35,301 bases of DNA from a virus, in IMG/VR virus record IMGVR_UViG_3300015360_000112, positions 1 through 35,301 of that record; one strand, 5' to 3'. The notes beneath the pieces were generated by a model. It was not told where the DNA came from. It saw only the letters and a list, made by a program, of their open reading frames with translations, and did no database searches. Below, piece by piece: positions 1-35,301 of this stretch; position 1 is the first letter of the stretch; the number at the start of each line of letters is the position of its first letter. The position numbers were made by a program, and so were the translations under genes.

Positions 1-127
1 CATCGTCTTGGAGCATTACTTCTACTTTTATACCCTCTTCCCACTTAACGTAAGCTCGTCCTCCGCCTTCTTCGTATGATTTAGTATGGTCAATAATCTC
101 TACCCTATTTACTTTTTCTGTGTTCAT
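1..127 (-). CDS. Hypothetical protein, 3' end beyond window
   Basis: The first 42 codons of an open frame start at an ATG at 127 (MNTEKVNRVE...) and run off the left edge without a stop. The start context is AACAAGTATG, the same AGTATG pattern used by many early genes here. It lies 5 nt after the upstream gene's stop, so it is the last visible member of the early operon. The visible part is hydrophilic, with a Gly-Gly-Gly turn and a WEEG segment. No family is recognised. It is too short for the usual ORF cut-off, so the call rests on start context and spacing. Confidence 0.6.
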   Translation of the reverse strand, partial: MNTEKVNRVEIIDHTKSYEEGGGRAYVKWEEGIKVEVMLQDD

Positions 128-132
128 ACTTG

Positions 133-447
133 TTATTTAGGGTTATCTTGGAGGGAGGAGATGTAATTTACTGCATCCTGTATCTGACTTTCTTGCCCTT
201 TGTATTCTTTTAATAGCCCTTCTTTTATCTCCCCCCTCACTCTCTCCCTTTCTTCTGTTCTGGCTTGGTTGATTGAGGCTTCTTTCTTTTTCAGGTAAGT
301 TTCTACTCTTATATTCTCTTCAATGACACTACCCTCTGGATTTCCTACGGTTTCAGCCCAGTCGAGGTATCCAAGGTACTCGCAAACTTCACACTCTGTA
401 CATTCGCCAAAACAATCAAACTCCTCTAGTATTTTTTCATTGGTCAT
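133..447 (-). CDS. Hypothetical protein, paralogue of the 34.7-35.0 kb gene
   Basis: About 104 residues starting MTNEKILEEFD. The frame also has an ATG two codons upstream (453), but the paralogue at 34739-34966 starts at the equivalent of 447 and the context GAGTATG matches other early genes. It shares the N-terminal MTNEKILEEFD and an internal QARTEER segment with that paralogue, nearly identical at DNA level over about 36 and 23 bases; the rest differs. A CTECEVC cluster near residues 16-22 could bind a metal. The C-terminal half is charged and probably helical. Function unknown. Confidence 0.7.
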   Translation of the reverse strand: MTNEKILEEFDCFGECTECEVCEYLGYLDWAETVGNPEGSVIEENIRVETYLKKKEASINQARTEERERVRGEIKEGLLKEYKGQESQIQDAVNYISSLQDNPK

Positions 448-449
448 AC

Positions 450-566
450 TCATTTCATTAAACTAATTAAAATCACACCTATCACTGTTGAAGCACCTAC
501 TAAGATTCCATTTCTAAAAGAGAGTTTCTTTGCTTTTATGAGAGCTGGGGTGAAGAGGTGGATCAT
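450..566 (-). CDS. Small membrane protein, 38 aa
   Basis: A short frame starting MIHLFTPALI with one hydrophobic segment (about residues 19-36, NGILVGASTVIGVILISL) and a basic KAKK stretch before it, suggesting an N-in, single-span membrane peptide. The ATG is 4 nt after the stop of the upstream gene and its TGA stop overlaps the next gene's start region. That tight packing is the main argument that it is translated. Function unknown; it is one of several tiny membrane proteins in this genome. Confidence 0.55.
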   Translation of the reverse strand: MIHLFTPALIKAKKLSFRNGILVGASTVIGVILISLMK

Positions 567-570
567 GGGT

Positions 571-756
571 TTATACTTCCTTTGGTATAAAATGCACTAC
601 CACGCCATTATTCCTGGCATACCAAAGCATATTTCTTAGATACAATGCTTCTGATTCCGTTTGATACCCTTCTACAGTCATAACAATAATTGCACCTTCT
701 TTTCTAGCTTCGTCTATAGCTTTTTCAGCGATTTTTTCTACATTAAGTTCGTTCAT
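571..756 (-). CDS. Hypothetical protein, 61 aa
   Basis: A small acidic protein starting MNELNVEKIA. The predicted pattern is helix (EKAIDEARKEG), strand (AIIVMTVEGY), helix (ALYLRNMLWYARNNG), strand (VVVHFIPKEV), a compact alpha/beta fold. The ATG has the GAGTATG context and sits behind an 18-bp A/T-rich sequence (761-778) that is repeated exactly before the start at 2594. It lies between the methyltransferase gene and the 38-residue membrane protein. No family recognised. Confidence 0.7.
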   Translation of the reverse strand: MNELNVEKIAEKAIDEARKEGAIIVMTVEGYQTESEALYLRNMLWYARNNGVVVHFIPKEV

Positions 757-760
757 ACTC

Positions 761-778
761 TTTTATTTAATTGGTTTA
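761..778. repeat. 18-bp repeat upstream of a start codon, copy 1
   Basis: An 18-bp A/T-rich sequence reading TAAACCAATTAAATAAAA on the minus strand. An identical copy is at 2597-2614, again just upstream of an ATG, and a partial match lies near 10086-10100. The position between one stop and the next start suggests a translation-initiation or leader sequence in a genome without Shine-Dalgarno sites. It could also be a trace of gene duplication. Confidence 0.5.
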
Positions 779-779
779 T

Positions 780-2114
780 TTACAATAATTTATTTTCGAC
801 CTTACAATGTTCAATTCTTGCTTCTGCTATCTTGCAATAATCTGGGTCTAGCTCTATTCCTATAAAATCAAAGCCTTCTAACTTACACGCCTTACCTGTC
901 GAGCCGCTTCCCATAAAAGGGTCGAGGCATGTCCCCCCTTTTGGTGTGACAAGTCTTACTAGATACTGCATGAGGGCGGTAGGTTTTACGGTCGGGTGAT
1001 TGTTTTTGTTTTTAGTTTGAACCTCTGTTCTATTCTCGCAAACACATTTTTCTGTTTGAGAAAGTCCAATTATAGGCTTATCACAGTTACCACATTTTCT
1101 AGTCGTGTTTCTGCCACAATCTTTCTCCTCAAACCCCTCCAGCCCCTCATTCCTATCTCGTTTTGAAGCCTTCGCACAGTAGAAGAAGCGTGAGGCAGAG
1201 CCACCGTTATCGTTATGCCCTCGTATTGTATCTGTACCGTCTTTTATGTTGCCACCTATATCCGCCAAACCGCCATGTCTACTGCTGTGCTGTAATCCCC
1301 TGCTAGTTGCTTTGCTCTTGCTAGTATCAGGAAACAACCCTATCACCTCATCACTTCCGTCGTGGATGAAGTTTGCTGGGAAGCGGCCACCTGTTGCCCT
1401 TTCTACTTTGTTTTCTAATTCTCCACCCACATAAGATGTTTTCATTCCACCTGTCCCACCCTGTGTCCTATCTTCTCCTGTCCCCACCCGACAACCATCT
1501 ATGTTTATCCCACCCGTTCCCCACTTCAATACATTCTCTGCGATAGTGCTTTCAGATAGTGGCTTGCGAGCTAGTGTCCAAATTTCCACCGCAGGTTTTA
1601 GAGCTGTACCCCAGCCTTCGTAGGGTGATGAGCCTTTGGTTTCGTTGTAGCTTTCATCACTTTTCCAGTCATCATCGTGCATAACACCTAATGAACTCAT
1701 TGGTTTTCCTTTTCCAGTTACCTCCCTCTCATTCCCATGCAACTTATCCACAGCCTTGCCGATGTTATGAGATTTTGGGAATCCTGAACCGAAGACATGG
1801 TACACACAATCACGAATTTCAAAACCAGCGTCTTCTATTGTAACCATTACTCTGTGATGTGTTCTGCCAATCCCAGCAGCTAATAAATGTGCACCAGGCT
1901 TCATTGTTTTCAATACAAGTTTCCAAAATTCTATATCATCAGCAGGGTTGCCCTTTTCCCTATCAAAATCTTTGCCCATAAAATTCAAGAGGTACGGAGG
2001 GTCGCAGACCACTGAATCCATTGAGTTCTCAGGTATTTTTTTTAACCAGTCATAGCTATCCCCTTGTAGCAAGTAGCTTTGCCCTTTTTCTGCGTTGATA
2101 TTCCCTTGAGGCAT
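780..2114 (-). CDS. DNA methyltransferase (N4/N6 type, beta class)
   Basis: Predicted S-adenosylmethionine-dependent DNA base methyltransferase, probably modifying phage DNA against host restriction. The catalytic motif DPPY comes first (about residues 38-41 from this start) and the SAM-binding DPFMGSG comes near the C-terminus (about 398), the beta-class order seen in N4-cytosine/N6-adenine enzymes; HPTVKP precedes motif I as usual. A central insertion carries a Cys cluster (RKCGNCDKP, then EKCVCE), probably a zinc finger. The frame is open to 2189, but those starts overlap the HNH gene by more than 90 nt. The ATG at 2114 overlaps it by 59 nt and still precedes the YLLQGD strand. No partner restriction gene is visible, so it is probably an orphan enzyme. 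Confidence 0.88.
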   Translation of the reverse strand: MPQGNINAEKGQSYLLQGDSYDWLKKIPENSMDSVVCDPPYLLNFMGKDFDREKGNPADDIEFWKLVLKTMKPGAHLLAAGIGRTHHRVMVTIEDAGFEIRDCVYHVFGSGFPKSHNIGKAVDKLHGNEREVTGKGKPMSSLGVMHDDDWKSDESYNETKGSSPYEGWGTALKPAVEIWTLARKPLSESTIAENVLKWGTGGINIDGCRVGTGEDRTQGGTGGMKTSYVGGELENKVERATGGRFPANFIHDGSDEVIGLFPDTSKSKATSRGLQHSSRHGGLADIGGNIKDGTDTIRGHNDNGGSASRFFYCAKASKRDRNEGLEGFEEKDCGRNTTRKCGNCDKPIIGLSQTEKCVCENRTEVQTKNKNNHPTVKPTALMQYLVRLVTPKGGTCLDPFMGSGSTGKACKLEGFDFIGIELDPDYCKIAEARIEHCKVENKLL

Positions 2115-2478
2115 TTCGGACACACTCAGAACAGTTACGCCCTTTACCATCGTTTCTTTTATATTCAAATTTTGAGTAGTCATGTCCATTTATACATTTA
2201 GTTTTAATAAAATGTGGCTTTGCTGTGATGCCACGATTGATATTAACTTTCGGTGTAACAGCTTCCAAGTGGTCTGGGTTGCAACACGCTGGAACTCTGC
2301 ACAAGTGGTCAATATGATACCCTTTAGGAATTTCACCTTTTGCCCACTCGTAAGAAAGACGATGAGTATAATACTTTTTGTTCTTAATGCGTATCTCACC
2401 ATAACCAGACCCATTGTTTGAGCCAGTCCATAACCAGCAAGTTTTAGTTTTTTTAACCTTATTCCAGAATGTTTCCAT
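2056..2478 (-). CDS. HNH endonuclease, probably homing type
   Basis: A 140-residue HNH nuclease of the HNH_3 type. The fold signature is CWLWTG near residue 14, an HRLSYE strand, then DHLCRVPACCNPDHLE with the catalytic His and metal-binding residues, followed by N...RG. A second Cys/His set (KCINGHDYS, CSECV) lies in the C-terminal part. The gene sits exactly where another methyltransferase start has been cut off (see 2523-2594), and its 3' end overlaps the intact methyltransferase start. It has its own consensus promoter (2485-2514) placed so that transcription would begin at the ATG. Insertion into a conserved gene plus a private promoter is typical of free-standing homing endonucleases. 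Confidence 0.9.
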   Translation of the reverse strand: METFWNKVKKTKTCWLWTGSNNGSGYGEIRIKNKKYYTHRLSYEWAKGEIPKGYHIDHLCRVPACCNPDHLEAVTPKVNINRGITAKPHFIKTKCINGHDYSKFEYKRNDGKGRNCSECVRNASREYQRRKRAKLLATRG

Positions 2479-2484
2479 AATCCC

Positions 2485-2514
2485 ATTATATCATATATCC
2501 CATAAAGTATGCAA
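2485..2514 (-). promoter_or_regulatory. Sigma70-like promoter of HNH gene, leaderless
   Basis: On the minus strand, -35 TTGCAT (2509-2514), 18-nt spacer, perfect -10 TATAAT (2485-2490). The HNH ATG is at 2478, six bases after the -10, so the expected transcription start falls on or next to the A of the ATG. This predicts a leaderless mRNA, which agrees with the absence of a Shine-Dalgarno sequence. Confidence 0.7.
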
Positions 2515-2522
2515 GTGTTCTC

Positions 2523-2594
2523 AGTCACGAGTGCATCTACCGAGTTATCGGGTAGTGTTTTCATTACTTCTAAACAGTCTCCTTGGTAAATCAT
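2523..2594 (-). pseudogene. N-terminal remnant of a second DNA methyltransferase
   Basis: From the ATG at 2594 the frame reads MIYQGDCLEVMKTLPDNSVD and then ALVT, the classic N-terminus of a beta-class DNA methyltransferase, which should continue with DPPY. Instead the reading turns into the HNH gene's promoter and its out-of-frame coding sequence. The remnant aligns with the start of the intact downstream enzyme (YLLQGDSYDWLKKIPENSMD) but is clearly diverged, so it is not a recent copy. Its start context is the 18-bp repeat used by the gene at 756, which suggests it was once the normal start here. Confidence 0.6.
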
Positions 2595-2596
2595 CT

Positions 2597-2614
2597 TTTT
2601 ATTTAATTGGTTTA
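2597..2614. repeat. 18-bp repeat upstream of a start codon, copy 2
   Basis: Exact second copy of the A/T-rich 18-mer at 761-778, ending two bases before the ATG at 2594. It lies between the stop of the 116-residue gene and the methyltransferase remnant. Confidence 0.5.
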
Positions 2615-2615
2615 G

Positions 2616-2966
2616 CTATTCCAAAAGTCCTTTAATATCTTCTATCCACTTATCCATTTTTGAATTGTAGAAAGCATCAAAGTCTGGGTAGCTATCTTTG
2701 TATTTCTTTTCCCATAGGAAAAATAGGACTCCCCGTAACCTCTGACTTCTAGGCTTTTGACCTACTTCTGCTTGGTCTTTCGGTATCTCTACTTCTTTTG
2801 CATCATTAGGAGCGAAAATTAACCACCCCTCGGTCTGGAACATAGCGTCAATCATGTCTCGGTCTTCTTTCCCCACCTCTAAAGAAGTAGTGAACCTAAT
2901 AGAATAAGAGCGATCTTTCTTTCTTAATGACCCGTCTAGTATGGCTGGTATTTTAATTGGATTCAT
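2616..2966 (-). CDS. Hypothetical phage protein, 116 aa
   Basis: Starts MNPIKIPAILDGSLRKKDRS and looks like a soluble protein with an N-terminal beta-rich part and a C-terminal helical part (RGVLFFLWEKKYKD...). It overlaps the end of the NinG-like gene by 14 nt, an overlap length seen several times here. It lies in the recombination block between NinG and the methyltransferase, so a link to DNA recombination is possible. No domain recognised. Confidence 0.75.
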   Translation of the reverse strand: MNPIKIPAILDGSLRKKDRSYSIRFTTSLEVGKEDRDMIDAMFQTEGWLIFAPNDAKEVEIPKDQAEVGQKPRSQRLRGVLFFLWEKKYKDSYPDFDAFYNSKMDKWIEDIKGLLE

Positions 2967-3342
2967 ACTTTTTTATTAGTTCTTTTAATTCCGCTATACT
3001 CCACTGTTTTATTTGCTTCTTCTTCGCCATTAGCTCGTCCATTCCCTTCTCTCCGATTTCTTTTAAAAGCCTATAGCTGTATTCTGTGTAGTTTCCGTTT
3101 TTGAAAATGTTACAACCAGAGCATTGAATTTTGCAATTGGATTCGTCCCATCTTGTTGCCATATGTCCTCTTGATATAAAATGACCGTTTTGTAAATCTT
3201 TCCAGTGTGCGAACTTCCCACAGGTGTAGCAAGTAGCCATTCCGAAGTCATTTGCATAACTTTTTCTAATATAGATACTGAATACTTTGTCTAGTTTTTT
3301 TACATACCAACCTTTTAACTTTGCTTTTGGTTTCTTCTTCAT
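2953..3342 (-). CDS. ninG: NinG/Rap-like recombination nuclease
   Basis: A 129-residue protein resembling the lambda NinG (Rap) family, which processes branched recombination intermediates. The zinc and HNH-like residues are present: CYTC at 38-41, NGHFISRGH at 52-60, CSGC at 74-77, then GN..EY and a long C-terminal helix. The N-terminus is short and basic (MKKKPKAKLK) compared with lambda NinG. An ERF-type annealing protein is encoded about 0.6 kb upstream in the same operon, so the two probably work together in phage recombination. Confidence 0.82.
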   Translation of the reverse strand: MKKKPKAKLKGWYVKKLDKVFSIYIRKSYANDFGMATCYTCGKFAHWKDLQNGHFISRGHMATRWDESNCKIQCSGCNIFKNGNYTEYSYRLLKEIGEKGMDELMAKKKQIKQWSIAELKELIKKYESN

Positions 3343-3418
3343 GTTTATTTTCTAAAATGAAGAAATATCACACCGCCTAATCAAAATCTCCTCTTTGTGG
3401 GAAAAGACGCAGCTTGAT

Positions 3419-3631
3419 TTAGCCAACAGCACGATACTTCTTCTTTTTAAGTAACAATGTTATATCGCAGGGGGAGGTTGAGCTACCAACCTTTATTCCC
3501 CCTGGCCTACGCGTTGCTGATTTACGGACGCAACCACCGACAGACCACTCGTTAGCTAACTTGGGTCTGTGGCCAGAACGTAGTTTCTCATTTTGATTGT
3601 AGGAATCTCTATGAGATAAGCGTCTGACCAA
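3419..3631 (-). CDS. Possible 70-aa basic protein over a structured region
   Basis: An open frame starting with TTG (no ATG) reading LVRRLSHRDSYNQNEK... and ending KKKKYRAVG. It is Arg/Lys-rich and matches no family I know. It lies 5 nt after the upstream stop, which favours a gene. However, the same DNA holds several long perfect helices (see the ncRNA entry) that would be surprising inside an ordinary coding sequence. I give it low confidence; the RNA reading is at least as likely. Confidence 0.3.
   Translation of the reverse strand: MVRRLSHRDSYNQNEKLRSGHRPKLANEWSVGGCVRKSATRRPGGIKVGSSTSPCDITLLLKKKKYRAVG
3468..3630 (-). ncRNA. Candidate structured RNA with four perfect helices
   Basis: Within 163 bases there are: an 8-bp helix 3468-3475/3497-3504 enclosing a 5-bp hairpin 3476-3480/3487-3491; a 7-bp helix 3540-3546/3564-3570 with the palindrome GTTAGCTAAC (3551-3560) inside; an 8-bp helix with one G-U 3570-3577/3623-3630; and a 5-bp hairpin 3605-3609/3613-3617. 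Together these describe an ordered multi-branched fold. It does not fit a tRNA (no T-arm or acceptor stem). The strand is taken from the surrounding operon. Its role is unknown: a phage small RNA or an operon-internal regulatory RNA are options. Confidence 0.45.
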
Positions 3632-3636
3632 TTTGT

Positions 3637-3903
3637 TTAATTACTTAATGGTGTTGATCCTGGGAATGCTTCTTGAAAATCTTTTGATGTCGCTCCTGAC
3701 TTCCAAGTGTTTACTTCTGTGTAAATCTTTCCTTCTCTGCTTTTCTTAATGTCTAATTTGATATAGCCTTTTTCATCTACTGTTTGTTCTTTGAGCCATT
3801 CAGTTAAAAGGTTTTTGTGAATAGTGATACTCCCCAGCACGAACTCTGGAGAGTTTTGGTGCTTCTCGTTGAAGTAGATACCCCTTGCAAATACTTTATC
3901 CAT
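3637..3903 (-). CDS. Hypothetical protein next to ERF recombinase
   Basis: An 88-residue protein starting MDKVFARGIYFNEKHQNSPE with mostly beta-strand character (FVLGSITIHKNLL, GYIKLDIKKSREGKIYTEV). It lies 1 nt after the ERF gene stop. AAGAGG in the ERF 3' end is one of the few plausible Shine-Dalgarno-like sequences. Such proteins beside single-strand annealing genes are often single-strand DNA-binding, and the small beta-rich shape would allow that here, but no diagnostic motif is visible. Confidence 0.75.
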   Translation of the reverse strand: MDKVFARGIYFNEKHQNSPEFVLGSITIHKNLLTEWLKEQTVDEKGYIKLDIKKSREGKIYTEVNTWKSGATSKDFQEAFPGSTPLSN

Positions 3904-3904
3904 A

Positions 3905-4486
3905 TTAGTCCTCTTGTTGTATCACGGGAATCGAGCTATCAAGCTCATCCATTATTCTTTTGTCTGTTGTGTTTAATTCTTGTGGCTCTCCCTTTGGACA
4001 AGTACCTTTATACTTCCCATTACAGTAAGGATTCCCTGCTTTGCTTATAACCATTGGCTTGTCGCATAAAGGGCATAGTGGGGCTTCGGTATCACTTTGT
4101 GGTGAAAACGTCTTAGAAGTGCCTTTTTTTGCGTCTTGAGCTGTTTTACCGTCATCATCTTCGTTCTCTAATTGGATATTGAAGAGAGCTACTAGGTTAT
4201 ATCTTTTCCCGTAGGTAATAGCACTCCCCTGATCTTGAGGTTTGAGGTCTGTTGAAAACTCAAAGAAAGATGATTTTTCTCCGTGTTCGTGTGAAGCAAT
4301 AGTCTTCACTCCTCCGATACCTACTTCATGAGTAACTACAAATCCATTCTTTGAAAGAATTGGTTGTACTTTCTCCCAGATTACTTCTAGCGGTGCGTAT
4401 TTGTAGTTATACGCCTTTGTGTCTTTGCTGATTACTGGCAGTTCTTGTTGAACTTTCAGTAAGGCTTTTATGAGTTCTTTTTCCAT
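3905..4486 (-). CDS. erf: ERF-family single-strand annealing protein
   Basis: A 193-residue protein of the ERF superfamily (P22 Erf-like), which anneals homologous single strands for phage recombination and end joining. The N-terminal 110 residues carry family features: KAYNYKYAPLEVIWEKVQP, an FSTDLKP strand, and QGSAITYGKRYNLVALFNI. After a linker the C-terminus has a zinc ribbon (Cys 138, 141, 155, 163: CPLCDKP...YCNG...TCP), an addition seen in some phage members. NinG, a nuclease and small unknown genes follow in the same operon. Confidence 0.92.
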   Translation of the reverse strand: MEKELIKALLKVQQELPVISKDTKAYNYKYAPLEVIWEKVQPILSKNGFVVTHEVGIGGVKTIASHEHGEKSSFFEFSTDLKPQDQGSAITYGKRYNLVALFNIQLENEDDDGKTAQDAKKGTSKTFSPQSDTEAPLCPLCDKPMVISKAGNPYCNGKYKGTCPKGEPQELNTTDKRIMDELDSSIPVIQQED

Positions 4487-4491
4487 ACTCT

Positions 4492-4653
4492 TTAAATTAA
4501 AAATGAAATTATTATCCCTCCTACTGCTAAACCTAAACCTACATACACGAGTGGGTTAGTTTCTCTTTCCTCGTAGTCCTCCCAGATTGTAAGGTTCTCA
4601 GCTACCTTAGCTTGGTGCTTTCTTAGTAGGTTGTTTTTTCTTTGTTGGGTCAT
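4492..4653 (-). CDS. Small tail-anchored membrane protein, 53 aa
   Basis: Starts MTQQRKNNLLRKHQ; the first 34 residues are charged and helical, and residues 35-53 (PLVYVGLGLAVGGIIISFLI) form a C-terminal membrane span. The ATG (context TTAGTATG) is 1 nt beyond the lytic transglycosylase stop. Its stop lies just before the ERF gene start. Position next to a lysis enzyme hints at an accessory lysis or membrane role, unproven. Confidence 0.65.
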   Translation of the reverse strand: MTQQRKNNLLRKHQAKVAENLTIWEDYEERETNPLVYVGLGLAVGGIIISFLI

Positions 4654-4654
4654 A

Positions 4655-5227
4655 CTAATAAGAGTTGTATTGGTTATGGTAGGCGATAGCCTTTGATGGA
4701 GTCCCGTATCTTTTTTGAATATACTTGATTCCGAGTTCTATCTGCTTTTCAGGGTCAGTAGTTTTGACTGCACCGAGTCCTTTCCAGGTACTGTCTAAAA
4801 ACTGGAATAGCCCGTAGGCGGTACTAGTAGGGTTTTGAGCTGTGTGTCTAAAGTTTGACTCTCTCTGGACTAGAGCCAGTAAGGGTTCTACTTCGCTCTC
4901 TCCGAATACTTCCTTGCCTTTCTGAGCCAACAGTTCTTTGTTAGAAGTAGGAGAGGGAGCTTTCGCCACTCCCTCCGGAGCCACTCTCGACGCTTCTATC
5001 GTGGTTGGTAGTGCCTTCTGTTCCTCAATTGGAACCAACAATACCTTTTGCTCGCGTATAGCCTCGTCTTTAAAATAATTATCAACTTCTACGTTGATCT
5101 CGGTTACTTCCTTATACATTTTCTTACCCTCTACAGTTATAAACATTCCTATTGCTCCTATAAAAACTGATAAGAGGATTATAGCTGTAAGTTTTAACTG
5201 ACTTTTAACTTGTTTTTTTGTTTTCAT
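4655..5227 (-). CDS. Membrane-anchored lytic transglycosylase (SLT domain)
   Basis: A 190-residue protein with a basic N-terminus and one membrane span (about residues 11-32), a flexible linker, and a C-terminal SLT domain from about 100. The catalytic glutamate is E123 in LVQRESNF, followed by AYGLFQFLDSTW (137-148) and AYHNQY near the end, the usual goose-type lysozyme/SLT pattern. It cleaves peptidoglycan glycan strands and would act outside the cytoplasmic membrane, either in lysis or local wall opening. It sits in the early operon, away from the amidase at 8 kb. Confidence 0.88.
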   Translation of the reverse strand: MKTKKQVKSQLKLTAIILLSVFIGAIGMFITVEGKKMYKEVTEINVEVDNYFKDEAIREQKVLLVPIEEQKALPTTIEASRVAPEGVAKAPSPTSNKELLAQKGKEVFGESEVEPLLALVQRESNFRHTAQNPTSTAYGLFQFLDSTWKGLGAVKTTDPEKQIELGIKYIQKRYGTPSKAIAYHNQYNSY

Positions 5228-5235
5228 AAATTGAG

Positions 5236-5502
5236 TTACTGATTAGATACTCGGTAGAGTACGCCATCTCTCACAAACTCACCCTGACTCTTCATACCTC
5301 TTTCGTCTAGCCACTCGTTCTCTTTCTTGCGTCCAAAGCTGTCGTTAGGAATCTGCTCCTGCAATCTCCTGATTGCTACCTTAACCGCTATCTGGGCTGC
5401 TGGGGTTACCCCTGTAAGCTCTTGAACAATCTCTGGGATAAAGCGTCTATGCTTTTTTTCAGGATGTTCTTTGAGGTACTTGATGATTTGGTCTTTACTC
5501 AT
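5236..5502 (-). CDS. Hypothetical protein, 88 aa, possibly DNA-binding
   Basis: Starts MSKDQIIKYLKEHPEKKHRR. The first 55 residues are helical with a pattern that could be a winged-helix (EIVQELTG...AAQIAVKVAIRRLQEQIP), and the C-terminus ends in a hairpin (FVRDGVLYRVSNQ). It overlaps the upstream gene's end by 8 nt. A regulatory role is possible from shape alone; no family recognised. Confidence 0.7.
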   Translation of the reverse strand: MSKDQIIKYLKEHPEKKHRRFIPEIVQELTGVTPAAQIAVKVAIRRLQEQIPNDSFGRKKENEWLDERGMKSQGEFVRDGVLYRVSNQ

Positions 5503-5818
5503 AAGGTTGTCTATCAGGTTCGCTCTCTGGTGTCTCTTCCCAAATGTTCCACATATTCTCTAGCTTGTGTTTACTAATCTCTAAGTCTACAGCCCAGTCG
5601 AACATTTCTTTCTTGGTCCAGAACTCTCCGGCGTACAGTTTAGCTTCTAGCTTCTCTGTGTCTTGGTTCTGTTCACTTTGTTGAAAGTCTATGGCATCTT
5701 GCACTGTGGTGCGTCCTGCCATCAGATTCCAAGATCCCACTACTCGTAACGAGTTCTCCCTTGCATTTGCTGTGAAGCAAATCTGGAAGTCATCATACGT
5801 TTTTGCTGTTAGTTCCAT
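5495..5818 (-). CDS. Hypothetical protein, 107 aa, first gene of early operon
   Basis: Starts MELTAKTYDDFQICFTANAR. The frame is open back to a GTG at 5842, but the ATG at 5818 has the genome's AAAAAGTATG context and lies just after a strong hairpin. The protein is acidic with helices (AIDFQQSEQNQDTEKL..., WTKKEMFDWAVDLEISKHKL). It is the first gene after the promoter at 5946-5974, with a leader of about 120 nt. No family recognised. Confidence 0.72.
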   Translation of the reverse strand: MELTAKTYDDFQICFTANARENSLRVVGSWNLMAGRTTVQDAIDFQQSEQNQDTEKLEAKLYAGEFWTKKEMFDWAVDLEISKHKLENMWNIWEETPESEPDRQPYE

Positions 5819-5828
5819 ACTTTTTTTG

Positions 5829-5869
5829 CAGTCCCCCCTCACACATATCTGATGAGAGAGGAAGGACTG
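5829..5869 (-). promoter_or_regulatory. Long hairpin in early-operon leader
   Basis: On the minus strand a 12-bp stem (CAGTCCTTCCTC with GAGGGGGGACTG, two G-U pairs) closes a 17-nt loop and ends 10 nt before the ATG at 5818. It is followed by an A-run, not a T-run, so it is not a terminator. It may control translation or stabilise the transcript. It lies in the 120-nt leader made from the promoter at 5946-5974. Confidence 0.5.
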
Positions 5870-5945
5870 GATACGTTGATTATGTAGACTTGTTAGGAGG
5901 CAATCCGGTTGTACCGCGACTGTCGCTCTTCACTTATCTTATAGC

Positions 5946-5974
5946 AGTATACAGGATATATTAAACCTTGTCAA
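5946..5974 (-). promoter_or_regulatory. Strong sigma70-like promoter of the early operon
   Basis: On the minus strand, -35 TTGACA (5969-5974), 17-nt spacer, -10 TATACT (5946-5951). It overlaps the 3' end of the 52-residue gene. Predicted start near 5939, giving a leader of about 120 nt before the ATG at 5818. This is the best-matching promoter in the left part and probably drives all genes down to position 1. Confidence 0.75.
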
Positions 5975-6119
5975 GCGTTTGTTCTTTTTGGCTTTCTTTA
6001 GCCACAAAACGAGCCTTTGAAACTTCCTTCATTCTCTCTGAAATTTGTTTTTTAGTCATTCCTTTAAATCGAGACTGTGCTGATTTTCTTCCTAACTCTT
6101 GTGCTGCTGTATTTTTCAT
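5961..6119 (-). CDS. Small basic protein, 52 aa
   Basis: Starts MKNTAAQELGRKSAQSRFKG, is rich in Lys/Arg/Gln and predicted mostly helical (TKKQISERMKEVSKARFVAKES). Small basic phage proteins of this kind often bind nucleic acids, but no specific motif is present. It has its own near-consensus -10 (TATAAT at 6131-6136) only 11 nt before the ATG, implying a nearly leaderless message. Its 3' end contains the early-operon promoter. The position between two transcription units would suit a regulator. Confidence 0.65.
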   Translation of the reverse strand: MKNTAAQELGRKSAQSRFKGMTKKQISERMKEVSKARFVAKESQKEQTLDKV

Positions 6120-6130
6120 AGTGTATTTTA

Positions 6131-6136
6131 ATTATA
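6131..6136 (-). promoter_or_regulatory. -10 box (TATAAT) before the 52-aa gene
   Basis: Perfect TATAAT on the minus strand, 11 nt upstream of the ATG at 6119. No good -35 is seen 16-18 nt upstream, so it may need an activator or be a weak promoter. The predicted message would have only a few leader bases. Confidence 0.4.
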
Positions 6137-6204
6137 CCTTATCTTAACAGCAAACGGTTGATAAAGCAAGTGATCTATATTATTTATTCTTAGCTTGTTT
6201 ATAA

Positions 6205-6660
6205 TCAATCATAATGTTTAACACCATCTTCATCTACCCAAAAATCAGAGTCCCCTCTTTCTGATTCCTTTTCACTCATAGGGAGTTGTGATATTTTAGC
6301 TTCTTCAATCCCAATTGTTATTGGTTTACCTCCTAAAGACTTCCATACTCTTTCTCTTGTCGCCTCTAGCATAGTATTTTGCCTCGCTGTGGCGTTTTTA
6401 TGTGCAAGTAGGTATCTTGCCTCACTTAGCTCTTTTTGTTCGTCCTGGGGCAAACTACGCATCATTTCCGACTCCTCAATTCTGGACTGCTCAGAGGCTC
6501 CTGGCGTATAGCCTAGATGACTTATAGCTTTTCTTGGTATGCGTTGCTCGTTGATTGAAAACTCCTCTGCTCCTAAATCCCAAGCTTGTAAGATACGCTT
6601 GTATTGTTCGTCTGTAAGGAGAATTGACTGGTTCCCATAAAGATTTACCTGATATTTCAT
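6205..6660 (-). CDS. Hypothetical protein after replication initiator
   Basis: A 151-residue acidic, mostly helical protein starting MKYQVNLYGNQSILLTDEQY. Its ATG overlaps the initiator's stop (ATGA), so the two are translationally coupled. Genes in this position in phages often encode helicase loaders, but there is no Walker A motif here and the length is short. The first 45 residues read like a small alpha/beta domain, the rest like helices with a disordered acidic tail. Confidence 0.72.
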   Translation of the reverse strand: MKYQVNLYGNQSILLTDEQYKRILQAWDLGAEEFSINEQRIPRKAISHLGYTPGASEQSRIEESEMMRSLPQDEQKELSEARYLLAHKNATARQNTMLEATRERVWKSLGGKPITIGIEEAKISQLPMSEKESERGDSDFWVDEDGVKHYD

Positions 6661-7397
6661 ATGATTGCTACTTTTGGTTTGTTAGCTTTCTTTTGGTCAA
6701 TCCAGGACTTTATATGCCCTAGATTATCTTCTAACTGGAGTGGAGTTATTGATTTTCCCTTAGCATACTTATCCGCGTTCATTTCCGGTAGTATTCCTAT
6801 AACCAACTTCAATTCCTGTAAGCTCCATTTTTCAAGGAGTCTGTCACAAGCCCCTCTTTGGGTAGTGTTCTTGTAGTATTTTCCTATAGAGGGGTTTACT
6901 ATTTCAAATAATTTTATAACTTCTGCTCCTTCTTGCGAAAACTTGTTTTTGCTAATACTAACCTTACCTAACCTATCCTTACCTATCCTAACCTGGGTTG
7001 CCATTTGGTTGCCATTTGGTTGCCATTTGGTTGCCATTTGGTTGCCATTTAGTTTACCAAGCTCTGTATATGACCCATTTTCCTTTATTTGAAGGCTTTT
7101 TTTCTCTTCTTTGAATCTTGTTTCCTTGTATCGGTCTTGGCGTATGAGGTTATGTATGAGCCAATGTTTAATTACCACCACCCCTGTTTCAAAACTTATA
7201 AGAAATCTTTTCGCTATGAGAATTTTAAGGTCATCAATCGTAGAGCCGAGCATTTTCATTACCAGTTTTGGTTGGATAAAACCATCATCATCTGCTCTTA
7301 CGGATAACTGTATATACAAATCCCTAGTAGTTGGTGGCATATCTAAAAATTCTTCTGAACAGACTATATCTTGACTAAACATTCTTCGATTTGCCAT
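6657..7397 (-). CDS. Phage replication initiator (replisome organiser type)
   Basis: A 246-residue protein starting MANRRMFSQDIVCSEEFLDM, matching the N-terminal domain of phage replisome organisers (ADDDGFIQPK..., then FETGVVVIKHWLIHNLIRQDRYK), a winged-helix DNA-binding domain that recognises the phage origin. A linker follows that is encoded by five 11-bp iterons (NGNQMATKWQP repeated), and then a C-terminal helical domain (about 140-235). The frame is open to an ATG at 7460, but 7397 matches the family start and lies just after a terminator hairpin. Origin repeats inside the initiator gene mirror lambda O. Expression is probably controlled by the leader attenuator at 7415-7469. Confidence 0.85.
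   Translation of the reverse strand: MANRRMFSQDIVCSEEFLDMPPTTRDLYIQLSVRADDDGFIQPKLVMKMLGSTIDDLKILIAKRFLISFETGVVVIKHWLIHNLIRQDRYKETRFKEEKKSLQIKENGSYTELGKLNGNQMATKWQPNGNQMATQVRIGKDRLGKVSISKNKFSQEGAEVIKLFEIVNPSIGKYYKNTTQRGACDRLLEKWSLQELKLVIGILPEMNADKYAKGKSITPLQLEDNLGHIKSWIDQKKANKPKVAII
6996..7050. repeat. Five tandem 11-bp iterons, candidate replication origin
   Basis: Five exact head-to-tail copies of GGTTGCCATTT lie inside the initiator gene. Since 11 is not a multiple of 3, they encode an 11-residue period through all three frames. Beside them (6962-6995) are shorter direct repeats of GGATAGGT/GGTTAGGT type on the minus strand. Iterons inside the initiator gene are the usual layout of lambda-like origins, so this is the best origin candidate in the window. 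Confidence 0.7.
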
Positions 7398-7414
7398 ATT
7401 GTTTTTGTTAATAA

Positions 7415-7450
7415 AAATATCGGTTACCCCGCTAGAGATAACCGATATTT
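7415..7450 (-). terminator. Attenuator-type terminator before replication initiator
   Basis: A perfect 12-bp stem (7415-7426 with 7439-7450) and a 12-nt loop, followed on the minus strand by a T-rich run (TTTTTATT) and then the initiator ATG at 7397. The loop contains CTAGCGG (minus strand), which is complementary over 7 bp to CCGCTAG upstream at 7463-7469. The two pairings cannot easily coexist, as in terminator/antiterminator switches. It lies between promoter 7494-7521 and its only sensible target gene, so it should control initiator expression. Confidence 0.65.
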
Positions 7451-7493
7451 CGATTCCCATTGCTAGCGGCCAATGAGTTAAGTTGTTGATTCT

Positions 7494-7521
7494 AGTATAC
7501 AGGAACTGGAGAAAAAGTCAA
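7494..7521 (-). promoter_or_regulatory. Sigma70-like promoter of the replication initiator
   Basis: On the minus strand, -35 TTGACT (7516-7521), 16-nt spacer, -10 TATACT (7494-7499). Predicted start near 7487; the RNA would begin AACAACTTAAC, close to the 5' end predicted for the promoter at 11970-11998 (AACAACTAAAT). The attenuator hairpin follows within 75 nt. Confidence 0.65.
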
Positions 7522-7522
7522 G

Positions 7523-7544
7523 GGGCCTCAGTTTCCCAAGGCCC
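7523..7544 (-). terminator. Terminator-like hairpin after the lysis operon
   Basis: A 6-bp G/C stem GGGCCT/AGGCCC with a 10-nt loop, 6 nt after the 79-residue gene's stop. On the minus strand it is followed by CCTTGACTTTTT, so the T-run comes 7 nt late and overlaps the next promoter's -35. It probably ends the upstream operon, possibly leakily. Confidence 0.45.
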
Positions 7545-7550
7545 ATAAGA

Positions 7551-7790
7551 CTATTTACTTAGCTTTTTTACTGTTGGATTGACTGCTGGTGGCTCTTCTG
7601 TCAGCCATTTAAAGGCGTTTCTAAGAAGGGCGATGAGAGATACTTTCGCTGCGTCTAGTAAAAACGCGGTAGAAAATACATCCATTTGCTGGTCATAACC
7701 ATACAGAAAGATACCTAAGAAAACTGTAGCGTAAGTTTTTACAAACGAATACGCTTGAGTTTTAAAATGAAGTTTTTGTGCCTTAGTCAT
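7551..7790 (-). CDS. Holin-like membrane protein, 79 aa
   Basis: Starts MTKAQKLHFKTQAYSFVKTY. One or two hydrophobic stretches (about residues 17-31 and 40-55) and a charged C-terminal tail (KKLSK) give the size and layout of a small holin. It lies directly after a 43-residue hydrophobic protein and the amidase gene, the usual holin-endolysin arrangement, here with the amidase first. The holin call is from context and topology; no family signature is visible. Confidence 0.6.
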   Translation of the reverse strand: MTKAQKLHFKTQAYSFVKTYATVFLGIFLYGYDQQMDVFSTAFLLDAAKVSLIALLRNAFKWLTEEPPAVNPTVKKLSK

Positions 7791-7791
7791 A

Positions 7792-7923
7792 TTATTTATC
7801 TAGCCATAATAATACTACTCCAAACACGAGAAGAATTGCCCCCAATGGTGCAACAACTGGAAAGAACCAGCCGAGTCCTAACGCGCTTAATCCTAATCCT
7901 GTCCACATTATTTTTCCTGACAT
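7792..7923 (-). CDS. Small hydrophobic protein, 43 aa (holin accessory?)
   Basis: Starts MSGKIMWTGLGLSALGLGWF and is almost wholly hydrophobic except for the ends (C-terminus WLDK), suggesting two tight membrane spans with a Pro-containing turn (FFPVVAPLG). The ATG has the ATAGTATG context and comes 1 nt after the amidase stop; its own stop is 1 nt before the 79-residue gene. A tiny membrane protein between amidase and holin-like gene fits a second holin or antiholin. Confidence 0.6.
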   Translation of the reverse strand: MSGKIMWTGLGLSALGLGWFFPVVAPLGAILLVFGVVLLWLDK

Positions 7924-7924
7924 A

Positions 7925-8425
7925 CTATTTTTTTAATAAATTAACAAATGGAATAGCGTTTTTTCCCGGACACGCTGTACCGCCTCTTCTCACTTCTTGA
8001 TGGTTTTTTAATCCTTTACGAATAAGTTTCGGAAGGTCTGGTCGATTTTGAAACATATAAGTACAAAATCTATCCAAAGATCTCTTCTGCAAATTGTTGA
8101 GTGTCTGTTCTTGGTAGTTTCCCTGGATACAGATAGCAATGGAACTTCTATTAACTACTAGATTTCCAGCATGGTAGCCGATTTCCGTTTCAGGGAGGCA
8201 TTTATAAATATCCCCTACATTGTCCATCATGTAGTGGTAGCTAAGATGCCCCCAGCCTTTAGAGACATGAAAGGCAGCGTCGTTTTGAATACGCTTTACT
8301 GTGTCATACACCCAGGGAGTTTTTACTCCTTCGTGGTGTACCACTAGCTTTGTAATCTTTTCCTTTGGCATAGTACCGTTACTATTTTTGAAAGGAAGTT
8401 TGTGTGTTACGTCGATTATCTTCAT
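7925..8425 (-). CDS. N-acetylmuramoyl-L-alanine amidase (endolysin)
   Basis: A 166-residue amidase_2/PGRP-fold enzyme that cuts between muramic acid and the stem peptide. Zinc ligands are visible: H30 (or H31) in LVVHHEG, H142 in NHQEVRRGG and C152 in TACPG, the T7-lysozyme pattern. Other family features are SYHYMMDN (62-69), the YHAGN turn (84-88) and SSIAICIQGN. There is no signal peptide and no wall-binding domain, so a holin is needed for export. The two small hydrophobic genes that follow are the candidates. Confidence 0.92.
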   Translation of the reverse strand: MKIIDVTHKLPFKNSNGTMPKEKITKLVVHHEGVKTPWVYDTVKRIQNDAAFHVSKGWGHLSYHYMMDNVGDIYKCLPETEIGYHAGNLVVNRSSIAICIQGNYQEQTLNNLQKRSLDRFCTYMFQNRPDLPKLIRKGLKNHQEVRRGGTACPGKNAIPFVNLLKK

Positions 8426-8429
8426 AGTA

Positions 8430-8684
8430 TTATTTTAAGTCTTGTTCAATTAGTCTCGTGTACCCAATAATATCGTGCCAACTGTCTTTGTATGCAGGGT
8501 CGCCATTTAAGATTCTCCCTACCTTATGAGCTGTCATTTCCAGTGACTCTTTCATTTCTGGCGGTAAATCTTCCCAGTTAGGAGAGTCTTTCATGGACTC
8601 TTTAATGTTCTGCGTAATGCGACAATGCTCTTTAAAATCCCCGTACCGGCTCCCTCTTTCTTTAAGTGTTTTGTCGATTGTCAT
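8430..8684 (-). CDS. DUF6378-like phage protein, 84 aa
   Basis: Starts MTIDKTLKERGSRYGDFKEH, the ERG.RYGDF..H signature of a small phage family (DUF6378 type) of unknown function, with the later MTAHKVGRILNGDPAYKDSW helix also typical. The frame is open to 8753, but 8684 has the AAAAGAGTATG context and gives the family-length protein. It overlaps the preceding small gene by 23 nt. Confidence 0.82.
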   Translation of the reverse strand: MTIDKTLKERGSRYGDFKEHCRITQNIKESMKDSPNWEDLPPEMKESLEMTAHKVGRILNGDPAYKDSWHDIIGYTRLIEQDLK

Positions 8685-8796
8685 ACTCTTTTTGTATATT
8701 TTCTTTACTATGTTTTTTATAAAATTCGTGGGCTTCATCTTCTTTGCCTTCAATCATTAAAGCGTTGAAAGTGTCCTCTTGTTCAAGCGTGAGCAT
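8662..8796 (-). CDS. Small hypothetical protein, 44 aa
   Basis: A charged helical peptide starting MLTLEQEDTFNALMIEGKED. The ATG at 8796 overlaps the exonuclease stop by 14 nt, an overlap length used repeatedly in this genome (also at 2953/2966 and 27824/27837). A longer start at 8823 is possible. The end overlaps the DUF6378-like gene. Function unknown. Confidence 0.55.
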   Translation of the reverse strand: MLTLEQEDTFNALMIEGKEDEAHEFYKKHSKENIQKEYDNRQNT

Positions 8797-9517
8797 AAGC
8801 AGGTTTTTTAGTTTTTTTACCATAGAAGTTTTTGCCACATTCATTACAAGATTTTCTTTCGATAATATAGTTCAGCCTCATTTCCGTTCCCCGATTATTG
8901 TATTTCTTTGATCCGCAGTTCGGGCAACATAACTCCCCCTTTTCTTTTAACTGCCACTGGTAATTTGGGTGCTTGTCTATCCAGGGCAAGAGCTTGTCGT
9001 AAACTTTCTCTAGTAGCACCACGTCTTGCTTGTTGTAGCGGTGCATCAGCTTTATCCATTTCGGTTCCTGATTCATGTAGCCTTTCCACATTTCAAAACC
9101 TGGGTGCTTTACCTTCCTTCCTACTCCCAGTAAGGCTCCTAAGTCGTCGAGCTTATTGCTAGTGTTGGCGAACTTGGTCCTGGCAATTTGTAGCGTATCT
9201 ACTACCTTGTAGGGTGAGGGTGGTTTCAGTCCGTACTCAAGGAATTTAGCATTGGATTTTTTAACATCAAACTTTTTAGCATTGTGGGCTATTACCACAT
9301 CAGCTTCATTAAAGAGTTTCCAAAGTTCTGTTACTAATTCTTTTTCTGATTTCCTGCCATTCTTGAGTCCTAATACTCTTACCCCTTTCCCCTGCCACTT
9401 GTACGCAAAACAAAGTAAGTACCAGTCTTCGATGATTCCGATGGCGTTCTGCTCGTATATCCCCCAGTTAAAGGAAGCAATCGGCGAGGTCTCAAGATCG
9501 AAAAAGAGGATTTTCAT
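8783..9517 (-). CDS. DEDD-type 3'-5' exonuclease with zinc ribbon
   Basis: A 244-residue RNase H-fold exonuclease. The DEDD residues are visible: D7 and E9 in FFDLET, H78-N79 with D84 in IAHNAKKFD, and D165 in YNKQDV (the DEDDy form with Y161). The C-terminus adds a zinc ribbon (CCPNC at 197-201, CNEC at 224-227). No polymerase domain is attached, so it probably serves as a free-standing nuclease in phage DNA processing, or in recycling host DNA. It overlaps the metallopeptidase gene by 4 nt. Confidence 0.85.
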   Translation of the reverse strand: MKILFFDLETSPIASFNWGIYEQNAIGIIEDWYLLCFAYKWQGKGVRVLGLKNGRKSEKELVTELWKLFNEADVVIAHNAKKFDVKKSNAKFLEYGLKPPSPYKVVDTLQIARTKFANTSNKLDDLGALLGVGRKVKHPGFEMWKGYMNQEPKWIKLMHRYNKQDVVLLEKVYDKLLPWIDKHPNYQWQLKEKGELCCPNCGSKKYNNRGTEMRLNYIIERKSCNECGKNFYGKKTKKPAYAHA

Positions 9518-9873
9518 ATCAGTTTATTAAACATCATGGAGAGATTATCAGCGACATCTTCAAACTCATGGTCTAACTGTTGTTCTGTCGTATACCTGCT
9601 CTCAGCGAGTTCTGTGAACTTCCAGAGAACAACATGCATGATTTCGTGCAAAAGGTAAAGAGTGGTATCTTTTTCATCAAGCTCAAGTCCGTTTTTATGG
9701 ATGTGTAATTTAATGACCCTGTATGGATGTTTAACTTCGGTGCTATAGCTATAGTCTTTACTTTCGGCATCGTAACCTTTCACTCCTTTATAGAGGAATT
9801 GCACATCGTAGTTTCCTACTTCCAAAAGTTTCAGCAACCTCAGAAATTCTTTCTCTACATCTTCTTTCTTCAT
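9514..9873 (-). CDS. Small zincin metallopeptidase (HExxH)
   Basis: A 119-residue protein with the zinc-protease motif HEIMH at residues 76-80, preceded by a hydrophobic helix (TLYLL) and followed about 25 residues later by DHEFEDVADNL, which can supply the third acidic ligand. Small phage zincins of the ImmA/IrrE or SprT kind cleave repressors or act on DNA-protein complexes. It is coupled to the exonuclease gene (overlap 4 nt), so a DNA-related role is possible but not shown. Confidence 0.75.
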   Translation of the reverse strand: MKKEDVEKEFLRLLKLLEVGNYDVQFLYKGVKGYDAESKDYSYSTEVKHPYRVIKLHIHKNGLELDEKDTTLYLLHEIMHVVLWKFTELAESRYTTEQQLDHEFEDVADNLSMMFNKLI

Positions 9874-9893
9874 ACTCTTTTTGTGTTAAAAAC

Positions 9894-10001
9894 CTATCCT
9901 GGAAACCACAGCGAGATAAAAGCCCAACCAGAAAGTAGCCCAAAAAATAACCCCGAACTGGCCACGTATAACTCGTTCTTGACGGTGCTTTTTATATTCA
10001 T
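9894..10001 (-). CDS. Small membrane protein, 35 aa
   Basis: Starts MNIKSTVKNELYVASSGLFF with one membrane span (about residues 14-34, GLFFGLLSGWAFISLWF) and a positive N-terminus. It fills most of the gap between the 98-residue gene and the metallopeptidase gene. Start context GATATG has no Shine-Dalgarno sequence, as for its neighbours. Function unknown. Confidence 0.5.
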   Translation of the reverse strand: MNIKSTVKNELYVASSGLFFGLLSGWAFISLWFPG

Positions 10002-10097
10002 ATCTGATAAGCGTTTTTTATAAGATTATTTGCCACACTTTCACACTTAGTGGTCTTTGTTCCTTAAAATCAGCAGTCTAATCATTTATTTAATTGA

Positions 10098-10394
10098 TTA
10101 GTTTTTCTCTTCTAAACGACCATCCGACCCCCAAGTTGCTCCGTCTATAACGTCTATTTGGGAAAAGTCTCCCTGCATGTTATTTAACATTCTGTAAAGA
10201 GACTGTCTGACTACATCTTTCATCGCTTTATTCTGTCTTTCTTCACTGTAGGTTGCATCTATGATGGTTAAGATTTCTCCTAAAAAATTTATACAATATT
10301 TTTCAATGATATTGTACGCATACAAACCCGTTATTGTTGGATTATTCATTCTTTCTTCTTTATACTCACTCACTAATTTCTTTTCTTTAGACAT
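10098..10394 (-). CDS. Hypothetical protein, 98 aa
   Basis: Starts MSKEKKLVSEYKEERMNNPT, followed by a helical region (GLYAYNIIEKYCINFLGEIL..., RQSLYRMLNNM). Soluble, no metal motifs. The tail (SQIDVIDGATWGSDGRLEEKN) looks flexible. It lies after the structured 10.4-10.8 kb region, whose small ORF overlaps its start by 8 nt. No family recognised. Confidence 0.72.
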   Translation of the reverse strand: MSKEKKLVSEYKEERMNNPTITGLYAYNIIEKYCINFLGEILTIIDATYSEERQNKAMKDVVRQSLYRMLNNMQGDFSQIDVIDGATWGSDGRLEEKN

Positions 10395-10584
10395 AACTTT
10401 GACTTGACTTGACTGCTGATTTTAAAGAACATTTACCCCTCCTAAAGGGACTGGAAACGGGTGAGTATGAACCCTTTTTGCGTATATCCAGCCCTTTTAG
10501 GAAGGTCCTATGCCCGTAGACATAAGTTTCCTCTATATAGATATGAGGCACGTTGCAACGTGTTGCTCCCCTTTCGCGGGGCAT
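10387..10584 (-). CDS. Possible 65-aa basic protein
   Basis: An ATG frame starting MPRERGATRCNVPHIYIEET, strongly basic towards the C-terminus (SSPFRRGKCSLKSAVKS). Its stop overlaps the next gene's start by 8 nt, which favours translation. Against it, the first part runs through a CCCC/GGGG hairpin and a 14-bp palindrome, and no family is recognised. It may be a chance frame in a regulatory or RNA region. Confidence 0.3.
   Translation of the reverse strand: MPRERGATRCNVPHIYIEETYVYGHRTFLKGLDIRKKGSYSPVSSPFRRGKCSLKSAVKSSQSYV
10549..10562. promoter_or_regulatory. 14-bp perfect palindrome
   Basis: CACGTTGCAACGTG reads the same on both strands, the size and symmetry of a dimeric repressor operator. 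Next to it (10568-10581) is CCCC/GGGG with a 6-nt loop. It lies in the non-conserved stretch between the zinc-ribbon genes and the 98-residue gene. Confidence 0.4.
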
Positions 10585-10774
10585 CCGCTACTTGGTTTGT
10601 TTTACCCCTCTCTCAATTCCCGTAAAGAAACTGGGAGAGAAGTGTGACTTTAACGGAAGTCACCACCGTAGATTTAGACCACCTCCCTTCATGCATAGAT
10701 GACGGGTGGTAGGGTCGTCACTGGGACAATCCAGTAGACGTAGAGGGTGTAGTAAAACATGTTACTTCTCCCGT
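10585..10774 (-). other. Intergenic region dense in inverted repeats
   Basis: This stretch has no convincing gene apart from a 23-codon frame. It holds several hairpins: GTGACTT/AAGTCAC (7 bp, 6-nt loop, 10644-10663), a CTCTC..CCC/GGG..GAGAG stem around 10610-10640, ACCACC/GGTGGT around 10680-10712, and GACG/CGTC near 10701-10718. It looks richer in G+C than its surroundings. Together with the palindrome and CCCC/GGGG hairpin to its left it may encode a structured RNA or be a control region for the 98-residue gene. Confidence 0.4.
10689..10760 (-). CDS. Possible 23-aa hydrophobic peptide
   Basis: An ATG frame reading MFYYTLYVYWIVPVTTLPPV and three more residues, wholly hydrophobic. GGGAG lies about 8 nt upstream, a fair ribosome site, which is rare in this genome. 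It starts 14 nt after the zinc-ribbon gene's stop. Very short frames arise by chance, so confidence is low. Confidence 0.22.
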   Translation of the reverse strand: MFYYTLYVYWIVPVTTLPPVIYA

Positions 10775-10960
10775 TTACCGCCATTCCGTTGGCGATGGCT
10801 TCTCCTCCGGATGGAACGGTAGAGGAAGAGTGAGGTTGTCTGACCGACAATCCGAGCAACCTTTAGGTGTCTTGATTTCAAGACCACATTGGCAGTCATA
10901 GCAGTCATTCTCGTTCTCCCTCACCATCATTACTGAATCGCAATTAGGGCAAATCATCAT
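10775..10960 (-). CDS. Zinc-ribbon protein B, 61 aa
   Basis: Starts MMICPNCDSVMMVRENENDC; Cys pairs CPNC, CYDCQC and CSDC can form one or two zinc ribbons, and the tail is Pro/Glu-rich. The frame is open to 11032, but the ATG at 10960 overlaps the upstream gene's stop (ATGATG), giving coupled translation, and avoids a long overlap. Probably binds nucleic acid or protein; exact role unknown. It pairs with the adjacent zinc-ribbon gene. Confidence 0.62.
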   Translation of the reverse strand: MMICPNCDSVMMVRENENDCYDCQCGLEIKTPKGCSDCRSDNLTLPLPFHPEEKPSPTEWR

Positions 10961-11142
10961 TTCATTACCTTCCACATAAGACACACCCACGTTGGGATGC
11001 GAACTATTACTTGAGCCGAACAGTGAGGACATTCTCTGGAGTAGACTTCTGTTCTCAGAAGCCAGCCAGGGAGTAGCTCACGCTCGGTACGATGTGTCAG
11101 CATCATTCGCGTTTGACACCGAACGCAAGTCCCTCCTTCCAT
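10957..11142 (-). CDS. Zinc-ribbon protein A, 61 aa, with strong Shine-Dalgarno
   Basis: Starts MEGGTCVRCQTRMMLTHRTE; CVRC and CPHC, about 33 residues apart, make a zinc ribbon. It is preceded by AAGGAGGAGGAG, the only strong Shine-Dalgarno sequence I see in the window, 8 nt before this ATG; a GTG at 11151 is an alternative start. This differs sharply from its neighbours and suggests that the zinc-ribbon pair came from a genome with standard initiation. No function can be assigned beyond metal binding. Confidence 0.6.
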   Translation of the reverse strand: MEGGTCVRCQTRMMLTHRTERELLPGWLLRTEVYSRECPHCSAQVIVRIPTWVCLMWKVMK

Positions 11143-11198
11143 TTCATGCACTCCTCCTCCTTAATGAACTCACTCCTACTTGGCAGGAAGTGAAGCCA

Positions 11199-11681
11199 CT
11201 AACTTTTCTTTTCTGGTACTCTCATAGGATCACCTGTATGTGTACTGCTTGCTTCGTCAACCCTTTCTGAGCGTCCTTGATTTTTCTCTAGTAGCTTTGT
11301 TTGGTAGTTGAGAATCTTTCTATTTTGTTCTTGCATACTCTTTCGGTGGTCGCTTTCTTCCTTTTGGTTTTTGCTGATTGCTTCCAAAAGCGCTAATACT
11401 TCGGGGTTACGGCCTTGCAGTATCTTAGTAAGAGATTTTATGTGGTTGTCTTTTTCAGTAAGAGTAGCCTCAAGGGCGACAATCTTTTCACTAAGCCGTA
11501 TCAACTCGACTTTCAACTCCTCTATCTTTCCGTCCTGCTGTTCTTTCCTGATTTTGTAATCATTGTCTATTTCTTTCCGTAATTCTCCCACTCCAGAGTT
11601 TCGCTTGTCGTAGATATTCCAAAGCATAAGCCCGATAAGCCCAATCCCTGGTCCGTATTGTATGATGAAGTCTAACGACAT
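11199..11681 (-). CDS. Membrane-anchored coiled-coil protein, 160 aa
   Basis: Starts MSLDFIIQYGPGIGLIGLML: an N-terminal membrane span (about residues 5-22), then a long heptad-rich coiled coil (about 40-90, with KIEELKVELIRLSEKI), and a charged tail. It overlaps the upstream TM-coiled-coil gene by 10 nt. The pair resembles spanin-type or holin-associated proteins by topology, but there is no lipobox partner and lysis genes lie 3 kb away. It could also be a membrane organiser for replication. Confidence 0.65.
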   Translation of the reverse strand: MSLDFIIQYGPGIGLIGLMLWNIYDKRNSGVGELRKEIDNDYKIRKEQQDGKIEELKVELIRLSEKIVALEATLTEKDNHIKSLTKILQGRNPEVLALLEAISKNQKEESDHRKSMQEQNRKILNYQTKLLEKNQGRSERVDEASSTHTGDPMRVPEKKS

Positions 11682-11881
11682 ATAGTTTTAATTTCTTCCT
11701 GATTTTTTGCAATCTCCTTAAACTGAATGTCTCTTTCTTTTTTAATCTCTAACTGGCTCTCTCTAATCTCTGAGATAGTGTGTTCGTTTGATTTAATAAC
11801 TCTCAAGGAATAGCTCACGACGATAGTAAAAAGGAATGTGAGAGCGAGACCGATAACGATGTAGTATTTGAGTGAGTTCAT
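11672..11881 (-). CDS. Membrane-anchored coiled-coil protein, 69 aa
   Basis: Starts MNSLKYYIVIGLALTFLFTI: a membrane span at residues 5-27 and a coiled coil (EIRESQLEIKKERDIQFKEI) to the end. It is the first gene after the promoter at 11970-11998 and its start is 22 nt beyond the T-run of the terminator in conserved element C. Same architecture as the following 160-residue gene. Function unknown. Confidence 0.65.
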   Translation of the reverse strand: MNSLKYYIVIGLALTFLFTIVVSYSLRVIKSNEHTISEIRESQLEIKKERDIQFKEIAKNQEEIKTICR

Positions 11882-11902
11882 AATGCGTAAAGGGAATAAA
11901 GC

Positions 11903-11960
11903 AAAAAGCCCACATCATGTAGATAGTGGGCCTCCGGTTTTCGGTCAGCTTTATTTAGTT
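11903..11960 (-). terminator. Conserved leader RNA element, copy C (hairpin plus terminator)
   Basis: Minus strand, 5' to 3': AACTAAATA, AA, GCTGA, a 3-bp hairpin CCG/CGG with loop AAAAC, A, then the terminator stem GCCCAC-ATC/GAT-GTGGGC (one bulged T, loop TACAT) and five T. It starts about 3 nt after the predicted transcription start, so the RNA is essentially the element. The same architecture with compensatory changes occurs at 21056-21111 and 33648-33703. In addition, AATAAAGC at the 5' side can pair with GCTTTATT just beyond the T-run, unique to this copy. Confidence 0.72.
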
Positions 11961-11969
11961 GTTAATTAC

Positions 11970-11998
11970 AATGTATCACTATTTGTATGAAAAGTCAA
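11970..11998 (-). promoter_or_regulatory. Sigma70-like promoter of the 12-7.5 kb operon
   Basis: Minus strand, -35 TTGACT (11993-11998), 17-nt spacer, -10 TACATT (11970-11975), predicted start near 11963. The RNA would begin AACAACTAAATA, directly entering conserved element C. It overlaps the end of the 75-residue gene. Confidence 0.68.
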
Positions 11999-12222
11999 GC
12001 GGTTATGAGAGATTCTAAAACTTCAGTATTAACGATAAGCGCGGTTGGACATACAGTACAGGCAACTTCCATATCGGAGAGCTTTTTCCAAATATGATTC
12101 TTACACATAGTCGTTCCACGTTCTTTAATATCGGAATGACTGACACTAAAAACAGTTTGATTTCCACCGGTTTCTAAAATTCTTTGCTGTTCTTCTTGTT
12201 CCTTCCGCTCTTTCCAGTCCAT
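11995..12222 (-). CDS. Small Cys-containing hypothetical protein, 75 aa
   Basis: Starts MDWKERKEQEEQQRILETGG; a charged N-terminal helix, then MCKNHIWKKLSDMEVACTVC, where C..H and C..C could bind zinc, and a hydrophobic C-terminus (PTALIVNTEVLESLI). A start at the internal Met before CKNH would give the compact 37-residue core. It is the only minus-strand gene between the divergent plus-strand pair and promoter 11970-11998. No family name can be given. Confidence 0.65.
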   Translation of the reverse strand: MDWKERKEQEEQQRILETGGNQTVFSVSHSDIKERGTTMCKNHIWKKLSDMEVACTVCPTALIVNTEVLESLITA

Positions 12223-12243
12223 AGGGTTTGATTTGACTAATTA

Positions 12244-12272
12244 TTGTTTTGGTGGTACAGCTAAGGTATTAC
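12244..12272 (+). promoter_or_regulatory. Candidate promoter for the plus-strand pair
   Basis: Plus strand, -35 TTGTTT (12244-12249), 17-nt spacer, -10 TATTAC (12267-12272), 13 nt before the ATG at 12286. A second -35-like TTGACT at 12233-12238 lies nearby but has only a poor -10. The match is moderate. Confidence 0.4.
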
Positions 12273-12285
12273 TTAATTCAAATTT

Positions 12286-12570
12286 ATGAAAAATAGATTA
12301 CTTTACTTGTTACAGTACCCAGGAGCCTTCATAGCCTCTTTTCTTTTGATGTTCTACTTCTACTACATCTATGAAAACTTCTCTGATGCTGGTAACACCT
12401 TTGTTCCAGAGGACTTTTTACTGTATGTCTTGGTGTATTTTTTTCATCTAGCAATTATTTATGGGTTGATATTCTTTTTGTATAAGACTGCTCGTAAAGA
12501 TAAGTGGCTCCTGTTAGCTGTTCTCGTTTCTATCCCTTTGACTTTTTTACAAGTGTTTATCTTGTCTTAA
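12286..12570 (+). CDS. Polytopic membrane protein, 94 aa
   Basis: One of only two plus-strand genes. It starts MKNRLLYLLQYPGAFIASFL and has about three membrane spans (residues 10-28, 43-64, 73-92) with an acidic loop (ENFSDAGNTFVPED) and a positive TARKDK loop. No family recognised. With the following gene it forms a divergent unit facing away from the early operon and converging on the late operon, the position of moron or exclusion genes in many phages. Confidence 0.7.
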   Translation: MKNRLLYLLQYPGAFIASFLLMFYFYYIYENFSDAGNTFVPEDFLLYVLVYFFHLAIIYGLIFFLYKTARKDKWLLLAVLVSIPLTFLQVFILS

Positions 12571-12571
12571 T

Positions 12572-12769
12572 ATGAACTGGTTACAAAAAACCGAGGTAGC
12601 GGTCATAAAATTTCTCAAACTTTTTTTTAATGCTTTGGGAACTATTCTTGGTGTAATAATTTACATAATCATCGCAGTTATTATTCTTTGTTATTTGGGT
12701 ATTATTCCTACTGGTGAACCATCTGCTGATTGGTACGAAGAAAGCCAACGTGATCCATTTGCTACCTAG
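12572..12769 (+). CDS. Single-span membrane protein, 65 aa
   Basis: Starts MNWLQKTEVAVIKFLKLFFN; an amphipathic or hydrophobic N-terminus, a long span (about 24-45, GVIIYIIIAVIILCYLGII) and an acidic C-terminal tail ending RDPFAT. The ATG follows the 94-residue gene's stop by 1 nt. Its 3' end overlaps the late gene's 3' end by 8 nt on the other strand, with no terminator between the convergent units. Function unknown. Confidence 0.7.
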   Translation: MNWLQKTEVAVIKFLKLFFNALGTILGVIIYIIIAVIILCYLGIIPTGEPSADWYEESQRDPFAT

Positions 12770-15700
12770 TGTAGAAAGGTTGTAAACGCATCTCCGTCTT
12801 CATCTGTTCGATTTCATAAAGCAATTTCTTATCTTTTTCTGACATTTGTTCAGTGTTGGTTTCTTTTAATGCATCACTAACTGCACTCTTAGCGTACGAA
12901 GGGTCTAGTTGTATCGCCTCCTGGATGAGTTCGTTTTTTCCAGACTTAATGCCTTCACGAATCATCTCTCTCATTTTTTTACGAACATCATCTCTTTGAA
13001 ATTCTGCTTGTTTGTTTTCGTATCTGTCTTTGAGGTACTGATCTCCCATTAGGTTGTACTGGTCAAGCACTTTACTTTTCTTTCCATCTCGTTCTTGTTG
13101 GAACTGTTCCATTTCAAGAATGATTTGCTTCACCCGATCAGGATTTTTAAACTTTTGTGCTTGATCAAGCGCACGGGTATATTCTCCCATTCGGTCTTCT
13201 GTATCAGCGTCATAATACTTTTTTGAGTTTTCTGGGTCGTAGGTGGATGCTTTTCCAATGATAAAATCCTTGAACCTCGCTGACTCTGGTGCGTCAGGAG
13301 AGTGTTTTGCTCCTCTATTCTCGGAACCACCAGGAACCATAGAAGGTATATCTTTCCCTCCGAAGATAAGACCAGGATTCCATTTATCTATTTCATTTAA
13401 GACACGGATTCCTTTGAGTACGTTCGCCATCTTTCCACTCATATCAACACCAAGAAAAGACTTCATCTCTCCAGGGTATTTCTCTACTTTTCCCTGTTCT
13501 CCTAGAGAGTTGCTAAAAAAAGACTCATTCCGTATCAGTTCTTTTGGTACATTCAATTTGTCGTTAGAGACGTTTCTTAAAATTTTATCAATAGGAACCA
13601 AAGCCATTTGAGAAACAGAAGCTATTGGAGTAATTTGCCTGATTATTTCTTTAGGTGCTTGTGAAAGGAATTGAAAAGCCGAAGCCGCAGGGAGCCACTG
13701 TCCAAGCATCAAATACGAAGTCGTACCATCAGAGTTCGTCCGTAAACGCATTGGGGAGTTCTCTTTAACATAATCACCTAGATACTTTTCTTCTGGTCGC
13801 TCTACTTGACCCTCAATGTTTCTCTGTAAAGTTGCAGCGTTAGAGAACTTGCCAGGGTTGTTAACAAACGATTGAATTTGTAGTGGAAGGTTTTTACGCG
13901 TCCATGTGTAGAATGGCATTACCCTTTTGAGAAGGTTTTGCTCTGTGAAGGTTAGATCGCCATAATCAAACAGGTACTTTTTTACTGATTCAGCCGCTTG
14001 TTTTGGGCCATATCCCTCCCCTATTTTCTGTAAGTAGTGAGCGATTTTTGCGTTGTCTTCGATAGCCGAGCCGACAGCACGGTTTCCTTTGTAGAGTCCG
14101 AAGTTTTGCGAGAATACAGCTGGTAACGGAAGCTTGTGTCCGCCGAGAGTTCCAAGCCACTTTGCCCCACCGAGTTCATCGGCGATCGTTTGTGTAATGT
14201 CTCCCCCATATTGCCCCGTTCCTATAACTCCATTCTTCTTCATGTCCTCCACTAAAATACTCTCAGCTTTTGAAAGTTTACCAGTGGCTATTTTTCTTTG
14301 TAGTCCCCCTGCTTTTGAGTACGCAGTTGGTGAAACACCTGCTAAAAAGTTGTTCCACAAGTTTCCTGCTTCGTTTCGAATATGATAAGAAGGAGCTACT
14401 AAAACTTGAGCTTTCCAAATGTTTTGGATGTTATCGAATATACCTATTGCCTTAGCAACAGTCTCATGGTTTGTTATTTTCTGGTATGTCTCCTCAGCCA
14501 GTTCTTTAGCTGTACCAGTTAATCCTTCGGTTACTCTTAGATATTCGACACCAGCTTCTTTCTTACCGGTAGAGATACCCATTCTAGCTACTACAGTTGG
14601 GAGGTCTTCTTTGAAGATAGGTGTCTTCCCCTCTGCCTTCATAAAGTCGTTAATCTCCTTTGCAGTGGCTTGCGTGACATTGACTGGCTTTTTCCCTTTG
14701 AGGTACTGTCCAGTTTTTCCGCTATAAGTAATTCCGCTATCAGACATATTTACTACTTTCCCGTCTGCTTTTACCCATTCTCTCCGAATATCTTGCGGAG
14801 TTTGAGTTGAGAAAATCCTTCCACCCTGTAGAGATTTTTTACGAGAAGCTTCGGCCACTTCTTTGGTAGCGACATGAGCCATTCCGTAATCTTCAAGAGT
14901 TGAACCTCCAAGGGCTTGCCATGAACTTTCGTTTTCAGCCTTAAAAGCCATGCCTTCGTCAAATACCTGCTCGAGTCCTTTAGGGGCAATGGTTTTGTCC
15001 CCCTTTTCAATGGCGTGAAGTATCTGAGAGCGGTCAATTTCTGTAGCTTTATTTTTACGCAGTGTTTGTTCAAGATTTTTCGCAAACTGGATTGCTTTGT
15101 CCTTCGTGTAGTTTTCTGTATTTTTAGCGGCTGTCCTAGCTTCAGAAAGTATTTTAAACTCTTTCCTTGAAACGTCAGCAGGTCGAATACCAGTAGATAC
15201 TTTAGAACCTAGATTGGCTAATACTTTTCCAGCTCCAGTTCCTCTTATGAGATCATTAGTCTTACTTGCTCCTGCCAAAACACGATTCCCTACACTCGGA
15301 AGAATGTTGGTTTTCCCAATTTGAAGCAAGGCTCGTTGTCCTTTAGTTGCCTGCTCTCCAGCAGAAAGTGCCATTTTACCAGTCTTGGTAGCTTGAAGCC
15401 CTTTAGCGGTCAGCCCTAAGATTTTAACTTTGTTGAGAGGATCAAGGATTAAGTCTCCTCCTACTCCAGTCATCAAAGCCATTTCTCTTCCAGCTTTACT
15501 TACTAATGTATCTCCCTTGAATTGAGTACCTGCAAATTCCGCTGATATGTCAATCGGACTTCTTCTAGTATTCCCCTGCCATGAATCTTTCTGGTGTCCA
15601 GCAAAGTCAATGCCGAGTTTCTTTTTGTAATCTCCGAATTCAGTTGGTTTTACTTTATTCAGGATAGGATAGAGAGCAGTCTTAATAGAGTCTTCGGCAA

Positions 15701-15911
15701 GATTTGTAGCAGAAGATATTGGTTTAGCAAGGTTCCTTATTATTCCATTCCAAAGCCCTGGAGATTTGGCTTTTGGTGTTGGCTTATTATCAAGGTAGAC
15801 TCTCGTTTTTTGCGGTTTCTGTACTTGGGGTGTGTCTAAGTAGACTCTTGTTTTTTGAGCCTGCTTTACAGGAGCTTGTCTTACTTGAGTGTCGAGGTAT
15901 ACTCTGGCCAT
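12762..15911 (-). CDS. Large internal virion protein (LPD38-like)
   Basis: A 1049-residue protein, last gene of the late operon, in the position where podoviruses encode ejected internal proteins. The stretch YLFDYGDLTFTEQNLLKRVM followed by PFYTWTRKNLPLQ (about residues 640-680) matches the large-polyvalent-protein domain LPD38 found in phage injected proteins; SYHIRNEAGNLWNNFLAGV before it is also typical. The N-terminus carries three RVYLD repeats (residues 3-8, 22-27, 36-41), possibly a packaging tag. The C-terminal 150 residues are charged and helical. No catalytic domain is evident. Confidence 0.78.
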   Translation of the reverse strand: MARVYLDTQVRQAPVKQAQKTRVYLDTPQVQKPQKTRVYLDNKPTPKAKSPGLWNGIIRNLAKPISSATNLAEDSIKTALYPILNKVKPTEFGDYKKKLGIDFAGHQKDSWQGNTRRSPIDISAEFAGTQFKGDTLVSKAGREMALMTGVGGDLILDPLNKVKILGLTAKGLQATKTGKMALSAGEQATKGQRALLQIGKTNILPSVGNRVLAGASKTNDLIRGTGAGKVLANLGSKVSTGIRPADVSRKEFKILSEARTAAKNTENYTKDKAIQFAKNLEQTLRKNKATEIDRSQILHAIEKGDKTIAPKGLEQVFDEGMAFKAENESSWQALGGSTLEDYGMAHVATKEVAEASRKKSLQGGRIFSTQTPQDIRREWVKADGKVVNMSDSGITYSGKTGQYLKGKKPVNVTQATAKEINDFMKAEGKTPIFKEDLPTVVARMGISTGKKEAGVEYLRVTEGLTGTAKELAEETYQKITNHETVAKAIGIFDNIQNIWKAQVLVAPSYHIRNEAGNLWNNFLAGVSPTAYSKAGGLQRKIATGKLSKAESILVEDMKKNGVIGTGQYGGDITQTIADELGGAKWLGTLGGHKLPLPAVFSQNFGLYKGNRAVGSAIEDNAKIAHYLQKIGEGYGPKQAAESVKKYLFDYGDLTFTEQNLLKRVMPFYTWTRKNLPLQIQSFVNNPGKFSNAATLQRNIEGQVERPEEKYLGDYVKENSPMRLRTNSDGTTSYLMLGQWLPAASAFQFLSQAPKEIIRQITPIASVSQMALVPIDKILRNVSNDKLNVPKELIRNESFFSNSLGEQGKVEKYPGEMKSFLGVDMSGKMANVLKGIRVLNEIDKWNPGLIFGGKDIPSMVPGGSENRGAKHSPDAPESARFKDFIIGKASTYDPENSKKYYDADTEDRMGEYTRALDQAQKFKNPDRVKQIILEMEQFQQERDGKKSKVLDQYNLMGDQYLKDRYENKQAEFQRDDVRKKMREMIREGIKSGKNELIQEAIQLDPSYAKSAVSDALKETNTEQMSEKDKKLLYEIEQMKTEMRLQPFYTR

Positions 15912-15916
15912 TTTGT

Positions 15917-17629
15917 TTATCGTTCAATATAAGGTCGTCCGTTTTCGTCATACTGCACTTGCTGTCCTCCAGAATTTCTGCCTGACTCAAACGCAGCTTC
16001 ATAAGGGTCATAACTAGCTTTCAGCCCAGACGCTGTAAACTGCTTACCTGTATTGAAGTCCATGTAGACAGGCTCTCCCTTATTATTGACACCTATTTGT
16101 TTAGAAGCGTCTCTATACGTTTTCCCCCCCCCTCCTTTGGCGGGTTTGTTAAACTCAGCCATTTTATAGTCTCTATCCCACTGTGTGTTGGCTTGATCTT
16201 GCATCATTTTTGAAAGACGTTCTTGAGCCTGTTGTTTTTGAGAGCGAACACTATTTACAGCGTCAGTTCGTTTACTTTGTAGACCACCTACTTTTTCCTG
16301 TTTGTCTAAGAGAAGTTTTCGTACAAGGTCAGCTAGTTGAGTTTGAGAATCTCTTTGTTGTCCTGCTAATAACTGCGCTCGTTGTTCTGAATCCCCAGTG
16401 TTGTTGGCGTTCATTACAGAAGCAAGTTGAGTGTTGTTGTTCAACAACTGTTTGTTGATTTCATCACTTCCTTGTCGTTGGTATTCGTCGTAAGTAGGGT
16501 CAAGAGCTTTGATAAGGTCTTCAAACTGATTACGGATAGATTTTTCTTGACTACCGAAGCCTTGAAGAGACTTTCGCATCTCCTTTATGTATGGGTCGTT
16601 TCCACCATCACTGACCAAAGCACCATTACCAAACTTTCCAGAGCCACGTCCTGAACGGTTAGCCTGTGTACCACCTGGGTACTGAACGCTTCCGTCTTGT
16701 GGAAATTGGTCTTGATTTGATCGGTCTTCTTGTTCTGTTGCTTGGTCGAGATAAGATGGAGGATTGTCGTATAAGTCTTGGGTGTAACTTTCAGTATCCA
16801 TTCGATTGCTATCATCATTTGATGAATCACCTGTTGGACTCGAATTTTTTTTCTTGAAGATACTTGATGAAGCCCCAGAGAGACCATCATCCATACCGTC
16901 ATTATTATTTCCATCAAATGGATTAGACGTCTTTGGTGTTTGGGGAAACCCTAAACCTTGTCCTGCTAATTCGATTATATTTTTTTCAGCATAGTTGTAG
17001 GGATCATTTTCAGCTTGTGCAGAGGGTATTCTTAAATAGTCATCTATACCTAAGGCAGATGAAATATCAACTCCAGATAGACCCATCTTGTTTTTAAGTG
17101 CTTCAGAAATTGAGCCACCTGTTCCAAATGGATTATTAGCAATTTGAGCTAGACGACCTAAACCTGTTTGCTTTTGTCCTCCGATGCCACCTCGTTGTCG
17201 AAGCCCATCGCTATACAATGCAGCGTCAATATCTACTTTTTGTCCTGTACCAAATGTAATGCCCTCTGCTCCTGAAAGTCCCGATTGAGCTTTTGAAGCC
17301 ATAGCCCGGTTAGACGAGTTATTTCGAGATATAGATCTTGCTTTATCTCCTGCGTCAGAAGCGGCACTTTTTTTAGCTGCTGAATTACTAGGAAGACCAC
17401 TGTATATTTTTTGAGTATACCCCTCCGTATCCATTCGATTGTTATTCGGAGCGTTCCCTGCTTTGGTGTTGTAGGCTAAGGCAGAAGCGGCTCCTTTTCT
17501 GAAAGCTGCTGCGGAATCGAAGCCACCTCGAGAAGTTGGTTGCTTCCTTACTGTTGGCTTAAAAGTCTTCACTTTTGATTGAGAAGCTAGTTCTCTCTTA
17601 CTTACTCCTTTTGGTCTTTTTGTTGACAT
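15917..17629 (-). CDS. Virion-associated protein, Gln/Asn/Ser-rich, 570 aa
   Basis: Starts MSTKRPKGVSKRELASQSKV; the frame is open to 17695 but 17629 has the AACAATATG context shared with two other starts. The first 340 residues are low-complexity and Gly/Ser/Asn-rich and contain a repeated motif (NRMDTEGYTQKIY, later NRMDTESYTQDLY). Residues about 355-500 are helical and Gln-rich, probably coiled coil. A run of nine G encodes GGG within KGGGGK near the C-terminus. Its place between the tail genes and the large internal protein suggests a second internal or ejected protein. Confidence 0.68.
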   Translation of the reverse strand: MSTKRPKGVSKRELASQSKVKTFKPTVRKQPTSRGGFDSAAAFRKGAASALAYNTKAGNAPNNNRMDTEGYTQKIYSGLPSNSAAKKSAASDAGDKARSISRNNSSNRAMASKAQSGLSGAEGITFGTGQKVDIDAALYSDGLRQRGGIGGQKQTGLGRLAQIANNPFGTGGSISEALKNKMGLSGVDISSALGIDDYLRIPSAQAENDPYNYAEKNIIELAGQGLGFPQTPKTSNPFDGNNNDGMDDGLSGASSSIFKKKNSSPTGDSSNDDSNRMDTESYTQDLYDNPPSYLDQATEQEDRSNQDQFPQDGSVQYPGGTQANRSGRGSGKFGNGALVSDGGNDPYIKEMRKSLQGFGSQEKSIRNQFEDLIKALDPTYDEYQRQGSDEINKQLLNNNTQLASVMNANNTGDSEQRAQLLAGQQRDSQTQLADLVRKLLLDKQEKVGGLQSKRTDAVNSVRSQKQQAQERLSKMMQDQANTQWDRDYKMAEFNKPAKGGGGKTYRDASKQIGVNNKGEPVYMDFNTGKQFTASGLKASYDPYEAAFESGRNSGGQQVQYDENGRPYIER

Positions 17630-17637
17630 ATTGTTTT

Positions 17638-18798
17638 TTAAATTTCTATAGTTAACCCGTTGAAACCGATGTTTTTCGTGCCAGAGCCAGTCCACGCTAC
17701 TCCTAACCCACTCTTCTGATAAGTCAGTGTCCCTGTGGTATCTAAATCTAGTCGGGGAGTATCTCCCTGATTTGACCCGTTATCAACTCCCCATCCGTAA
17801 TTAACACGGGTGTCTCCTCCTGCAACAGTTGGCAAAAATGGAATTGTAAATTTGTTAGTTGTAGCATTTGAAGTTCCAGATATTTGATTGTATTGGTATA
17901 GTCGGAGTTGATTTCCAACGACTCGGTATCGGTATGTCCCAGTAGGAGCAACACTGTATCCTGTCCAAGTAGTAACCCACTCTAGTAAACGGGTTTCGTA
18001 AATCGGTCTTTGAATCAGGTTGATAGCTGTAAAGGTAGGTACAGACCATGTGAAAGCTGCGGTAGCTGATAACGTGGCCGCAAACCTACCTACTAACTCA
18101 TAATTATCTGTCGAAGCTGCATTAGTGATAGTCGAGATTGCAGCATACTTCGCTAGATTCGCGGTCGTTGAAAAATCCCCATAAGAAGTGGCGTAAGGGA
18201 TTCGAGCAAAACCAATGACTACTCCGTCCGTGGCGTTATAACCGAGATAAGCGAAGTAATCCACTTCTTTGGTAGCGAGTTCAGCCGAGCCAGAGTTGAA
18301 CCAGTTTGTTGCGGCGTTTTTTGTTACAGAAAGTGCTGCTGTTATTGTACGGACAGTGTCTCCGATACGCACATACACTGGGTTGGTGGCAGAGGGGTCT
18401 GTTCCTGCCAGAGTTTTGATAGCTACAGTGAGGTTGCTAGAAGTTACAGAAGGAACTATTTTCCCGTTAATTAAGAATCCTTGCGGAGCGTTGAGAGCTA
18501 GTACGTTATCTGTTCCTGGCGTTACTACAAAAGTGTCTATTTCTGCTGCCGGTAAGATATTTCGTACTTCTTCGGCAGTTGTGTGGGCGTAAGTAGTAGC
18601 CGCGTGGTTAATATGGGTAGCGGTTTTACTCGTTACATATACGACCTCGTATTTACTGTTTAAGTTTGTCGCGTCTAAAGCAATGTAAAAAGGAGCTGCT
18701 ATCGACGGAATAGAGTTTAGAGGCGTGGTTGTTACTCCTGAAGTCTGGTTAGAAGTCAGGTTTGTAGCAAAGTTATTTTGATGTTTTATTATGGACAT
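17638..18798 (-). CDS. Probable tail fibre/receptor-binding or minor virion protein
   Basis: A 386-residue Thr/Ser/Ala-rich, beta-rich protein starting MSIIKHQNNFATNLTSNQTS. The last 110 residues (WVTTWTGYSVAPTGTYRYRV..., then GWGVDNGSNQGDTPRLDLDT) read like a C-terminal jelly-roll of a phage adhesin. It follows the tail protein gene in the order seen in short-tailed phages. No pectate-lyase or sialidase repeats are visible. Receptor binding is inferred from composition and place only. Confidence 0.6.
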   Translation of the reverse strand: MSIIKHQNNFATNLTSNQTSGVTTTPLNSIPSIAAPFYIALDATNLNSKYEVVYVTSKTATHINHAATTYAHTTAEEVRNILPAAEIDTFVVTPGTDNVLALNAPQGFLINGKIVPSVTSSNLTVAIKTLAGTDPSATNPVYVRIGDTVRTITAALSVTKNAATNWFNSGSAELATKEVDYFAYLGYNATDGVVIGFARIPYATSYGDFSTTANLAKYAAISTITNAASTDNYELVGRFAATLSATAAFTWSVPTFTAINLIQRPIYETRLLEWVTTWTGYSVAPTGTYRYRVVGNQLRLYQYNQISGTSNATTNKFTIPFLPTVAGGDTRVNYGWGVDNGSNQGDTPRLDLDTTGTLTYQKSGLGVAWTGSGTKNIGFNGLTIEI

Positions 18799-18808
18799 AT
18801 TGTTTTAG

Positions 18809-20380
18809 TTATCTAGTTGAAGGTTGGTAAAGGTTGTTAATTTTTTTCCCTATTTGCATTTCTATTGAGTTGAGTTCCCATGACTGGGTGCTAGTGTTAT
18901 CTTCGACCTGTATTTGGATATTTCTGCCTGTTTTATTAACGGGTATCTTTACAAAGTCTCCTCCCCCTGAGTCAGCAAGTTCTAAACTTCCCGAACCGAC
19001 TCCTATCATTTCTACTCCGATGCTTCCCTGTCCTATACCTGCCGATCCCGTGTTCCCAATCGGAACCGTGTTTGTTTTTATCAATTTCCCGTCTACATAG
19101 ACTGAATAAGTAATAGTCCCTGCGGTCTTCGCAAAATAGAGCAAAACATTAAGAAAGTATTTTGATTGAGCGTAGTTTTTAAATGAAAACTTAGGCGACT
19201 TCCAGTTGGTTGTAAAAGATACTCCGTTGTCTGCTTTTAGAGTTTGGTCAAAGTAGTAAATTTTCCCATCAGCAGCCGAAGAGCCAAAGTACAGTTTTGT
19301 GTCTCCGTTAGTGTCTTTGTATTCTGAAAAGCAATTAGCTCCCAAGTCCCATTCCCACCAGCCAAGTCGCTGGCGATCATACACCATGATTGTATCGTTG
19401 GATGTCGCTCCTCCTGACGTATAAGAAAGGTAGTAATGGTTGTCGTGATACAGTCCCACTACGTCGTCAAGGTTATCTTTTTCAATAGTCTTAATTGAGT
19501 TATCAATACGAAGTGAGAGGATATTTGTTCTAATCTGGTCAAGAATGTTTGGTTCATATCCGGTAGCGTAGACACCTTTTTCATTGAACATAAAGTTGTC
19601 GTTTTCCACTGTATCAATCGAAAAGTGAGAATCGCAACCACGCGCCGGGTCAACAAGTTCAAGTGTGATGGTGGCAGCAGTAGTAGTATCTTGAGAGGCT
19701 CTCCATAAAGAACGCTCCTTGACTGGATAAAGGAAATCTTGGTGTTTAAAGAATCCTGAAAGTTTTTGTCCATCATCTTTTGAAACATATACGGAAGTAG
19801 CAAAGGGGTTAGCGGTCGAGTTCGTGAAGTCTCCGAGTTGAGCGTCAGTTCCTGACCGGTAGAGTCGAGCTTCGTTCCCAGCAGTAGTATTACCACCAGT
19901 CCAGAGAGAAGCTTTGTAGTAAATAAGCCACTTACCGATAACTCCGTTCGTTTGGTTTGTGATAGCAGTTCCTGAATACTTCCGTAAAACATCTGTACCA
20001 TTTTGAATAAAGACAAACCCACCTGCTTGGCACATATCTGTCCGAAGGTTAGTAGTCCACACAGCAGCACTGGCTACCGCAGCAGTCAGAGCAGTAGAGG
20101 TTCCTAAAATAGGGTCAACATCGTACAATGTCCCTCCACTCATAGCGAGCAGTTTTCGAGTAGCACCTGCGTAATATGTTCCAAGTCCCACTACAGCAGC
20201 CGAAGTAGGGAGTGTGATTGCGAGTCCAATCCCTGGCCGTTTTGTGACTGAGTTTTTCCCGACACTCCAAACGTCAGTTGCTTCCGCAGCTTCTGTATCG
20301 TTAATCATGGTGTCTCTCGTAAAGGTGTTTACACCCTTGCCGAGATTGTCATATTGTATAAATTCAGCTTTTTTTGGCAT
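18809..20380 (-). CDS. Tail protein, T7 gp12/P22 gp10-like
   Basis: A 523-residue beta-rich protein starting MPKKAEFIQYDNLGKGVNTF, with the typical opening of phage tail stabilisation/tubular proteins (GKGVNTFTRDTMINDTEAAE, SVTKRPGIG). Repeated beta segments (GTLYDVDPI, FVFIQNGTDVLRKY, KDGDTKLYFGS-like) suggest a propeller that plugs the neck. Its start overlaps the adaptor's stop by 1 nt. It would close the connector after DNA packaging. Confidence 0.78.
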   Translation of the reverse strand: MPKKAEFIQYDNLGKGVNTFTRDTMINDTEAAEATDVWSVGKNSVTKRPGIGLAITLPTSAAVVGLGTYYAGATRKLLAMSGGTLYDVDPILGTSTALTAAVASAAVWTTNLRTDMCQAGGFVFIQNGTDVLRKYSGTAITNQTNGVIGKWLIYYKASLWTGGNTTAGNEARLYRSGTDAQLGDFTNSTANPFATSVYVSKDDGQKLSGFFKHQDFLYPVKERSLWRASQDTTTAATITLELVDPARGCDSHFSIDTVENDNFMFNEKGVYATGYEPNILDQIRTNILSLRIDNSIKTIEKDNLDDVVGLYHDNHYYLSYTSGGATSNDTIMVYDRQRLGWWEWDLGANCFSEYKDTNGDTKLYFGSSAADGKIYYFDQTLKADNGVSFTTNWKSPKFSFKNYAQSKYFLNVLLYFAKTAGTITYSVYVDGKLIKTNTVPIGNTGSAGIGQGSIGVEMIGVGSGSLELADSGGGDFVKIPVNKTGRNIQIQVEDNTSTQSWELNSIEMQIGKKINNLYQPSTR

Positions 20381-20976
20381 TATGCGTTCATTTGTGTAGT
20401 AAAGGTAGTTCCTCCATCGTTGATATTTCTTTGGTAAATGATTTCGCTGAGTCTTCGTTCACATTCACCGATTGCTTTGTCCGCGTCTTCTGCTGGGTCA
20501 AATTCAGCCATACGAAGCATGGCGTAGGCACGGGCCACCACAGCTTCTCCGTCTGGAATAACACACTCGTCAGCGTCAGCACTCATATCTGCTGGTCGGT
20601 AGGTGTAGTAGACGGTGAAGGTAGCGTCCGAAGGGGTTTTAAGGTAAAATCTTCCGTCTTGGTCCCCTGTAACCCAGTAATACTGTCCTGAGGCACTTTC
20701 AGAGTCTTCTTTTGAGATAAGAGTCCACTGATTGTCGCCTGAATCCACTACTTGATTGATAAGAATGAAGTCATCTGGAAGAATGACTGACCCTGATACT
20801 GTCGTGAGCGAGGTGCTTTTTGTAAGTTTCAATCTGTCAGCACAGTAATCTTTGGCACGGTTAAGTAGCCGAATCCAATACGCGAGAGTAGTAGAATCAG
20901 TTGGTAAATCGCCAGCATCGTGGCGGTCTGCTATGCTTTGTTTCAGTTGTGCAAGGGTTGTTGGTGTAAATGGCAT
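20380..20976 (-). CDS. Head-tail adaptor protein
   Basis: A 198-residue protein starting MPFTPTTLAQLKQSIADRHD; a helical N-terminus, a central beta part (ILPDDFILINQVVD..., YYWVTGDQDGRFYLKTP, TVYYTYRPADMS) and C-terminal helices (EAVVARAYAMLRMAEFDPAE). This layout is that of podovirus adaptors (gp4/gp11-like), which sit below the portal. The frame is open to 20994, but 20976 gives the family-like start. It is the first gene after conserved element B. Confidence 0.72.
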   Translation of the reverse strand: MPFTPTTLAQLKQSIADRHDAGDLPTDSTTLAYWIRLLNRAKDYCADRLKLTKSTSLTTVSGSVILPDDFILINQVVDSGDNQWTLISKEDSESASGQYYWVTGDQDGRFYLKTPSDATFTVYYTYRPADMSADADECVIPDGEAVVARAYAMLRMAEFDPAEDADKAIGECERRLSEIIYQRNINDGGTTFTTQMNA

Positions 20977-21018
20977 ATTTATTATTTTTTCCAAAGTTTA
21001 TTTAATTTTTGTATTCCA

Positions 21019-21040
21019 GGCTGTAACTCTACAAACAGCC
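21019..21040 (-). other. Hairpin between element B and the adaptor gene
   Basis: A perfect 6-bp stem GGCTGT/ACAGCC with a 10-nt loop, 15 nt beyond element B's T-run and 43 nt before the adaptor ATG. No T-run follows. It may be a processing or ribosome-access structure; the rest of 20977-21055 is A/T-rich with no gene. Confidence 0.4.
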
Positions 21041-21055
21041 CAGAAGACAAGAATC

Positions 21056-21111
21056 AAAAAGCACAAAACGTAGTGTCTTGTGCCTCTGGTTCTCAGTCAG
21101 CGTATTTAGTT
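21056..21111 (-). terminator. Conserved leader RNA element, copy B (inside late operon)
   Basis: Minus strand: AACTAAATA, CG-GCTGA-like core (ACGCTGA), a 3-bp hairpin CTG/CAG with loop AGAAC, A, then the terminator stem GGCACAAGAC/GTTTTGTGCT (about 10-11 bp with G-U pairs, loop ACTAC) and five T. It begins within the stop codon of the 143-residue gene. No promoter is visible upstream, so this copy sits inside the late operon between the sugar cassette and the tail genes. Read-through must be regulated or partial, since tail genes lie downstream. Confidence 0.72.
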
Positions 21112-21537
21112 AAAGCTCGCTTTCAATTCGTTTAGTTTGTTGAGTTTCTGTATTACTTGTATGTATTCTGATAATTTCTTGAGTCTTTTGTAGGGGTCTA
21201 GTTTTTCTGTTTTTACTTCCCCTTCCAGTTCTGCGAGTATGCTTTGCCATTTGGCTGGTGTACTTTCGTCTCCGATCTGCTCTTTAATATACTTATCTAG
21301 TATCCCGAAGTATCCTTTTAGTGGAAATTCATTGGCTATTTCTTTAATACCGAGTAGCTCTAAGCCATATTTTCCGTTTGCAATCTCCCAGTCCTCTAGG
21401 GCATTTTTCTTTTTAATCTCCTCTGGTTTGTTTTCTATATCCGTTACAATCAATCCCTCTGTTTCTCTCGGCTTGTCTGGGATTATTTCTATCTCTACTT
21501 CTTCTACTTTTTCTCGAAAGACTGTATCGTTTGACAT
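21106..21537 (-). CDS. Hypothetical protein, 143 aa
   Basis: Starts MSNDTVFREKVEEVEIEIIP, with a disordered acidic first 45 residues, then helices (ALEDWEIANGKYGLELLGIK, PYKRLKKLSEYIQVIQKLNK). It is the last gene of the capsid/sugar block; its stop codon is part of element B. It overlaps the aminotransferase end by 34 nt. Perhaps a structural or assembly protein; no family recognised. Confidence 0.68.
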   Translation of the reverse strand: MSNDTVFREKVEEVEIEIIPDKPRETEGLIVTDIENKPEEIKKKNALEDWEIANGKYGLELLGIKEIANEFPLKGYFGILDKYIKEQIGDESTPAKWQSILAELEGEVKTEKLDPYKRLKKLSEYIQVIQKLNKLNELKASFN

Positions 21538-22508
21538 ATCTTTTTGACATCTTCTAGGGACATATCAGTCCAGGTTGGCAAGTAAAGTATTCTTTTTGAC
21601 CATTTGTAAGCGTTGAGGTTTTCGTATTCTCCGAGGTACATGGGCTGCATTGACATTGGCTTAAATCCGTACCGCGTCTCTATTCCGTTTTTGCTTAGAT
21701 AAGCCTTTAATTCCTCCTGGTGGTCTGTTTGTATGTCATACATCCATAGCACGTCTCTAGGTGGCATTTTTAGGCTCGTGGGAAGGTTCTCGTCGTACCA
21801 TTTTTCTATTTGTTTTCGTTTACTGAGTATCTCGTCTATCCGTTCCACTTGTGCCACTCCGATAGCTGCTTGAATGTTTGTGAGTCGGAAGTTGTGTCCT
21901 ACTTTTGGATGAATCATGGTGCGATCTTTGTCGAAGTACATATTGGCGTACAGTCGCATTTCATCTGCCCATTCTTTGTTATTCGTCAGGCACATTCCTC
22001 CCTCCCCGGTAGTCAATATCTTGTTCCCGTAGAATGAGTAGCAAGCTATGTCTCCTGTTGGAGTTACTCCGTGTGCTTCTGCCATGTCTTCAATTACTGG
22101 TACTCCAAACTCTGGTATTACGAGACTTCTTCCGTATATAGGAACTGATATAATCGCTTTCGTTTTTTCTGTTGTCCGTATCTTAGTAATGTCCATGAGT
22201 AGGTCGTCTCCGCAGTCTACAAACACCGGCGTTGCTCCTGTATACGTTACTGCCCAGGCGGTAGCTATCATGGTGTACTCAGGCACTATTACTTCGTCCC
22301 CAGGCCCTATTCCTAAAGCCTTGAGAGCTAGGTAAATGGCGTTGGTTCCAGAGTTACAGGCCACTCCGTGTTTCATGAAGTTGTATTCTGCCCACTCTTC
22401 TTCAAATTGGTTGATAAAATGTCCTACTCCTATATCACTCTTTGTCAGAGCGTCATAAACGTATTCCTTTTCTCGGTCTGTGATTGAGGGTTTAGATAAG
22501 GGGATCAT
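21504..22508 (-). CDS. PLP-dependent sugar aminotransferase (PerA/DegT family)
   Basis: A 334-residue DegT/DnrJ/EryC1 aminotransferase that puts an amino group on a 4-keto sugar nucleotide using glutamate. The PLP lysine is K163 in SFYGNKILTTGEGG, the form typical of GDP-perosamine synthases; NSGTNAIYLAL (52-62) binds phosphate and VIEDMAEAHG (138-147) holds the cofactor Asp. The start at 22508 (MIPLSKPSITDREK) matches the family; upstream codons to 22601 overlap the cupin gene. With the GDP-mannose dehydratase two genes upstream it would yield a GDP-4-amino-4,6-dideoxy sugar. Slightly short at the C-terminus for the family. Confidence 0.88.
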   Translation of the reverse strand: MIPLSKPSITDREKEYVYDALTKSDIGVGHFINQFEEEWAEYNFMKHGVACNSGTNAIYLALKALGIGPGDEVIVPEYTMIATAWAVTYTGATPVFVDCGDDLLMDITKIRTTEKTKAIISVPIYGRSLVIPEFGVPVIEDMAEAHGVTPTGDIACYSFYGNKILTTGEGGMCLTNNKEWADEMRLYANMYFDKDRTMIHPKVGHNFRLTNIQAAIGVAQVERIDEILSKRKQIEKWYDENLPTSLKMPPRDVLWMYDIQTDHQEELKAYLSKNGIETRYGFKPMSMQPMYLGEYENLNAYKWSKRILYLPTWTDMSLEDVKKICQTIQSFEKK

Positions 22509-22848
22509 CGAGTTTGAATGTATCAAGTGAATAATTTTTACCTGTTCTCTTCCCGTAACATATAGACACCATTTCAGAATCTTCGAGTGCCTTATAAGCA
22601 TGAGGTGTTTTTGGTAAGTGCGTGATCATTTCTCCTGGCCCCACTTCAACGGTCTTATTTCCACACTTACAAATGAGTTTTCCTGAAAGAATGAGGTCAT
22701 ATTGTGCGGTTTCATTGTGATAATGATTCCCCCGTACAGCACCTTTTGCGAAGGTAATGTAAGTGGTGGAAGAGCTATCAGTTACGAGAACGTCTACAAT
22801 GTTTCCTCTTTCGTCTTTAAACTTTCCTTCGAGTTCTAAGTGCCTCAT
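22492..22848 (-). CDS. Cupin protein, probable sugar-nucleotide isomerase/epimerase
   Basis: A 118-residue single-domain cupin. Motif 1 is RGNHYHNETAQYDLILSG (H42, H44) and motif 2 includes PGEMITHLPKTPHAY (H83). Small cupins of this kind in polysaccharide clusters act as 3,4-ketoisomerases or 3,5-epimerases on 4-keto sugars. It overlaps the C-methyltransferase gene by 4 nt and the aminotransferase by 17 nt, so it belongs to the same pathway. The exact reaction cannot be read from sequence. Confidence 0.78.
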   Translation of the reverse strand: MRHLELEGKFKDERGNIVDVLVTDSSSTTYITFAKGAVRGNHYHNETAQYDLILSGKLICKCGNKTVEVGPGEMITHLPKTPHAYKALEDSEMVSICYGKRTGKNYSLDTFKLDDPLI

Positions 22849-24026
22849 AAGATTTCTACTCTAGGAAGAGCAACAATCCATTTTCCCTTGAAGTCAGGGT
22901 TGTTGTTGATAATCTCAAACTTGAAATTCCAAGCCAGTAACAAAGCATAATCCGGCTGCTTCTCGATTAGTGTTTCGTCAGACAGCACTTCAATGAATGT
23001 TCCGGGCGTAAATCTACCTTGCTTGAGTTTGCTCTTATCCGTGGCGAATGAGATATACTTTCCAATCCCTGTGTAATTCAGAAAGGTATTGCCTTTCGCT
23101 GGAGTTGAGACTATTGCTATAGTCTTTCCTTCTGAATGGAGGTTTTGGACAAGTTCACTTATCTGGTCACGGTTATGTTCTACTAACTCTGCGAAGCATA
23201 TTAACGTAGCGAGAGTCCAGTTTTCTGAGGCGAGCATGACGTGTACTGCTGTAGTTACTTCTCGCTGTCCTTTACGGGCAACATACACTCGGAATACTCC
23301 TCCGTGTAATTCGTGAGTCTCTACGTCGAACACTTCCATTCCATTCATTTCCATGAACTTTGCTACTGGCTTCAGTGAGAGGTATGAAAGATGTTGATGA
23401 TACACAGTGTCGTACTCTAAGCCTTTTAAGAATTCTCCAAAGTAAGGAGATTCAAAGACGAATACTCCCTCATCCGTCAAGATGCCCACAATGTCTTTCA
23501 TAAACTTTTTCAAGTCATGGACGTGAGCAAAGACATTTGTTCCGATTACAAGGTCTGCTTTAAAGTCATACCCTGACTCTCCGAAGAACTCTTGTTTAGT
23601 AGGAACTCCTCGATCTATAGCAATCTGAGTAGCTTCTGGTGTTGGGTCAATCCCTAAGACTTCATGTCCGAGTGATTGAAATTTGGTAAGGAGCGTCCCG
23701 TCGTTAGACCCTATATCTACAACGAGAGAGTTCTTTTTTAATCCGACCTTTTCAGATACGGTTTCTGCGAACTCAGTCCAATGGGCATTTGCTGTCTTGG
23801 TAATTGAAGATTCGTAGAGATAATCATTCAAGTAGAGTTCTTCCTTAGCGACAATGTATGTCAACTGATTGAGGCCACAATCTTGGCACTCTGATACCCC
23901 TAACGGGTATGTCATTTCTGCTTCTTCTTTACTTTTGTGGAACTGGTCTGAATGGGGTTGGTGTCCTAAATCTAACCACTGCTTCAAATCTTTACTTCCA
24001 CACATCCTACAGGTTTTTGCTTTCAT
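22845..24026 (-). CDS. Sugar-nucleotide C-methyltransferase
   Basis: A 393-residue enzyme of the three-domain sugar C-methyltransferase family (TylC3/NovU-like). The N-terminal zinc domain has CRMC (6-9) and CQDC (47-50) with LDLGHQPHSD; the SAM domain has VVDIGSNDG (102-110); the YHQHLSYLS stretch corresponds to the usual YHEHLSYYS with Gln for Glu; the C-terminal domain has the PAKGNTFLNY motif. It adds a methyl group to a carbon next to the 4-keto group. The E-to-Q change deserves attention since that residue is near the active site. It overlaps both neighbours by 4 nt. Confidence 0.85.
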   Translation of the reverse strand: MKAKTCRMCGSKDLKQWLDLGHQPHSDQFHKSKEEAEMTYPLGVSECQDCGLNQLTYIVAKEELYLNDYLYESSITKTANAHWTEFAETVSEKVGLKKNSLVVDIGSNDGTLLTKFQSLGHEVLGIDPTPEATQIAIDRGVPTKQEFFGESGYDFKADLVIGTNVFAHVHDLKKFMKDIVGILTDEGVFVFESPYFGEFLKGLEYDTVYHQHLSYLSLKPVAKFMEMNGMEVFDVETHELHGGVFRVYVARKGQREVTTAVHVMLASENWTLATLICFAELVEHNRDQISELVQNLHSEGKTIAIVSTPAKGNTFLNYTGIGKYISFATDKSKLKQGRFTPGTFIEVLSDETLIEKQPDYALLLAWNFKFEIINNNPDFKGKWIVALPRVEIL

Positions 24027-24946
24027 AGTTTTGTAGAGTTACGTTCTTGGTACATTATCTTTGCGAGTTCCTTTGCTTTTACTTTTGGAACCCAACCTAA
24101 CTTGTCTTGAGCTTTCTTTGGCTTCCCGTGTAGCGTGGGCACGTCTACAGGTCTTAGGTAATCCTTGTCTTGTATGATTTTTATTTCGTGTCCTGCTTCT
24201 TCTGCCACCCAATCTACGAACTGCTTAATGCTGTTAGTTTCCCCTGTAGCTACTATGTAATCATCAGGTTCATCTTGTTGGAGCATGAGCCAGGCCATTT
24301 CCATGAACTCTGGTGCATAACCCCAATCTCTTTTAGCATCTGTGTTCCCTAAATGCACTTCTCCTTTGTCAGCTTCTTGGACTATCTTTTGCGTGACGAA
24401 GTTTACTCCCCGTCTCGGACTCTCATGGTTGAAGAGAATCCCGTTACAGATAAACATTCCATAGGCATCGCGGTAATTCTTGGCTAACTGATACCCATAG
24501 AGCTTAGCTGTCCCGTATGGACTGACTGGATTGAATGGCGTGTCCTCTGTTTGAGGGGCTTCTAATCCGTCATAGAGTTCTGAGGTGCTTGCCTGGTATA
24601 TCTTTGGACTTATTCCGAGTACCCTGATTGCCTCTAAGAGGTTTAGTACTCCGATGCCAGTTGTCTGAGCTGTGTAGAGTGGTGTTTCCCAACTTACTTG
24701 CACATGGCTTTGGGCCGCTAGGTTGTAGACTTCATCAGGCTGTGAGGCTTTTAATGCCCACATGAGACTGAAAGGATCAGTCATATCGCCATAGTGGAGC
24801 TTTATGTCTAGCCCTTCTATGCGTTGTCTGTTAAAAGTGCTACTTCTTCGAATCAACCCGTGTACTTCATAGCCTTTTTCCAGTAAGATTTCAGCCAGGT
24901 AGCTTCCGTCTTGACCTGTGACTCCAGTGATTAGTGCTTTTTTCAT
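24023..24946 (-). CDS. gmd: GDP-mannose 4,6-dehydratase
   Basis: A 307-residue short-chain dehydrogenase-type enzyme making GDP-4-keto-6-deoxymannose. The NAD(P) motif TGVTGQDG is at 7-14; NLAAQSHV, the STSELYDG segment and YGTAKLYGYQL provide the Ser/Glu and YxxxK catalytic set; NHESPRRG..FVTQKI is family-typical (usually FVTRKI). The 24946 start gives the normal N-terminus MKKALITG and overlaps the upstream stop (ATGA). It is the first committed step of the pathway in this cassette and needs only host GDP-mannose. Confidence 0.92.
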   Translation of the reverse strand: MKKALITGVTGQDGSYLAEILLEKGYEVHGLIRRSSTFNRQRIEGLDIKLHYGDMTDPFSLMWALKASQPDEVYNLAAQSHVQVSWETPLYTAQTTGIGVLNLLEAIRVLGISPKIYQASTSELYDGLEAPQTEDTPFNPVSPYGTAKLYGYQLAKNYRDAYGMFICNGILFNHESPRRGVNFVTQKIVQEADKGEVHLGNTDAKRDWGYAPEFMEMAWLMLQQDEPDDYIVATGETNSIKQFVDWVAEEAGHEIKIIQDKDYLRPVDVPTLHGKPKKAQDKLGWVPKVKAKELAKIMYQERNSTKL

Positions 24947-25758
24947 AGAGTTTCCCATATTACTAAGTGATTTTTAACGTAATTTTCCCATGTCCAGTTT
25001 TCTGCTGGATTTAATGAAAGTTCCTTAAATATCTTATTCAATTCATTTTGGGTATCGAAGGGATGTGTAATCTCAAGCTCCTTGTGGAATCCTACTAACG
25101 GGGCAATGGTACGAACACCTGCTTGGGTTGCGTCTAATACAGATATAGCTCCCTCATCTTTACCGAAGTAGAGAAGATAGTCAGCCGAGTTGAGTATTGA
25201 CTGCCCTGTTTCTGGAGAGTAGTGCATCTGGTACATGATTCTGTGACCAGCTTTACTTACTTTTTCGACTATAGGCTCCCAACCTTCCCCAACGATATTC
25301 CAAACAAACTTTTCAGGGTCTATTGTTTTTAGTAGTGCCTTAAACATTTCCTCACGTTTCCTTCCGTCTGGGTAGAGTTGAGTAAGGATTGCAATTATTC
25401 GAGGTCTTCGTACTACATTCGTTGCCGGGTTTACTACAGAAAGGTTTTTAATACCCTCCTTTTCGAGCTGTTCTTTGGTTTCCTCAGACATACAGATTCC
25501 ATGCGCTTCCTTTGCTACCTGTTTCATCTTCTCGATTTTCTCAGGAGTATCAATGTGCGTAACCATAGTGGTATTCTTTCCACTATGTGACTGGTATGAC
25601 TGGTAGTTGATATGGTGGTTGATGTCTGCCGCTTCTGGTTTCTCAGAAATAGTTACGTCGTGACCAAGTCGAATCAAGTTGTTTACCATTTGGTCAGCAT
25701 ATTTCGTCAGAATTCCTGATTTGATACCGATTTCGTAATTTACAATGTGGATTTTCAT
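24943..25758 (-). CDS. Glycosyltransferase, GT4-like, 271 aa
   Basis: Starts MKIHIVNYEIGIKSGILTKY, a GT-B fold N-terminus with LIRLGHDVTI and MVTHIDTP strands; the C-terminal half has WNIVGEGWEP, LLYFGKDEGAISVLDATQAG, where E in the DEGA region occupies the E-x7-E position of GT4 enzymes. It is short, near the lower limit for a complete GT-B. It probably transfers a sugar made by the cassette. Coupled to both neighbours by 4-nt overlaps. Confidence 0.78.
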   Translation of the reverse strand: MKIHIVNYEIGIKSGILTKYADQMVNNLIRLGHDVTISEKPEAADINHHINYQSYQSHSGKNTTMVTHIDTPEKIEKMKQVAKEAHGICMSEETKEQLEKEGIKNLSVVNPATNVVRRPRIIAILTQLYPDGRKREEMFKALLKTIDPEKFVWNIVGEGWEPIVEKVSKAGHRIMYQMHYSPETGQSILNSADYLLYFGKDEGAISVLDATQAGVRTIAPLVGFHKELEITHPFDTQNELNKIFKELSLNPAENWTWENYVKNHLVIWETL

Positions 25759-27569
25759 ATTTTTGTATGCCTATTCCAATCAAAGTAACGGTTTCCTGGG
25801 TGTCTGTCAGTTTTATCTTCTGCGACTGATCCGGGGATAATTCCCCACTTCTCATCCTGCATTGCTACAGGAAAAGAGACTTGATCGCGTTCTGAATGCC
25901 GACATATCTCTGCCCACCAGCGCTCAAACGCAAGATTTGCTTGTTCAGTGTTTCTTCTTACGAAAGCTGTGAGTTCACAAAGTCCATTATGGTAGGGATA
26001 TTCATTCCGCGCGTATTGTTTTGTCTGCTCTGCAAGTTGCCGGATGTCTCCTTTTCCTAATTGCACACAAGCATCTGCCTCCTGATACACGCAATCTCTT
26101 CCCGGATGCCTAAAGAATGCAAAATCTTTCTCTCCTAAGAGCTTTACTAGCTCGTGAGGGTCGCATTTCAGGTCCATGTTACCGTCCATCCACACAATGT
26201 ATTCGTGGTCGATGTACTTGTGACTCAAAACTTTATGAATCTTTGCATTCATGACCGGTTTCTTGAACTTCTGGCACACCGGATACGTTTTCCATGCACT
26301 AGACTTAGTCTTTTCATCGACGAATGCAATGTACTCCACTCCCTCGTACTCTTTTTGGTCTCTTAGCTTGTCTTTCCCTCCGTCAATGGCTGTTATTACA
26401 GCAATTTCCTTCCGTTCAGAGATTTTTTTCAAGAGTTTTTCGTACTTAGGGATTTGATCCTTTACATGGAAGTCTTTTAGAGTAGCTTTTTTAGCTGCTT
26501 GTCCAATTTCCTTCCGTAATTCAGGGTTTTCGATAAGTTTTCCAATGTTTTCCATCCAATCAGACCGACTTTTAGCGAGGAACCCTGTTTTACCATGGTC
26601 CACGCTTTCTTTATATGGTCCGACATTCGAAAGTACCATTGGGATTTCTAACATAGCGTGTTCCATCCACTTGATATTTGATTTGCAGCGGTTAAACTGC
26701 GTATCTTCCAGTGGGGCTATGGCTATGTCTAGTCCTAATGAGGCGAGAAACTCTGGAAAATCCTGATATCCGCTTGTCCCTATGTGATGAGTGAAGTGTG
26801 GCAATATCTTTTCGATATTAACCTTTACGTTAGAGAGTTCAATAAGGCGCTGTAATGTAGCCGCGTTAATCATCTCTTCTGTAGGGTTATCGACGTCCAT
26901 GATTTTCATGTGAATCATTCCTGCGAAGTGTATGTGCACGTTTGGATAACGTGATACTAAATCCTCAAGAATAGGCATGACAATCTTTAGGTCAGCAATG
27001 TGTGAAGCAGAAGCTATCCATCCGATATGAATCTTCCCGTCATCTTTCAGTTGATTTGTGAACTTCCAGATTTCAGGGTCAATGGCGTTCGGAATCACTG
27101 TGACGTATGGGTTATCTTTCTCAATAACCTTCTTGATGTCTTCAGTAGAAACCACAATGTGGTCTGCCATCTCTATCATCTTCTTGACCTGTGGCATTTT
27201 TTCCTTTAGCTTCAGGTATTCCGGGTGGTCTTTCGAAAAGGTATAGGGATCGTCGTCTAAGTCGAGAACGTATTTACAGTCCATAAACTCCTTTGCTACT
27301 CCAATGTGGAGATCAATCCCTTCGTTGTCAGTCATCTTCATGAACCAAATCTTGCCATTTTTAGCAAAATCAATAGCCCACTCTGGCGAAAGAGTAACTT
27401 CCCGAAGCTGGCTAATAATCTTCGCCCCTAACTTTTCTAAGGGGTTAATGATTCTATACCAACTAACAGCACCGTATTGTCCTTCTGCGCGTTCTCGGAA
27501 CGTGTCAGTACAGACACCTACAACACTATAGGGGTTTTTTGAATGGTTTCCAGGGGAAATCTTTTTCAT
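25755..27569 (-). CDS. Two-domain glycosyltransferase: GT4 plus DUF616/TOD1-MUCI70-like
   Basis: A 604-residue protein. Residues about 14-390 form a GT-B/GT4 domain (YRIINPLEKLGAK, VVSTEDIKKVIEKDNPYVTV then IPNA, HIGWIASASHIADL, later EHAMLEIPMVLSNVGPYKES). Residues about 395-604 match the DUF616 (TOD1/MUCI70) glycosyltransferase-like domain: EYIVWMDGNMDLK, FRHPGRDCVYQEADACVQLG, then RDQVSFPVAM and HPGNRY. The fusion could build a two-sugar unit. The start at 27569 (MKKISPG) overlaps the upstream gene by 44 nt; the frame is open to 27668. Confidence 0.82.
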   Translation of the reverse strand: MKKISPGNHSKNPYSVVGVCTDTFRERAEGQYGAVSWYRIINPLEKLGAKIISQLREVTLSPEWAIDFAKNGKIWFMKMTDNEGIDLHIGVAKEFMDCKYVLDLDDDPYTFSKDHPEYLKLKEKMPQVKKMIEMADHIVVSTEDIKKVIEKDNPYVTVIPNAIDPEIWKFTNQLKDDGKIHIGWIASASHIADLKIVMPILEDLVSRYPNVHIHFAGMIHMKIMDVDNPTEEMINAATLQRLIELSNVKVNIEKILPHFTHHIGTSGYQDFPEFLASLGLDIAIAPLEDTQFNRCKSNIKWMEHAMLEIPMVLSNVGPYKESVDHGKTGFLAKSRSDWMENIGKLIENPELRKEIGQAAKKATLKDFHVKDQIPKYEKLLKKISERKEIAVITAIDGGKDKLRDQKEYEGVEYIAFVDEKTKSSAWKTYPVCQKFKKPVMNAKIHKVLSHKYIDHEYIVWMDGNMDLKCDPHELVKLLGEKDFAFFRHPGRDCVYQEADACVQLGKGDIRQLAEQTKQYARNEYPYHNGLCELTAFVRRNTEQANLAFERWWAEICRHSERDQVSFPVAMQDEKWGIIPGSVAEDKTDRHPGNRYFDWNRHTKI

Positions 27570-27837
27570 ATTTTTCGATATAGGGTGTGCGCTTAACAAT
27601 GAAGTTCCAGTTCTTGAGTTGGTGTTCAGTCTCAAAGTAATGAGGCATAACATGTCCGAGCCAATCACGATAATAAGGGTTTGGTTCCGAGTATATTTTC
27701 TTTGGAACCGTCATTAGATGTTGGTTTCGAAACTGTACAGAAAGAATGTCGTTTGTGAATGGCACTTTTCTGATACGAAAACTAAACTTCTTTACTAACC
27801 GCTCCAACCGATGATTATGGCGACTAGAGTTTGGCAT
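27526..27837 (-). CDS. Hypothetical protein, 103 aa
   Basis: Starts MPNSSRHNHRLERLVKKFSF, basic and rich in aromatic residues (NPYYRDWLGHVMPHYFETEH, NWNFIVKRTPY). The start overlaps the GroES-like gene's end by 14 nt. It lies between a chaperonin-like gene and glycosyltransferases, so it could belong to either function. No family recognised. Confidence 0.62.
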   Translation of the reverse strand: MPNSSRHNHRLERLVKKFSFRIRKVPFTNDILSVQFRNQHLMTVPKKIYSEPNPYYRDWLGHVMPHYFETEHQLKNWNFIVKRTPYIEKYEKDFPWKPFKKPL

Positions 27838-28105
27838 ACACGTCTTCAGCATCAACACACAAAACCTTAGCCTTTTTGCTAGACTTCACTTCAATCTCTA
27901 CGCATCCGTATGGGTTGTAATATACTTTGTCTCCTTTTTTTAGAGAGTATTCTTGCCCGTTACCTGATGTCAGACTGTTGGTGTCCATGAACACAGAACC
28001 TTCGCGAGAAATGTCTTCCATTTCCTTTGTGGTCCCGTCTGGCTGTTCGATTTTCCGTTTGATTATACTTACTTGTAAAAGAACACGATTTCCTAATGCT
28101 TTCAT
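27824..28105 (-). CDS. GroES-like co-chaperonin
   Basis: A 93-residue protein with the layout of Cpn10: an opening MKALGNRVLLQV (compare LGDRVLV in GroES), a flexible segment where the mobile loop would be (QPDGTTKEMEDISREG), and the closing LKKGDKVYYNPYGCVEIEV.. and VLCVDAEDVYAKL, matching VGDKV...YGG.EV...L...DILAV. It lies directly after the major capsid gene, as expected for a phage co-chaperonin (T4 gp31 role) that helps host GroEL fold the capsid protein. No roof-hairpin motif is clear, so this is fold-level similarity. Confidence 0.72.
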   Translation of the reverse strand: MKALGNRVLLQVSIIKRKIEQPDGTTKEMEDISREGSVFMDTNSLTSGNGQEYSLKKGDKVYYNPYGCVEIEVKSSKKAKVLCVDAEDVYAKL

Positions 28106-28144
28106 AGAGTTATATAGAGTTAAGTAGAGTTAAGTAGAGTTAAT
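28106..28144. repeat. Four 10-bp direct repeats before the GroES-like start
   Basis: On the minus strand TTAACTCTAC occurs twice exactly and twice with small changes, ending in AACTCT directly against the ATG at 28105. AACTCTATG also precedes the dehydratase start at 24946, and AACTCTAC occurs before the starts at 29905 and 24026. It could be a reiterated translation enhancer or a binding site. Confidence 0.55.
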
Positions 28145-28150
28145 TATGGA

Positions 28151-28205
28151 GGTTGCTTGCTCCCCTATAGGGTTCCGCAGGGAACCTTGGACCCTATAAG
28201 CAACC
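28151..28205 (-). other. Large hairpin 3' of the major capsid gene
   Basis: An 8-bp perfect outer stem GGTTGCTT/AAGCAACC, an apical GGTTCC/GGAACC stem with a GCAG loop, and between them TATAGGGT/ACCCTATA as an alternative pairing. It lies 3 nt after the capsid stop. There is no T-run, so it is more likely a 3' stabiliser or processing site that keeps capsid mRNA abundant than a terminator. Confidence 0.55.
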
Positions 28206-28208
28206 GAA

Positions 28209-29147
28209 CTATGCTGCGACTACGTCGACAAGCCAGTTTGCGTTGAGTACGACTGCGGTATACGCGTCGACTTTCCAACCAACTACACTGTAGAGATCAA
28301 GAGGGTTAGATGTATCAGACTCGTTAGAGCGCTTTACAAATACCCGTGAATTTCCTGATCCTGTTACGTCCACTTCGGCTACAGCGCCCTTACCAGCAAC
28401 GAAGTTACTGTAAAGAGTTACCGTAGAAGCACGAGTGAAGTTTACGTTTGTTTCAACAATGTCTACACCGTAAAGTGATCCGATCATTCCGTTCTTTAGC
28501 ATCTTTGCGTTTTCAGCAGAGTTGTAAAGTCCGATATTGATCCAGTTACCAGCAGCAGTATCACCACGAAGAGTGAATCCACCTTGGCTTGAAACGACAG
28601 CACGATAGTTGCCGCTTTCCCACTTAGGAGCTTTGTTGTCGAAGAGGGTTTTAACAGCCCGACGGAGTTCAGCTACTGTAAATGTGTCAGTAGAACCGAT
28701 AGCAGTGAGTTGCTTAGAAGCAGCACATTGCATGGTTGCACCAGCACAGATAGCAGTACCGAGAACGTAATCCATCTTTTCACCAGCGAACTGGCCGAAG
28801 TTTTCTACATGTTCTTTAAGACCAGCGTCGATAGACGTAAGTTCAAAGAAGGTAGATACACGCTCATAAGCACCATAAATGGCAGCTGTAGCGATGACAG
28901 TAGAAGCAGTTGAGTTTACTTCGCTAGGGTTCACACCTTCTGTGATAGCAGTGCCATCAACAGTGAAAGGGGTGTAGCGAGTAAAGTAAACGACTTTACC
29001 ACTATTTTTCGGGATAGATTTCTTAATCGCCAAGAAGTCATACTTACGAGCAGCTTCAGCTCTTTCGAGGAAAAGTCGGTCGTAGTAGATCTGCATGGTA
29101 GATGTCAGATTTCCGGGGGATGTCAAAGCAGTTGTCATTACTGACAT
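28209..29147 (-). CDS. Major capsid protein, N4-gp56 family
   Basis: A 312-residue protein. The opening (SPGNLTSTMQIYYDRLFLER), KSIPKNSGKVVYFTRYTPF and ITEGVNPSEVNSTASTVIAT, then AIYGAYERVSTFFELTS, match N4-gp56-type major capsid proteins (HK97 fold). The C-terminal segment (GKGAVAEVDVTG..., DLYSVVGWKVDAYTAVVLNA) is also typical. It follows the scaffold gene by 5 nt. Despite the name, the rest of the genome is not N4-like (no giant virion RNA polymerase). Confidence 0.88.
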   Translation of the reverse strand: MSVMTTALTSPGNLTSTMQIYYDRLFLERAEAARKYDFLAIKKSIPKNSGKVVYFTRYTPFTVDGTAITEGVNPSEVNSTASTVIATAAIYGAYERVSTFFELTSIDAGLKEHVENFGQFAGEKMDYVLGTAICAGATMQCAASKQLTAIGSTDTFTVAELRRAVKTLFDNKAPKWESGNYRAVVSSQGGFTLRGDTAAGNWINIGLYNSAENAKMLKNGMIGSLYGVDIVETNVNFTRASTVTLYSNFVAGKGAVAEVDVTGSGNSRVFVKRSNESDTSNPLDLYSVVGWKVDAYTAVVLNANWLVDVVAA

Positions 29148-29152
29148 AACTT

Positions 29153-29905
29153 TTAATACAGGCGTTCAGATGTATCAGCGTGAGGCAATAATGCTTCCAA
29201 ATCCTTAGATGACATGTTACGCATGTCAGCTTCAGAAATTTGTCTTTTAGGAGTGCTTGTTACAGATGAAGCCTGAGAGTTTTTCTTGACTTCAATCTTT
29301 TTGTAAGCATCTTGTTGTCCTGAGGCTATGGCATCCCCTATCCACTCAGTAGCGAGTTCTTCATAACTTTTTTCACCAAGGTTATCGAATCCGATACCTT
29401 CTGTGAGAGCTAGTTTTTTAAGTTTTTCTCGATGCGGAGCGTAGTGAGGATTATCGACTAGGAAAGAATTAAGCGATGCTTCTTCATTCCGTAGCGCGAG
29501 TTCTTGCTTTAGATTTTGCACTTCCTGCAATGCGTACCTAGCAGGATCTTCCTGCATAAGTTGTTGTTGCTCTTGTGCTTGCTGTTGAGAGATGGCGTTC
29601 TTGAATTCTTCCGGTGTGAGTCCAAACTGTTCCTCAATCAGATTAGCCACTTCAGCTTTTTGGCTGAGGTTGCCTTTCATTTTTTCAAGTTCAGTATATG
29701 ACTTCCAGATATCTTCAGGGGCCTTTCCCTTAAAGCGTTCGTCTATGTCCCAGGGGTTATTGATGCTATCCGTTTCATCCTGAATGCCTCCGTCAAAGGT
29801 CTGTTCAGTATCCGCGGCTTGGGTCTCAACTGCATCAATTTCTCCCTGAGAAGAAGTGACGTCTTCTCCTCCTACGGGGATTGCTGTTTCTGTTGGATTA
29901 TCCAT
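29153..29905 (-). CDS. Scaffold protein
   Basis: A 250-residue acidic, Gln-rich, helical protein starting MDNPTETAIPVGGEDVTSSQ with a coiled-coil core (KMKGNLSQKAEVANLIEEQF, then QQQAQEQQQLMQ...LKQELALRNEE). Charge, helicity and place right before the capsid gene are those of phage scaffolds, which template procapsid assembly and leave. No protease domain is present. Confidence 0.78.
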   Translation of the reverse strand: MDNPTETAIPVGGEDVTSSQGEIDAVETQAADTEQTFDGGIQDETDSINNPWDIDERFKGKAPEDIWKSYTELEKMKGNLSQKAEVANLIEEQFGLTPEEFKNAISQQQAQEQQQLMQEDPARYALQEVQNLKQELALRNEEASLNSFLVDNPHYAPHREKLKKLALTEGIGFDNLGEKSYEELATEWIGDAIASGQQDAYKKIEVKKNSQASSVTSTPKRQISEADMRNMSSKDLEALLPHADTSERLY

Positions 29906-29946
29906 ATTCCAAAAGTAGAGTTTTAGATTGTTTTCTCTATGCCAAA

Positions 29947-29976
29947 ATTATATTCATAGAGAGAGCGGTGTTTCGA
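29947..29976 (-). promoter_or_regulatory. Possible internal promoter before scaffold-capsid genes
   Basis: Minus strand, -35-like TCGAAA (29971-29976, 4 of 6), 18-nt spacer, perfect -10 TATAAT (29947-29952). Predicted start near 29940, 35 nt before the scaffold ATG. It would boost the most abundant virion proteins. A small 7-bp hairpin AAGGACT/AGTCCTT covers the preceding gene's stop at 29993-30009. Confidence 0.35.
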
Positions 29977-29999
29977 CCTAAACTGCTCATTGAAAGGAC

Positions 30000-30281
30000 T
30001 TATAGTCCTTCGGATGAGCCTTCTAACTCGTAAATCTTATTTTTTAAATCAGCGTGTATTGCTTCAACTAGCTTCATGTAGATCTCTATCCCCTCGAGCT
30101 TTCCACCCTTTTTCCACGACTCGTTGACGCTTTCGACATAGAAGTTATGGGGGCTTGCTGTCATTTCCTTTTTTGCCTTACTCATTGGCTTTGCAATGAA
30201 TTTCTGGAATATCTCAGAGCTTATTAAGTCCCTCATCATTACCAGTTCGTCTATTTCTGCTTGTAGAGTTTCGCGGTCCAT
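30000..30281 (-). CDS. Hypothetical protein between portal and scaffold
   Basis: A 93-residue helical protein starting MDRETLQAEIDELVMMRDLI; predicted long helices at both ends with a short turn (TASPHNFYVESVNES). It overlaps the portal stop by 1 nt. Small helical proteins at this position can be head-assembly or portal-associated factors; none is specifically recognised. Confidence 0.72.
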   Translation of the reverse strand: MDRETLQAEIDELVMMRDLISSEIFQKFIAKPMSKAKKEMTASPHNFYVESVNESWKKGGKLEGIEIYMKLVEAIHADLKNKIYELEGSSEGL

Positions 30282-32119
30282 TATTGTATTGCTTGCTGGT
30301 TAAGGTTGTCCCCCATGCCACCACCCATCATTTGTTGGTCTGGCATCTCTCCTGGCATCTCTCCTTGCATTCCTTGACCCATTGCCATTTGCTGTTGTCC
30401 CATAGCCATCTCCATTTCTCCCTGTTGGAGTTGCATTTGTTCTTGCTGCTCCATTATTGGGTTTGTTTCTGAAATGATTTCATCAATGTTGTCTATTCCT
30501 TGGAGTTCTGCTATACGACGACCAAAGGCTCTTTTCTCTTGGTCTGTTAAGAAGTTCTGCATAAGGTTAAAGAGTTCCACTTGTCGCTTTGCTTCGAGGT
30601 TCTTGTTACGAGCGATATTGGTTTCTCCCTTGATCTTGACGTTGTATCGTACGTTGTCTTTCTCGTTGATAAGGACTTGGTAAACCTGCTCTCGTATTTC
30701 TTCGGGAAAGATACGAAGGATCTGTGCATCTGGACTCTGTAAGTTTTCAAGCTCCATTCTGAGCATCATGTCAGCAATCTGAGCGAGTCCATTTTTAAAT
30801 CTTCGAACAATGAGTTCAAAGCGATTAGAGGTATTTGCTTGTGCTATTTCGTCTTGTCCGAGGGTGTCATTAGAAGCAGAACCCTGTATAAGATCTGTAG
30901 CTCCTGAGGCTCGCTTGTGTGCGTCTTCTAACATACCTAGAAGGTCGAAAGCAGACTGAGTGACATCATTGAACGGTACAGGTTGAATAACGTCTGAGAG
31001 AGACTTTCCTTGGGTATCTACTTCGACAAAGCCACCTGGTTTTGATACAAATTGACGTTTATCATTAACTGTCCCTCTCGAAGTAAGAAACATTTGGTTG
31101 TTCCCTAACTTGACGTTTGTGGAAATTTGGTTCGTCATTCTGTAAATCATCTTGTCAAGACCAAGAGTATTTTGCCCTACTCCAAAACCTTCGTATCGGT
31201 TTGGTATGGCGTTCGGTTCGAAAACAAACTTCACTACATTTTTAAAGTTGTATGGGTTTTCAGTATCACGAAGGACCTTCCCGTTAGCTATTGTCTGAAT
31301 ACGGTCATTGTCGATAAGTTCAAATACCTCAACCATTCCATTGGTTGCTTCTTGTTGAGCATTAGGAATATCTACACCCATAAGACCTGAGGAGTCATAC
31401 GGGTTTTGTTTTCCACCTGATTCTTCTAAATTATCAGCGTTTCTCGTACCCTCTTTCCCGATGTAGTTATAAATTGGATTTTCTTTCACTTCCTTTACAG
31501 AAAGCACAGAACGGAAAATGATACATGGTTGGTCCTTTATCTCTGGGATAATCGGGTTAAAGTACACGTCTAAGTGATTTGGTACTTCGATATCTGGTTC
31601 ATCGATAACGGGGACCTCATACTCCATGGGATTGCCATCTAATCCAACCTCTTCACTCATTTCTTTCTTAGTAGAAAAACGCCATAATACTTTGGCTTCT
31701 GATGTTCCGAAGGTTACGAATTGTCCTACTACGGATTCAATCTTTTCTTTAAAGTTTGGGATTGTGGCCCAGCGATGATTGATAATTTTTTCATAGAGTT
31801 TTGCAATAGCTTTGTCCTCATCTCCTATACCTTCGAACTCAACCTCAGGATCTCCGGAAAAGATAAAAGGCTTAACGTATGAAATCTCAGTACGAAGTTT
31901 AGGAATATCATCTTTAGTTGCGTATGGTGTTGACTGGATATAATCAGTCTTTCCCATGTAGACGTTAAAAATCTCTGCGAATTCAGAACGAGAGTCTACA
32001 GTTGCTTGTTCGTATGACTTCTTGAGACCCTCAATACGCTTAACGATTTGGTCCTCTGTCATTTCCTTCGTTTGTTTTTCTTGAGACTCGTATTCGTTAG
32101 TCTCGGTAGTAGGTTCCAT
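30281..32119 (-). CDS. Portal protein
   Basis: A 612-residue protein, dodecameric portal of the head vertex. Evidence: place directly after the large terminase; N-terminal KSYEQATVDSRSEFAEIFNV, a central AIPNRYEGFGVGQNTLGLDK and long helices (RMTNQISTNVKLGNNQMF, ASGATDLIQGSASNDTLGQDEIAQ), as in P22-like portals of short-tailed phages. The last 50 residues are a Met/Gln/Gly repeat (EMEMAMGQQQMAMGQG...), probably disordered. It overlaps the terminase end by 23 nt. Confidence 0.85.
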   Translation of the reverse strand: MEPTTETNEYESQEKQTKEMTEDQIVKRIEGLKKSYEQATVDSRSEFAEIFNVYMGKTDYIQSTPYATKDDIPKLRTEISYVKPFIFSGDPEVEFEGIGDEDKAIAKLYEKIINHRWATIPNFKEKIESVVGQFVTFGTSEAKVLWRFSTKKEMSEEVGLDGNPMEYEVPVIDEPDIEVPNHLDVYFNPIIPEIKDQPCIIFRSVLSVKEVKENPIYNYIGKEGTRNADNLEESGGKQNPYDSSGLMGVDIPNAQQEATNGMVEVFELIDNDRIQTIANGKVLRDTENPYNFKNVVKFVFEPNAIPNRYEGFGVGQNTLGLDKMIYRMTNQISTNVKLGNNQMFLTSRGTVNDKRQFVSKPGGFVEVDTQGKSLSDVIQPVPFNDVTQSAFDLLGMLEDAHKRASGATDLIQGSASNDTLGQDEIAQANTSNRFELIVRRFKNGLAQIADMMLRMELENLQSPDAQILRIFPEEIREQVYQVLINEKDNVRYNVKIKGETNIARNKNLEAKRQVELFNLMQNFLTDQEKRAFGRRIAELQGIDNIDEIISETNPIMEQQEQMQLQQGEMEMAMGQQQMAMGQGMQGEMPGEMPDQQMMGGGMGDNLNQQAIQ

Positions 32120-33278
32120 GTATTTCTAAATAAGGATCTTTTATTTGTTCTGTTGTTGGTCGATAGTTACTAAACCCATATCGTATGGCATCCATTGGGT
32201 CTGAAAATGTGTGTTCTGGCTCATTGAGTATCTTTCCTTCCTTATCAGTCTTGAATAGGTAGTTTCGATAGCATTTAATTGTGTTTATGCTTTTCTGAGT
32301 GAGTGATATTCTCTGGTCCTGTACGAACTGAATCCCCTGCATCACTGAACCTTGTCCCTTGGTAGCACCTATAATGTTTACTCCGTAGCTCCGTATCTCA
32401 TCGATACTCTTCGGTTCTGCACTATCTGCTATGACCAAAGTCTCTGGATTAGGGAGATTGAGGATAAAGTCTGCTATCTGCTTATTACTCATTCCCTTCA
32501 TGTAGAGTTGCTCGTCTACAATGAATCCGTCGTTGTATTTATATATGTCCTCGAGAACAGTTGGGTCATTGGTATATCCGAAGTCAAGTCCTCTTACTTC
32601 TAACCTTGCTTCGTGTGGTATCTCCTCAATGATCTTCCAATCTCGGTATACTTTGCCCTCAACTTCTCCTAGTTGTCCGAGTCCGTATACTTGCCACCAG
32701 CCTTTACGATTCTTACGCTGTTCGATTGAGTCGATGATCTCCTTAGAAAGCCCCTCGTTGTCCTTGTAAGTGAGGACAAGCTGTTCTGCATCATCTCGGC
32801 TCCCCATAATGTCCGTGTACCACCAGAACTCACTTGTTGGGTTCCAGTCGAGGATCACGAATTCTTTAGTACGGACCTCTAGTTCTTCGAAGGCTGGGAA
32901 CTTAATGTTGTTAGCCTCGTTGACGAAAAGTCTCTCTCGTCTAGCTCCTCGTACCTTAGTGCTATCGTCTACTGAAAAGAACTCTATTTTGCTTCCTGAC
33001 TCGTATGTATAAACACTGTTAGTCTTATCCCATCTCTTTTCATCAAAATAGTTATGTTCCTTCATGATCTTCTCCCAGTCCCTCATGGCTCCTCTTCGTA
33101 AGTGTGGGAAGCTCTCTGAAACAATACTGGTTAGGGTCGGGGTTTCATCTCTCTGTGCTAGATCTATCAAAAACTGTATGACGCTTATTGTTTTCCCTGC
33201 TGAAGTTCCTCCCGGTATTCCCCTAAGTCTCTTCTTGAGTTTCAGTATCTTCTTGAGTGCTGTTGTTACGACGAACAT
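32097..33278 (-). CDS. terL: Terminase large subunit
   Basis: A 393-residue packaging motor. Walker A is GGTSAGKT (23-30), Walker B RLFVNEAN with E121 as catalytic acid, and WNPTSEFWW the coupling motif. The nuclease domain has D in VRGLDFGYTNDPT, D in VIADSAEPKS and D in FSDPMDAIRYG. This pattern fits Terminase_3/PBSX-type enzymes. The first ATG gives a short N-terminus and overlaps the small terminase by 56 nt; no better start lies downstream before Walker A. Confidence 0.93.
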   Translation of the reverse strand: MFVVTTALKKILKLKKRLRGIPGGTSAGKTISVIQFLIDLAQRDETPTLTSIVSESFPHLRRGAMRDWEKIMKEHNYFDEKRWDKTNSVYTYESGSKIEFFSVDDSTKVRGARRERLFVNEANNIKFPAFEELEVRTKEFVILDWNPTSEFWWYTDIMGSRDDAEQLVLTYKDNEGLSKEIIDSIEQRKNRKGWWQVYGLGQLGEVEGKVYRDWKIIEEIPHEARLEVRGLDFGYTNDPTVLEDIYKYNDGFIVDEQLYMKGMSNKQIADFILNLPNPETLVIADSAEPKSIDEIRSYGVNIIGATKGQGSVMQGIQFVQDQRISLTQKSINTIKCYRNYLFKTDKEGKILNEPEHTFSDPMDAIRYGFSNYRPTTEQIKDPYLEIHGTYYRD

Positions 33279-33555
33279 AATCTAGTAGAGGTATTGGTTT
33301 TCCTGCTGATGTAATATCTGAGTTTGTTTGGGGATTCCCTTCTGCGAGCTTCCATATGTCTACCTTATCTATTCCCCCCATGAATTCTCGCTTCTCTTCG
33401 TCAGTCATTTCCTGGAGGTATTTCTTAGCATATTCTTTAAGTGATATGCTCCCCTTTGGACGACCGCCGGGATTGCCTGATTGTCCAGGCTTAAACTGGT
33501 GTGGCTTCAGCCAGTCCCTGTTGTTTTCAGACTGTTTTTGTGTATTATTTTCCAT
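33223..33555 (-). CDS. terS: Terminase small subunit (DUF5681-type)
   Basis: A 110-residue protein with the signature FKPGQSGNPGGRPKGS (about 22-37) of the DUF5681 domain, followed by helices (SLKEYAKKYLQEMTDEEKRE) and an acidic tail. Proteins with this domain commonly precede large terminases and recognise the packaging site. It is the first gene of the late operon, behind promoter 33711-33740 and two structured leader elements. Confidence 0.8.
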   Translation of the reverse strand: MENNTQKQSENNRDWLKPHQFKPGQSGNPGGRPKGSISLKEYAKKYLQEMTDEEKREFMGGIDKVDIWKLAEGNPQTNSDITSAGKPIPLLDYVRRNNSTQEDTETQEET

Positions 33556-33568
33556 TTTTCATATTCTG

Positions 33569-33604
33569 AAGGCGGATTTATATAGGGTGTTACCCAGCCG
33601 CCTT
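33569..33604 (-). promoter_or_regulatory. Nested hairpin just before terS start
   Basis: Minus strand: AAGGCGG/CCGCCTT (7 bp, 33569-33575 with 33598-33604) enclosing GGGT/ACCC with a GTT-like 3-nt loop, ending 13 nt before the terS ATG. A further stem TTTCC/GGAAA lies just upstream in the RNA (about 33609-33623). The late leader is therefore almost fully structured; it may limit translation or protect the 5' end. Confidence 0.5.
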
Positions 33605-33647
33605 TCGCTTTCCGTATAGGAAACACGCCTTCAACTTATGAAAACGC

Positions 33648-33703
33648 AAAAAAAGACACAATCGGTGTGATTATGCCTCGGTTTTTCCGTCAGCTATTTA
33701 GTT
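33648..33703 (-). terminator. Conserved leader RNA element, copy A (late operon leader)
   Basis: Minus strand: AACTAAATA, GCTGA, a 3-bp hairpin CGG/CCG with loop AAAAA, A, then the terminator stem GGCATAATC/GATTGTGTC (9 bp with two G-U pairs, loop ACACC) and seven T. It begins at about the predicted transcription start of promoter 33711-33740, so every late transcript would start with it. All morphogenesis genes lie downstream, which makes read-through control likely. Confidence 0.75.
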
Positions 33704-33710
33704 CCCTTCT

Positions 33711-33740
33711 ACTCTAGCATACTTTATCAATTCTTGTCAA
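33711..33740 (-). promoter_or_regulatory. Sigma70-like promoter of the late operon
   Basis: Minus strand, perfect -35 TTGACA (33735-33740), 18-nt spacer, -10 TAGAGT (33711-33716, 4 of 6). Predicted start near 33704, at the first base of element A. The weak -10 may mean that an activator is needed, as fits a late promoter. It overlaps the end of the 83-residue gene. Confidence 0.55.
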
Positions 33741-33743
33741 GCC

Positions 33744-33995
33744 CTATAACTTATATTTCTTAACCCTTATTAAAAGTGGCACACCTCCAACCTCATTCAT
33801 GCTATACGATCCAAACCCATAACCATCAACCGCATCCTCAGCATCTTGCCGATCTTTAGAACTTGGATTGCTGATATGATACTCGGCTATTATAAAAAAG
33901 TTATTGTCATCTTTTATATCTAATACTAATTTTCCAATACCCTGATTCTGTATGGTTTGAAGTATTTCAATGATCCTCTCCTCTTTTGGTTTCAT
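33744..33995 (-). CDS. Hypothetical protein, 83 aa
   Basis: Starts MKPKEERIIEILQTIQNQGI: a helix, then beta strands (KLVLDIKDDNNFFIIAEYHI, YSMNEVGGVPLLIRVKKYKL), a small alpha/beta protein. The frame is open to an ATG at 34025, but that lies inside the terminator hairpin; 33995 starts just after its T-run, the same arrangement as at the replication initiator. It is alone between two promoters, so a regulator is possible. No family recognised. Confidence 0.68.
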   Translation of the reverse strand: MKPKEERIIEILQTIQNQGIGKLVLDIKDDNNFFIIAEYHISNPSSKDRQDAEDAVDGYGFGSYSMNEVGGVPLLIRVKKYKL

Positions 33996-34003
33996 CGTTT
34001 TAT

Positions 34004-34038
34004 AAAAAAAGAGCCACTGCTCCATAGAAGCGTGACTC
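34004..34038 (-). terminator. Leader terminator before the 83-aa gene (diverged copy D)
   Basis: Minus strand stem GAGTCAC-GCTTC/GGAGC-A-GTGGCTC (12 bp with two G-U pairs, one bulged A, loop TAT) followed by seven T, then the gene start at 33995. It is preceded by CAACTCAAC..TAACCGAG, a partial match to the conserved elements (AACT.AA, AACCGAG). It lies within 60 nt of promoter 34085-34113, repeating the promoter-terminator-gene order. Confidence 0.65.
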
Positions 34039-34084
34039 GGTTAATTCGTTGAGTTGTGGTGTATTTCAACCAGATTGTATACTA

Positions 34085-34113
34085 AGCTTAGCACCCTTTC
34101 TCTTTTTTGTCAA
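34085..34113 (-). promoter_or_regulatory. Sigma70-like promoter of the 83-aa gene
   Basis: Minus strand, perfect -35 TTGACA (34108-34113), 17-nt spacer, -10 TAAGCT (34085-34090, 4 of 6). A TATACAAT sequence 6-10 nt further could act as an alternative -10. It starts 8 nt after the 50-residue gene's stop. Confidence 0.55.
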
Positions 34114-34120
34114 GTGATTA

Positions 34121-34273
34121 TTAAACCCTCTCGCTGTATTCGTACATTTCCTTCTCTTTTTCATTATCTACTGTCACACTGAACCGGAATGATAGCTTAT
34201 CTTCTCCCCAGTTGTGACATTCGAGAATCTCTACTAGCTTTTGTATTATTTGATCTTTCTTTTTCTGTTCCAT
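34121..34273 (-). CDS. Small hypothetical protein, 50 aa
   Basis: Starts MEQKKKDQIIQKLVEILECH, then a beta segment (DKLSFRFSVTVDNEKEKEMY). Charged and soluble. The ATG is 3 nt after the preceding gene's stop and the stop lies just before promoter 34085-34113, so it is the last gene of the right-edge operon. Function unknown. Confidence 0.6.
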   Translation of the reverse strand: MEQKKKDQIIQKLVEILECHNWGEDKLSFRFSVTVDNEKEKEMYEYSERV

Positions 34274-34276
34274 AGT

Positions 34277-34540
34277 TTATCGAGTCTCATCTAGGTATTG
34301 GATTATTGCATCTTCAATTTCACCATATATTGCTCGTGGACCACGATAACCATGCTCTTTTGCTTTACGATAGTGTTCTTCGTTATTCTCAGATTTTATC
34401 TCAAAAATCCTCTCGCTTGGTTTCTTGTGGCTTGTGTCATAACACTTTTCAGAGTTTGCAACTTTCAACTCTGCTCCTAGTCCTACTTTAAACCCGTCAT
34501 CAAACCCGTCCTCGTAACCTTGTTCGTATGTTTTGTTCAT
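34277..34540 (-). CDS. Hypothetical protein, 87 aa
   Basis: Starts MNKTYEQGYEDGFDDGFKVG, with a repeated Y/F-E-x-G-F/Y-x-D-G pattern in the first 20 residues, then a charged helical part (SENNEEHYRKAKEHGYRGPR) and a C-terminal helix. The N-terminal repeats resemble short acidic-glycine motifs found in several phage proteins of unknown role. The gene sits among small unknown genes. Confidence 0.68.
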   Translation of the reverse strand: MNKTYEQGYEDGFDDGFKVGLGAELKVANSEKCYDTSHKKPSERIFEIKSENNEEHYRKAKEHGYRGPRAIYGEIEDAIIQYLDETR

Positions 34541-34553
34541 AGTTATTCTTTAT

Positions 34554-34751
34554 TTACCTTTTACTAGCAATAGCACCAAGCACTCTTCCGAAGTATTTAT
34601 AACCGAAAGCTCTTATACCATAATCAGAAAACCAAAGGTCTTCGTTTGTAGTCTCTTCTCCGAAGGCTTGATGCGTGTTCCAAATAAAATACTTCTCTTT
34701 ACCAATCTTTATTCGGATTTCTGTCATTCCATATTTTCTTAATATCTGCAT
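34554..34751 (-). CDS. Hypothetical protein, about 65 aa
   Basis: Starts MQILRKYGMTEIRIKIGKEK and is beta-rich and aromatic (YFIWNTHQAFG, EDLWFSDYGIRAFGYKYFGR). The 34751 start overlaps the preceding gene by 13 nt, in line with other overlaps; an ATG at 34727 just after that stop is also possible, and 34787 is the longest. No family recognised. Confidence 0.6.
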   Translation of the reverse strand: MQILRKYGMTEIRIKIGKEKYFIWNTHQAFGEETTNEDLWFSDYGIRAFGYKYFGRVLGAIASKR

Positions 34752-34966
34752 AAAGCTTTTATATTCTTTAGTACTTGTTCTCGGCAAGCGTTGAAACCAT
34801 ACATACTAGCAAAACTGTTTTCCCCTCCTTCTGGTGGTGGGCAACCATTTATTCTAGGTACTATCCCGATAAGCTCTTCCTTGAACCTCTTCCTTTCTTC
34901 TGTTCTGGCTTGGTCTAGTTTCTCGGACTTATCATCAAACTCCTCTAGTATTTTTTCATTGGTCAT
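34739..34966 (-). CDS. Hypothetical protein, paralogue of the 133-447 gene
   Basis: A 75-residue protein starting MTNEKILEEFDDKSEKLDQA with the shared QARTEER segment, then PRINGCPPPEGGENS and a helical end. DNA identity with the left-end gene is nearly complete over the first 36 bases and over the CTTTCTTCTGTTCTGGCTTG stretch, while the rest differs, pointing to domain shuffling or recombination between copies. Its start overlaps the preceding stop (ATGA). Confidence 0.68.
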   Translation of the reverse strand: MTNEKILEEFDDKSEKLDQARTEERKRFKEELIGIVPRINGCPPPEGGENSFASMYGFNACREQVLKNIKALCRY

Positions 34967-35301
34967 ACGCTTTTTCTTACATAAGTTACACCATTTACCG
35001 TTATCTCTTGAATCTCTAGAGTCAAAGGTTCTAAGGGACTAAGTTCAAGGTTCTGAGAGTTGCGAACGCCGAGGAAACGGCAGTTGTCGAACCAGGAATC
35101 ACTGAACCAATAGAGGTCGAGCTTACGCCCGCCGATGCGTCTCCACATTCCAATGACACGACGATTCAGGACGACCTTGGCGACCGAGCCGAGAGCAATA
35201 ACTATGTCTTCACCATTCCAATCGTAATCCAGTAACTCATATAAGTTAGCAGGAGAGTAGCCTTCTTCTTCTATTTCTTCGATAGCATAGTCGGAAGATA
35301 C
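34963..35301 (-). CDS. Hypothetical protein, 5' end beyond window
   Basis: The frame is open from the right edge to a TGA overlapping the next start: 112 codons reading DYAIEEIEEEGYSPANLYEL near the edge, then VVLNRRVIGMWRRIGGRKLD and a beta-rich C-terminus (LELSPLEPLTLEIQEITVNG, VTYVRKSV). Several Met codons (e.g. at 35148) exist, but the upstream part is equally protein-like, so the true start is probably outside. The RNRRVIG..RRIGG part is basic. No family recognised. Confidence 0.6.
   Translation of the reverse strand, partial: VSSDYAIEEIEEEGYSPANLYELLDYDWNGEDIVIALGSVAKVVLNRRVIGMWRRIGGRKLDLYWFSDSWFDNCRFLGVRNSQNLELSPLEPLTLEIQEITVNGVTYVRKSV

Follow-up and report, generated by a model that had tools for sequence, protein, structure and literature searches.

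What is the role of a short structured RNA that occurs three times in one phage genome, each time as a small hairpin running directly into an intrinsic terminator? The copies lie in IMG/VR record IMGVR_UViG_3300015360_000112, a virus sequence of 35,301 bases that was analysed in full (the window; Table 1) and that encodes a terminase, a portal, a major head protein, a DnaD-like loader, an exonuclease and a methyltransferase. Nearly all phage genes are encoded on the minus strand, which is also the strand of the three copies. An initial annotation had read them as members of a structured RNA family that contains its own terminators, is under selection for its structure and acts in attenuation or antitermination. 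This reading is supported by our analysis; the annotation had overlooked a stem that is exclusive with the terminator and a probable DUF2292-like protein partner.

Table 1. Positions of the features discussed, numbered along the 35,301-base window
Feature	Position	Strand	Remark
P0001, DUF2292-like, 93 aa	33744..34025	-	Assigned by profile, fold and position
Promoter-like site TTGACA-18-TAGAGT	33711..33740	-	Consensus match only; between P0001 gene and copy 1
Copy 1	33648..33703	-	5′ end 33703; model R1 30.1 bits, E=1.2e-4
Copy 1, lead AACTAAATA	33703-33695	-	A/T-rich
Copy 1, P1 GCU/GGC	33694-33692 with 33677-33675	-	
Copy 1, internal loop	GA 33691-33690 / A 33678	-	
Copy 1, P2 CGG/CCG	33689-33687 with 33681-33679	-	AAAAA loop
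Copy 1, terminator AGGCAUAAUC..GAUUGUGUCU	33678-33654	-	Followed by T-run
DUF5681 gene	33223..33555	-	First gene 3′ of copy 1
Large terminase	32097-33278	-	3′ of DUF5681 gene
Portal	30281-32119	-	After large terminase
Major head protein	28209-29147	-	After portal
Sugar-modification block	21504-27668		Within late region
Glycosyltransferase	25755-27668		In sugar-modification block
Nucleotide-sugar epimerase	24023-24958		In sugar-modification block
Aminotransferase	21504-22601		In sugar-modification block
Copy 2	21056..21111	-	Anatomy as copy 1, P2 CUG/CAG; R1 27.0 bits, E=7.5e-4
Promoter-like site TTGACT-17-TACATT	11970..11998	-	Consensus match only; just 5′ of copy 3
Copy 3	11903..11960	-	Anatomy as copy 1, P2 CCG/CGG; R1 29.7 bits, E=1.6e-4

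All three copies were recovered where the annotation had placed them, and none is expected by chance. The full pattern, AACTAAATA-N0-3-GCTGA-N10-14-AGGC, matched three times in the window and not once in 100 dinucleotide shuffles, and the core alone, with up to three mismatches allowed, gave three matches against 0.14 expected. The short hairpins with their 5-nt loops and the T-runs of 5-7 residues were as described. The shared order of parts also held, but GCTGA is not the plain single-stranded tag that it had been taken for, as its first three bases pair with the GGC at the foot of the terminator stem. The element core is GCU-GA-(P2 hairpin)-A-GGC, in which GCU and GGC form stem P1, followed by an internal loop of 5′-GA and 3′-A, a P2 stem of 3-6 bp and a 4-5-nt loop. 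P1, the asymmetric GA/A loop and P2 make up an antiterminator of 20-25 nt. The intrinsic terminator (AGGC..GCCU-UUUU) takes its 5′ base from the 3′ arm of P1 and, because one GGC serves both, it and P1 are mutually exclusive. The terminator stems, thought to be wholly different, do differ in sequence, yet all open with AGGC. In energy calculations, P1-P2 came to -6 to -12 kcal/mol, and the best fold, formed by the terminator and usually P2 with it, to -13 to -28 kcal/mol. Termination, being lower in predicted energy, is therefore the predicted default. The AACTAAATA signature is common to the window copies and a few relatives, but it lies outside the conserved core and is lineage-specific; many family copies lack it, and we rejected it as the core. 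A kink-turn reading of UGA/AG was likewise rejected: the second strand is AG rather than GA, and in L246, L332, L340 and L362 the GCU/GGC positions are a stem.

Copy 1 stands at the head of the late genes. The first gene behind it encodes a DUF5681 protein, whose position suggests a small terminase. Copy 2 lies within the late region, 5′ of ORF 20380-20994, and its first bases fall in the stop codon of ORF 21106-21537; the sugar-modification block, which also includes a weak methyltransferase match, ends just 5′ of this copy. Copy 3 heads the block of replication and recombination genes (11881 down to 133), just after a promoter-like site. Two copies had been placed at predicted transcription starts, and sigma-70-like sites do lie just 5′ of copies 1 and 3. 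The first matches 10 of 12 consensus bases, with a predicted start (~33704) at AACTAAATA, and the second 9 of 12; matches of this quality are common in shuffles, with means of 0.5 and 1.0 per region, respectively. In L307, a 62% terminase relative of the window phage, a promoter-like site followed by a strong terminator without GCUGA precedes the late genes, about 450 nt 5′ of terL, which is another way of gating the same late operon.

Pattern scans of viral contigs and genomes, followed by a structure filter, left about 29 members from phages, the Streptococcus satellite phage Javan257 and bacterial chromosomes; matches to a CTAAATA pattern were nearly all chance and were sorted out by structure. 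A descriptor with free P1 sequence added one relative, L246 (head protein 55% identical), with P1 UGCCU/AGGCA. A covariance model (R1) built from 15 copies, none from the window, found all three window copies (E 1.2e-4 to 7.5e-4). It also matched L243, a relative at 85% by head protein, and 41 of 398 Bacillota genomes, often with several matches in one genome. Related phages, unrelated ones and bacterial chromosomes thus all have homologues. Searched with the Rfam release 15 covariance models, the element exceeded no family gathering score, and the loci gave only tRNAs and cobalamin riboswitches elsewhere; tRNA, Rfam and T-box identities found no match to the element, and Tn916 canT, a long RNA without resemblance to it, was rejected. 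That no named element carries this signature, as the annotation had proposed without a search, was borne out by the lack of any Rfam family match: the family is widespread in phages and Firmicutes, and unnamed. In many phages, tens of nucleotides at most separate the T-run from the start of the next gene, which gives a promoter little or no space. Alkalibaculum (L172/L248) has five copies near genes for B12 transport and secreted proteins, two of them being 3′ terminators of duplicated secreted-protein genes.

Selection on structure had been inferred from compensatory changes among the window copies. Three copies alone are insufficient for this, but the wider family establishes covariation, which extends far beyond them to 57 distinct copies. 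Across these, P1 was paired at 99.4%, P2 at 99.1% and the terminator at 97.2%. None of 500 shuffles reached the observed pairing or covariation score, and slid controls paired at 4-59%. Double changes were found in three of four P2 pairs and six of seven terminator pairs, and compensatory changes in P1 as well (GC 53 and AU 2; CG 51 and UG 5; UG 51, CG 3 and UA 2). Because the model to which the alignment was fitted held P2 and the terminator without P1, the P1 counts are not forced by model pairs. The MAFFT alignments A1 and A2, with variable loops, placed some copies wrongly and were excluded from the counts. In L332 and L338, a change from GGC to GGU is accompanied by matching changes in both partners, to ACU in P1 and to ACC in the terminator. 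L362 reads UUAAUU-GA-CCAG..CUGG-A-GAUUAA, with P1 AUU/GAU and terminator AGAUUAAG/CUUGAUCU. At the level of sequence comparison, this three-way agreement is direct evidence for selection on both predicted folds.

Could these be ordinary intrinsic terminators that happen to follow a hairpin? Terminators opening with AGGC are common, which is what this explanation has in its favour. The chance expectation of zero or 0.14 copies in the window, the recovery of all three by a model trained elsewhere, the covariation and the linkage to DUF2292 described below have already refuted it, and we give it virtually no weight.

The gene context of the bacterial copies was the only route by which the putative regulator was recognised; an all-against-all BLAST for a shared phage protein missed it because it is too short and diverged. 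In several bacterial loci, small ORFs with ..YGSVTIVVQDGRVVQIEKTEK.. lie directly 5′ of the element and belong to PF10055 (DUF2292, YezD), a family of roughly 55-residue alpha-beta-beta proteins. DUF2292 occurs in 68 of 398 Bacillota genomes, including 32 of the 41 that are R1-positive (7 expected, p=2e-20), and 15 of 79 R1 matches lie 0-700 nt downstream of a DUF2292 gene, where about 0.01 are expected. With a sequence-free structure descriptor, 14 of 25 DUF2292 loci had an element at most 200 nt downstream, and the 3.3% of bases that directly follow DUF2292 stop codons held 14 of its 20 matches (p=6e-17). The descriptor and R1 tests are not fully independent, as some loci are shared and the genomes have common ancestry. 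A DUF2292-like ORF lies 5′ of the element in most of the phages that carry the RNA; PF10055 was found in 12 of 25 element-bearing phage records searched (10 over the cut-off), on the same strand and 5′ of the element. A protein-only search of viral contigs added one phage (L388/L389) with an element 428 nt downstream of DUF2292, a truncated match (L392), and one contig, L390, in which no element was detected. The linkage is incomplete: DUF2292 was not detected in nine R1-positive genomes and one phage contig (L269), about half of the DUF2292 loci had no element within 200 nt by the structure descriptor, and many R1 matches in Bacillota lie far from a DUF2292 gene. We conclude that DUF2292/YezD is likely to be the partner of the element.

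The family offers no functional precedent. The PF10055 annotation describes only an uncharacterised small protein, and we found no function, RNA target or phage role for DUF2292/YezD in the open literature, with most subscription papers outside the search. No solved relative was detected by sequence and no fold match at E<0.001; AlphaFold2 predicts alpha-beta-beta with a core pLDDT of about 90.

In the window, the candidate is P0001, encoded directly 5′ of the late promoter-like site with its stop codon 49 nt before the GCTGA of copy 1. A single-sequence Pfam scan found no match, with the PF10055 gathering score not reached; the protein is too diverged for this, and its assignment therefore rests on profile, fold and position. 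Aligned by hhalign together with two relatives, P0001 matched DUF2292 with a probability of 80.8% (E=1.3e-5, 30 columns), and its L243 relative scored 14.3 bits in the PF10055 scan against a cut-off of 22. An HMM built without the window group gave E=7e-4 for the L243 relative, 1e-4 for a new ORF 5′ of the G156 element and 0.04 for an ORF in G006. As negative controls we used window relatives without the element, G164 and terminase relatives; in 14 element-less relatives, several of them fragments, the HMM detected no DUF2292-like ORF at E<0.5. AlphaFold2 modelled P0001 as alpha-beta-beta-alpha-beta-beta (mean pLDDT 79.6), and the protein is predicted from this model to be two DUF2292-type units fused in tandem. 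Weak LAGLIDADG-like fold matches of the model (E about 0.1, TM about 0.4) were not significant and were not used. The case for P0001 as a DUF2292 member is a good one that falls short of certainty. The predicted two-unit fusion has a parallel in tandem DUF2292 proteins of bacteria, encoded by ORFs of about 115-137 aa such as G481:C8, G336:C35 and G430:C15; two PF10055 matches were found in some bacterial ORFs.

Identified by eye from sequence, the genes 3′ of the bacterial copies include those for cysteine synthase, ATP sulfurylase, sulfonate/taurine-type transporters and corrinoid proteins. Across loci L321-L380, DUF2292 and RNA elements cluster with sulfur, sulfonate and corrinoid genes, a pattern that looks like a dispersed attenuation regulon in Firmicutes. 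Cobalamin riboswitches precede DUF2292 in L236, L322 and L344. Such neighbours would also suit a sulfur- or B12-related small-molecule riboswitch with P1-P2 as its aptamer and DUF2292 as no more than a frequent companion. The aptamer would then be only about 20 nt long and constrained only at GA, A and the stem pairs, and phages that share no metabolic genes carry the same pair of element and DUF2292, leaving this explanation highly unlikely.

Often the DUF2292 gene is followed directly by the element, which in L357 overlaps the stop codon, with the UGA of GCUGA as the stop; translation termination and the RNA switch may be coupled there. Both arrangements would fit autogenous feedback, in which DUF2292 binds the RNA to act in another direction or at another step, promoting termination, protecting the 3′ end or acting on mRNA stability or translation. 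P1 is nevertheless kept by covariation and is incompatible with the terminator, whereas a pure terminator needs no P1; downstream phage genes have little room for promoters of their own, and many copies are distant from a DUF2292 gene. We consider an action of this kind improbable, although less so than a riboswitch.

G006 (L284) carries, at 834-970, two tandem, circularly permuted copies of the motif, GCUCAG-A-GGC-GAUA-GCU-GA-CUGAGC and CCCCAG-A-GGC-AAUA-GCU-GA-CUGGGG, which form stable hairpins 5′ of a separate terminator and are preceded by a DUF2292-like ORF on the plus strand (358-525). This permuted arrangement argues in favour of the internal loop, together with the stems on either side, as the object that is recognised. 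With no overlap between motif and terminator, it is not accounted for by simple occlusion and suggests an alternative mode of action. An RNA that modifies RNA polymerase in cis, like HK022 put, without a dedicated protein, could be placed in this way, and two of the window copies are promoter-proximal. In nearly all copies, however, the 3′ arm of P1 lies within the terminator, which a processive cis-acting antiterminator would not need, and the strong linkage to DUF2292 would be left unexplained; we see very little chance that the element works in this way.

The element family, the mutually exclusive pairings with their covariation and the genomic linkage to DUF2292 are observations. That the element is an attenuator, bound and antiterminated by a DUF2292-family protein, is the explanation we hold to be probable; protein binding, its direction and timing and any signal are inferred, as no binding or transcription data exist for the element and DUF2292. 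By default, the terminator would form and end the transcript, at a length of about 55-60 nt for those copies that directly follow a promoter. The small DUF2292-family protein, P0001 in the window, would bind the GA/A loop and flanking stems and keep P1 closed while the polymerase passes, so that transcription enters the operon. With the P0001 gene directly before the late promoter-like site and copy 1, the terminase and head genes would be gated, and the same control would extend, through copies 2 and 3, to a further late segment and to the replication operon. The position of copy 3 at the head of the replication block strains the simplest form of this model, as it requires early read-through or an earlier source of the protein.

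In phage lambda, the regulator gene Q precedes the late promoter pR′, the terminator tR′ follows at once, and the late genes need read-through; Q is loaded at the DNA, and N binds boxB upstream and makes RNA polymerase processive. The window has regulator gene, promoter-like site, terminator and late genes in the same order, whereas the RNA site of the element, unlike those of Q and N, is an alternative fold of the terminator itself and is repeated at each terminator. In the BglG/LicT/SacY systems, a protein stabilizes a 20-30-nt hairpin (RAT) with asymmetric internal looping that overlaps a terminator, with termination as the default (PMC4347634, PMC3369936). The element meets the test of an antiterminator hairpin overlapping the 5′ arm of the terminator, but it has one GA/A internal loop where RAT has two loops, and its copies did not match the RAT sequence pattern of published sites. 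BglG combines a CAT domain with PTS regulatory domains (PRD), in contrast to an alpha-beta-beta partner of 50-90 aa; the partner candidates matched only PF10055 (21 of 27), with no CAT or PRD match. Unlike the BglG/LicT systems, the element is found in phage late operons and at sulfur and B12 loci. ANTAR proteins (NasR, AmiR, EutV) also bind small hairpins beside terminators at several sites per regulon. Their helix-turn-helix domain recognizes two stem-loops with critical A1 and G4 in the loops (PMC3369936); the element has one hairpin, a variable loop (AAAA, ACAA, CCAA, UCAGU) and its fixed bases in the internal loop and, lacking two tandem stem-loops with A1 and G4, was rejected as an ANTAR RNA. 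LoaP, which binds a UNCG tetraloop hairpin (PMC12691694), resembles this system in pairing a small leader hairpin with terminators in Gram-positive operons; a LoaP target was ruled out because the loops are of another type than UNCG, and the partner does not resemble NusG. The best reading is that the element works like BglG/LicT-RAT, to which it is unrelated, and is placed like lambda Q-pR′-tR′. The attenuation logic is known; the RNA motif and the protein family are new.

More broadly, and with less confidence than for the attenuator itself, we favour the view that DUF2292/YezD is a class of minimal RNA-binding antiterminators not recognised before, which reads an RNA code of its own, the GA/A internal loop between two short stems, serves Firmicute regulons and a phage late switch and may act in the permuted form too. 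Firmicutes would run dispersed sulfur, sulfonate and corrinoid regulons with it, and unrelated phages would have taken up the switch for their late genes; the permuted form with its separate terminator may also work, which would imply an action on RNA polymerase beyond terminator occlusion. The motif of about 25 nt is modular and, with its 55-residue protein, could serve as a genetic switch. If the proposal is true, a family of unknown role that is widespread among the sampled Bacillota genomes would gain a function and a named RNA target, and the pair would rank among the smallest protein-RNA antitermination systems. It would also explain late-gene gating in several phage lineages and bring sulfur and corrinoid genes under a common attenuation mechanism.
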